Below, piece by piece: positions 1 through 41,040 of a DNA stretch of 41,040 bases (within the stretch, counting starts at the first letter, position 1; every line of letters begins with the position of its first letter). The notes under the pieces are model-generated. The model ran no database searches. It saw only the letters and a program-made list of their open reading frames with translations, and had not been told where the DNA came from. The stretch spans positions 1 to 41,040 of the forward strand of contig JASEGZ010000013.1 in the NCBI GenBank assembly GCA_030018935.1. The letters run 5' to 3'. The position numbers and the translations under genes are program-made. Source of the DNA: Syntrophales bacterium. Its GTDB lineage: Bacteria; Desulfobacterota; Syntrophia; Syntrophales; CG2-30-49-12.

Positions 1-10
1 AACTTTTCAT

Positions 11-29
11 CCCCGTTCACAGAACGGGG
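11..29. terminator. Perfect short hairpin, terminator-like
   Basis: An 8-bp perfect inverted repeat (CCCCGTTC / GAACGGGG) with a 3-base loop precedes the first gene. Only a broken T stretch follows, so it could be a weak terminator for a gene left of the window. Confidence 0.45.
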
Positions 30-86
30 TATTCAAGTTTTGAAGATTTCATAAAATCGTTATGAATGGTTGAGAGGAGGGGAGAC

Positions 87-650
87 ATGAGCGGGAAGGA
101 AGATTTGATTTCCAGGATCATAGAGATTGAGTGGGGTATGTTTTCGACGGTAAAAAACAGGGGGGGAAGGGCTTCCTGTCAGGAGGAACCGGAAACCTTC
201 AAAATCGTCCGGACAAGTAATTTCCTGAACTGGTCTGAAGCCACCCTGGAAAGCTACCTGCAGGACCTTGAAGAGGCAAAAAAGATGGGAAGGAATTTGA
301 TGACAGAAAAGTATGCCCGTATGGAAGGCCTGATCCCGTCTCCTGACACGGAAACCCTCTCATTGATCAATAAGATCGTTGCCATAGAATGCGGGTGGCT
401 GGAAGAGCTGGCAAAAAAATCTCCTCACCTCAAGCCTGCGCGGCCGATTTATAGTGCAGATGATTCACCATGGGGAGTATCTTCTGAGACCTATGCCCGG
501 GGGGAACTTGCCACCTATTCAAGAAGGACCCTTGAACTTTATTACGAAGACCTCCTCAATATGAAGTCGAAAAACCTGAATCGAGTGGAAATGATTTTTA
601 ATACGATGCTGGAAAGATTCAGAAATGAAGCTGGTGTACAGGGAGGGTAA
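87..650 (+). CDS. DUF4125 family protein
   Basis: This protein of about 187 residues has the hallmarks of the DUF4125 family: an N-terminal IIEIEWGMF segment, then GGRASCQ, then a tyrosine-rich LESYLQDLEEAKKMGRNLMTE-like helix, and the phrase EKYARMEG. The second half repeats the theme (IVAIECGWLEEL ... YYEDL). No catalytic motif is recognisable and the function of the family is unknown. It has no signal peptide or membrane segment, so a soluble cytoplasmic protein is expected. The reading frame opens at 66, but the ATG at 87 is preceded by GAGGAGGGGAG at good spacing and is preferred. It stands alone; the next intact gene is on the opposite strand. Confidence 0.8.
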   Translation: MSGKEDLISRIIEIEWGMFSTVKNRGGRASCQEEPETFKIVRTSNFLNWSEATLESYLQDLEEAKKMGRNLMTEKYARMEGLIPSPDTETLSLINKIVAIECGWLEELAKKSPHLKPARPIYSADDSPWGVSSETYARGELATYSRRTLELYYEDLLNMKSKNLNRVEMIFNTMLERFRNEAGVQGG

Positions 651-670
651 AGGGGTCAGGGGTCAGTTAA

Positions 671-866
671 CCTTTTACCGTCCGGTATAACCCAGCCCCT
701 CTATATACATATACATATACATACATACATATACAAATCATTATTTTCGAGATGGGTTCTTGCTCCCACCACCTTTTCCACCAGCCAAAGATTGGTATCC
801 ACATGCCCAGTGGTGCGAGGTATGACGTATTCTGGGGGGACGTTGTTTGCTTGTCAAGTAGATGGA
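671..866 (-). pseudogene. Decayed 3' fragment of a second rtcA copy
   Basis: This stretch is a close copy of the 3' end of the intact rtcA at 4212-5252. Both begin at the stop-codon side with CCTTTTACCG then CCGGTATAACCCA, and they share most bases of the region encoding the catalytic segment. In the minus frame it still reads IPRTTGHVDTNLWLVEK, keeping the histidine that is adenylated in RNA 3'-phosphate cyclases. The end has been replaced by an expanded TATACA microsatellite with a premature TAG, and the homology fades near 840-866. Everything upstream of the last 60 or so codons is gone. It is a pseudogene relic, either of a duplication or of a second horizontally acquired rtcA. Confidence 0.75.
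702..735. repeat. TATACA/CATA microsatellite
   Basis: A run of about 34 bases of TATACA- and CATA-type units interrupts the rtcA fragment. The corresponding place in intact rtcA has only TATATACAAAC, so the repeat expanded after the copies separated. Confidence 0.8.
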
Positions 867-883
867 GCCAACTTTTCATGGAT

Positions 884-2887
884 TCACGACCCTTCGTTTC
901 TTTCGTGTGAATATGAAAACATGTTGATAGCTTCTGATATTTTCTCAGGAGCCCCAAGGACAAAAAGTACATCATTGGAAAGAAGGAGCGTGTCTGCACC
1001 CGGGTTGGACAATATTTGTGAGTCCCGTCGTATTGCCACCACGGAAACCCCATAACGCTTCCTTAACTCGGTCTGGGCAAGATTTTTCCCAATTAACGGT
1101 GATCCTGGCAGGATCTGAAACGTACTGATATCAACATCATGAAGCTGAAGTTTCAAATCAAAAAAAGATGCCGACGGTTTAGAAAGGCTTCGAAACATCT
1201 CGTAACCATCTGCTCGCACCTCAGCGACCAGCCTTTCGATTTCATCTCTGGGTATAAAATATTTCGTCAAAACCAGAGTAAAGATCTCTATTGAAGTTTC
1301 AAACTCTTCTGGAATTACTTCGTTGGCTCCTAATTCATACAGAGGCTTCATCTCTTGGAGATAACGGGTTCGTACGATCAAATGAACTTTCGGATTAAGT
1401 TTTCGAATTGCTCCTGTAATTCGACGAGTCGCGGTAGGGTCGTTTATGGCCACTACAACGATTCTCGCTTCATTGATGTTTGCATACCGAAGTACGGCTT
1501 CCTGGGTTGCATCGCCATAATAAATAGGCTCGCCCTTTGCTTGTTCGCTCCTTACTGTTTCCGGGTTCATTTCAATGATTGCATAGGGGATACCGGCAAC
1601 TCTGCCGGCGCGTGCCACATTTCTCCCGTTCACTCCGAAACCGATTATAATAAGGTGGTCTTTCCGGTCCACGACCTTTGTTTCTGAAACAGGATAAAAG
1701 CCTGATATCAGCCTTTTCGGAAGCGGCAACCGTAGGATAATGCCCGCTAGGCGGGGCGCCAAGTTTATAATAAATGGTGTCGCCGCCATACTAAGAACAG
1801 AGACAGCCAGAAACATTTGATAAATATTTCCGGCCAGCAAACCGTGTTCAATACCGGTTCTGGATAAAATGAAAGAAAATTCACCGATCTGGCCGAGCGC
1901 CAAACCGACTAAAATTCCGATGCGAAGTGGAAATCCCAGTAAAATGGTAACAGATCCAGCGATGATAGCTTTCAAAACCAAAACGCTTAGCGCAATCAGC
2001 ACGATAAATCCCGGTTGCTGGAAGAGAAAACCGACATCAAACATCATGCCAATGGAGACAAAAAAGAAGGTTGTAAAGACATCCCGAAAGGGTAGAATAT
2101 TCCCGAGGGCCTGATGGCTGTATTCAGATTCGGAAATGATCAATCCTGCTAAAAACGCGCCCATGGCCAGGGACAGCCCGGCCTTAGAGGTAAGCCACGC
2201 AACACCAAAGCATATTACAACCACGCTTAATAGAAAAAGTTCGTGATTACGTGTCCTTGCGATTTGATACAACACCTGGGGAACGATCCATCTGGCAGAG
2301 ACCAATGCCAACAGGATGATAACGATTCCTTTGGTTAGAAGAACGAGGAGGGATTGGCCTAAATTTCCTGTTGCTCCAGCCAGTAGCGGCGTGACCAAGA
2401 TCATTGGAACAACAATAATATCCTGGAAGATCAGGATGCCAAGACTTGTACGCCCGTGTGGACTATCAACTTCGGCTCTTTCTTGGATTAGTTTGAGCAC
2501 AATCACCGTGCTGCTGAGGGCTACGAGAAACCCGATGAAGACCGCCTCACCAAAGGCATGGTCAAACTGCCTAACTATGAACAAAGTAGCCAAACAGGTT
2601 AGCAAAACCTGAAGCGAGCCGCCCATCAGGACGGACTTCCTGATTTGTAACAGTCTCTTAAGTGAGAACTCGATTCCAATAGTAAAAAGCAATAACACAA
2701 CACCGACTTCAGCAAAAATTTCAACTTCATGAATTGCCTTTACCAGTCCAATTCCGTAAGGCCCGACGAATATCCCGGTGAGGAGGAATCCTACAATCGC
2801 CGGCACGCGAAGTCGATGGCATATAAAGAGCACAGCAATAGCGAGTCCAAATATAATAACAATGTCATTTAGCAGCGGTATCTCCAT
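884..2887 (-). CDS. Kef-type monovalent cation:proton antiporter (CPA2)
   Basis: This 667-residue inner-membrane protein belongs to the CPA2 monovalent cation:H+ antiporter family. Residues 1-390 form about a dozen hydrophobic helices and include the family motif FQDIIVVP at 154-161. Residues 405-530 form a TrkA-N/RCK Rossmann domain with the nucleotide-binding turn GFGVNG at 416-421. The last 80 or so residues look like a TrkA-C domain. It should exchange K+ or Na+ for protons, gated by a bound nucleotide. Glutathione gating as in E. coli KefB/KefC cannot be concluded from sequence. It starts at an ATG and is a single transcription unit with no linked ancillary subunit. Confidence 0.92.
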   Translation of the reverse strand: MEIPLLNDIVIIFGLAIAVLFICHRLRVPAIVGFLLTGIFVGPYGIGLVKAIHEVEIFAEVGVVLLLFTIGIEFSLKRLLQIRKSVLMGGSLQVLLTCLATLFIVRQFDHAFGEAVFIGFLVALSSTVIVLKLIQERAEVDSPHGRTSLGILIFQDIIVVPMILVTPLLAGATGNLGQSLLVLLTKGIVIILLALVSARWIVPQVLYQIARTRNHELFLLSVVVICFGVAWLTSKAGLSLAMGAFLAGLIISESEYSHQALGNILPFRDVFTTFFFVSIGMMFDVGFLFQQPGFIVLIALSVLVLKAIIAGSVTILLGFPLRIGILVGLALGQIGEFSFILSRTGIEHGLLAGNIYQMFLAVSVLSMAATPFIINLAPRLAGIILRLPLPKRLISGFYPVSETKVVDRKDHLIIIGFGVNGRNVARAGRVAGIPYAIIEMNPETVRSEQAKGEPIYYGDATQEAVLRYANINEARIVVVAINDPTATRRITGAIRKLNPKVHLIVRTRYLQEMKPLYELGANEVIPEEFETSIEIFTLVLTKYFIPRDEIERLVAEVRADGYEMFRSLSKPSASFFDLKLQLHDVDISTFQILPGSPLIGKNLAQTELRKRYGVSVVAIRRDSQILSNPGADTLLLSNDVLFVLGAPEKISEAINMFSYSHERNEGS

Positions 2888-2918
2888 AGTCTAATTTACC
2901 TTTTAATTAATCTTGGGT

Positions 2919-2953
2919 AAACCCCCGGCTCTGCCGGGAGACTCCCGGGGTTT
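2919..2953. repeat. GC-rich hairpin in antiporter leader
   Basis: AAACCCC (2919-2925) pairs with GGGGTTT (2947-2953), with inner CCGG/CCGGGAG segments able to form alternative stems. It lies about 30 bases upstream of the minus-strand antiporter start. It resembles a dispersed intergenic hairpin more than an intrinsic terminator because no T run follows on either strand. Confidence 0.5.
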
Positions 2954-2989
2954 GACAGTTCCGGGAATAAAGGAAACCTCCTATCCGGA

Positions 2990-3012
2990 GGGAAAAGGGG
3001 TCAGAGTTATTT
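2990..3012. repeat. Dispersed 23-bp repeat, copy 1
   Basis: A 23-bp sequence ending in GGGGTCAGAGTTATTT recurs at 34038-34060 with one mismatch, 31 kb away and in unrelated context. GGGGTCAG-type words are typical of REP-like or RAYT-associated sequences. The rest of the gap from 2888 to 3144 holds only the hairpin at 2919 and a possible extension of the neighbouring radical SAM frame. Confidence 0.55.
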
Positions 3013-3144
3013 CCCCCCTTTTCTCATAGAGGCGCCGATCACTGTATCCGACCTGAGCCTGAACAAGTGATCAAGCATCAAAGTGTCTTCCTCCGTCATG
3101 TGAATTGACCTGTTACGATCTTCTTTCTTGTGAGCGACCGTTAT

Positions 3145-4161
3145 CTAATCCTCCCCTGATGTATAAACACAGGCGGGATCTGAAGCAAACCAGTCCCCTG
3201 TCAATTGATGGGCCCTGGCCCGGCAGCCGCCGCAAACAAAGCTGTAGGCGCATTCTCCACAGGCGCCTTTTAGGCGGTTCGGATCATGTATCTCTCTGAA
3301 GAACCGGCTCGAGATTACCTCCGACCATATCTCTTCAAGTCCCTTTTCCCTGATATTGCCGAGTTTGAGGTCTACAAAGAGACAGGGGATTATGTCGCCG
3401 TTTGCAGCTACATTCAGATAGTTTCCGATTCTGCATATCCTGTAGGTGTCGTTTCCGTGCTGGCTGAGAACCCGGGAGTATATGGGGTCGTAAACATAAA
3501 AGCTGAGGCCTGTCTTCTTCTTTATTTCGTCCGCCCGGTGGTAGAACTGGTGTAAATATTCCTCGTATTCCACGCCTGTCAACGCCAACTCGCGGTATAC
3601 ATTGACACCCCTGCCGATGGGGCGCAAGCTCATCCAGCACCCCTCTACCCCCAGTCCCGCAGCAAAATCCAGGAGGTCCAAAGTTTCTTTGGCGTTGGGT
3701 TTTATCAGGGTAGATGTTATTCCTTGAAGGATACCAGCCGAGAGACAACTATCAATGGTTTCTCTTGTTTTCTCGTAAGTACGCTCACTCTGGCTGAGTA
3801 GATTACAGACCTCTGACGTCAGGGCGTCGAGAGCAATGTCCACCTTTACCCCTCTTCCGGCCATTTTCTCCACCCATTTCCTGTTGCCGCTCGTTCCTTT
3901 CGTAATTATACTGCACGAAAGGGAGAGACTGCGGGCATAGTCAAGGAGCTCAAAGAGATCTTCCCTCAACAGGGGTTCCCCGCCGATAATAACGAAGTAT
4001 TTAGAAAACTCTGCCACCTGCCGGATCAACTCCTTCGCTTCTGCGGTTGAAAGTTCGTCTGAGCCTTCCGGCTTACTGTCGTAACAACAATAGATACATC
4101 TGAGATTACATTTATTTGTGGCAAACCAGTACACTTCGGGGCATGGTTTTGCATTTTGCAT
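3145..4161 (-). CDS. Radical SAM/SPASM domain protein
   Basis: This 338-residue enzyme has the CxxxCxxC radical SAM cluster motif near the N-terminus (C18, C22, C25 in CNLRCIYC) and the SAM-binding GGEPLL segment. Its C-terminal SPASM/twitch region contains CRIGN...GDIIPC and the cysteine cluster CGECAYSFVCGGC, which should hold auxiliary iron-sulfur clusters. The layout resembles the AhbD/NirJ (haem and haem d1 synthesis) and peptide-maturase groups. The subfamily cannot be fixed, and no precursor peptide gene or haem gene is adjacent. It lies 50 bp downstream of rtcA on the same strand and may be co-transcribed. Beyond its TAG stop the same frame stays open for 45 more codons. Confidence 0.85.
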   Translation of the reverse strand: MQNAKPCPEVYWFATNKCNLRCIYCCYDSKPEGSDELSTAEAKELIRQVAEFSKYFVIIGGEPLLREDLFELLDYARSLSLSCSIITKGTSGNRKWVEKMAGRGVKVDIALDALTSEVCNLLSQSERTYEKTRETIDSCLSAGILQGITSTLIKPNAKETLDLLDFAAGLGVEGCWMSLRPIGRGVNVYRELALTGVEYEEYLHQFYHRADEIKKKTGLSFYVYDPIYSRVLSQHGNDTYRICRIGNYLNVAANGDIIPCLFVDLKLGNIREKGLEEIWSEVISSRFFREIHDPNRLKGACGECAYSFVCGGCRARAHQLTGDWFASDPACVYTSGED

Positions 4162-4211
4162 AGGGTTTTATCCTCAATCGGTTGACCCTTCCTAACGTCA
4201 GGGCATGCCTT

Positions 4212-5252
4212 TTACCGCCCGGTATAACCCAACCCCTCTATATACAAACTACTGTTTTCGAGGCGGATGCTTGCTCCCACCTTCTCCACCAGCCAGAGAT
4301 TGGTATCCACATGTTCGGTGGTGCGAGGTATGACGCATTCTGTGACGCCGCCGGCAAGAGCAGCGTAGATGATCAACTGATCTGCCAGGCGCCTGTCAAC
4401 GGTAGCGCCTGTCATCAAGTCTTCGAGGAGATTTCGCGCCACATACCTCCCGATATCTTCAGAACTGCGCCCCCTCTTACCTGCCTGGTCAGAGCCTAAC
4501 AGGCAACCGGAATCCGTCTCTGCCCAGAGTGTCAGACTTGCCCCTGCCTGCAGGGCAGTTTCGTCCCATAGGGTTTCAATTTTTGCACTATAGCCACTCC
4601 TGGCGAGGACCTTCCGGCACTCTTCCGCCATCCTCTGGCTGACATTCTTTTCTCTCAGGCGGGAGGAAAGAGCAAGACCGCTGATCTGCTTAATCTTCCC
4701 CTGTGTGAGCAGTTTCAAAGGTTTTACGCCCTTATTAACCGGTGCGATCTTAACCTTAATGATGCCGCCACCTCGGGGGACGTAGCCGGGACGGATTATC
4801 TCCAGTTCTGCCTTGATTCCCATTTTTCTCAGGATGGGGAATAATACGTGCTGCATGTGATGGGCCGAGGGGGCAAAGTCCTGGAAGAGTCCGCCCGAGA
4901 TTTCCAGAACGGTTTCCCTTTCGGCAAAGAGGGCCAGGGGAAGCAGGGTCATTACCAGCAGGGTGGTCGAGCCGGCAGTGCCGATTTCCCACAGATATGG
5001 GCCGCCCTTTACCCTTTTCCCTGGCTTGTAGACAATTTCTCTGGAGTTCACTTCTGCCCCTTCCACATGGGCATCACACATCCGGGCACAGGCCGTTACA
5101 GAGGCAAGATGCTGAGGACGGAGGCCAGGCTTATCCCTCTTTGCCCTGATATTGGTTAGGTGGAGATCCTCGCCAAGCAGAGAGGAGAGGGCTACCGCAT
5201 AGCGCACGATAGTTCCGCTTCCCGACTTCGCTGACCCATCAATATAAATCAT
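4212..5252 (-). CDS. rtcA: RNA 3'-terminal phosphate cyclase
   Basis: RtcA converts RNA 3'-phosphate ends to 2',3'-cyclic phosphates using ATP, through a covalent histidine-AMP intermediate, and acts in RNA repair. The 346-residue length is normal. The catalytic histidine is visible at H314 in TEHVDTNLWLVEK, and the family's RGGG segment is present near residue 160. The N-terminal glycine-rich loop reads GSAKSGSG rather than the usual GEGGG-type loop, so this is a divergent member. No rtcB or rtcR is adjacent. A decayed copy of its 3' end lies at 671-866. Upstream it borders the integron-cassette island. Confidence 0.92.
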   Translation of the reverse strand: MIYIDGSAKSGSGTIVRYAVALSSLLGEDLHLTNIRAKRDKPGLRPQHLASVTACARMCDAHVEGAEVNSREIVYKPGKRVKGGPYLWEIGTAGSTTLLVMTLLPLALFAERETVLEISGGLFQDFAPSAHHMQHVLFPILRKMGIKAELEIIRPGYVPRGGGIIKVKIAPVNKGVKPLKLLTQGKIKQISGLALSSRLREKNVSQRMAEECRKVLARSGYSAKIETLWDETALQAGASLTLWAETDSGCLLGSDQAGKRGRSSEDIGRYVARNLLEDLMTGATVDRRLADQLIIYAALAGGVTECVIPRTTEHVDTNLWLVEKVGASIRLENSSLYIEGLGYTGR

Positions 5253-5370
5253 ACTTCTATCTTTACTATTTGAGATTGCGGAAAAAATATGCTCCCGGTG
5301 GGAATTAAGATTTTTTCAGGAATAATCCTGCTGCAGGCAAGCTTTGTATTGCGAAAATGGCTGCAAATTC

Positions 5371-5396
5371 AGCTAACCACAAACACTATGTTGGAC
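5371..5396 (-). other. Miniature attC-like site (centre deleted)
   Basis: On the minus strand this reads GTCCAAC, 12 bases, then GTTAGCT, a possible R''/R' pair of an attC site without the usual hairpin arms. GTCCAAC is the exact reverse complement of GTTGGAC, the R' core at 6401-6407 where the same cassette would begin. This complementarity is a defining cassette feature. The short length makes the call tentative. Confidence 0.45.
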
Positions 5397-5422
5397 GTTT
5401 TGTCTTTTGTATTGGTCTCCCG

Positions 5423-5548
5423 TCAGTCTTTGTGATCGGGGCACAGAGATTCCCAGAAGCCTTCATACTTCATTGTCTTCTCGTGTTGTGACCGCCAGTG
5501 AGTATCAATCAATTCCGTCTCATCCATTTCCCTGGAAGATGTGCCCAT
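5423..5548 (-). CDS. Possible small protein, 41 aa
   Basis: A short open frame on the minus strand encodes a charged, soluble peptide that includes the segment DETELIDTHWRSQHEKTM and ends in CPDHKD. A shorter start at 5527 would give 34 residues. There is no convincing ribosome binding site. It lies in the same orientation as the two cassette genes before it and just before the proposed end of the cassette. I do not recognise a family. It may be a third cassette gene or chance. Confidence 0.3.
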   Translation of the reverse strand: MGTSSREMDETELIDTHWRSQHEKTMKYEGFWESLCPDHKD

Positions 5549-5604
5549 CCAGTGGGCACTACCTTGGTCTCTGGACGGGACTCTTGACCTGACAACAAAG
5601 GGGG

Positions 5605-6033
5605 TTAGAAGCTAAGGGTAAACTGATTTATGTAGCCTGTATAAACTAAGACGCTATGCGCGAGCACGTCTCTCCCCACAAGGCAATGGATTTGTTGACC
5701 TTTGAGGGGTGCCTCTATTGCAATTGCTTCAACAATGACATTATTGGGGAAGATGAAGCGGACACTATACTGATAGCAGGGAATGCTCTCAGAGGATGGA
5801 GTGCTAATGTTGACTACACTAATTGGTTGAAGCCCTAACTGCTGGACTAAAGTGGGTTGAATAACACTGCCGGTGGCTCCCGTATCAATCATACCTTTAC
5901 CAGCCACTGGATCAGGGACCTTCCCACCAGTCTTTCGTATTGCCTGTTCGACGGAAGTGCCAACCCAAACCCTCATATCGACAAGTGGACCCAAAGTCTG
6001 TAAGTTCGGAAGTTGGGTCGTGAAGGAGGGCAT
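5605..6033 (-). CDS. Retropepsin-like aspartic protease family protein
   Basis: This 142-residue protein carries the aspartic-protease signature GMIDTGATGSVI near residues 47-58, with the catalytic DTG/A triad. It also has the second conserved block of retropepsin folds, CLVGRDVLAHSVLVY, near the C-terminus. The size fits one lobe, so it should act as a homodimer. There is no signal peptide. It follows the small DUF5678-like gene by 5 bp on the same strand; such pairs recur in bacteria and resemble toxin-antitoxin or regulatory pairs, but the role is unknown. It sits in an integron-cassette-like unit together with its partner. Confidence 0.75.
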   Translation of the reverse strand: MPSFTTQLPNLQTLGPLVDMRVWVGTSVEQAIRKTGGKVPDPVAGKGMIDTGATGSVIQPTLVQQLGLQPISVVNISTPSSESIPCYQYSVRFIFPNNVIVEAIAIEAPLKGQQIHCLVGRDVLAHSVLVYTGYINQFTLSF

Positions 6034-6038
6034 TGTTC

Positions 6039-6278
6039 CTAAACCCCCAAGAGATTGGATACAAAACTTAGTGGTACTTCGACCTTAGAAACCTGCTTGA
6101 CGAAAAACGGCACGTTTCCAAGCTCCTGATAACCCGAAGTTATTGCATCAAACTGTGAATCAAAGGCGCCAAGGACACGTTTTTCATGGATCACCACGAA
6201 CTTCCCTTCGTGGGCTCCAACCAGAGACTCGAAATTTTCCTCATATGTTTTTAATTCGACAGCAAGCAACTCGGGCAT
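6039..6278 (-). CDS. DUF5678-like small protein
   Basis: This 79-residue protein matches the pattern of small DUF5678-like proteins: an N-terminal helix (TYEENFESLVGAHEGKF), a strand pair (VVIHEKRVLGAFDS), then the helix AITSGYQELG and a PFFVKQV strand. These proteins often sit directly before a retropepsin-like gene, as here, with a 5-bp gap. Their biochemical function is not established. A GGAGGT ribosome binding site reads just before the start on the minus strand. It is the first gene of the minus-oriented cassette that begins at 6406. Confidence 0.7.
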   Translation of the reverse strand: MPELLAVELKTYEENFESLVGAHEGKFVVIHEKRVLGAFDSQFDAITSGYQELGNVPFFVKQVSKVEVPLSFVSNLLGV

Positions 6279-6400
6279 ATATGTACCTCCTTCCTACACA
6301 TGCTTATATCTGCCTTTTTATGAAATAATCTCATAATCTCAACCGAGAGTCAAGTTCAACATAGTGGCAAGGCAATTTGTCACAATTGCTCGGTCTGTTC

Positions 6401-6487
6401 GTCCAACGTCAGAAGTAAGCCACCGGGCTACAGACTATGCCATGTGCACCGGCGAAATTCCCGGTCGGTTTGAGTGAGTGGTTAGCT
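6401..6487 (-). other. Integron attC recombination site
   Basis: Read on the minus strand this 87-bp site has R'' AGCTAAC, an L'' block ACTCAAACCGACCGGG, a variable centre, an L' block GGTGGCTTACTTC and R' GTTGGAC, which fits the GTTRRRY consensus exactly. Its first half is nearly identical to the attC at 39915-40001 (CCGACCGGGAATT). R'' is complementary to GTTAGCT at 7645-7651, the proposed start of the cassette it terminates. R' opens the next cassette, which carries the DUF5678-like and protease genes. Confidence 0.75.
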
Positions 6488-6571
6488 GTTTTTATTAATA
6501 ACTATAATGCGCAAACCGCTTCGCCCGTGTTTAGAATATGTTTTTTGTAGAAATAATCAAGCGGAAAGTTC

Positions 6572-6600
6572 TTGACTTATTAGAACATATGTTCTATAAA
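6572..6600 (+). promoter_or_regulatory. Sigma-70 promoter with LexA-box-like palindrome
   Basis: TTGACT (6572-6577) and TATAAA (6595-6600) are separated by exactly 17 bases, giving a near-consensus sigma-70 promoter about 120 bases upstream of the Dcd-like gene. The spacer contains a perfect 16-bp palindrome, TAGAACATATGTTCTA (6581-6596). Its core GAAC-N4-GTTC is the classical LexA/DinR SOS box of Gram-positive bacteria. A repressor bound there would block RNA polymerase. Whether this organism's LexA uses the motif is unknown. Confidence 0.7.
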
Positions 6601-6722
6601 TAAAAAACGCTATTAAATACAATATATGGTATATTAATAAAAAATAAAACAACATTTAGTATTATTAATAGTCTCCAAATTATTTAACTCAACTATTTAA
6701 GATTATAAATGGAGGGCAAATT

Positions 6723-7379
6723 ATGATACTTAATAACAAACAAATAGAGGAGGCTTATCAAAAAGGTGATATACTTATTAACCCATTTGATGAATCACAA
6801 GTTCAGGCCGCGACATATGATTTTAGGGTAGGAGATCAGGGAGCGACCACAAGCACGAAAAAAATTGTAAATATCAGAGAGGCGGGTTATCTCTTGCTTC
6901 AACCAGGCGATTTTGGTGTTATAACTGTCTTGGAAGAAGTTCGCTTAGGGCCACAACATGCAGCAAGATTCGGTCTTCGTTCAAAGTATGCCCGGAAGGG
7001 ATTAATTGCAACTACAGGGCCACAAATTGATCCAGGTTTTCACGGTAAACTCATTATAGGTGTAACAAATCTCACTCCAAAACCAGTTTCACTTCCATAT
7101 AGGGACGACTTGGTTTCTGTCGAGTTTCATCGTCTTGAAGAACCTTCTACAAAACCATATTGTGGACCGTATCAACATAAAATGGAATTGGGTGCTGAAG
7201 AAATCGAGTTCATTACAGAGACAGAAGGTATGGCTCTTTCGGAAGTTCTAACCACATTACGCTCTCTTAGCGCAAACGTCGGACAACTTTCCAAAGAAGT
7301 AAAGATTATGCAGTGGGTGATACCTGTTATATTAACAATTGGATTGGCTATTCTTGGGATGATGATTGCTTTAAAATGA
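6723..7379 (+). CDS. Dcd/dUTPase-fold protein with C-terminal membrane anchor
   Basis: Residues 1-160 of this 218-residue protein have the dCTP deaminase/dUTPase trimer fold, with GLRSKYARKGL (84-94) and GPQIDPGFHGKL (99-110). The glutamate that activates water in E. coli dCTP deaminase (E138, in IVLEFYN) is replaced by G113 (LIIGVTN), while the serine and arginine of RSxxAR are kept. Deamination is therefore doubtful; nucleotide binding or dUTPase-like activity is possible. Residues 165-196 are coiled-coil-like and 197-217 form one hydrophobic helix, so the protein is probably tail-anchored to the inner membrane. The start has GGAGG at 6711-6715. The gene is AT-rich compared with its neighbours, has its own promoter, and runs opposite to the cassette that contains it. 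Confidence 0.75.
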   Translation: MILNNKQIEEAYQKGDILINPFDESQVQAATYDFRVGDQGATTSTKKIVNIREAGYLLLQPGDFGVITVLEEVRLGPQHAARFGLRSKYARKGLIATTGPQIDPGFHGKLIIGVTNLTPKPVSLPYRDDLVSVEFHRLEEPSTKPYCGPYQHKMELGAEEIEFITETEGMALSEVLTTLRSLSANVGQLSKEVKIMQWVIPVILTIGLAILGMMIALK

Positions 7380-7467
7380 ATGTGCATAAAACAGATATTT
7401 GCTCATCACTCCCCACTTCATTATTATACTGGATAATCAAACTCGAGTGGCATTGTATCACCATATT

Positions 7468-7605
7468 TAGTACTACTCCGACAATTCATGTTTTATGTCA
7501 TTCCGAACGACCGAAGGGAGTGAAGAATCTTTCCGTCCAGGGTCTAATTTGTGAGATTTCTCGTCGCTGCGCTTCTCGGAATGACAATGTGTCGGAGTAG
7601 TATTA
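7468..7605. mobile_element. MITE-like element with nested inverted repeats
   Basis: The ends form a perfect 13-bp terminal inverted repeat, TACTACTCCGACA (7471-7483) and its complement (7590-7602), extended to about 16 bp with one mismatch. Inside is a second 11-bp pair, TGTCATTCCGA (7496-7506) and TCGGAATGACA (7576-7586). The 138-bp body has no reading frame. The inner TGTCATTCCGA word with flanking GAAGGGAGTGAAGAATCT is a widespread intergenic repeat type. No transposase is present, so it would move only in trans. Confidence 0.7.
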
Positions 7606-7644
7606 GGTGATAAATACCTCCATTGGGGGTTAAATTTTATTTGT

Positions 7645-7674
7645 AGCTAACGCCGGTCGAGCGATTGGTTAGGC
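7645..7674 (-). other. Miniature attC-like site (centre deleted)
   Basis: On the minus strand the 30-bp site reads R'' GCCTAAC, then CAATCGCTCGACCGGC, then R' GTTAGCT. Both cores fit the integron patterns, and the middle resembles only the left half of a normal attC. R' starts the cassette holding the Dcd-like gene, and its six bases are complementary to the R'' of the attC at 6481-6487. Confidence 0.5.
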
Positions 7675-7817
7675 GGGCCGCTGTCAGCGGTCCACCGACA
7701 ATCGCGAGTCCGGGCGTAGCAGGGCAGTTCCACCGTAAGGCAGGCGAGAGCGTGGAGACGCGCCCTTATTATTGCTTCTATCCAATTTTTACACGGTGCG
7801 TCTCAAGCGGCCCGCCT
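7671..7817. repeat. ORF-less segment bounded by 12-bp inverted repeat
   Basis: AGGCGGGCCGCT (7671-7682) is repeated inverted at 7806-7817. The 147-bp segment contains no convincing reading frame. Because the left end overlaps an attC R'' and the right end supplies its complement, it could be a tiny non-coding cassette. From 7818 to 8041 the sequence is AT-rich and I see nothing recognisable. Confidence 0.4.
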
Positions 7818-8041
7818 TACAATTATTATAAGAATTTCCCATTTATTGCTAAATTTCCCATAATCTCTGTATAAAATCAATTAAAATATCTCCTGATTAT
7901 TAACTTTTTTGTTGATTAACCTTCGTATTTTTGCTTTCATAACATGTAAAAGAGAACCTCGTATATTGTAGGAAAATTGTCATATATGCCGGAAAAAAGA
8001 ATTTTACCAGAATTTCAAAACTTTCTTCATATAAAGTAACT

Positions 8042-8162
8042 GTAACTATTCAGGTAGGCACAGAGCACCAAAGGCACAAAGTAGGAAAAAAACAACGAAA
8101 CGACCCTGCTCCGCTCTGCTTTGTGCCTATGTGCCTTTGCCACTTTGTGCCTGAGTAGTTAC
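8042..8162. repeat. Long imperfect palindrome (GGCACA-rich)
   Basis: The ends GTAACTATTCAGG (8042-8054) and CCTGAGTAGTTAC (8150-8162) are nearly perfect inverted repeats. GGCACAAAG/CTTTGTGCC words pair further in. The element is about 121 bp, lies downstream of the restriction-modification gene, and resembles a MITE-like or hairpin repeat that could end transcription. Confidence 0.55.
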
Positions 8163-8237
8163 AAGTAACTATACATTTTGGGTCTGCATTAGACAAGCAA
8201 AATGTCGTCTAATGCTGTGATTGGGTATGTTATACGG

Positions 8238-11200
8238 CTATGCTGTGTCTTTTACTATCTCTACCCAGAGTAGATGTTTGAGTCTTTCTCTGGTTTTAAT
8301 GTCTCGGATTGATTCAAGATACGAGTTAACAACCTGAGCAATCCTATTTTTTAGTGCTTCTAACTCTGAAAGAATATTGTCTAAGTGGCCATCATCTTTG
8401 GGAACTTTCACCTTCTCCAGCCCCACCTCAAGAAATACCCTGAGATAGCGGGCTTCTTCCTCAGAGCCACATTCAATATGTTGCCTGCCAGAAGAGAGTC
8501 TCCATCCAAACAAACTTCGCTCAATTTTTATCTCGCCGGATGCTTTGGGAAGTATTTTTGTTAAGAGAGGTTTCAAGGTAAGAATCTTCTCTCTATAGAA
8601 TTTGCCGAGTGTCTCCTCACCGATATTGCTCATCACGGTTTTTACAAAGGCATCTACATCTATCCCTTCTTTTGTTTTTTTCTTTTTTCCAAAACTCTTT
8701 GCCTTCTCAATTCTTGATTTAACCAGGTCTATTACTGCCCGATAAACCTCAAGTTGCTCCTCTTCTGTAAGCCCTAAGATTTCACCCATAATGATTTTAT
8801 CCAGTTCTCTACGGTCAGGCTTGACTTTGGAAAGGGATACTTCGGCGGGGGAAGAGGCGCCAAGCTCGTGGAAGATAGATAAGATTTTTCTATCGCTAAT
8901 ATGTCTTAAGAGAGATGAAAGACGTCGCTGTAATTCCTTAGTAATACTGGAGGGAATTTGCAAACGTTCGACTTGATAAACATTTGTATAAACTGCACCC
9001 TCTCCTAAATTTGTAATCCCATCTATCTCAATCATTAGAGGAATGATGGAGCTATTTAGATAGGCGTGAAACAAGGTATAATCGGCCTTGTTTTTAAGGT
9101 AAATGTAAAAGAATCTTTTGTCTGCCCAAGTTTTTTGCGTGTCATATATCCCATATCTGTCGTTATAAGCATCGGACCAAATGAGATCGGGTTTTTCCCA
9201 AATCCCCAAGTCATACCATCTTCCTCTACTTGCACAGGTTGGCCTTTTATCAAATCCCTTACGGTCACCTTCTTGAATGTATCTCAGGATATTTGTACCC
9301 TTCAAATCCTTCTTGTCCTTATGAACCATCAAAACCCGGTATTTCAAATCTTCCGGTTTAACGACGATGGATTTGCATTCCCGTGGAGATTTGATGACAT
9401 AATTCGGCACCCAATTCCCGTTCTCATCCTGATGCATCCAGAACTCTTTCTCAATCCCTTTTTCCTTTATCTCCTCCTCGGTAAGATAGAAGAACTCATT
9501 GGCACCGGTAGTGAAGCCACGCCTTACCTCGGCGATCTCCTTTAGGGGCACAAGCTTACCTTTGCCCTTTTCAAGAATCTTAAAGAAAATCTCCGGTGCT
9601 CTAAGATATTTACCCCACTTTGCTCCAACATATTTTTGCTCTTCTATGTCGAACCCTTCCTCCCCTAATTCCTTCTGGCTCTTGGGGTAGATTCTCAATT
9701 CCTCGTTTTCATAAAAATCATTGTGGGCGAGGATGGTCTTTTTGAGTTTGTCTATGGCAGTGAGCCTCTCTACCTGCTTTTCCCACATGTCCTGGGCTGG
9801 GGGGATAAAGTTTCGCAGAGACTTTTTGAGATAGACAAAGCGAACGAGGTTTTCGTCCCTTTCCCTTTTATCCCTGCACTTTTGAAGGATGATGATACAG
9901 GTGTTGATGTCCGCCTCTTCAAACCAGCGTTCTACCTTAGATTCTATGATGGCAATAATTTTGTAATTTTTTAGAAAGAAATCCTGAAGCCCTTTGCCGT
10001 AGTCCACATCGAGCCAGGAGTTGGAGACGATGAAACCGAAATGACCACCGTCTTTCAGAAACTTTGTGCCGTGGACAAAGAAGTAGGCATGGATGCCAGC
10101 CCTTTTTCCAATTTCAGCAATCTTTTTGTTGAGAAAATAAAGGGCCTTTTCAATCAAGTTCCCCTTATATGCAGCATCCTCAGGGGAGATATCGCTTATT
10201 TCCTCCTGTCTTGTATAGGGAGGATTGCCCACAACTGCATCAAACCATCGGGGAAAGGTAACCTCCCTCTCCTCCCGACCAAGTGTCCTTGCCCTTGTCT
10301 TTCTCCATTTCTCAGGGTCGAAGCCTTCATCTCCAACAAGAAGGGCGAAGAAATCTTCCTGAAGGATATTAGGATAATTCTTGTCTACACCCAGGTCGTT
10401 GATGGCAAGGTTAATCGTAGCAAGGTGGGCAGGGAACTTAGCAATGTCATTTCCCCAAAGCGTGGTCAGGATGTCCTCGTGCCCTTTGCGTTGATTCATC
10501 AGTTTTTTGTGCTGGTAAGCTCTCACCAGAAATGTCCCTGCCCCGCAGGCTGGGTCAAGGATTCTGTCATCTTCGTGGTGTAAACAGAACTTGAGAATTA
10601 AATCCACCACATCGGGGCTGGTGAAATACTGACCCAGATTGTGGCGCTCATCCTGTGGAATAAGTCGTTCAAAGATTCTGCCTATGACATCATAACCGAG
10701 CCTGGAAAAATCGTATTTTTTGAGGATAGTGATAAGTTCCTTTATCTCTTTGATGACCTCTTTTGCTTCAGGGAAAGCGATGGTATCTATAAAGTCAGTG
10801 GTATAAATAGTCTCGTAGTCAATCTTCAGGACTTCATCAAAGAAACTCTGGAGAATCTTTTGGAGTTGCGCCCCTTTCAGCAAGCTTTCGGGTATTTCAA
10901 GAGGAGCCAGTTCATGAGGCCTCTTTGCCTGAAGAAGGTTGTAGAAGAGAATTTTGTTGACAAGAAGATAGGCGGTTTGTCTTGATGCCTTATCAAAGTC
11001 CTGAGACTGCCAGGCAAAATTCCAGCCCTGATCTACAAACCAGTTTTTGAGGCTCTTAGCGAAAGAAGAGTTCTTGTGGCATTGGTCATCAATAATCCTT
11101 CTGTAGTAGGTAGAGAGAACCCTTATCTTCTCCTGAAGTCTGAAGATTAAAAACTCATCTATTGCCTGTTTGGGTTCAGGTTCTCTGCCAGAATGGACGG

Positions 11201-11714
11201 AATAAAGTCTGGTGAGAAAATCTGCAAGCCCCTTCTTTATAGGCTCTCTGTATCTTGTCTGTTCAATATCATCCAGATTCTCAAGTTCTGAGAGGGCGTA
11301 TTTTTCAACGATTTGTTCTTCTTCTGGTCTCAGTGCATTTACCTTTTCCGTGCTAAACCAGATGAGTCTTTTGAAATTGGTGAGAGCAAAGTATTTTGCT
11401 TTTCTCTGAGTTGCCTTCTCTCTGGCGGGCCATTTCAATTCTTTTTCGTCAAAGACATCGTGGTATGGAGGCTTTGCCTCCAATACACAGAGGATATTTT
11501 GGCTCCCGCGGGATTCATAGATAACTGTATCCGGCATCTTTCTATCATCGCCCGAAGTTTCAACATCGGGCAGGCCGAGGTCAAGATTTTTACGCTCAAT
11601 AATCTCCCTCATCCAGTGCATCAGAATGGCTACCGCCGTTCGCTCTGTCTTGTGAGCGATCATCCCAAAGGGACTGGGAATTTTTGTTGATTTTGCCTTG
11701 ATTTTACTTTTCAA
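8238..11714 (-). CDS. Type IIG-like restriction-modification enzyme (N6-adenine methylase fused to nuclease)
   Basis: This 1158-residue protein combines a predicted endonuclease and an N6-adenine methyltransferase. Near residues 60-83 it has PDTVIYESRGS followed by CVLEAKPP, which fits a PD-(D/E)xK nuclease core. Methylase motif I is DPACGAGTFLVRAYQ at about residue 386 and motif IV is GNPPYTRQEE at about residue 497. The region after 680 should hold the target recognition domain. The layout and size match Eco57I-type single-chain enzymes that cut and modify with one polypeptide, defending against foreign DNA. Its start overlaps the end of the RadC-like gene by 11 bp, so the two are probably translationally coupled. 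No separate methylase or specificity gene is present. Confidence 0.88.
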   Translation of the reverse strand: MKSKIKAKSTKIPSPFGMIAHKTERTAVAILMHWMREIIERKNLDLGLPDVETSGDDRKMPDTVIYESRGSQNILCVLEAKPPYHDVFDEKELKWPAREKATQRKAKYFALTNFKRLIWFSTEKVNALRPEEEQIVEKYALSELENLDDIEQTRYREPIKKGLADFLTRLYSVHSGREPEPKQAIDEFLIFRLQEKIRVLSTYYRRIIDDQCHKNSSFAKSLKNWFVDQGWNFAWQSQDFDKASRQTAYLLVNKILFYNLLQAKRPHELAPLEIPESLLKGAQLQKILQSFFDEVLKIDYETIYTTDFIDTIAFPEAKEVIKEIKELITILKKYDFSRLGYDVIGRIFERLIPQDERHNLGQYFTSPDVVDLILKFCLHHEDDRILDPACGAGTFLVRAYQHKKLMNQRKGHEDILTTLWGNDIAKFPAHLATINLAINDLGVDKNYPNILQEDFFALLVGDEGFDPEKWRKTRARTLGREEREVTFPRWFDAVVGNPPYTRQEEISDISPEDAAYKGNLIEKALYFLNKKIAEIGKRAGIHAYFFVHGTKFLKDGGHFGFIVSNSWLDVDYGKGLQDFFLKNYKIIAIIESKVERWFEEADINTCIIILQKCRDKRERDENLVRFVYLKKSLRNFIPPAQDMWEKQVERLTAIDKLKKTILAHNDFYENEELRIYPKSQKELGEEGFDIEEQKYVGAKWGKYLRAPEIFFKILEKGKGKLVPLKEIAEVRRGFTTGANEFFYLTEEEIKEKGIEKEFWMHQDENGNWVPNYVIKSPRECKSIVVKPEDLKYRVLMVHKDKKDLKGTNILRYIQEGDRKGFDKRPTCASRGRWYDLGIWEKPDLIWSDAYNDRYGIYDTQKTWADKRFFYIYLKNKADYTLFHAYLNSSIIPLMIEIDGITNLGEGAVYTNVYQVERLQIPSSITKELQRRLSSLLRHISDRKILSIFHELGASSPAEVSLSKVKPDRRELDKIIMGEILGLTEEEQLEVYRAVIDLVKSRIEKAKSFGKKKKTKEGIDVDAFVKTVMSNIGEETLGKFYREKILTLKPLLTKILPKASGEIKIERSLFGWRLSSGRQHIECGSEEEARYLRVFLEVGLEKVKVPKDDGHLDNILSELEALKNRIAQVVNSYLESIRDIKTRERLKHLLWVEIVKDTA

Positions 11715-12063
11715 TGTCTTTGCTCTCAGGAGATCCCTCGGATAAGACCTGATTCACAATTCTTCGGGCAATCTCAAAGGCAGCCGCAATTTTTATGATT
11801 TTCACATCGGCAAGCCCTTTGATTTCTAAAAACTTTTCCAGAGGCTGATTAGCCATTCCCTTGAATGAGCCGAACTTTGCAAAAATTTCTTCCGCAATCT
11901 TTTCTGCTGGCTTCCCTTTGATGCCTGTAGAAATCAGGATTGAAAGCAATTCTACATCTGAAAGGCTTTCCGCACCGAGTTCTCTGAGTTTGCCGCCGGG
12001 ATGGCGCCACTGCTGCATCTCGGAGCCACCCGTAATCTGGTGGTCGGTAGTACTCTTTTTCAT
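11704..12063 (-). CDS. RadC N-terminal (UPF0758) helix-hairpin-helix protein
   Basis: The 119 residues correspond to the N-terminal half of RadC/UPF0758 proteins: PGGKLRELGAESLSDVELLSILISTG is typical, followed by the helix-hairpin-helix segment EIKGLADVKIIKIAAAFEIARR. The C-terminal MPN/JAB metalloprotease-like domain of full RadC, about 120 residues, is absent. The stop is not an obvious truncation, because the gene runs into the restriction-modification gene in an 11-bp overlap that suggests selection for coupling. A DNA-binding helper or recognition subunit for that enzyme is a reasonable inference. The gene follows nadB by 49 bp on the same strand. Confidence 0.8.
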   Translation of the reverse strand: MKKSTTDHQITGGSEMQQWRHPGGKLRELGAESLSDVELLSILISTGIKGKPAEKIAEEIFAKFGSFKGMANQPLEKFLEIKGLADVKIIKIAAAFEIARRIVNQVLSEGSPESKDIEK

Positions 12064-12112
12064 AAAATCTTCTTCTCCTTTTTCAGGAACGGCATTGCTT
12101 ATAATTATAGGA

Positions 12113-13741
12113 TTAGCGCATTTTTAGCAATCCCTTATCTTTCACTATGACTGTGTCCTGCAACCAGTGCCTGTCATCCCTCTCAGGATAATCAATATTA
12201 TAATGGAGACCTCTGCTTTCTTTCCTCATTCTGGCACATTTAACGATGAGTTTTGCTACCGTGGCAATGTTTCGGAGTTCCACTAAATCCCTCGTGATGA
12301 TAAAATTTCTGTAGTATTCGTCAATCTCCCTGTTAATCAGGACGATTCGCCGTTCCGCCCGTTCCAGTCTTTTATTTGACCGGACAATGCCCACGTAATT
12401 CCCCATACACCTCCTGATCTCATCCCAGTTATGAGAAACGACAATAGATTCATCACTTTCTGTGGCTCCACGGGGATCCCAGGAAGGGATGGGAATGGGA
12501 TCGTCTTTGATTTCCGGGAACTGCCCGGCTATACTGACAAATGACCTGTGGGAAAACACCACCGCTTCAAGAAGCGAGTTGCTTGCCAAGCGATTGGCCC
12601 CATGGAGACCGGTGCAGGAGACCTCGCCACAGGCAAAGAGTCTCTCGATGTTCGTTTCCCCAAAATGATCGACCAATACGCCTCCGCAGAGATAATGAGC
12701 GGCAGGAACAACGGGAATCTGATCCTTTGTGATATCAATGCCGAACTCCAGGCATTTCTGGTAGATATTGGGGAATCTGTTGATGAGAAAATCCCTGTCT
12801 CTGTGGGTGATGTCGAGGAGGACATACTCATCGCCTGATTTTTTCAGTTCCGCATCTATGGCTCTGGCCACTATATCCCTCGGGGCAAGATTCTTCATGG
12901 GGTGGTATTTTTCCATGAAGGTTTTGCCGCTTTTCAATTTCAGGATGCCCCCTTCTCCACGGACGACCTCACTGATGAGAAACGATTTCGCTTCCGGATG
13001 GAAGAGGCAGGTCGGATGAAACTGGATGAATTCCATATTGGCGATTTGCGCCCCCACCCTGTAAGCCATGGCGATGCCGTCACCGGTGGCGATGTCGGGA
13101 TTAGTAGTGATGAGGTACACTTTACCGGCGCCACCGGTGGTCAGAATGGTGAACTTGGCTCTGAATGTAGGTATCTCGTTATGATCAATATCCAGGGCAT
13201 AGGCCCCGAGGCACTTATCACCATTGTTCTTTTCCTGTTTAAGAAGGACAGATTTTAAAATAAGATCAATGGCAATATAATTTTCATAAATACTTATATT
13301 TTTTTTCCGACTTGCTTTTTCGTGTAGGGCACGTTCGATTTCCCTGCCGGTAAGGTCTTTCGCGTGGAAGATCCTCCTGTGCGAATGTCCCCCTTCCTGT
13401 CCGAGGTCGTAAAGGGTGGAATTGTTATTCTCCGTTCTCGCAAATTCAACCCCCCATTTCTCCAGTTCCCTTATCCTTTCCGGTCCTTCCGTAACAACGA
13501 ATTTTACCGCCTCTTCTTTGCAGAGACCTGCCCCACAGGTGAGGGTATCGTTGATATGATATTCAAACCGGTCCGTCTTGTCGGCAACGGCGGCTATCCC
13601 CCCCTGGGCATAGTTCGTGCTCGATTCGGATTTTTCCTTTTTCGTGATGATGGCTACCGTTCCCAGATCGGCGGCCTTGATGGCAAAGCAAAGCCCCGCG
13701 ATACCGCTTCCTATAACCAGAAAATCTGTGACTATCTCCAT
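12113..13741 (-). CDS. nadB: L-aspartate oxidase
   Basis: NadB is an FAD enzyme that oxidises L-aspartate to iminoaspartate, the first step of de novo NAD synthesis. The 542-residue length is normal. The N-terminal FAD-binding motif VIGSGIAGLCFAIKAAD, the SSTNYAQGGIAA segment, the HPTCLFHP block and the C-terminal RESRGLHYNIDYP block are all present. NadA and NadC are not in the window. In anaerobes fumarate or another acceptor replaces oxygen. It heads a minus-strand run with the RadC-like and restriction-modification genes and is divergent from tsaD over a 112-bp gap. Confidence 0.95.
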   Translation of the reverse strand: MEIVTDFLVIGSGIAGLCFAIKAADLGTVAIITKKEKSESSTNYAQGGIAAVADKTDRFEYHINDTLTCGAGLCKEEAVKFVVTEGPERIRELEKWGVEFARTENNNSTLYDLGQEGGHSHRRIFHAKDLTGREIERALHEKASRKKNISIYENYIAIDLILKSVLLKQEKNNGDKCLGAYALDIDHNEIPTFRAKFTILTTGGAGKVYLITTNPDIATGDGIAMAYRVGAQIANMEFIQFHPTCLFHPEAKSFLISEVVRGEGGILKLKSGKTFMEKYHPMKNLAPRDIVARAIDAELKKSGDEYVLLDITHRDRDFLINRFPNIYQKCLEFGIDITKDQIPVVPAAHYLCGGVLVDHFGETNIERLFACGEVSCTGLHGANRLASNSLLEAVVFSHRSFVSIAGQFPEIKDDPIPIPSWDPRGATESDESIVVSHNWDEIRRCMGNYVGIVRSNKRLERAERRIVLINREIDEYYRNFIITRDLVELRNIATVAKLIVKCARMRKESRGLHYNIDYPERDDRHWLQDTVIVKDKGLLKMR

Positions 13742-13853
13742 GCATTTTTACCTTTCTTGGTTCGAAGAATGAAAAGTTTGTTTACAAGCGTTTGGATTTC
13801 TATATATACTTTTCCAATCTTTGTAAAAGGAAAATATCTTCAAGGACAGAGGC

Positions 13854-14897
13854 ATGCTGGTTTTAGGTATAGAGTCTTCCTGTGATGAGACGGCGGCGGC
13901 GGTTGTTAGTAATGGCCGTTTTATTCTCTCTAATATTGTTGCTTCCCAGATTGATGTCCATAGCCGGTATGGCGGTGTCGTACCGGAGATTGCCTCCAGG
14001 AAGCATATTGAGGCAATAGCGCCGGTGATACTTCAGGCCCTTGATGGTGCGCAGGTCACACTGAATGATATTGAAGGGATAGCAGTGACGATGGGTCCGG
14101 GATTGGTCGGTTCTCTTCTTGTGGGTCTGTCCGTGGCGAAGGCAATTGCTTTCGCCAGGAACATACCTTTCGTCGGAGTGAATCACCTTGAGGGCCATAT
14201 TGCCTCGATCTTCCTCACAGAGGGGAAAATCGCCTTTCCCTTTGTGGCCCTTGTTGCTTCCGGTGGCCATACGACTATTTATCTGGTAAAAGGTTTTGAG
14301 AACTTTACAGTCCTGGGGCAAACGAGGGATGACGCTGCCGGAGAAGCCTTTGATAAGGGGGCCAAAATGCTGGGGCTCGGTTATCCGGGGGGGATTGTTA
14401 TTGATCAACTGGCTAAAAGGGGAGAGCGAAACTGGCTGAAATTTCCGAGGGCGATGAAGGACAGTTTAGATTTTAGCTTCAGCGGCCTGAAGACTGCACT
14501 TCTGACCTGTATCAAAAGACGGGGATACCCCTTTAGCGGGGATGAATTACCCCATGTAGCCGCCAGTTATCAGGAGGCTATTGCCGATGTCCTGGTAGAA
14601 AAGACCTTGAGGGCGGCGGAGACGTCTTCTGTTTTCCGTGTTGTTGTATGCGGCGGGGTTGCGGCAAACAGCCGCCTGAGAGAACTGTTTTATGAGAACG
14701 CCGGCGAGAGGGGGGTTGAGGTGTTTATCCCTCCTCCTGTTTTGTGCACCGACAATGCCGCTATGATTGCCGCTTTAGGTGAACATCTCTTAAGAGCGGG
14801 AAGATGCGATGCCCTGAATCTGAATGCAATTTCCAGATGGCCGTCTATTCCTGACCCTTTCCACTGCCGGAAGGACGAAGGTAGCCACCTGGGCTGA
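13854..14897 (+). CDS. tsaD: tRNA N6-adenosine threonylcarbamoyltransferase
   Basis: TsaD transfers the threonylcarbamoyl group to A37 of tRNAs that read ANN codons, with TsaB and TsaE as partners. The N-terminal GIESSCDETAAAVV motif, the metal-binding histidines in VNHLEGHIAS and the nucleotide-binding VASGGHTTIYLV and CGGVAANSRL blocks are all visible. The length of 347 residues is typical. The start has AGGACAGAGG upstream. It begins a forward cluster with a DUF2062 protein and ksgA, so the cluster combines tRNA and rRNA modification. Confidence 0.96.
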   Translation: MLVLGIESSCDETAAAVVSNGRFILSNIVASQIDVHSRYGGVVPEIASRKHIEAIAPVILQALDGAQVTLNDIEGIAVTMGPGLVGSLLVGLSVAKAIAFARNIPFVGVNHLEGHIASIFLTEGKIAFPFVALVASGGHTTIYLVKGFENFTVLGQTRDDAAGEAFDKGAKMLGLGYPGGIVIDQLAKRGERNWLKFPRAMKDSLDFSFSGLKTALLTCIKRRGYPFSGDELPHVAASYQEAIADVLVEKTLRAAETSSVFRVVVCGGVAANSRLRELFYENAGERGVEVFIPPPVLCTDNAAMIAALGEHLLRAGRCDALNLNAISRWPSIPDPFHCRKDEGSHLG

Positions 14898-14898
14898 G

Positions 14899-15354
14899 AT
14901 GAGAAAAAACAACATAGACAAACTCAAGGGGTTTTACGAGCGGTTTATCAGCCTGAAAGGTGAACCGAAGACCATTGCCATGGGTATGGCAATGGGTGTT
15001 TTTATCGGTGTAACTCCCACTATCCCGTTTCATACAGCCCTGATTATTGTATCATGTCTCATCTTCAGGCAGAACATCGCCTCTGCCATTCTTGGTTCCT
15101 GGATCATCTCCAATCCTCTCACCATCCCGCTTTTTTATGTTTCGGAATATAAGTTGGGCAGGTACCTGTTGAGAAGCGACCATTTTCAGGTCGTCTTTAC
15201 GGACTATTCGATATGGAATGTTGTCAGCATGGGGTGGCGTGTTGCCGTTCCGTTGCTCACGGGAGGCATTATCGTTGCTCTCTTTTTCGCTCTCCCCGCA
15301 TATTTTATCACCTACCGCCTCGTACTGACGGTAAGAAAGAATCGTAACCAATGA
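14899..15354 (+). CDS. DUF2062 domain membrane protein
   Basis: The protein of about 151 residues is a DUF2062 member, recognised by KGEPKTIAMGMAMGVFIGVTP followed by the hydrophobic FHTALIIVSCLIFR and the NPLTIPLFY block. At least two to three membrane helices are expected, the last being GGIIVALFFALPAYFITY. Function is unknown. The frame is open from 14824, but the ATG at 14899, one base after the tsaD stop, fits the family start (MRKNNIDKLKGFYERF) and is preferred. It overlaps ksgA by 4 bp, so it is co-translated with its neighbours. Confidence 0.82.
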   Translation: MRKNNIDKLKGFYERFISLKGEPKTIAMGMAMGVFIGVTPTIPFHTALIIVSCLIFRQNIASAILGSWIISNPLTIPLFYVSEYKLGRYLLRSDHFQVVFTDYSIWNVVSMGWRVAVPLLTGGIIVALFFALPAYFITYRLVLTVRKNRNQ

Positions 15355-16274
15355 CCACACCCAGAAAAATCCTTAAAAATCACGGTATCCGACCACGGAA
15401 ACGTTTGGGACAGTCATTCCTCAAAGATAGAAATATTACAGACAGGATTGTTCAGACAGCCGATATCCGAAAGGAGGATACCGTTGTGGAGATAGGCGCC
15501 GGCCTGGGAATCATGACAGAGCTGCTGGCGGCCCAGGCCCGAAGGGTTATTGCCCTTGAGATAGATCCGTACCTGGTGTCCCTTCTCCGGGAAGAGCTGA
15601 AAGGCCACCCCAACGTGGAGATCATCCCGACCGATGTCCTTAAATATGATTTTTCTCTGGCCTGTCAGGAGTGTTTATCAGGCAAGTTGAAGGTTATTGG
15701 TAATATACCTTATAACATTTCCTCGCAGATATTGTTTCATTTAATATCCTACAAGCGCTGCATTGCATGCATGATCTTGATGTTTCAAAAGGAAATGGCC
15801 GATCGTATTGTCGCCCCTGTGGGAACAAAGGATTACGGCGTACCTTCCGTAGCGCTTTCCATGTACGGTATCGTCTCCCATGAGATGACCGTACCTCCTG
15901 AGTGTTTTTACCCCCAACCTAAGGTGATGTCTTCTGTACTGAAGATCGTGATGCGACAAAAGCCTCTGGTTGACTTAAAGGATGATGATTTTTTCAGGAA
16001 GATCGTAAAGATTGCTTTTTCGAAGAGGAGGAAAACCCTCTTGAATAATCTCCGTAGTGCAAATCTGCCGTTTTGTGAAAGGGAGATAAATTTATCTCTT
16101 GAGGCGGCGGGCATTGATGGCAGGAGGAGGGGGGAGACTCTGACAACGGAAGAGTTTGGTGTATTAAGCAATGTCCTTTTCAATAAAATCACAGGCAATC
16201 ACCTTTCATTTTCCGTGATGCCCCAACCGGGCGAAGATATTAGTTCAAACCAAGGGAATAATTGTAACAATTAA
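15351..16274 (+). CDS. ksgA: 16S rRNA dimethyladenosine transferase
   Basis: RsmA/KsgA dimethylates the two adjacent adenines A1518 and A1519 near the 3' end of 16S rRNA, using SAM. Motifs visible are GQSFLKDRNITDRIV, the SAM-binding VVEIGAGLGIMTELLA, and the catalytic GNIPYNISSQILF. The length is 307 residues, with a C-terminal tail beyond the usual end that is rich in asparagine. The start overlaps the previous stop in ATGA. The gene is followed by a 250-bp gap and then an integron-type cassette. Confidence 0.95.
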   Translation: MTTPRKILKNHGIRPRKRLGQSFLKDRNITDRIVQTADIRKEDTVVEIGAGLGIMTELLAAQARRVIALEIDPYLVSLLREELKGHPNVEIIPTDVLKYDFSLACQECLSGKLKVIGNIPYNISSQILFHLISYKRCIACMILMFQKEMADRIVAPVGTKDYGVPSVALSMYGIVSHEMTVPPECFYPQPKVMSSVLKIVMRQKPLVDLKDDDFFRKIVKIAFSKRRKTLLNNLRSANLPFCEREINLSLEAAGIDGRRRGETLTTEEFGVLSNVLFNKITGNHLSFSVMPQPGEDISSNQGNNCNN

Positions 16275-16285
16275 CTGAACATGTT

Positions 16286-16408
16286 ATGATAATAGGTAAA
16301 TATCTGAAAGTGGAAAGGCTCTGGGTTCCGGGTCCAATGGATATCTTATTTCAGGGGGAAGAAACTCCAATCGGACCTATAGTGGACTGGATCAAGCAAC
16401 GAATCTGA
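16286..16408 (+). CDS. Possible small protein, 40 aa
   Basis: A short frame beginning MIIGKYLKVERLWVPG and ending VDWIKQRI lies just after ksgA. There is no good ribosome binding site and no recognised family. It could be a remnant or chance. From 16409 to 16493 I see nothing. Confidence 0.2.
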   Translation: MIIGKYLKVERLWVPGPMDILFQGEETPIGPIVDWIKQRI

Positions 16409-16493
16409 TTCGCACAACAAATAAATACAATGATATAATAATAACTTGGGTAAAGTAAATTTGCCCGAAAATGTATTCAATCTAATAAGTGGT

Positions 16494-16518
16494 TTATCAG
16501 GGCATATCGGCCTGATAA
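16494..16518. terminator. Perfect 8-bp hairpin before the cassette
   Basis: TTATCAGG (16494-16501) and CCTGATAA (16511-16518) form a perfect stem with a 9-base loop, seven bases before the cassette boundary. There is no T run. It may end ksgA transcription, and as a foldable structure it may have attracted cassette insertion. Confidence 0.45.
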
Positions 16519-16548
16519 TCAATGGTTAGGCAGGGAGATTAGATAAAA

Positions 16549-17142
16549 ATGCTTCAAATTAATCCTAAACGAATTCCTGGTAACTGGACGGAAGGATTTG
16601 CATTGGATTTCCATACTCTCAGTAGCCAATACATCGGTGATGACGAATACGGACATCCCCAATTTGACACAAAGCGCAGTGACGTCGGCGAATTGCTGTA
16701 TAGGCTGAAATACGGAAAGGACAAATCCGTGCTCGGTGAGATCATTGTTACTGTTAGCCAGTTCATCAAATCCAAGAATTGGCCTGTAGATTTTATTGTC
16801 TGCGTCCCGCCGTCTCGAAAAGGGCGGCAGTTCCAGCCAGTTACTCCCGTTGCTATCGGGATAGGCAAGGCTCTGAGCATAGATGTCTGTGTCGACACTG
16901 TTGTGAAGGTGAAAGATACACCCGAACTCAAGAACATATTTGATTTTGAAGAACGAATGCGTATACTTAAAGATGCATTCGAAATCCGCAATCCGGTCGT
17001 TGCCGGACACAATGTCTTGTTATTTGATGATCTCTATCGTTCTGGAGCGACACTGAATGCGATTTCAGGCCTCTTGCAACAGGAGGGTAAGGTAAGAAAC
17101 CTATATGTACTCACCCTAACTATGACTCGGAGTATACGATGA
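16549..17142 (+). CDS. ComF-like phosphoribosyltransferase
   Basis: The 197-residue protein has a type I phosphoribosyltransferase core. VDFIVCVPPSRKGRQFQPV at about 80-98 is the ComF-like PPSR segment, and VLLFDDLYRSGAT (156-168) is the PRPP-binding loop with its acidic pair. It lacks the N-terminal zinc ribbon of standard ComF. The base substrate is unknown. GGGAG at 16533-16537 precedes the start. The stop overlaps the next start in ATGA, so the PRTase and the SLOG-like protein are made together. No purine or pyrimidine salvage gene is nearby, and an accessory nucleotide-based role is inferred from the pairing and the cassette context. Confidence 0.8.
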   Translation: MLQINPKRIPGNWTEGFALDFHTLSSQYIGDDEYGHPQFDTKRSDVGELLYRLKYGKDKSVLGEIIVTVSQFIKSKNWPVDFIVCVPPSRKGRQFQPVTPVAIGIGKALSIDVCVDTVVKVKDTPELKNIFDFEERMRILKDAFEIRNPVVAGHNVLLFDDLYRSGATLNAISGLLQQEGKVRNLYVLTLTMTRSIR

Positions 17143-17696
17143 CGAAGGTGTTTTTGGGAGGCTCTCGAAAGCTGAACCATTTGAATCGTGCGATTAGAGA
17201 ACGAACTGATAATATAGTTGTTAAAGGCTATGAAGTCCTCATTGGTGATGCAAATGGTGCTGACAAAGCCATGCAGAAATATTTGGCCGATAAACGCTAT
17301 AAGAACGTTATTGTCTTTTGCATGAGCGGTACTTGTCGAAATAATCTGGGAAACTGGCAGACCAAGACCGTGGCTTCAAACAGCAACAAAAAAGACTTTG
17401 ATTATTTTGCGGCGAAGGACAGAGAAATGAGTGAACAGGCGGATTATGGATTCATGCTTTGGGATGGTAGGAGTAAAGGCACCTTGAATAATATCATCAA
17501 TCTTCTCCAAGGTAACAAATACGTGCTGGTTTATTTCTCTCCCAGCAAAACTTTCTTTACGCTAAAGAGCCCGTCTGAGCTTGAAAATCTCTTACAGAAA
17601 TGTGATCCGATGAGTGTCCGACGTTTCAATCACACCCTAAGAGTTACAGAACGACTTATGGATGCAAATGCCCAAGGTCAGTTGAAACTTGCCTAA
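17139..17696 (+). CDS. SLOG/YspA-like nucleotide-binding protein
   Basis: This 185-residue protein looks like a member of the SLOG (SMF/DprA-LOG) Rossmann-like superfamily, nearest to the YspA/DUF2493 type. It has an N-terminal VFLGGSRKL strand-loop (5-12), GDANGADKA (36-44), FCMSGTCRNN (60-69) and a long conserved stretch with KDREMSEQADYGFMLWDGRSKGT (93-115). SLOG proteins bind or cleave nucleotides and nucleosides. Some act in biological conflict systems as ligand sensors (family knowledge from the SLOG superfamily literature). The gene overlaps the PRTase by 4 bp, and its stop codon lies inside the attC R'' core, as is normal in compact cassettes. There is no membrane segment. Confidence 0.7.
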   Translation: MTKVFLGGSRKLNHLNRAIRERTDNIVVKGYEVLIGDANGADKAMQKYLADKRYKNVIVFCMSGTCRNNLGNWQTKTVASNSNKKDFDYFAAKDREMSEQADYGFMLWDGRSKGTLNNIINLLQGNKYVLVYFSPSKTFFTLKSPSELENLLQKCDPMSVRRFNHTLRVTERLMDANAQGQLKLA

Positions 17697-17748
17697 CCAT
17701 TCACTCCAGCGGATGGCTTACAGCCCCCGCTGATTTCAATCGTTCACG
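17691..17748 (+). other. Integron attC site ending the PRTase-SLOG cassette
   Basis: The site has R'' GCCTAAC, L'' ACTCCAGCGG, a short centre, L' CCGCTGATTTC and an R' position of GTTCACG. The L arms pair (CAGCGG/CCGCTG), and the outer arms align further with bulges. R'' matches the complement of the cassette start at 16525-16531. R' departs from GTTRRRY because its last six bases belong to the chromosomal flank. Confidence 0.7.
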
Positions 17749-17808
17749 ATAATTACGATAGGGGGAGACGGGAGTAACCGATGCCAAAAATTTTCCGGGT
17801 AATGGAAA

Positions 17809-19128
17809 TTGGAACAAAAGTATCTCTACATTAAGACCTTTGGCTGTCAGATGAATGTCCACGATTCCGAGCAGATTGCCGCGTTGCTTAAGGCCTCTGG
17901 ATATGAAAGCACTGATGATTTCAGGAAGGCCGATCTGGTCATCGTAAATACATGCAGTATCAGGGAAAAGGCGGCGCAAAAGGTGTACACTCAGTTAGGG
18001 AGATTCAGAGAATTAAAGCGCAGTAAACCCGGCCTGATCATCGGGATGGGAGGATGTCTTGCCCAGCAGTGGCGATCTAAAATCTTTGCCCGGGCGCCTT
18101 TTCTGGACCTGGTTTTTGGCACCCATAATATTCATCAGCTTCCCGATCTTATAAGAACTATCGAAACGACGGGATCACGGGTTGAAGAGACGGCATTTCA
18201 CGAATCGGTAAAATCGCTGGGCATCAGGGCGCTGCCGCAAAACGGGGCGGTCAGCGCTTATGTAACCATCATGCATGGTTGTAATAATTTTTGTTCCTAC
18301 TGTGTTGTTCCTTACCTGCGGGGGCCGGAGGTGAGCAGACCATCTCAAGATGTTATTGATGAGGTTAAAGCCCTTGCCGACCACGGGATCAGGGAAGTGA
18401 CACTCCTCGGTCAGAACGTCAATTCCTATGGTAAAACCATGGGGACTGATTTTGCCGCCCTGTTGCACGAGGTGGGAAAGATCGGGGGTATCGAGAGGGT
18501 CAGATTTACCACCTCGCATCCGAAGGACCTGTCTTTTGATTTGATAAGGTGTTATACTGATGTTGATAAGTTGTGTGAGCACATTCATCTTCCCGTTCAA
18601 TCGGGCTCAGGCCGTATCTTGAGAATGATGAACCGGGGTTATACAAAGGCCCAGTACCTGGATAAAGTGGAAAGTCTCAGGAACATCTGCCCGAATATCA
18701 GTATTACTTCAGATATGATTGTGGGATTTCCCGGCGAAACAGAAAAGGACTTTCAAAAAACAATAGACTTGATGGAAAAAATCAGGTTTGATAACCTCTT
18801 TTCTTTTAACTATTCGGAACGTGAGGGGACCGCGGCGGTAAAGTTTGCCGACAAGGTGGATGAATGCATCAAGCACGAAAGACTGCAGGCGCTTCAATCT
18901 CTCCAGGAGAAGCATACTCTTGAGAGAAACAGGGCACTGGAGGGACGTGTAGAAGATGTACTGGTGGAGGGGGTAAGCAAGAAAATGCCCGACGAGATGA
19001 CGGGAAGGACAAGGTCCAACAAAATTGTAAACTTTAGGGGAAAAAAAGAACTTATCGGGAAGACGGTTTCCGTTTTGATTACAGAGGCATATTTGCATTC
19101 CGTAAGGGGGGAACTACATCAAAAGTAA
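17809..19128 (+). CDS. miaB: tRNA-2-methylthio-N6-dimethylallyladenosine synthase
   Basis: MiaB is a radical SAM methylthiotransferase that adds a methylthio group to i6A37 of tRNA. The N-terminal UPF0004 domain shows TFGCQMNVHDSEQ, VNTCSIREKA and GGCLAQQ cysteines for the auxiliary cluster. The radical SAM motif CNNFCSYC lies in MHGCNNFCSYCVVPYLRG, and a C-terminal TRAM domain follows. The length of 439 residues is normal. The only possible start is TTG at 17809, since an in-frame stop lies at 17800. The upstream ATG codons at 17781 and 17802 are in another frame. The cassette insertion ends about 67 bases upstream and may have replaced the native promoter. Confidence 0.95.
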   Translation: MEQKYLYIKTFGCQMNVHDSEQIAALLKASGYESTDDFRKADLVIVNTCSIREKAAQKVYTQLGRFRELKRSKPGLIIGMGGCLAQQWRSKIFARAPFLDLVFGTHNIHQLPDLIRTIETTGSRVEETAFHESVKSLGIRALPQNGAVSAYVTIMHGCNNFCSYCVVPYLRGPEVSRPSQDVIDEVKALADHGIREVTLLGQNVNSYGKTMGTDFAALLHEVGKIGGIERVRFTTSHPKDLSFDLIRCYTDVDKLCEHIHLPVQSGSGRILRMMNRGYTKAQYLDKVESLRNICPNISITSDMIVGFPGETEKDFQKTIDLMEKIRFDNLFSFNYSEREGTAAVKFADKVDECIKHERLQALQSLQEKHTLERNRALEGRVEDVLVEGVSKKMPDEMTGRTRSNKIVNFRGKKELIGKTVSVLITEAYLHSVRGELHQK

Positions 19129-19208
19129 GCGTTCAGCTATCAGCCTTCAGTTTTCAGCAAAAACAATAAAGATAATAGGGGTTGCTGATCGCTGACGGCT
19201 GAACGCTT
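19127..19208. repeat. Intergenic inverted repeat
   Basis: AAGCGTTCAGC (19127-19137) and GCTGAACGCTT (19198-19208) are a perfect 11-bp pair. Further TCAGC/GCTGA words inside can pair as well. The left arm includes the miaB stop codon. It belongs with the other TCAG-rich hairpins in the window. Confidence 0.65.
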
Positions 19209-19236
19209 GCCATCAAAAAAGGGGGGGGGTTGACAG

Positions 19237-19737
19237 ATGCTTATAGAAATGAAGGTATCCGGATTGACGCTAGATCCGATCACGAATACACCAATTGTAA
19301 TTTTGAAAGATCTCCACGATAGGAAGGCTGTTCCCATATGGATAGGGATCTTTGAGGCCAGCGCCATCGCAATGGAGTTGGAAAAGGTTAATTTTTCCCG
19401 ACCCATGACTCATGATCTTCTCAACGATGTCCTGGAGACCCTCGATGTTTCCGTCACGAAGATCGAAATAAACGACATCAGGAATAACACCTTTTTTGCC
19501 AATATCTATTTAATTAAAGATGGGAGTGAGTTCATCGTTGATTCTCGTCCCAGTGATGCCATTGCCCTTGCCTTGAGGGCCAATGCACCGATATTTGTTG
19601 ATGATAAAGTTATCGAGAAATCCCGGAATGTAGATTTCGGCACAAAAATGGCGGATATTGATGATGTAAAAAAGGAAAAATTGAGGGAATTTCTGGAAAA
19701 TCTTTCTCCCGATGATTTTGGAAAATATAAGATGTAA
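19237..19737 (+). CDS. Bifunctional nuclease family protein (DUF151)
   Basis: The 166-residue protein is a DUF151/BFN-domain member: VSGLTLDPITNTPIVILKD, then PIWIGIFEASAIAMELE, then SRPMTHDLLNDVL, and the block DSRPSDAIALALRANAPIFV. Plant homologues were described as bifunctional nucleases acting on RNA and DNA; bacterial roles remain unclear. There is a ribosome-binding G-run GGGGGGGG at 19220-19229. It lies between miaB and xerC in the same direction and is probably part of the same transcription unit. Confidence 0.88.
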   Translation: MLIEMKVSGLTLDPITNTPIVILKDLHDRKAVPIWIGIFEASAIAMELEKVNFSRPMTHDLLNDVLETLDVSVTKIEINDIRNNTFFANIYLIKDGSEFIVDSRPSDAIALALRANAPIFVDDKVIEKSRNVDFGTKMADIDDVKKEKLREFLENLSPDDFGKYKM

Positions 19738-19858
19738 ATCCTCTGTTCTGACGTATTGAAGCAAGTGCAAAGCGTAAGGCTAGCCAAAGATATTTTAAAT
19801 TTCCCCTCCCCTTCATCCCCTCCTACAGGGGGAGTGGAGATTTTTGGGGGAAGATATT

Positions 19859-20797
19859 ATGGAAAAAGCCATCGGAGATTTTGCCAGACACATGGAGATG
19901 GAGAGAAACCTGTCACACCATACGAGGAAGAATTATTTAACCGATTTGAGACAATTTAAAGCATTTCTCGAGATGAATCATATAACGGCGGGAAAAAACA
20001 TGGGTGAAGATCTCAGCGGCGTGGATCATACGGTGGTCAAGGCTTTCCTCGGTTCCTTATACCGGGCAAAGGTGAAAAAGGTAACCATTTCGAGAAAGGT
20101 GGCCGCACTGAGGTCTTTCTTTAAATACCTCCTGCGCGAGGGAAGAATTAAGGTAAACCCTGCAGAGCTGGTTCAGGTACCGCCCCCTGAGAGATATATA
20201 CCTGCCTTTCTTTCGGTGGATGAAATGTTTACCCTGTTAGCCGTCCAGTTTAAGCAGGATGCCTCTGGATTAAGGGACAGGGCCATTATCGAGCTGTTCT
20301 ATTCTTCCGGTATCCGTCTTTCCGAACTTACCGGTTTGAACCTGGGGGATATTGATTTTAACCGGGGATTGATGAAGATCAGGGGGAAGGGCAAGAAGGA
20401 GAGGATTGTCCCGGTGGGTGAGCCGGCCCTTTTGGCCACTAAAAACTATCTTGAAAAAAGGGATGAATTATTAAAAGGAATGAGGGGAAATGCATCAGAG
20501 TCACCTATCTTTATCAGCAGGAGCGGAAGTAGATTAACTACGAGGAGTGTGGCCAGGATCCTCAACAGGTATGTCCTCCTCTCCGGGATTAACAGAAAGA
20601 TCAGTCCCCATACGCTACGGCATACGTTTGCCACGCACCTGATGGATGCGGGAGCCGACCTGCGGGCTATTCAGGAACTTCTTGGCCATGAGAGCCTCTC
20701 TACTACGCAAAAATATACATCGGTGAGTGTAAGCAGACTGATGGAAGTTTACGATAAGGCCCACCCAAAGGCCAGAGGAGGTGTTGACAATTTATGA
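19859..20797 (+). CDS. xerC: Tyrosine recombinase XerC
   Basis: XerC acts with XerD at the dif site to resolve chromosome dimers. This protein of about 312 residues has the N-terminal SAM-like core-binding domain and the catalytic domain with arginine in [23 protein letters not shown] with histidine and arginine, [12 protein letters not shown] with histidine, and the nucleophile tyrosine. It lacks the extra patch of integron integrases. The frame is open from a TTG at 19844, but the ATG at 19859 with GGGGGAAG upstream is the better start. Its stop overlaps hslV, as in the conserved xerC-hslV-hslU cluster. Confidence 0.93.
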
Positions 20798-21366
20798 AAA
20801 TAAGGGGAACCACTATATTAGCCGTCAGGCATAAGGGAAAAGTCACGGTGGCAGGGGATGGTCAGGTTACCCTCGATGTTACTGTCATGAAACATGGGGC
20901 GAAAAAGGTTCGCAGGTTGTATCACAATCAGGTCATCGTGGGATTTTCGGGGGCAACGGCTGATGCATTTACCCTCTTTGATCGGTTTGATCAGAAACTG
21001 GAACAGTACAACGGCAATCTTTTGAGAGCGGCAGTCGAGTTGACCAAGGACTGGAGGACCGACAGGGTCCTGAGACACCTGGAGGCCCTGATGATTGCCG
21101 TCAGTAAGGAATATTTTCTTATCATCTCCGGCAACGGTGATGTCATCGAAGCAGATGATGATGTGATGGCGATAGGGTCGGGGGGCCCCTATGCCTTAGC
21201 GGCGGCCCGGGCCCTTGTCAGATTTTCTGAGCTAACGGCGATAGAGATTGCAAGAGAAGCGATGCGGATCGCCGCAGATATTTGCATCTATACCAATGAC
21301 AGGATTACCGTGGAGGAGCTGGATGTGTACCAGGAAACGGAATCAAAGGTAAAAGGTAAGGGATAA
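20794..21366 (+). CDS. hslV: ATP-dependent protease subunit HslV
   Basis: HslV is the proteasome-like threonine peptidase that forms the double-hexamer core of HslUV. The N-terminal sequence [23 protein letters not shown] contains the threonine nucleophile, which should become N-terminal after processing of a short propeptide. [14 protein letters not shown] and the C-terminal ICIYTN block are also typical. The 190-residue length is slightly above the usual 175-180 because of a basic tail. Start and xerC stop overlap by 4 bp, with GGAGGTG upstream. Confidence 0.96.
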
Positions 21367-21380
21367 GGAGTGAAATTTAT

Positions 21381-22760
21381 ATGTCATCAAATAATTTAAC
21401 ACCGCGAGAGATTGTAGAAAGGTTGGATCAGTATATCATCGGTCAGGGTGAGGCCAAGCGGGCAGTGGCTATTGCCTTGAGGAACCGCTGGAGGCGTCAG
21501 AACGTCCCCCCTGATCTTGCAGAGGAAATATCACCCAAAAATATCATCATGATCGGTCCGACGGGGGTTGGAAAGACAGAGATCGCCCGGAGACTGGCGA
21601 AACTCGATAACTCTCCTTTTTTGAAGATCGAGGCGTCAAAGTTTACCGAGGTGGGTTATGTGGGCAGAGATGTAGAGTCCATGGTGCGCGATCTTGTAGA
21701 CCTGTCAGTGAATATGGTTAAATCGGAAGAGCAGGAAAATGTAAAGGTAAAGGCGGCGGAGATTGCAGAGGAGAGACTTTTAGATATCCTTCTTCCCCCC
21801 AAACCTGCGGAAAGGAAAGCCGAAGATACGATTCCTGACAGGGATTCAGGACAGCTTGAAATTGAACAGACGGGGAGGGATACGACACGTGAAAAACTGC
21901 GCCGTCTCCTCCTTAACGGCAAGCTGGATGATCGTGTTGTAGATATAGAGATAGCGGACATGAGGACTGGCCCGATGGTTGAGATATTTTCTTCCTCCGG
22001 TGTTGAGGATATGGGCTTGAATATCAAGGAGATGTTTGGAAATATCTTTCCCCAGAGGAAGAGAAATGCGAGGGTCAAGGTTTCTGAGGCGCGGGAGATC
22101 CTGGCGGCCGAGGAGGCCCAGAAACTGGTAGATATGGATAAGGTAACCAGGACGGCCATTGAGAGGGTGGAACAATCCGGTATCATTTTCCTTGACGAGA
22201 TTGACAAGATCGTGGGAAGTAATTCTTCCCATGGTCCCGATGTGTCGAGGGAAGGTGTGCAGAGGGACCTCCTGCCGATTGTGGAGGGATCCACCGTTAA
22301 TACGAGGTACGGGATGGTCAGGACGGATCACATCCTCTTTATCGCTGCCGGTGCGTTCAGTTCTTCAAAGCCGTCTGATCTTATCCCTGAGCTTCAGGGG
22401 CGATTTCCCATCAGGGTGGAGCTGGATTCCCTCGGAAAAGAGGAATTCATCAGGATTCTCACAGAACCCCATAATGCCCTCGTCAAACAGTATATAGAGA
22501 TGATGGCAACGGAAGAGATTAAGCTCATTTTCAAGGATGATGCAATTGCTGAAATTGCGGAAGTAGCGACAGTGGTCAATGAGAGGACGGAAAATATCGG
22601 GGCCAGGAGACTTTATACTATTATGGAGACCCTGCTGGAACAAATCTCCTTTGATGCACCCGAGATGGTGGAAAAGAAAGCGGTTATTGATGCGAACTAC
22701 GTGCGGGAAAAGTTAGAAGACATTGTTGAGGATGAGGACTTAAGCCGGTACATCCTGTAA
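21381..22760 (+). CDS. hslU: ATP-dependent protease ATPase subunit HslU
   Basis: HslU is the AAA+ unfoldase that feeds substrates to HslV. The Walker A motif is [15 protein letters not shown] near residue 60 and Walker B is [10 protein letters not shown]. The pore-loop region [11 protein letters not shown], the intervening I domain (about 110-230), the sensor/arginine-finger segment [10 protein letters not shown] and the conserved C-terminal tail ending DLSRYIL are present. At 459 residues it is full length. It starts 14 bp after hslV behind AAGGAG. Confidence 0.97.
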
Positions 22761-22769
22761 ATAGGATTA

Positions 22770-22817
22770 AAAGCTCAAAGCTGAAAGGTCAAAAAAAAGC
22801 TTTCAGCTTTGAGCTTT
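22770..22817. repeat. Perfect 18-bp intergenic palindrome
   Basis: AAAGCTCAAAGCTGAAAG (22770-22787) is exactly complementary to 22800-22817, with a 12-base A-rich loop. It lies ten bases after the hslU stop. It could act as a terminator or an mRNA-stabilising hairpin, but the right arm ends next to the argB ribosome binding site. Confidence 0.85.
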
Positions 22818-22830
22818 ATGGGAGGCATAA

Positions 22831-23763
<933 letters not shown>

Positions 23764-23780
23764 AGGGATCAGGATTAAAG

Positions 23781-24977
23781 ATGAAAATGACAACAGGAGA
23801 ATTATTGGCCCTGGCGGATAAAAGTCTCATGGGGACGTACAAGCGCTTCCCCATTATGCTGGTGAGAGGTTCCGGTGTTAAGGTCTGGGACAGCGAGGGG
23901 AGAGAGTATCTCGATTTCGTGGCCGGGATTGCCGTTTGCAGCCTCGGTCATTCCCATCCGAAAGTGGTGGCGGCGATCAAAAAACAGGTGGAAATCCTCA
24001 CCCATGTTTCCAATCTTTACTATACTGAGCCGCAGGTACATTTTGCCAGGTTTCTCGTGGAAAATTCCTTTGCTGATAAGGTCTTTTTTTGCAACAGCGG
24101 TGCGGAGGCCAATGAAGCGGCGATTAAACTTGCACGCAAGTACGCCCATGAGAACATGGCAGGGGACAGATACGAATTGATCACCATGAGGGATTCCTTC
24201 CATGGGCGTACCCTCGCCACAGTGACGGCGACAGGACAGGAAAGGTTTCAGGTCGGTTTTGCCCCTCTGCCGGAAGGATTTAAGTATGTCCCCTTTAATG
24301 ACCTTTCTGCTCTGAAGGATGCCATTACGGAGAAGACCTGCGGGGTAATGCTGGAGCCGATTCAGGGAGAGGGGGGTGTGAGAATTCCCGATGATGGTTA
24401 CCTCCGGGGGGTCAGGAAGGTCTGTGACGATCGGGGAATCCTGATGATCCTTGACGAGGTCCAGGTGGGGATGGGAAGAACAGGTTCTCTCTTCGCCTAT
24501 GAGGATTACGATGTGAGGCCGGATATCATGACCCTGGCCAAGGCCCTGGGAAACGGTTTTCCTGTGGGGGCGATGCTAACAACGGATAGAATCGCCTCCG
24601 CCTTTGTGCCGGGCAGCCATGCCTCAACCTTTGGCGGGAATCCCCTGGCGATGGCGGCGGCCCTCGCATCAGGAGAGACCATCTTAAGTGATAGCATCTT
24701 GGAAAATTGTAAAAAGGTGGGGGCGTATTTTCTTGAGAAACTGGAGGAACTCAGGTTAAGACACGCTGTAATTAAAGAGGTGAGGGGGAAAGGTCTGATC
24801 ATTGGGGTGGAGCTGGCCACCGGTGGTGATGAGATCGTAAGGAAGTGCATAGATAAGGGAGTGTTGATCAACTGTATCGGCGGTAATATTCTCCGTTTTG
24901 TTCCCCCGCTGATCATCACAGAATCGGATGTTGATCGGGCGATTGATATCCTGGACGGGGTGATGGAGGGCAGATGA
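23781..24977 (+). CDS. argD: Acetylornithine aminotransferase
   Basis: ArgD is a PLP-dependent class III aminotransferase that converts N-acetylglutamate semialdehyde to N-acetylornithine. GAEANEAAIKLARKYA binds the cofactor phosphate, LDEVQVGMGRTG holds the aspartate that pairs with the pyridine nitrogen, and TLAKALGNGFPVGAML has the Schiff-base lysine. The frame is open back to 23724, but the leading 19 codons fall in a repeat. The ATG at 23781 with AGGAT upstream is therefore chosen, giving about 398 residues. It faces the radical SAM fusion gene, with 19 bp between the stop codons. Confidence 0.95.
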   Translation: MKMTTGELLALADKSLMGTYKRFPIMLVRGSGVKVWDSEGREYLDFVAGIAVCSLGHSHPKVVAAIKKQVEILTHVSNLYYTEPQVHFARFLVENSFADKVFFCNSGAEANEAAIKLARKYAHENMAGDRYELITMRDSFHGRTLATVTATGQERFQVGFAPLPEGFKYVPFNDLSALKDAITEKTCGVMLEPIQGEGGVRIPDDGYLRGVRKVCDDRGILMILDEVQVGMGRTGSLFAYEDYDVRPDIMTLAKALGNGFPVGAMLTTDRIASAFVPGSHASTFGGNPLAMAAALASGETILSDSILENCKKVGAYFLEKLEELRLRHAVIKEVRGKGLIIGVELATGGDEIVRKCIDKGVLINCIGGNILRFVPPLIITESDVDRAIDILDGVMEGR

Positions 24978-24996
24978 AAAAAGTTGCCGAGATAGG

Positions 24997-27504
24997 TCAG
25001 TACAAATTATCAAAGTGCGTGCCTGTTTTCAGAATACGTATTATCCTTGCTGTGTCAACGTTTAGACCAAGAACATGTCTCAGGATATCCAGAGGTCTGA
25101 CGGTTCCTTCCTCCCCGAGATGCACCTCCATTAGAAGCCTGTAGTTTTCTCTATTGAGGATCAGGATATCCACAAACTGTCTTATATTTTTTATGACCGA
25201 CCTTCCCTTTGTCTCCCTGACAACAGTAAATGTTTCGGTCTGCAGGAAATGCTCGATTTTTTCAGCCATGGCGGACAGATCAGAAGCGGTGAATTTTTCC
25301 GGTAGAAAAATCTGATAGGCAAATCCCCTGACCAGCTCAGATAATGCCCTTCCCCGGGGCGCCTCCTCCATAGCCACAACTCTCATGCCTACCGGCAGGC
25401 GAGCATTGATCTTTTCCCTCAGGTCGTCCAGTTCCGCATGAGGTTCTTCACCCCAGATATCTGCATATTCGCCCATACTCTCCATACCCACGGAGGTGGC
25501 AAAGGCAAACGATACCTTCGGGTGTGGATGATACCCCCGTGAATAGATGAAGGAGAAGTCGCTCTGATTGAGTGCCCGGATAAGGGCGCCGGAGACCTCA
25601 AGATGCGAGAGAAACCGTGATGGTCCGAGCTTGGTAAATTGAATCCTGAATCGCTTTCCTTCTGAGGGCACACTGTGCTCCGGGCCTGCATTCAATCTTT
25701 TTTCTCTGGTAATACCGGCGAGGCGAACATCCCCACCAACCGAAGAGGGGTAACCTGCGGTGACAATACAGACGGTATCGTGGTCACATACCCCGCAGTC
25801 GTGGCAGGATCCAAAACGGCAGTCCGCCGTCAGTTCGCCGTGGAGCGATTTCTGGCTTTCTTTGCCAAGAAATTCCCTGCTGACCCCGCAGTCTATCCTG
25901 TCCCAGGGCAGAGATTCCGAAAGACCACGCTGGCGCAGGTAATCCTCAATGTTAATACCTGATTCGCGGATGGCCGCCTCCCACAGGTCAAATTTGAATT
26001 GGTCACCCCAGCCGTCAAAGCGGCATCCGAGACGAAATGCCTTCTCGATCAATATCCCCAGCCTCTCGTCTCCCCTTGTTAGAATCCCTTCGAGAAGGCT
26101 CATCCGGCTGTCATGCCATTTGATATTAAGATTTCGGGTGCATCTTTTGAAAAATTCCTGCTTCCCCACGGTCTCCTCCAGACCGATCTGACGCTCCCAC
26201 TGGAAGGGGGTGTGAGGTTTGGGCACAAAGGTGGAAAGACTGACGGTGACCTGCCTCCTGTTTTCCCCTTCACGGAGAACCTTGTATCCGAGGTCAACGA
26301 TACCATGCAAATCCTCCTCCTCTTCACCGGGTAGCCCCAGCATAAAATAGAGCTTAATCGCCCTCCAGCCGGCCTCAAAGACCGCTCCAGTGGTGGTAAG
26401 AAGATCCCTCTCTGTGTTGCCCTTATTTATGGCGTTTCTTAACCGCTGCGTCCCTGCCTCCGGTGCTAAGGTAAAACTTGTTTTTCGGACCCGCTTGATG
26501 TTTTCCATCAGATTTCGGGTGAGGGTCTCCACCCTCAGGGAGGGCAGGGCCAGGGCTACCCGTCTTTCACAGTAACAGTCCATGAGAGTGGTCAACAGGG
26601 GTTCGATCAGGGTGTAATCACCGGAACTGAGAGATAGAAGGGACAATTCATCATAGCCTGTTCTTGATAGCATCTCGTCCGCCATCCGCAGGAGGACCTC
26701 CGGTCGCCTCTCCCGGACGGGCCGCCAGACCATGCCCGCCTGGCAGAAACGACATCCCCTGGTGCAACCCCTTGCAATCTCTAAGTTAGCCCGATCGTGA
26801 ATGATCTTCATCAAAGGCACCACAGGCCTTACGGGAAAGCACCATCTATCCAGATCGGAGATGACCCTCTTTCTGATCCGCTCTCCATGAGTATGAACGA
26901 CAGGAACGTAAACTCCCTCTATCGCGGCAAGGGCAGCAATGATCCGTTGTCTTTTATTCCCCTTTTCCTTTCCCTCCACAACGGCATGGGCAACCTCCAG
27001 GATCACCTCCTCGCCCTCACCGATCACAAAGGCGTCTATAAAGGCCGACATGGGGGCTGGATTAAATGCGCAGGGGCCACCGGCGATGACGAGGGGGTGT
27101 TCTTCCTTGCGGTTCTTCCCTCTTAGCGGGATGCCGCCCAAATCCAGCATATTCAAGACATTGGTATAGGACAACTCATACTGGAGAGAAAATCCGACTA
27201 CATCGAATGCATTCAGCGGTGTGCGTGACTCCAGTGAGGATAGCAATATATTGTTCTTCCTCATCTGTAGTTCCATGTCCGGCCAGGGAGCATAACACCG
27301 TTCTGCGGCTATGGTGGGGAGACTGTTCAGGATTGCATAGAGGATCTGGAGACCAAGGTGAGACATCCCCACTTCATAGGTATCCGGAAAAACCAGGGCA
27401 AAGCTCAGTTTGCATGTCTGTCTGTCTTTTCGAGAGGCATTGACCTCTCCCCCGAGATACCGGCTCGGTTTTTCCACGGACAAAAGTATCTCTTCCCAGT
27501 TCAT
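24997..27504 (-). CDS. TIGR03960-type radical SAM protein fused to DUF2344
   Basis: The 835-residue protein joins two modules. Residues 1-560 resemble B12-binding-like radical SAM proteins of the TIGR03960 type, with an N-terminal cobalamin-like region and the cluster motif CTRGCRFCQAG in IARGCTRGCRFCQAGMVWRP. Residues from about 620 on form a DUF2344/TIGR03936 domain, marked by QFTKLGPSRFLSHLEV and YSRGYHPHPKVSFA. In related bacteria the two modules are fused or adjacent, often near ribonuclease G and ribosomal protein genes, which suggests an RNA-modification role. The substrate is not known. Here it stands alone between argD and hpt. Confidence 0.88.
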   Translation of the reverse strand: MNWEEILLSVEKPSRYLGGEVNASRKDRQTCKLSFALVFPDTYEVGMSHLGLQILYAILNSLPTIAAERCYAPWPDMELQMRKNNILLSSLESRTPLNAFDVVGFSLQYELSYTNVLNMLDLGGIPLRGKNRKEEHPLVIAGGPCAFNPAPMSAFIDAFVIGEGEEVILEVAHAVVEGKEKGNKRQRIIAALAAIEGVYVPVVHTHGERIRKRVISDLDRWCFPVRPVVPLMKIIHDRANLEIARGCTRGCRFCQAGMVWRPVRERRPEVLLRMADEMLSRTGYDELSLLSLSSGDYTLIEPLLTTLMDCYCERRVALALPSLRVETLTRNLMENIKRVRKTSFTLAPEAGTQRLRNAINKGNTERDLLTTTGAVFEAGWRAIKLYFMLGLPGEEEEDLHGIVDLGYKVLREGENRRQVTVSLSTFVPKPHTPFQWERQIGLEETVGKQEFFKRCTRNLNIKWHDSRMSLLEGILTRGDERLGILIEKAFRLGCRFDGWGDQFKFDLWEAAIRESGINIEDYLRQRGLSESLPWDRIDCGVSREFLGKESQKSLHGELTADCRFGSCHDCGVCDHDTVCIVTAGYPSSVGGDVRLAGITREKRLNAGPEHSVPSEGKRFRIQFTKLGPSRFLSHLEVSGALIRALNQSDFSFIYSRGYHPHPKVSFAFATSVGMESMGEYADIWGEEPHAELDDLREKINARLPVGMRVVAMEEAPRGRALSELVRGFAYQIFLPEKFTASDLSAMAEKIEHFLQTETFTVVRETKGRSVIKNIRQFVDILILNRENYRLLMEVHLGEEGTVRPLDILRHVLGLNVDTARIIRILKTGTHFDNLY

Positions 27505-27594
27505 ATCAACTCCAGATGATCATGTGACGCGGAGATGCGCTTGACCTGCAATTCAGTCTCCTGATATAATAACCCATTAAGCCACTGATTTTCA

Positions 27595-27623
27595 TTGACA
27601 GTTTGTCCTCTGTCGGTTACCTT
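27595..27623 (+). promoter_or_regulatory. Predicted sigma-70 promoter for hpt
   Basis: TTGACA (27595-27600) is followed after 17 bases by TACCTT (27618-27623), 29 bases before the hpt start. The -35 box is perfect and the -10 box is moderate. Confidence 0.5.
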
Positions 27624-27652
27624 ACAACTGAGATCAACTTAGGAATCACCCC

Positions 27653-28177
27653 ATGGAATCCAGGAAGAGAAAAATTCTCTTTACGAAGGAAATTATCGAA
27701 AAGAGGGTCCGGGAACTGGCCGAGACAATTTCCCGTGATTATGAGGGAGGGGAGTTAATCGTCATCGGTATACTCAAAGGTGCGTTTGTTTTTATGGCAG
27801 ACTTGATCAGATGTTTTAGCATACCTTGCCTTATTGATTTTGTCAAACTGGTAAGCTACGGCGCCGGATCGGTCAGCTCGGGAAAGATCGTGATGACTAA
27901 AGACATTGAGACATCTATAGAGGGGAAAAACATTCTCATTATAGAAGACATCGTTGATACCGGCTTGACCCTGTCTTTCTTGGTAAATCTGCTCAGAGAG
28001 AGAAACCCCCGTTCGGTAAAGGTCTGCACATTACTCGATAAGAGACAGAGGAGAGAAGTTCTATTTGAGGCCGACTATGTGGGTTTCACCATCGAGGACG
28101 GTTTTGTTGTGGGATACGGTATTGATTTTAATGAAAAGTTTCGGTACCTCCCGGAAATATACATCCTCGAGGAATAA
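27653..28177 (+). CDS. hpt: Hypoxanthine phosphoribosyltransferase
   Basis: This 174-residue enzyme transfers ribose-5-phosphate from PRPP to hypoxanthine or guanine in purine salvage. IGILKGAFVFMADLI is the substrate loop and LIIEDIVDTGLTL is the PRPP-binding motif. VGFTIEDGFVVGYGID is the conserved base-binding C-terminal part. The length is typical. Fifteen bases later a zinc-ribbon gene follows in the same direction and may be co-transcribed. Confidence 0.94.
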   Translation: MESRKRKILFTKEIIEKRVRELAETISRDYEGGELIVIGILKGAFVFMADLIRCFSIPCLIDFVKLVSYGAGSVSSGKIVMTKDIETSIEGKNILIIEDIVDTGLTLSFLVNLLRERNPRSVKVCTLLDKRQRREVLFEADYVGFTIEDGFVVGYGIDFNEKFRYLPEIYILEE

Positions 28178-28191
28178 CCAGGGAGGAGAAT

Positions 28192-29049
28192 ATGATCATC
28201 CAGTGCCAAAAGTGTGCAACGAAATTCAGGTTTGATGAAACCCTGATAGATGGGGATGGGGTATGGGTCAGATGCAGCCGTTGTCAAACGGTGTTTTTCC
28301 AGGACAATCCTGGAAAGGAGAAAATCACCATCCCGTCAAGCAGGGTAGAAGAGAGAAAAATCGTTGTCCCCTCTGAGGAAGTGGAAGATATCGATGATTT
28401 GATCAGAGGCATCGAGCAGATCAGGGATCAGGAAATAGGGGAAGATGAGGAAAGGGCCACCGAAGGAGAAGTAAAGAGAGGTGGGTTGTGGACCCCATGG
28501 AAACTGACAGCGTACATAGTCATCGCCGTTCTTCTGCTGTCCGCTGTTTGTCTTTGGTTCTTTCCCCGGATTGGGGAACAGGCATGGGAAAGAACGTCCC
28601 TCTATATACCGTGGGCGGAAAAGATTGGAGGAACAGACCGGCAGGGTGAGATATTCGATCAACCCCGTGTCAAGCTTAAAGACATCAAACAGCGCTTCGT
28701 CAATAACTTGCTCCTGGGAAATCTTCGCGTCATCGAAGGTACAGCCGTTAACAGTTCAGACTTTCCCGTTACCGGCATTCGGGTACGAGGAAGACTATAC
28801 GATGCCTATACCATGGTTGCAGGAGAACAGATGTCCTATTGTGGTAATTATCTAACCGATGAAGAACTGGGATTCCTTCCAGAAGATGAAATTAAGAAGG
28901 AACTATCCAATCCCCGGGGAAGTGATGTTTCCAATAACCGGATTGCACCCAACGGTCAGATCCCCTTTATGATCGTATTCTGCCACCGACAAGACAATGT
29001 ATTCAAGACAACGGTTACCTTCGCCGGGGCTGAACGCCTGTTAGAATAA
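28192..29049 (+). CDS. MJ0042-type zinc-ribbon and DUF3426 membrane protein
   Basis: The first 40 residues form an MJ0042-type zinc ribbon with two CxxC pairs (CQKCATKF and CSRCQTVF). A charged linker follows, then one membrane helix at about residues 103-124 (LTAYIVIAVLLLSAVCLWFF). The C-terminal 150 residues fit DUF3426 and should lie in the periplasm. Such proteins are common in Deltaproteobacteria, and their function is unknown; a sensory or assembly role is possible. GGGAGGAG precedes the ATG. Confidence 0.85.
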   Translation: MIIQCQKCATKFRFDETLIDGDGVWVRCSRCQTVFFQDNPGKEKITIPSSRVEERKIVVPSEEVEDIDDLIRGIEQIRDQEIGEDEERATEGEVKRGGLWTPWKLTAYIVIAVLLLSAVCLWFFPRIGEQAWERTSLYIPWAEKIGGTDRQGEIFDQPRVKLKDIKQRFVNNLLLGNLRVIEGTAVNSSDFPVTGIRVRGRLYDAYTMVAGEQMSYCGNYLTDEELGFLPEDEIKKELSNPRGSDVSNNRIAPNGQIPFMIVFCHRQDNVFKTTVTFAGAERLLE

Positions 29050-29202
29050 AGCGTGAGGGTACCGCAAATTGCCGGAACTAACAGTTAAAAAAACGCGAAG
29101 ACCTTCCTGACTGAGCTGATAACCTGGTCCGAGTAAGTAGGTAAAGTCACTAAGTCTTTCAAGAAAAAGGCAATCTATTTCTTACATTTATAGGTAATCA
29201 AT

Positions 29203-30264
29203 ATGCCCGTAATAATTAAGAAAAGATCAGAGAAGGCCGGCCTTCCACCCGGGGCCCTCGTTCACATTGGAGAGAAAAAGAGCGAAAAAACAAAAATTAC
29301 CAGGTTAAGTTATAATGAGCTGGAGATTGAGGAAATAGAGGCCCTCTCCATAGAAGAATGCCTCACATGCAAAGATGGGTCTAAAGTTACCTGGATCAAT
29401 GTGGATGGTCTGCATCAGATTGAGATACTGGAAAAGCTCAGTAATTATTATGGATTGCATCCTCTTATACTGGAAGACATCCTCAACACGGACCAGCGTC
29501 CGAAGGCGGAAGACTTAGGTGACTTTATCTTTATCGTTGTGAAGATGCTTTACTATAACAGTGACGATGAGATCGCCACCGATCAGGTCAGTTTAATCCT
29601 GGGGGAAAATTTTGTCCTTTCCTTCCAGGAAAAGGAAGGGGATATCTTCAACCCTGTACGAGAGCGGATTCGCGCCGGAAAGGGGCGCCTGAGAAAAGAA
29701 GGGGCGGATTATCTGGTCCACGCCCTGTTGGATATCATTGTGGATAATTATTTTATCATCATGGAAAAATTAGGAGATGAAATAGAATTTCTGGAAGATG
29801 AACTGGTTACCCATCCGACACAGAAAACCTTGCAGACAATCCACAAGATGAAGAGAGCAATGATCTTCTTAAGGAAAGCTGTCTGGCCTCTGAGAGAGGT
29901 AATCGGGACTCTGGAAAGAGGAGAAACCCCGCTGATCAAGGAATCTACCGGGATATATCTGAGAGATATCTATGACCATACTATCCAGGTCATGGAGACC
30001 ATTGAGGTGTTCCGTGATATGCTTTCCGGGATGTTTGATATTTATCTTTCCAGTATAAGTAATAAAATGAACGAGATTATGAAAGTTCTCACCGTCATCG
30101 CTACGATATTTATCCCTCTGACCTTCATCGTCGGACTATACGGGATGAATTTTAAATACATGCCGGAACTGGAATGGCGGTGGGGTTATCCGGTGGTCTT
30201 GATTTCTATGCTGGCAGTAGTAATCTTTATGCTGGCCTATTTTAGAAAGAAGAGATGGTTGTAA
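29203..30264 (+). CDS. corA: Magnesium/cobalt transporter CorA
   Basis: The 353-residue protein has the large cytoplasmic domain of the CorA family and two C-terminal membrane helices. The first helix ends in the signature YGMNF (GMN) that forms the selectivity filter, and the protein ends with KKRW. Magnesium uptake as a homopentamer is expected. The gap of 153 bp before it contains no recognisable signal. It begins at an ATG with a weak AGG upstream. Confidence 0.95.
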   Translation: MPVIIKKRSEKAGLPPGALVHIGEKKSEKTKITRLSYNELEIEEIEALSIEECLTCKDGSKVTWINVDGLHQIEILEKLSNYYGLHPLILEDILNTDQRPKAEDLGDFIFIVVKMLYYNSDDEIATDQVSLILGENFVLSFQEKEGDIFNPVRERIRAGKGRLRKEGADYLVHALLDIIVDNYFIIMEKLGDEIEFLEDELVTHPTQKTLQTIHKMKRAMIFLRKAVWPLREVIGTLERGETPLIKESTGIYLRDIYDHTIQVMETIEVFRDMLSGMFDIYLSSISNKMNEIMKVLTVIATIFIPLTFIVGLYGMNFKYMPELEWRWGYPVVLISMLAVVIFMLAYFRKKRWL

Positions 30265-30491
30265 AGGCGCACTCTATTCAGTTCATATCTTCCCGGCAGT
30301 CCCTCTTGTTTTCTGCATACCAGGTGAGACGATGGCAAATACCCCGAATGATCTTGACTTCTTTTGCAAGGAGTTTTGTCCTGGAGAGCAAGCGGCGGAT
30401 ATGCATCATCCCTTACCCCGACAGGCATTTATCCTCCGCTTCTTTCCTTTTTTTATTGCCCTTGACAGGTCTGTTCTGATATTTTCAATCT

Positions 30492-31157
30492 ATGGAACAA
30501 AATATATCCCGGATTCTCTCAGAGGCTGCCGGTGCCATTGGTATCACTCTCGGGGAAAGGGAAAGGATCCTCTTTTCTTCGTACCACAGAGAACTCCTCG
30601 CCTGGAACAAAAAGATCAACCTGGTCTCGGTAAAGTCCCCTGATGAAATAATAATCAAGCATTTCGTTGATTCCTTAACACCCGTCCCGTTTATAAAAAA
30701 CAGGGATAGTAAAGTCCTTGATATCGGTACAGGTGCGGGATTCCCGGGAATCCCCCTGAAGATAGCCATTGATTCATTAAAAGTCTGCCTTCTCGAGGTC
30801 TCCCGTAAGAAGGCATCCTTTCTCAAGCATATCGTCCGCACCCTCAGTCTTGAGGAAACAACGATCATCCAGGAGCGAGTCGAGGAGGTCATGGAAAGAG
30901 AAATTTATCGCCATGTCTTCGATGTGGTTATCTCAAGGGCGACGTTCAAATTATCCCAATTTCTCTCGATGGGCGCTTTTTTCCTCTCCCGTGACGGCAT
31001 CCTGATCGCGATGAAAGGACCAAATATCAAGGGGGAAGAACTCCGGGATGCCGCTGCGACCTCCGAAAAACTGGGACTGACATGCGTCGGCTGCCACGAT
31101 CTCAGACTCCCCATCATCGGTGATCTCCGAAAAATAATGATCTACAAAAAATTTTAA
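30492..31157 (+). CDS. rsmG: 16S rRNA (guanine-N7) methyltransferase RsmG
   Basis: RsmG (GidB) methylates G527 of 16S rRNA at N7 with SAM. The SAM-binding motif LDIGTGAGFPGIPLKIA is clear. AWNKKINLVSV before it and SRATFKLSQFLSMG after it are family blocks. At 221 residues it is full length. No mnmG, parA or parB is adjacent. The 227-bp gap after corA contains no supported gene. It converges with the inositol-phosphatase gene. Confidence 0.94.
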   Translation: MEQNISRILSEAAGAIGITLGERERILFSSYHRELLAWNKKINLVSVKSPDEIIIKHFVDSLTPVPFIKNRDSKVLDIGTGAGFPGIPLKIAIDSLKVCLLEVSRKKASFLKHIVRTLSLEETTIIQERVEEVMEREIYRHVFDVVISRATFKLSQFLSMGAFFLSRDGILIAMKGPNIKGEELRDAAATSEKLGLTCVGCHDLRLPIIGDLRKIMIYKKF

Positions 31158-31161
31158 GCTT

Positions 31162-31974
31162 TTAGCAATTGGCCGTATGTGCATCCATAGCAGAATAGTT
31201 GCCGGCCTTCTTCAATACCTCCATCATCTCCTGGTGTATCTTCCCATTTGAGGCCAGGATATGAGGCGATGAAAGGCAAAAATCCTTTCCCAAAAGATCT
31301 GTCACCACACCGCCGGCTTCTCCAACCAGAAGCCATCCGGCAGCCATGTCCCAGGGCATCAATTTAAGCTCCCAGAATCCATCAAAACGGCCTGCGGCGA
31401 CATAGGCCAGATCAAGAGCCGCCGAGCCGGCCCGGCGAATGGCCTGGGCACTGACAGCCATGGCATTAAAATAAGCGATATTATTGTTTTCAGACTCTCG
31501 AATGTCATAGGGAAAGCCAGTCGCCAGCAGGCCTTTAGAAAGATCCCTTGTATCTGAAACGGAAATCCTCTGTCCATTCAAAAAGGCACCCCTTCCCTTT
31601 TCCGCCACAAACATCTCGTTTAGCATTGGATTGAAGATGACACCGAGGTATATCTCACCCTCCTTTTCCAAAGCAATGGATACACAGAAAACGGGATAAC
31701 CATGGGCGTAATTTGTTGTCCCGTCAAGGGGATCAATAATCCAGCGAAAGTCCGAGCCACTGTTGGTTCCGATAGATTCTTCCGTTAGGATGTCATGATG
31801 AGGGAATCTTTCGTGAATCCTCCCGATGAGCAAATCCTCGGATATCCGGTCTGCTTCGGTGACAATGTTAATCTCACCCTTGTAATCTATGGTGTGCTTT
31901 TTGTTCAGCATTTCTTTAAGAAGTGTTCCCGCTTCTCTAACAATAGCTATGGTAAATTCTCTGTAATCACTCAT
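31162..31974 (-). CDS. Inositol monophosphatase family protein
   Basis: The 270-residue protein has the metal-binding motifs of the family: ILTEESIG, WIIDPLDGTTNYAHG, and WDMAAGWLLVGEAGG near the C-terminus. Hydrolysis of inositol-1-phosphate or related sugar phosphates with magnesium is expected; SuhB-type bacterial members may also act in transcription antitermination. The exact substrate cannot be chosen. Its stop lies 4 bp from the rsmG stop on the other strand. Confidence 0.92.
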   Translation of the reverse strand: MSDYREFTIAIVREAGTLLKEMLNKKHTIDYKGEINIVTEADRISEDLLIGRIHERFPHHDILTEESIGTNSGSDFRWIIDPLDGTTNYAHGYPVFCVSIALEKEGEIYLGVIFNPMLNEMFVAEKGRGAFLNGQRISVSDTRDLSKGLLATGFPYDIRESENNNIAYFNAMAVSAQAIRRAGSAALDLAYVAAGRFDGFWELKLMPWDMAAGWLLVGEAGGVVTDLLGKDFCLSSPHILASNGKIHQEMMEVLKKAGNYSAMDAHTANC

Positions 31975-32157
31975 GGGCTGTTAATGAAAATAGATTTTCA
32001 CCGCTCGTGGGTCCCCCCAGTATGATAATTAGTTTAACACGGGACGAATGTCAACGGAGAAATCAAGGATATTTCTTTTAAATTCTTTCCTCGGTCTGCC
32101 AAACTTTTCCCCACATCAGTTTTAGCCAGAAACCCGCTGCAATAGAGAGATTCGTCA

Positions 32158-32187
32158 TTGACACACAAACATAATTTTTTCTATACT
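32158..32187 (+). promoter_or_regulatory. Predicted sigma-70 promoter for mutase gene
   Basis: TTGACA (32158-32163) and TATACT (32182-32187) with an 18-base spacer lie about 50 bases before the mutase start. The remainder of the gap from 31975 to 32157 shows no gene. Confidence 0.65.
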
Positions 32188-32236
32188 TTTCTCAAGGCAG
32201 AGGTGTTATTCAAGAATCCTTGAGGAGGCACGAAAA

Positions 32237-33904
32237 ATGGATGAGAAACTAAAAGCGGCAATGGAAAATTGGGAGAGAGAAAAGCTTATTCCCGCGGAAA
32301 AGAAAATGCCTTCCCGGCAACGGCGTTTTACTACCAGTTCTGCAATCGAGGTCAAAGCCCTCTATACTCCTCTGGATGTGGCGGATGCGAACTATTTAGA
32401 AGATATAGGTTTTCCCGGAAGCTACCCTTACACGAGAGGAATCCAGCCCACCATGTATCGTGGACGGCTCTGGTCTATCCGTCAGTATGCCGGCTTCGGC
32501 ACACCGGAGGAGAGTAACCGTCGCTTTCGTTTTCTGTTAGAACAGGGACAAACGGGGTTGAGTATTGCCTTCGACCTTCCCACCCAGATGGGTCTGGACT
32601 CTGATCACCCTATGGCACACGGCGAGGTGGGAAGGGTAGGGGTAGCCATTGATTATTTGCAAGACATGGAAATAATGCTCAAAGACATCCCGCTGGACAA
32701 GGTCAGTACTTCTATGACGATCAATGCCCCCACTGCCATCATCCTGGCGATGTACGTGGCCGTGGCCGGACGGCAGGGGGTGGCGCCGGCGAAGCTGACA
32801 GGTACGGTACAGAACGATATCCTGAAAGAATACATTGCCCGTGGCACTTACATCTTTCCCCCCAGACCTTCTCTGCGCCTGTTAGCCGACACCGTTACAT
32901 ACTGCGTAAGGGAAATGCCCAATTTCAATTTTATCAGCATTGGCGGCTATCATATCCGGGAAGCGGGATCCAATGCCATCCAGGAGGTAGGGTTTGCCTT
33001 TGCCAATGCCATCACCTATGTCGAGACCTTAATCGCTACCGGCCTGGATGTTGACCAGTTTGCGCCCCGCATCTCCTGGATTTTTAACACACAAAACAAT
33101 TTCCTTGAAGAAGTCGCCAAGTACCGCGCTGCCCGCCGACTGTGGGCCAGGATCATGCGGGAACATTTTGGCGCCAGGGACCCTCGTTCCTGGATGTTCC
33201 GTACCCATGTCCAGGATGGAGGATCCTCCCTCACTGCCCAGCAACCGTTCAATAACCTGATCAGGGGAACTATCCACGCCCTGGCCACGGCGCTGGGAGG
33301 TGTCCAGTCTATGGCCATCTGTTCCTATGATGAGGCGCTGTCCATCCCCACCGAGGAATCCGCTACGCTCTCTGTACGGATCCAGCAAATTATCGCCCAT
33401 GAAAGCGGTGTGGCCGATACCATTGATCCCCTCGGCGGCTCTTACTATGTGGAAGCACTCACTAACAGAATGGAAGAGGAAATCAAGACCTGTATCAAAA
33501 GAATCGAAGAGATGGGTGGTGCGGTGGCGGCCATCGAAAACGGCTATATGAGCAGGCAGATAGAAGAAAAGGCCTACCGTCACCAGAAAGAAATAGAGAG
33601 CGGCGAAAAGATCATCGTAGGTTTAAACAGATTCGTCACCGGGCAGGAGCAGCCGATAAGGGTGCAACCGGTTGACCCCGAGGTTGAGAGGCAACAGGCG
33701 GCGCGTTTGAAAAAACTCCGGGACGAACGGGACAACCGGCGCGTAAAGGAGGTCATGTCCAGCGTGAAAGAAAAAGCCCGGGGCGACGCCAATCTAATGC
33801 CTGCTTTAATTGAGGCCGTAGAGGCCCAGGCTACGATTGGCGAAATATGCGACACGCTACGGGATGTTTTTGGAGAGTTTAGAGAAAATCAGAGAAGACA
33901 GTAA
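32237..33904 (+). CDS. Methylmalonyl-CoA mutase, large (catalytic) subunit
   Basis: This 555-residue protein is the TIM-barrel catalytic subunit of a B12-dependent acyl-CoA mutase. It keeps the residues that define methylmalonyl-CoA mutase in the Propionibacterium enzyme: tyrosine in IRQYAGF (Y84, equivalent to Y89), the alanine in SIAFDLP, Q192 and R202 in VQNDILKEYIAR (carboxylate binding), and H239 in GGYHIREAG. Interconversion of methylmalonyl-CoA and succinyl-CoA in propionate metabolism is therefore likely. It has no C-terminal B12-binding domain, so a separate small subunit is required. The only one in the window is atypical and sits with another mutase. GAGGAGG precedes the start. Confidence 0.88.
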   Translation: MDEKLKAAMENWEREKLIPAEKKMPSRQRRFTTSSAIEVKALYTPLDVADANYLEDIGFPGSYPYTRGIQPTMYRGRLWSIRQYAGFGTPEESNRRFRFLLEQGQTGLSIAFDLPTQMGLDSDHPMAHGEVGRVGVAIDYLQDMEIMLKDIPLDKVSTSMTINAPTAIILAMYVAVAGRQGVAPAKLTGTVQNDILKEYIARGTYIFPPRPSLRLLADTVTYCVREMPNFNFISIGGYHIREAGSNAIQEVGFAFANAITYVETLIATGLDVDQFAPRISWIFNTQNNFLEEVAKYRAARRLWARIMREHFGARDPRSWMFRTHVQDGGSSLTAQQPFNNLIRGTIHALATALGGVQSMAICSYDEALSIPTEESATLSVRIQQIIAHESGVADTIDPLGGSYYVEALTNRMEEEIKTCIKRIEEMGGAVAAIENGYMSRQIEEKAYRHQKEIESGEKIIVGLNRFVTGQEQPIRVQPVDPEVERQQAARLKKLRDERDNRRVKEVMSSVKEKARGDANLMPALIEAVEAQATIGEICDTLRDVFGEFRENQRRQ

Positions 33905-33984
33905 GGATAAGGGGCCTGGTCATCGTCACCAAAATCCTCACGACAATACTCCGGGCGCAACTCTTCAGTCTTAGCCTTCTTCAT
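33889..33984 (-). pseudogene. Truncated antitoxin-like small ORF
   Basis: A 31-codon frame starts MKKAKTEELRPEYCREDFG, which fits the N-terminus of small antitoxin-like proteins of the ELRPEYKREDFG type, normally about 70-80 residues. It then diverges and stops inside the 3' end of the mutase gene. GAGAGGATGATTT upstream is a fair ribosome binding site. It is probably a remnant. The gap 33985-34283 otherwise holds a dispersed repeat and no supported gene. Confidence 0.4.
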
Positions 33985-34037
33985 AAATCATCCTCTCATG
34001 GCGGGTCATAATGAAGAAGAAAAGGGAAAGGAAAAGG

Positions 34038-34060
34038 GGAAAAGAGGTCAGAGTTATTTT
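34038..34060. repeat. Dispersed 23-bp repeat, copy 2
   Basis: This copy matches 2990-3012 at 22 of 23 positions, in the same orientation, within a purine-rich tract. It supports a small dispersed repeat family in this genome. Confidence 0.55.
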
Positions 34061-34283
34061 TGTATTAGATATATAATTGCACGAGGAGGAGGGACATAGA
34101 GCATGGAACGCACATATCTACGGCTTTGTGGGTGGGCTTTTGGGGTCAAATCTTTTTTCTTGGCATTCTCCAAATTTCCATTTGTAAAAAATAAAGATAC
34201 CTCCATCCCGCGTCTATCCCGCCCCTGTAAAAGATCAGTTTGACTGATTTTACTGTGGGGAGATGCTCTCCTATTTTTATCCC

Positions 34284-34697
34284 TCATTTTTCGGTTCCCC
34301 TGTTCTTGTACTCATCCCCGATGGCTTTCACCCGCTCTACAATCGTTTTCAGAGGCGTATGGGGATGAAAGATCTCCTTTACTCCTAATTCTCTGAGTAA
34401 GCGTTCGTTTTTTTCCGGGACAATACCACCAACGACCACAGGTATATTTCCGATGCCCCGCTCCTTCATCTTATCGAAAAGTACGGGAATAACGATATCA
34501 GGGGCTCCCTGCATGATCCGGCAGCCGATGATATCCACATCCTCTTGTATTGCCGTTTCCACTGTCTCTGGCGGTGTTTGAATACCGCCCAGAATCACCT
34601 CTATCCCCGCATCTCTCATGGCGCTGGCTATTACCCAGTAGCCCCGCTGGTGATAGTAATCATCCCTTACCAACAAAAACCTGAGCGCTTTTTCCAT
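34284..34697 (-). CDS. Atypical B12-binding mutase small subunit
   Basis: The 137 residues have the length and overall fold pattern of the separate cobalamin-binding subunit of acyl-CoA mutases: AMRDAGIEVILGG, TPPETVETAIQEDVDIIGC and VVVGGIVPEKN. The canonical DxHxxG motif for base-off B12 binding is changed to DDYYHQRG, so the likely axial histidine is H16 but the aspartate sits three residues before it, not two. The second motif SSLxxxH is replaced by CRIMQGAPD. It begins 24 bp after the stop of the divergent large subunit on the same strand and is surely its partner. Cobalamin binding is probable but not certain. Confidence 0.75.
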   Translation of the reverse strand: MEKALRFLLVRDDYYHQRGYWVIASAMRDAGIEVILGGIQTPPETVETAIQEDVDIIGCRIMQGAPDIVIPVLFDKMKERGIGNIPVVVGGIVPEKNERLLRELGVKEIFHPHTPLKTIVERVKAIGDEYKNRGTEK

Positions 34698-34720
34698 GTC
34701 TGCTTTTTACTCCTTTCCCT

Positions 34721-36403
34721 TCAGGCGAGCACCATGGGTGGGCTGCAAAGATAGGGTCCTTCGCCCGCCTGATTGTATGCCTCCGACTTGAGCCCGGCAA
34801 ATTCTCCCTGTGTCATGCCGCACTTTACCGCCTCAATCAGAGGAGGCATCATGTTCTCTCCGGCCCGCAAGACCTCAAGAAGAACATTCATCGCCCGCTT
34901 CAGTTTACCGTCGTCCCGTTCCCTCTTTACCTTGTTTAACCGGGCAATCTGCCTGTCAAGCACGGCGGGATCGTACTCGGATATGCATTCAAAATCCGCA
35001 TGCTCCTCCAGCACCTTCAAGGCCCGCATCTGGATGTCATCTTCATCCACTAAGGTGTTGACTCCCACCAGCAGCCTTTTGCCGGTATCAAGCTCCTCCT
35101 GACTACGCATGGCGGCTTTCCTTATCTCATTGCACATCCAGTCCCACGCCTTGAAGGCGCCTCCCAGGGATTGAATGGTGTCAATAATGGAGATAGCTTC
35201 CTCTTCCAGTTTGTTGGTGAGCCACTCCACGTAATAAGAGCCGCCGAGGGGATCTATGACGCTGGTGACCCCCGTCTCCAGGTCAATGATCTGCTGCGTC
35301 CTTACCGATAGTAGAGCGGAAAATTCCGTAGGGATGGCCAGGGCTTCGTCAAATGAGTTGACGTGGAGGGACTGAACACCGCCCATGATTGCGGCTAAGG
35401 CGTAAATTGTGCTTCTTATAAGGTTATTGAAGGGTTGCTGCTTGGTGAGGGTGGGAGCGAAGGTCTGGCAATGCATTCTGCACAGCAGGGAATTGGGGTT
35501 CTCAGCGTTGTAACGCTCACGGAAGATCCTGGCCCATACTCTCCTCAGGGCACGGAATTTGGCTACCTCCTCGAAAAAATCGGGGCCGGAGTTTATAAAC
35601 CAGGTTACCCGATGAAGGAAATCATCAATGCCGATCCCCTTGGCGATCAGGGCATTGCTTCCCGCCATGGTGGTGGCAACGCCAAAGGCTATTTCCTGGG
35701 CGGCGGTGCAGCCGCCTTCCCTCACATTCCTCATGTCGAGATAACCGATATTGAATAGAGGCACGTTTCTGGTACAGTATTCTAACATGTCTATACATTC
35801 ATTCTCGGGCCTCATCCAGTTCGACATGCTCCCCCTGAGTTTCTTGAAATCAATGCCACGTTTCTCGGCAATGATAAGATAGCAGGCCAGGGCGTAGGCT
35901 GTTGACGTGATCATGTGCACAGGATATTTTGTCATGTCAATGCCATCGAAGAGAGTCTCATAATCATAAAGCGTATCCAGGACTACGCCGCACCTGCCCA
36001 CCAACCCTTTTACCCTCTCATCGTCGCTGTCGGCACGAGCGCCCGAGCCATCATCCTTCACAAAGGAAAGGGCAGAGGCCCCGTGGGAGAGGAGGAATTT
36101 CCACCTCTTGTTGGTTTCCTCCGCTGTCCCGACCCCCGTGACCTGTCTTATATTCAGGCGGCGAGAAAGGTAACCGGCCGGAAACACGGAACGTGTATAA
36201 GGGTACTGCCCCGGGAAAGAGATGTCCTGCAAAAAATCTGTTTTTGCGATATCATGCGGCGTATATAGGGGCTTGACTGTTAAACCGGAGAAGGTGACAT
36301 ACTCTTTTTCGGCGTCTGGGATCTTACTTAAAATCTGACTCAGCTCTTCCTCGTATTTTTCCTGAAGGATTTTTAACTCTTTTAGCATATCCTCGTTGCA
36401 CAT
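34721..36403 (-). CDS. Divergent B12-dependent acyl-CoA mutase large subunit
   Basis: This protein of about 560 residues is a clear homologue of methylmalonyl-CoA mutase large subunits (FPGQYPYTRSVFP, FFEEVAKFRALRRVWARI, QQPFNNLIRSTIYALAA, IDPLGGSYYVE). Four signature positions differ: the substrate tyrosine is V88 (NIRQVTG), the AFDLP block is FVKDDG, the segment with the carboxylate-binding arginine is shortened to SMSNWMRPENEC, and the active-site histidine position reads N226 (MRNVREGG). It is not expected to use methylmalonyl-CoA. A different acyl-CoA such as those of 2-hydroxyisobutyryl- or alkylsuccinyl-type mutases is possible but unproven. The ATG at 36403 follows GGGGAGG and is preferred over one six codons upstream. 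Confidence 0.8.
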   Translation of the reverse strand: MCNEDMLKELKILQEKYEEELSQILSKIPDAEKEYVTFSGLTVKPLYTPHDIAKTDFLQDISFPGQYPYTRSVFPAGYLSRRLNIRQVTGVGTAEETNKRWKFLLSHGASALSFVKDDGSGARADSDDERVKGLVGRCGVVLDTLYDYETLFDGIDMTKYPVHMITSTAYALACYLIIAEKRGIDFKKLRGSMSNWMRPENECIDMLEYCTRNVPLFNIGYLDMRNVREGGCTAAQEIAFGVATTMAGSNALIAKGIGIDDFLHRVTWFINSGPDFFEEVAKFRALRRVWARIFRERYNAENPNSLLCRMHCQTFAPTLTKQQPFNNLIRSTIYALAAIMGGVQSLHVNSFDEALAIPTEFSALLSVRTQQIIDLETGVTSVIDPLGGSYYVEWLTNKLEEEAISIIDTIQSLGGAFKAWDWMCNEIRKAAMRSQEELDTGKRLLVGVNTLVDEDDIQMRALKVLEEHADFECISEYDPAVLDRQIARLNKVKRERDDGKLKRAMNVLLEVLRAGENMMPPLIEAVKCGMTQGEFAGLKSEAYNQAGEGPYLCSPPMVLA

Positions 36404-36497
36404 TGATAACCTCCCCTTCATTGAGCATCTTGAGAAAACTTACATCAAGGCGCTCAAAATTGACACATTTAGCGCCCGGAAGTCAAGTTTTTAGTCG

Positions 36498-36526
36498 TTG
36501 ACATCCTGAAGGCGTCGTCGTATAAA
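36498..36526 (+). promoter_or_regulatory. Consensus sigma-70 promoter for carA
   Basis: TTGACA (36498-36503), a 17-base spacer and TATAAA (36521-36526) form a near-perfect promoter about 110 bases upstream of carA. Confidence 0.75.
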
Positions 36527-36535
36527 ATCAGAAAA

Positions 36536-36613
36536 GCCAGAATCCAGAAGTCAGTCAGAATGAAAAGACATGTTCCCTCCTCCTGCTCGTTATTCTGGCT
36601 TCTGACTCCTGGC
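36536..36613. repeat. Long inverted repeat in carA leader
   Basis: The arms 36536-36561 and 36592-36613 (GCCAGAATCCAG... and ...CTCCTGGC) pair with a few mismatches and three unpaired bases. The stem would form in the mRNA leader just after the promoter and end 13 bases before the ribosome binding site. It may be a repeat element or an attenuator-like structure; there is no T run. Confidence 0.6.
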
Positions 36614-36638
36614 TTCTGAATTCTATAGGAGTTTGCCC

Positions 36639-37781
36639 ATGCCGCTGTTAAAGCAGCAGCAACCGGCAGCCCTGCTGGTTCTGGAAGACGGAAGTGTGTA
36701 CCGGGGATATGCCTTTGCCGGATGCGGCGAGGCTATGGGAGAGGTGGTCTTCAATACCGGGATGACCGGTTACCAGGAGATTATCACGGATCCCTCCTAT
36801 AAGGAACAGCTTGTCACCATGACCTATCCCTTAATCGGTAGTTACGGGATTAATCCTGAGGATATGGAGTCAGGCGACATCTACCTCGAGGGATTTATTG
36901 TGAGGGAATATCAACCATCTCCAAGTAACTGGCGCAACCGGCAAAGTTTAAAATCCTTCCTGGAGGAACATCATAAGATCGGCATCGAAGGGATTGATAC
37001 AAGGGCCCTGACCCGACGCATCAGACAGGAAGGCGCCATGCGCGGCATACTTTCCACCGAGACGGATGATACCGATCTTTTACTGGAGCGTGTACGGGCA
37101 TACCCCGGCCTGGTCGGCAGGGACCTGGTCAAAGAAGTTACCTGCAAACAACCATATTTATGGAAAGACGGGGCGCCGCAGCCGATCAGGGAAGGGAAAG
37201 AACGGTACTCACAGGGGCGGTTGCGGGTTGTTGTTCTCGACTGCGGTGTCAAATACAACATCCTCCGTAATCTTGAAAAGTGTGGTTGTGATGTCTTTGT
37301 CTTGCCCGCCACGGCCTCCGAAGGGGAGATTCTTTCCTGGGATCCCGATGGCGTGCTCCTTTCCAACGGACCCGGTGATCCGGCTGCCCTGCCCTATATC
37401 GTGGAGGTGGTTCGCAGGATGTTAGGGAAGATTCCCCTCTTCGGTATCTGTCTGGGACATCAGATATTGGGACAGGCCCTGGGGGGCAGGACAGAGAAAC
37501 TTAAGTTCGGCCATCACGGTATCAACCAGCCGGTCAAAAACCGGCAAACGGGACATATCGAGATCACCTCGCAGAACCATGGTTTTGTTGTACTACCGGA
37601 ATCCCTTCCGCAGGATTTGGAAAAGACATACGATAACTTAAATGATAATACCTCTGAAGGCATCTCTATCCCCGCCCTTAAGGCCTTTAGCGTGCAATAC
37701 CATCCAGAGGCGGCGCCCGGTCCGCACGACGCCACTTATCTCTTTGAGAAATTTGTCCAGTTTATGAGGAAATCACCGTGA
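36639..37781 (+). CDS. carA: Carbamoyl-phosphate synthase small (glutaminase) subunit
   Basis: CarA releases ammonia from glutamine for carbamoyl phosphate synthesis by CarB, feeding arginine and pyrimidine pathways. The class I glutamine amidotransferase domain in the C-terminal half has the nucleophile cysteine in [10 protein letters not shown] and the catalytic histidine and glutamate in YHPEAAPGP. The N-terminal CPSase small-chain domain begins [16 protein letters not shown]. With the ATG at 36639 behind TAGGAG the protein is about 380 residues; a TTG two codons upstream is less likely. carB does not follow; guaA overlaps the stop by 4 bp. Confidence 0.95.
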
Positions 37782-39304
37782 TCCTCGTTATTGATTTTGG
37801 TTCTCAGTACAATCAGCTTATCGCCAGACGTGTCCGTGAGCGCCACGTGTACTGTCAGATCGAGCCCCCGGAGATAGATCTCGCGAAGATAAAGGCAATG
37901 CAGCCGGAGGGGATCATCCTGTCCGGGGGTCCGGCAAGCATCTATGAAGAGAGAAGCCCACGGGTAAACAGGGGCATCTTTGACTTGAATATACCGATAC
38001 TCGGTATCTGCTACGGTATGCAGTACATGATTGACGCCCTGGGGGGTGAAGTGGTCAGGGCCGAGAAACGGGAATACGGCTTTGCCGAACTCCACCTGAA
38101 ACACCATGATGGGATCTTCTCCAGCATAGAGGAAAAGACAAGATGCTGGATGAGTCATGGAGATTCTATCGGCAGACTACCCTCTGGTTTTGAGATTACC
38201 GCCTCTACGGAGAATACAGAGGTAGCGGCGGCAGAGGATGCGGCACGGCGGCTTTACGGGTTGCAGTTTCACCCGGAGGTTGTCCATACCTCTGACGGAG
38301 GGAAGATGCTGGCAAACTTCCTCTTTCGTATCTGCGGTTGCCGGAAGACATGGACGATGAAGTCTTTCGTCAGGGATACCGTAGAGGAGATCAGGGCGCA
38401 GGTCGGTGACAGGCGGGTAATACTCGGCTTGAGCGGTGGCGTAGACTCTTCTGTTGCCGCGGCGCTGCTCCATCGGGCCATCGGAGACCATCTTACCTGT
38501 ATCTTCGTGGACAATGGTCTCCTGGGAGAGGATGAAACGGAGCTGGCGAGAGAATTCCGGGGGCGCTTCCATATTAACGTGAAAATCGTCAGCGCCCAGA
38601 GGCTGTTTCTTGTCGGCTTGAAAAAGGTCCTGGACCCGGAAAGAAAGCGAAAGATTATCGGGCGTATTTTTATAGAGGTTTTTGAAAGGGAGGCCCGCAA
38701 GATCAAGGGAGCAGAATATCTTGCCCAGGGGACCCTTTATCCCGATCTCATCGAGTCCCGGTCGGCATTCGGCGGCCCCAGCGCAGTTATTAAATCGCAC
38801 CATAATGTGGGTGGGCTTCCCCAGAAGATGGGTCTGAAACTCATCGAGCCGCTTAAGCACCTCTTCAAGGATGAGGTGCGTATCCTGGGTAAAGAACTTG
38901 GCCTCCCCGACGACATCATCTGGAGACAGCCTTTCCCCGGTCCCGGTCTCGCTGTACGTATTATCGGCGAGGTTACCAGGCGAAGGCTTTCCATCCTGCG
39001 TAAGGTAAATGCCATTCTCCTTGAAGAGATAAGGGGGAATAACCTCTACCGTAAGTTATGGCAGTCCTTTGCCGTCCTCCTGCCGCTGAGGACGGTGGGG
39101 ATTATGGGGGATCAGAGAACTTATGAGCATGTCGTGGCTATACGCGCCGTAACGAGTGACGATGCCATGACGGCGGACTGGGCCAGGCTGCCCTATGACC
39201 TTCTCGGCAGGATTTCTAACCGCATCATCAATGAGGTGAGGGGTGTAAACCGGGTCGTCTATGACATCAGTTCAAAACCGCCCAGTACGATTGAGTGGGA
39301 GTAA
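37778..39304 (+). CDS. guaA: GMP synthase (glutamine-hydrolysing)
   Basis: GuaA aminates XMP to GMP with ATP and glutamine. Residues 1-190 are the amidotransferase domain with cysteine in GICYGMQYM and histidine/glutamate in QFHPEVVHT. The PP-loop ATP motif [14 protein letters not shown] lies near residue 213, and the C-terminal dimerisation domain ends in KPPSTIEWE. The length of 508 residues is normal. It starts with GTG overlapping the carA stop (GTGA), so the two are co-translated. This links two glutamine amidotransferases of pyrimidine/arginine and purine synthesis. Confidence 0.97.
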
Positions 39305-39426
39305 TCTTTTTTTGAGATGAGATGATAGATGACGGGAAATTAAGTATAGCGTTCGCAGAATTCAGCATGATTTTCACCATAGAATACCTTTTTATTTGAA
39401 CAGGTTAAGCAAGAATCAGGCATGGT

Positions 39427-39463
39427 ATGATAGGTAGAATTATCCTATCATGATATTATTTTT
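39427..39463 (+). terminator. Hairpin with T run downstream of guaA
   Basis: ATGATAGG (39427-39434) and CCTATCAT (39444-39451) form a perfect stem followed by ATTATTTTT. It is a plausible intrinsic terminator, though it lies about 120 bases after guaA. It is 26 bases before the cassette boundary; the rest of the gap has no gene. Confidence 0.55.
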
Positions 39464-39513
39464 CTGTCTATTATCTGTTAGGGCACAGTAAGAAACAACC
39501 GAACGGAGGATAT

Positions 39514-39738
39514 ATGCGATTACAATTGACAGCGGTTTTTGAGAAGGTCCCATTGGGCTACATCGCCTATGTTGAAGAACTGCCCGGTGCAAATACGCAG
39601 GGGCGTACCCTGGAAGAAGCCCGATCCAATCTCTTTGAAGCGGTTGAGATGACCATTGAGGCCAACCGGAATCTGTTCGAAGAGGAAATCCGGGATAAGG
39701 TATTGATTAAAGAACCCTTCGCAGTGCTGACTGCATGA
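39514..39738 (+). CDS. hicB: HicB family antitoxin
   Basis: The 74-residue protein has the HicB partial RNase H-like fold: GYIAYVEELPGANTQGRTLE followed by the helix ARSNLFEAVEMTIEANR. It should neutralise HicA. It lacks the C-terminal DNA-binding domain of longer HicB proteins. GGAGGATAT precedes the start. The order is antitoxin first, and the stop overlaps the toxin start in ATGA. Confidence 0.88.
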   Translation: MRLQLTAVFEKVPLGYIAYVEELPGANTQGRTLEEARSNLFEAVEMTIEANRNLFEEEIRDKVLIKEPFAVLTA

Positions 39739-39920
39739 AGCGGGAAAAACTTATCAAACACCTGCGGTTGCATGGATGCGAATTCCTACGGGAAGGTGGC
39801 AACCACACCGTTTTCGTCAATCACCGAGAGAAAAAGGCTTCGACCGTACCCAGGCATCGGGAGATTGATGAAGGTCTCTGCCTCAAAATATGTAGGGATC
39901 TGAATATTCCAAAGCCCTAA
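39735..39920 (+). CDS. hicA: HicA family mRNA interferase toxin
   Basis: HicA is a small double-stranded RNA-binding-fold toxin that cleaves mRNA. The 61-residue protein has the start MKREKLIKHLRLHG, the catalytic histidine H24 in GGNHTVF, and the C-terminal VPRHREIDEGLCLKICRDL block. It is complete. Its stop codon lies within the attC R'' core, which is typical for compact cassettes. Tight coupling to hicB by a 4-bp overlap is as expected. Confidence 0.88.
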   Translation: MKREKLIKHLRLHGCEFLREGGNHTVFVNHREKKASTVPRHREIDEGLCLKICRDLNIPKP

Positions 39921-40001
39921 CCAGTCATTCAAGCCGACCGGGAATTCCTTCTGTGGCTTACAACATCATCTCCGGCCCGGCGGCTTAACTCTACGTTAGC
40001 A
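39915..40001 (+). other. Integron attC recombination site
   Basis: This 87-bp site has R'' CCCTAAC, L'' CATTCAAGCCGACCGG, a central stem region, L' CCCGGCGGCTTAACTC and R' GTTAGCA, with R' fitting GTTRRRY up to the last base. The L arms pair (AAGCCG/CGGCTT). It closely resembles the site at 6401-6487 in reverse orientation. Confidence 0.8.
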
Positions 40002-40435
40002 TCGAATAATTCTGGAGGTAAAATATGCCATCCTTAATCATCCATGCACCCGAATACCAAGTTCGCGAAGGTGCAAAGAGCTTCGAAGACACTTTTAGAA
40101 CAGGCATAGGAGAGGCATATGCTCTCAATAGCTCAATATTGCGACAAGTTTTCCTAGAGGGGATGATACGTCCCGGCTGGCGAGTTGTGTTGTTATGCAA
40201 AGACAGAAGACGTAGGGCTGAGGGCGAACTCGTCAGGCTTGAACCTGCAATAAGAGATGGCAGACCATGGTTTACGAACAACCATATTCGGAGATATGAT
40301 GTCTACGTAGAAAACTTCGAGATGGTCCCATATAGACCTGAAGCACTCAACCGGAATGGGGTAGCGGTTATCTGATTTTGCAGATGCTAACCAGTCACTC
40401 CAGCCGACCGCCTATGGCGGCGGCTGAGCTTGGCG
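39996..40435 (+). mobile_element. Second integron cassette (unknown gene)
   Basis: The cassette starts TTAGCATC, and its terminal R'' region reads GATGCTAAC, again a perfect reverse complement. Without the intron its length is about 440 bp. Its attC is split by the group II intron after GGCGT. Confidence 0.75.
40025..40375 (+). CDS. Cassette-encoded hypothetical protein
   Basis: This 116-residue protein is not recognised. It is soluble and basic, with an N-terminal IIHAPEYQVREGAKSFEDTF, a WRVVLLCKDRRRRAEGELVRL strand segment and a C-terminal RYDVYVENFEMVPY. The charge pattern suggests a small beta-rich domain that may bind a nucleic acid, which is only an impression. TCTGGAGGT before the ATG is a good ribosome binding site. 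It is the sole gene of the second cassette and starts 24 bases after the preceding attC core. Confidence 0.65.
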   Translation: MPSLIIHAPEYQVREGAKSFEDTFRTGIGEAYALNSSILRQVFLEGMIRPGWRVVLLCKDRRRRAEGELVRLEPAIRDGRPWFTNNHIRRYDVYVENFEMVPYRPEALNRNGVAVI

Positions 40436-40436
40436 T
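40385..40436 (+). other. attC site interrupted by a group II intron
   Basis: R'' TGCTAAC, L'' ACTCCAGCCGACC, a tight CGCC/GGCG hairpin and L' GGCGGCTGAGC are present. The R' core should read G|TTRRRY, but after GGCGT the intron begins. The bases at 41039-41040 (TA) rejoin with GGCGT to give GGCGTTA, the expected continuation of R'. Confidence 0.72.
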
Positions 40437-41038
40437 GTGTGCCGGGCATGGCACGGGACTAACGGGGTGCAAGTCCCCGAACCAGGTTATCGCGGAGCCG
40501 AAGGTTAGGAGAAGGGCAAGGGCGTCGTCGTGAGGCGGGGTCTGGAGGAAGCCCAATCCAAAAGTGCGGGGCGACGAACAGGAACCGGATATGAGGTGTG
40601 GTACGTTCGGGGCGAGCGGGCACGTGACTGCGAAGCCCTCCATCCGCAAATGGGGCGTGCTTTATAAATCCGGCGTTTACGCACGGAAAGTTCTGTGTCT
40701 TACCCCGGGAGGTCTCCTGTGTGCCCTGGGAAGTCGCGTGCGACGGAAATTGGCTGAGGGTTGAGCGATCAACCCTGACCGCAGAGGAGAAGTCAGCAGA
40801 AGGCATAGTACTTACTGAGAAGTAGGGAAGGCCCGAACGGTAGTAAAGGCAAGTATCATCTGGCCTGTGGCTCAACATGCCCGTCCGTAGGTGGGGGCTA
40901 TAGAGTTGAGCCGGAGAGCCTTATGAGAAAGTCTTGGCATGTGGTATTATGCTCAAACTACCGAACCGCCCTGTTCGTGATCCGAATGCAGTGGTGGTGT
41001 GGGAGGAGGGGAGTCGTGAGGCTCCCCCCTATCCCGAT
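40437..41038 (+). mobile_element. ORF-less group IIC-attC intron (ribozyme)
   Basis: The sequence begins GTGTGCCGGGC, the group II 5' splice-site pattern GUGYG. It carries domain I-III sequence resembling bacterial class C introns (for example TCTTACCCCGGGAGGTCT and GAAGTCAGCAGAAGGCATAG). A 34-nt domain V hairpin is at 40965-40998 (ACCGCC...GGTGGT), and domain VI is at about 41001-41037 with GGGGAG/CTCCCC and a likely branch adenosine at 41031. The 3' end is ...CCCGAT at 41038. Full introns of this type have a reverse transcriptase/maturase of about 1.3 kb in domain IV; here only about 110-130 bases lie there. Splicing or mobility would need a maturase in trans. It sits just after the attC hairpin, the known target of class C-attC introns. 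Confidence 0.75.
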
Positions 41039-41040
41039 TA

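Follow-up and report, generated by a model that had tools for sequence, protein, structure and literature searches.

A compact phosphoribosyltransferase/SLOG gene pair in an integron cassette of a Syntrophales bacterium: a probable toxin-antitoxin module

Background

Several toxin-antitoxin pairs have been described in which a phosphoribosyltransferase (PRTase) toxin is restrained by a DprA-like partner. RqlH of Escherichia coli is a RecQ-like helicase, the toxicity of which requires its C-terminal PRTase domain; it is countered through direct contact by RqlI, a DprA-like protein with an HTH, and the toxin gene lies upstream (PMC4670107). PsyrTA is the orthologue of RqlHI (PMC4670107). ShosT, a phosphoribosyltransferase and pyrophosphatase, is reported to perturb purine metabolism and nucleotide pools, which leads to DNA damage, and to be counteracted by the DNA-binding protein ShosA (reviewed in PMC12593503). 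A DprA-PRTase pair of P2-like phages, which protects against T7 and lambda, has been linked to shosTA and rqlHI (PMC9122126). Toxin-antitoxin cassettes are also known from Vibrio integrons, where, in the parts of PMC11023631 drawn on here, they are described as stabilising the arrays by killing upon cassette loss.

Here we describe a pair of genes found in a stretch of 41,040 nucleotides from a Syntrophales bacterium (assembly GCA_030018935.1, contig JASEGZ010000013.1), referred to below as the window. The pair is carried by an integron cassette, which most probably encodes a compact PRTase/DprA(SLOG) toxin-antitoxin module of the ShosTA/PsyrTA/RqlHI kind, with the toxin gene first. This reading is based on profile matches, predicted folds, the linkage of the two genes, their one-sided decay and the presence of antidote-type HTH domains in relatives of the SLOG protein.

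Genomic context and cassette boundaries

The pair is located in a foreign block flanked by rsmA/ksgA (15351-16274) on the left and miaB (from about 17809) on the right. A congeneric sister species, whose flanking genes share 91-93% DNA identity with those of the window, shows a gap of only about 38 bp at the rsmA-miaB junction, and thus the block at 16287-17815 was either gained in the window genome or lost in the sister.

The cassette occupies positions 16526-17742 on the forward strand and is delimited by a GTTAGGC core site and a right-end attC. At the left end, GTTAGGC is found at 16525-16531, reading GG^TTAGGCA, with the cut between 16525 and 16526 and the first cassette base at 16526; at the right end, the core CGTT lies at 17741-17744 and is cut after 17742. 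The sequence at both ends thus agrees to the base with the earlier note on this DNA, in which a cassette with a TTAGGCA start, an R'' box and attC had been delimited. The attC site (17691-17744, forward strand) consists of the R'' box GCCTAAC (17691-17697), which contains the TAA stop codon of the SLOG gene, the inverted arms L'' (CCAGCGG) and L' (CCGCTGA), and the terminal core GTT. Two other attC sites of this genome, at C1:48193 and C4:10118, share 93-94% identity with it. Its right end reads GTTCACG and lacks a full R' box, the bases CACG being flanking DNA that is off consensus, as is expected where the last or sole cassette abuts flanking DNA. Because their R' boxes are cut off in this way, the sites of the window escaped a regular-expression scan for attC that required a complete GTTRRRY R'; the Rfam scan of the locus gave no match. 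The incomplete R' box might also have reflected the insertion of a solitary cassette at a non-classical attG site, a reading that was rejected in view of the attI copies. Elsewhere in the window, at about 7640-7675, there is an AGCTAAC...GTTAGGC pattern resembling a short attC remnant.

The attI recombination site, which receives the cassette at G16525^T16526, was assigned to positions 16457-16525 of the forward strand and has a hairpin, TTATCAGG/CCTGATAA, at 16494-16518. Copies of window positions 16457-16531 are dispersed in the same genome, at C31:6945-7018, C6:30863-30933 and C4:10811-10885 (88-92% identity), as well as a weaker one at C28:16246-16319 (72-74%). The C4 and C28 copies immediately precede intI remnants or intI-like genes, and after the C31 copy comes a cassette whose attC is complete, indicating that 16457-16525 is indeed attI. 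Four integron integrases scoring above the family cut-off are encoded in the genome, none of them at the window locus, and a tblastn search with two intI proteins found no intI near it. The cassette thus occupies a small integron that has lost its own integrase gene; the sequence predicted for the empty attI site is CAATGG^TTCACGATAATT.

A putative extended -10 promoter-like element, TGATATAAT (16431-16439, forward strand), with a weak or no -35 box, was recognised upstream of the cassette from the sequence and the alignment of the attI copies. A simple promoter scan did not list this motif; its position matches that of a -10-like box in the C28 attI copy, which makes a Pc-type promoter at this place plausible. 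With intI missing at the locus and the promoter weak, the cassette might be taken for a decayed passenger without present function, but this is very improbable, since both open reading frames are uninterrupted and retain every invariant motif residue, and purifying selection acts on both genes of the related pair L023/L024 (dN/dS about 0.26 for the PRTase and 0.15 for SLOG).

In the genome as a whole (2.07 Mb), dispersed attI copies, some of them without an adjoining intI, occur together with the full-scoring integrases and several fragmentary ones, suggesting that the integrons of this lineage have both proliferated and degenerated. The first cassette beside intI in the C1 integron (L044, 16988-17547) codes for a ParE toxin together with an Unstab_antitox antitoxin, and an Unstab_antitox gene is also present in the C31 array region. 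A large ATPase/helicase-like ORF of C1 (L044, about 18934-19501), PIF1-like by eye, adjoins the intact integrase gene, overlapping the end of intI or beginning just downstream.

The PRTase

The two genes, at 16549-17142 and 17139-17696 of the forward strand, overlap by 4 bp, as had been noted earlier; the start codon of the SLOG gene overlaps the stop codon of the PRTase gene (ATGA), and the genes are probably translationally coupled. The first of them encodes a ComF-like phosphoribosyltransferase of 197 aa, the proposed toxin. Among the PADLOC profiles, it matches PsyrT (4e-17), although only in the C-terminal PRTase part of that profile (positions 537-685 of 689), and ShosT (4e-5), and both profiles are matched by all 22 aligned PRTase sequences. 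The match to comF (TIGR00201) has an E-value of 1e-9, under the curated cut-off, and that to the Pfam PRTase profile is weak. A profile comparison was strong for the PRTase (E 8e-10), in contrast to that of the SLOG family with one PsyrA sequence.

The AF2 model of the PRTase (pLDDT 92.7) is closest to ComF of Helicobacter pylori (Z 16.8, rmsd 2.8, 165 residues). The best structural match after ComF is ShosT with phosphate or PRPP (Z 12.8 and 12.7, rmsd 3.3, 165-166 residues), while the adenine PRTases (APRTs) reach a Z of about 11. Both the fold and the PsyrT, ShosT and comF matches therefore bear out the earlier proposal of a ComF-like enzyme. The PRPP-binding loop, LLFDDLYRSGAT (17017-17052, forward strand; residues 157-168), is intact in the PRTase alignment, and its residues L157, D160, D161 and G166 are invariant in the 22 aligned sequences.

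The SLOG protein

The second gene (17139-17696, forward strand) encodes a SLOG/DprA-like Rossmann protein of 185 aa, the proposed antitoxin. Its AF2 model (pLDDT 93.5) found ShosA (8zva, E 3.5e-5) as the best Foldseek match, followed by the SLOG domain of ThsA and by DprA. In terms of Z (VIA), the model scores 12.4 with ShosA (rmsd 3.5, 147 residues), 12.4 with DprA and 13.9 with YpsA (rmsd 3.0, 135 residues), and hence Z does not set ShosA apart. The protein is Rossmann-like, with a glycine-rich nucleotide loop and an SxGT loop; residues F5, G8, GDA.G.D (36-42), Q46, R67, D94, W108, S112, G114 and N118 are invariant in the family. The SLOG fold that had been assigned to this protein from its sequence is thus corroborated by the model, Foldseek and the Z scores, whereas for the label YspA-like the sequence match is weak: the window SLOG does not match YAcAr (PF10686), 2 of 30 family members do (best E 0.034), and DprA and ShosA are closer.

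Profile searches were less informative for this protein than for the PRTase. The window SLOG matched none of the Pfam and PADLOC profiles, a sequence-profile search of solved structures gave nothing, and a comparison of the family with a single PsyrA sequence returned one short Rossmann segment of low probability. Some of its relatives do match the profiles of DprA (PF02481, 6/30), ShosA (4/30, best E 3.8e-4) and PsyrA (3/30). The PsyrA profile does not mark PsyrTA, as it matches ordinary DprA in nearly all genomes.

Some relatives (L039, L040 and L095) carry a C-terminal HTH extension of the HI1420 antidote or XRE type, recognised by PF21716, 'addiction module antidote' (E 7.5e-23, 2/30), or by HTH_37 (1.8e-19, 1/30), and two HTH-bearing relatives are called 'addiction module antidote protein' in public annotation. 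The window SLOG has no HTH; its C-terminus is formed by a short helix and a Q-x-x-L tail, the latter conserved among the short forms. In these short forms, a variable linker precedes the conserved Q-x-x-[LI] tail (window 17667-17693), which may possibly contact the toxin or serve as a degradation tail.

The SLOG fold also bears on another possible reading, in which the PRTase makes a nucleotide upon infection or stress and SLOG is an effector that binds or cleaves it. The SLOG domains of ThsA and TRPM2, which bind ADP-ribose-type ligands, are structural neighbours of the window SLOG, PRTases make nucleotides, and the overlap and probable coupling of the two genes would suit such a pathway as well. 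However, LOG phosphoribohydrolases have the catalytic motif PGGxGTxxE, and this motif was not found in the SLOG family alignment: the second loop reads WDGxSxGTxxN, with S112, G114 and N118 invariant and no glutamate at the catalytic place after the GT of the SxGT loop. Moreover, the protein has no separate killing domain. The decay of the pair, described below, provides a further argument against this reading.

Distribution and linkage

Relatives of the pair, in the same gene order and in near-contact, were found in Planctomycetota, Chloroflexota, Acidobacteriota, Verrucomicrobiota, Raymondbacteria, deltaproteobacteria, alpha- and gammaproteobacteria, Neisseria and Listeria. In 395 genomes of the same phylum, SLOG is present at nine places, six of them with a PRTase, and all six close PRTases adjoin SLOG. 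At least 48 of the 57 plasmid records with the PRTase also have SLOG; two without it were seen among the matches listed, both with a broken PRTase (one frameshifted, the other truncated by IS1). The two genes are thus conserved together in other genomes, one of the two points on which the earlier proposal of a functional pair depended, the other being the SLOG fold. Plasmid copies are often located near rep, par, parDE or vapC genes.

Carriage by a cassette, by contrast, is a property of this copy: none of the other copies examined has a convincing attC, and the cassette is thus incidental to the family, one vehicle among several. L017 is a possible second cassette: it starts after CGTTAGAC, yet no convincing attC follows. 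Scanning of viral contigs (IMG/VR) with each protein found no relatives, so that, by the patterns used, there are no phage-borne copies among them; GenBank phages gave weak partial SLOG matches only.

Orphan SLOGs without any PRTase occur on rhizobial plasmids and in Planktothrix, indicating that SLOG can act alone. Among the SLOGs without PRTase on rhizobial and methylobacterial plasmids, a DUF736 gene is found nearby in L091, L093 and L096.

The folds and the distribution together allow one more explanation to be weighed, namely that the pair is a metabolic or DNA-uptake accessory, involved in salvage, recombination or competence, with no toxin. In fold, the PRTase is closest to ComF and SLOG is close to DprA, two proteins with roles in natural transformation. 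This explanation is nevertheless improbable, as the distribution is patchy and mobile (plasmids and the cassette), relatives are fused to antidote-type HTH domains, no helicase or competence genes adjoin the pair, and a full-length gene of the DprA type is present separately in the genome (the PsyrA-profile match at C28:17491).

One-sided decay and selection

In several loci, the PRTase gene is broken while SLOG is intact: by a TGA stop in L017, by frameshifts in L036 and in L086 from A. vitis, by an IS3 element in L041 (an Enterobacter plasmid) and by a deletion at a tRNA-Arg gene in L031. The reverse, an intact PRTase with a lost SLOG, was not seen among the matches listed. The decay count is small and the relatives were gathered mainly with SLOG as the query, a bias lessened by the searches with the PRTase. 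Decay of the PRTase with retention of SLOG is the pattern of a toxin and its antitoxin.

At the same place as L014, a solitary SLOG (L031, 4902-5588), 77% identical to the window SLOG, is located behind tRNA-Arg(CCT), and the last codons of the PRTase (ATGACCATGACCCAGAGTATACG) are still present directly after the tRNA gene, before the SLOG gene. Comparison of this SLOG with the window copy gave a dN of 0.115 and a dS of 0.666, i.e. purifying selection. It is possibly an anti-addiction remnant.

If SLOG were a harmful effector responding to a nucleotide signal, it should be the gene that decays, yet it is the PRTase that does. The toxin-antitoxin reading is preferred as the probable one and the nucleotide-signal system is considered unlikely. 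Several observations weigh against the preferred reading: the window SLOG matches no profile and only a short segment of PsyrA, it is devoid of the additional domains of ShosA, PsyrA and RqlI, and SLOGs also occur as orphans. Of the two-gene nucleotide-signal or nucleotide-depletion system proposed in the earlier note, the ComF-like PRTase, the SLOG fold, the cassette and the conserved pair all hold, and the signal pathway is superseded: in the closest characterised pairs (ShosTA, PsyrTA and RqlHI) a PRTase toxin is matched by a DprA/SLOG antitoxin, and the decay seen here fits such pairs, so that a free-standing pathway is needless.

Possible mode of action and significance

We infer the toxicity, neutralisation, nucleotide target and trigger of the module as follows. 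By analogy with ShosT, the free ComF-like PRTase would bind PRPP via its intact loop and disturb the nucleotide pools. SLOG, translated by coupling from the overlapping start, would keep the PRTase inactive, probably through a direct interaction like that between RqlI and RqlH. The toxin might be released by the loss of the cassette or plasmid, or by an infection that removes or distracts SLOG. As a result, the carrying element would be retained, and the module may also act in abortive phage defence, a role that is possible by analogy with the described pairs.

It is conceivable, if rather doubtful, that such pairs form a separate compact toxin-antitoxin lineage spanning several phyla, in which a lone SLOG without a DNA-binding part restrains the PRTase by sensing a nucleotide. 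Were this the case, the antitoxin itself would act as a metabolite sensor, with SLOG monitoring the PRTase product or the PRPP status and being triggered by changes in the nucleotide pools upon phage infection or loss of the element. The PADLOC-DB 2.0.0 copy used has no dedicated model for the compact PRTase/SLOG pair.

If the toxin-antitoxin reading is correct, the PRTase/DprA defence and addiction systems can be reduced to a core of about 380 residues, for which plasmids of clinical Enterobacterales, rhizobia and Listeria serve as vehicles, as does an integron cassette in the present case. A small, helicase-free pair would make the action of PRTase toxins on PRPP or nucleotides, and their silencing by SLOG, accessible to testing. 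As a cassette, the pair would add a non-classical toxin type to the toxin-antitoxin modules that stabilise integron arrays.

Comparison with known systems

The pair resembles ShosTA (PDB 8zva-8zvd) in the PRPP loop and in the predicted folds of both partners, the ComF/ShosT-type fold of the PRTase toxin and the DprA-like Rossmann fold of the antitoxin both being found here. It differs in architecture, as only ShosT 160-366 aligns with the window PRTase, and the 185-aa SLOG aligns from its residue 1 to positions 130-293 of the 308-residue ShosA chain, thus lacking the N-terminal part of about 130 residues. The structural alignments have 11-14% sequence identity and the window SLOG misses the ShosA profile.

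With PsyrTA/RqlHI, the pair shares the gene order, with the toxin first and the DprA-like partner second, and the match of its PRTase to the C-terminal part of PsyrT. In contrast to these systems, the window PRTase (197 aa) has no RecQ-like helicase domain, and the SLOG protein, with 185 aa against about 400, has neither a match to PsyrA nor an HTH. Since the helicase of PsyrTA and RqlHI is missing, as are the ShosA architecture and profile match, the pair is regarded as a compact variant of these systems and not as a member of any of them.

The competence proteins ComFC/GntX, also PRTases, and DprA have the same folds as the window pair, but no competence genes are found near it, and its relatives include fused antidote HTHs and copies carried by plasmids.

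Like the toxin-antitoxin cassettes of sedentary chromosomal integrons, as in Vibrio cholerae (PMC11023631), the cassette is a self-contained two-gene module, which, if it is indeed a toxin-antitoxin system, could kill upon cassette loss. Unlike it, the Vibrio cassettes described there carry classical systems with their own promoters, and a PRTase/SLOG pair is not mentioned in the parts of PMC11023631 drawn on here. By analogy, the window cassette could share the array-stabilising role of its Vibrio counterparts.

Follow-up and report, generated by a model that had tools for sequence, protein, structure and literature searches.

An ORF-less group IIC intron in top-strand attC sites of a Syntrophales bacterium, probably multiplied with a maturase supplied in trans

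An integron cassette array of a Syntrophales bacterium is interrupted at the end of contig C13 by a complete 602-nt group IIC intron with all six RNA domains and no ORF. At least three insertions in this genome share its ends. We consider it probable that it is a non-autonomous intron that has multiplied in its host and is served by a maturase from a relative, in such a way that its mobilisation would take place in trans. The window refers here to the whole stretch of 41,040 nt that was analysed.

Results

A predicted group IIC ribozyme of 602 nt

The features of the intron and of the cassettes around it are collected in Table 1. A previous interpretation of the letters alone (the sequence-only reading) had proposed a complete intron running from GTGTG to CCCGAT, and this was borne out by two Rfam models for domains 1 to 4 and by the D5/D6 model, all matching in place. 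The group-II-D1D4-3 model (RF02001) scored 128.6 bits at 40524-40698 and group-II-D1D4-1 (RF01998) scored 57.8 bits at 40752-40833, both far above their gathering scores. The D5/D6 model (RF00029) put both domains where that reading had them (40964-41038), with 21.3 bits for a gathering score of 40. This threshold is also missed by the intact ORF-bearing relatives of genome G125, P. penneri and E. asburiae, supporting that the weak score is a trait of the lineage. The length of exactly 34 nt proposed for D5, which is that of ordinary class C introns, depends on the placement of its ends; taken as AACCGCC...GGTGGTG, D5 measures 36 nt (40964-40999), as it does in G125 and P. penneri, and its 3' strand contains an additional U, at 40992.

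Table 1. Positions of the intron, its domains and the flanking cassettes in the window.
Feature	Position	Strand	Basis or remark
HicB-like antitoxin ORF (UPF0150), cassette 1	39514..39738	+	Pfam PF21748, E 8.5e-6, just under curated cut-off
HicA toxin ORF, cassette 1	39735..39920	+	Pfam PF07927, 43.4 bits
attC of cassette 1 (CCCTAAC ... GTTAGCA)	39915..40001	+	sequence; bottom strand folds, R''/R' paired
116-aa ORF of unknown function, cassette 2	40025..40375	+	no Pfam match
5' half of cassette 2 attC, ending GGCGT	40385..40436	+	5' exon, stem-loop target; hairpin z -3.3
IBS1 GCGT	40433-40436	+	end of 5' exon
ORF-less group IIC intron, complete	40437..41038	+	602 nt, GTGTG (40437) to CCCGAT (41038)
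Domain I	40437..40708	+	RF02001 match and helices 1-11 of covarying structure
EBS1 (ACGU) in D1d terminal loop GGCACGUGAC	40622..40625	+	by comparison; position as in E. rectale IIC (PMC10190682)
Domains II and III	40709..40834	+	RF01998 match
Domain IV without ORF	40838..40963	+	basal stem CGGTAGT/ACTACCG, long arm, short 3' hairpin, A-rich link
Promoter-like site in D4, possible outward promoter, weak	40923..40950	+	1 found vs 0.1 expected
Domain V with CGC triad (40967-40969)	40964..40999	+	RF00029 match, fold, covarying structure
Domain VI, candidate branch-point A41031, 3' end CCCGAT	41000..41038	+	RF00029 match, fold
First two bases of 3' exon (TA)	41039..41040	+	contig end at 55-mer assembly branch

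Seven class C introns were aligned after removal of their D4 interiors, and the alignment served to derive a consensus structure. This structure comprises 137 pairs, 75 of them with changes on both sides, and 96.4% of the cells pair. The covariation reaches 0.592, compared with 0.233 in shuffles and 0.09-0.12 when the alignment was slid, a figure somewhat favoured by the use of the same alignment to build and to score the structure. The window intron retains 132 of the 137 pairs, as against 130-133 in the ORF-bearing introns, and the fold of the entire intron has a z of -2.8. The D1-D3 fold, the D5 hairpin with its CGC triad and the bulged A of D6 near the 3' end, typical of class C, are all present. 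These data support that positions 40437-41038 are a complete group IIC ribozyme, which is predicted to splice. A RAGATH-35 match upstream of the intron was below threshold and was set aside.

Domain IV and the missing ORF

The absence of an ORF, also claimed by the sequence-only reading, was confirmed, as the frames within the intron are all short or antisense and have no Pfam matches; an antisense ORF of 139 aa (40459-40878) was accordingly rejected as a gene. No significant maturase sequence was found in the 126 nt of D4. A 15-residue match to the G125 maturase, RQVSSGLWLNMPVRR, was equalled by 24 of 500 shuffles, so a maturase remnant is not claimed there. The domain folds with a minimum free energy of -53.1 kcal/mol (z -4.5), its long arm being bent, and its basal stem covaries, with CGGTAGT/ACTACCG in the window, CAAATC/GATTTG in P. 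penneri, CATTTTC/GAAAATG in E. asburiae and CGGTT/AACCG in G125. This layout is common to the ORF-less introns of locus L046, genome G381 and Neorhodopirellula pilleata described below (z -4.9, -1.7 and -6.2, respectively). No second example of the window's own D4 was seen when 155 genomes from the order and 395 sampled from the phylum were examined. In the structure of the E. rectale IIC intron the maturase is held by the D4a arm (PMC10190682), so the kept D4 arm of the window intron would fit service in trans.

The promoter-like site in D4 points at the downstream cassette. Outward promoters have been reported for IIC-attC introns, of which the site is reminiscent; nothing like it was seen in L046 and G381, so it provides no argument for conservation.

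Insertion in the top strand of attC

Two cassettes follow guaA, the first with hicBA-like genes and the second with the 116-aa ORF and the attC that the intron interrupts. As the sequence-only reading had anticipated, the flanks GGCGT and TA rejoin to the attC R' core, read as GCGTTA. The insertion point is GCGT|TA, on the top strand of the attC, and the intron reads in the direction of the cassette genes. Among the 21 insertion sites of the window intron's family that were examined, IBS1 was NCGT in every case, and the ACGU loop of EBS1 made four pairs out of four at 15 of them. The attC hairpin 5' of the insertion, the ACGU/GCGT EBS1-IBS1 interaction of about four pairs and the lack of an IBS2 are those of class C.

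Canonical IIC-attC introns target the TTGT|T of the bottom strand (PMC7923331). Introns of the S.ma.I2 type share with the window intron the class C ribozyme, the attC stem-loop target and the insertion between the two T of GTT, but they occupy R'' of the bottom strand (TTGT|T), run opposite to the genes and carry a maturase in D4, features that all differ in the window intron. The assignment to class C-attC introns therefore stands for the insertion at the attC R' core, but not for the canonical branch, as neither the bottom-strand TTGT|T site nor a maturase ORF in D4 was found. By contrast, the introns of class 1 integrons from P. penneri pPp47 and E. asburiae pOXA436 share with the window intron the GTGTG...CCCGAT ends, the ACGU of EBS1 and the placement at NCGT|T within the attC R' core, oriented as the genes are, with a core 76-78% identical, although they are 1.84 kb long and encode in D4 a maturase of 441-444 aa that the window intron does not have. 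A top-strand attC group IIC intron is also cited from E. cloacae (Rodriguez-Martinez 2012, as cited in PMC7923331). Judged by its insertion point and RNA lineage, the window intron is placed in this top-strand attC branch and not in the canonical bottom-strand one.

Copies of the intron and search for a helper

The window ends two bases past the intron, as had been pointed out, and it is the contig itself that stops at 41040, because the intron is repeated and causes a branch in the assembly graph at that point. The final 55 nt of C13 are identical to the first 55 nt of contigs C27 and C15, the two candidate continuations, which then diverge. At the other end, the 55 nt at 40433-40487 and at 40434-40488, around 51 of them intronic, close C55 and C30, with other 5' exons. 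These exact overlaps and the differing exons (three 5' and two 3' contexts) indicate at least three insertions sharing the 5' end, and two 3' exons sharing the 3' end. All the copies in the genome may well be ORF-less; only that of C13 is readable end to end, and the others, visible at their ends only, could in principle carry an ORF that lies on an unbinned contig. The attC that holds the C55 copy is that of the first cassette, next to an intact integron integrase, and C27 also contains a 5' fragment of the intron. Several integron integrase genes or pieces of them are present in this genome (G000, 2.07 Mb), on C1, C9, C40, C55 and C69. No match to the intron was found in a genome of the same genus (G001).

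No maturase ORF with another D5/D6 behind it was found beyond the window, and the RVT_1 domain had no match in the genome, a draft of 90 contigs that is 96% complete. The helper search in this draft gave a single GIIM match, on C83, corresponding to a 3' maturase remnant: the C-terminus of the protein followed by a D5/D6 83% identical to that of the window. No intact class C maturase was found in the assembled genome; since 2-kb repeats are easily omitted from such a draft, a repeated helper of this size may be missing from the assembly.

Relatives with and without the maturase

ORF-bearing relatives were found in genomes G125 (1990 nt, 85% identical over the core), G443, G358 and G051, with intact maturases in the first three, which supports that the window intron is a derivative that arose by ORF loss. 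In a tree of the cores, the window intron was grouped with those of L046, G381, G176 and G373, and the ORF-bearing intron of G051 appeared beside it (97), so a single origin of all the ORF-less forms is not claimed. The core tree favours repeated loss of the ORF, without telling it apart from a regain in G051.

A pattern scan for a short distance between D3 and D5 was run across 84,980 species. One match (L046), from a Desulfobacteraceae MAG, was an ORF-less intron of 601 nt at an attC-like site; a class C maturase had no match in that genome. The scan also found the isolate N. pilleata Pla100 (G155), which has six full ORF-less class C copies of 766 nt, 99-100% identical, plus several partial ones. 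In N. pilleata (L045, L047, L049, L050, L057 and G155 as a whole) the introns lie apparently between L' and R' of attC, with TGCA as IBS1; the flanks suggest that the insertion sites are attC sites. A maturase-like ORF of N. pilleata (L208, 1592-2281, - strand) is interrupted by a run of N, an assembly gap. Genome G381 begins inside another ORF-less copy, in an attC-type site.

Smaller derivatives were also detected. Two species harbour forms of 448 nt (L164; G176:C258:5021-5468, - strand) and 442 nt (L165; G373:C94:66324-66765, - strand), 87-89% identical and in different attC sites. In both, a TCCCGCTATAAGCGGGA hairpin takes the place of D1d with its EBS1, and D4 measures around 26 nt; this form seems to have moved after the loss of the recognition loop. 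MITE-like remnants of around 185-540 nt occupy attC sites in four genomes (L166, L170, L171, L173 and L174; G246, G211, G275 and G366), with the exact 5' end of the intron and the 3' end of D6, most of the g70 ones having the insert AGCCTGCCCCGGACATGATCCGGG.

Other ORF-less class C introns, from rhizobia, Firmicutes and a Planctomycetota MAG, are apparently not at attC sites. Those on replicons of Sinorhizobium fredii NGR234 (L017:2912-3548) and Rhizobium ruizarguesonis (L018:2900-3534) are around 635 nt long, their 5' ends being approximate, with a D5 above the Rfam threshold. Those of Firmicutes and Planctomycetota MAGs (L048, L051, L053 and L054) are 563-640 nt long where measured, some of them directly after terminator-like hairpins. 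No match to the intron was detected in phages, the pattern search of IMG/VR found none, and in 5426 E. coli genomes there were partial matches in 24 and none reaching 80% coverage.

Discussion

The following scenario would account for these data. A maturase-bearing intron targeting the attC top strand would have lost its ORF and kept all six RNA domains, its D4 closing into a structured arm. The resulting intron would recently have multiplied inside the cassette arrays of its host, the target being the folded attC, recognised by its shape and by EBS1-IBS1 pairing (ACGU/RCGT). For splicing and reverse splicing it would rely in trans on the maturase of an ORF-bearing relative, which may since have been lost or degraded (the C83 remnant) or be absent from the assembly. 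This proposal is weakened because no intact class C maturase was found in the assembled genome, because the activity is predicted for a D5 with an extra U and a low score, and because some of the copies seen at their ends only may carry an ORF.

An improbable alternative is that the intron is a relic, dead or still able to splice but immobile, in which a single internal deletion removed the ORF and which is carried along with cassettes or by recombination. The many degraded pieces of the intron family that occupy the phylum's attC sites (L166, L169-L174, L082, L083) and the extra U in D5 would fit such a relic, but the ribozyme helices are intact and show compensatory changes, D4 is structured instead of decayed, and the near-identical insertions have exact ends in different attC sites.

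It is still less likely that the intron depends on no protein, splicing and perhaps even spreading without any maturase, in line with the proposal made for C.te.I1 of Clostridium tetani, an ORF-less intron for which no helper was found in the genome (PMC3919590). The lack of matches to RVT_1 in the present genome and to a class C maturase in that of L046 agrees with this; however, spread to new DNA sites requires reverse transcription, draft assemblies miss repeats, the C83 remnant reveals that a maturase-bearing relative was once present, and class C introns are strongly maturase-dependent in vivo (PMC10190682). C.te.I1 also differs in that it occupies one locus, within a surface-protein gene, where it splices alternatively, and is not repeatedly inserted in attC (PMC3919590). 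That the assembly joined the two ends of an ORF-bearing intron, as its stop at a branch two bases beyond the intron might suggest, is very unlikely given the covarying stem that closes a D4 without significant maturase sequence and the independent ORF-less introns with a similar D4 in other assemblies, one of them from an isolate.

ORF-less introns are described as rare among bacteria, and almost always occur together with related introns that may provide a maturase in trans; C.te.I1 is the exception (PMC4424553, PMC3919590). In Thermosynechococcus elongatus, 17 ORF-less TeI3 introns are mobilised by TeI4 maturases (PMC2882425). The window intron is thus a variant of a trans-served type already known from Thermosynechococcus: as in TeI3, the ORF was lost from D4 and there are several copies per genome, but TeI3 belongs to another intron class with target sites other than attC, its D4 keeps recognisable ORF remnants and its helpers are present (PMC2882425). 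The literature searched, the coverage of which was incomplete, yielded no description of an ORF-less IIC intron inserted in attC, and priority is not established.

More tentatively, and with some doubt on our part, the cassette arrays of Desulfobacterota and Planctomycetes could harbour long-lived non-autonomous IIC introns, counterparts of SINEs and MITEs, with repeated ORF loss, a two-hairpin D4 that keeps the maturase-binding arm, an attC niche and, in some cases, hosts without a reverse transcriptase.

With an RF00029 score of 21.3, an intron such as this could well have been overlooked. It offers a compact class C ribozyme of 602 nt with a folded DNA target, and natural ORF-bearing relatives as candidate helpers. 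The turn of group II introns to non-autonomy is thought to precede spliceosomal introns; if the multiplication with a borrowed maturase is true, integrons would be a natural setting in which to study how group II introns take that turn.
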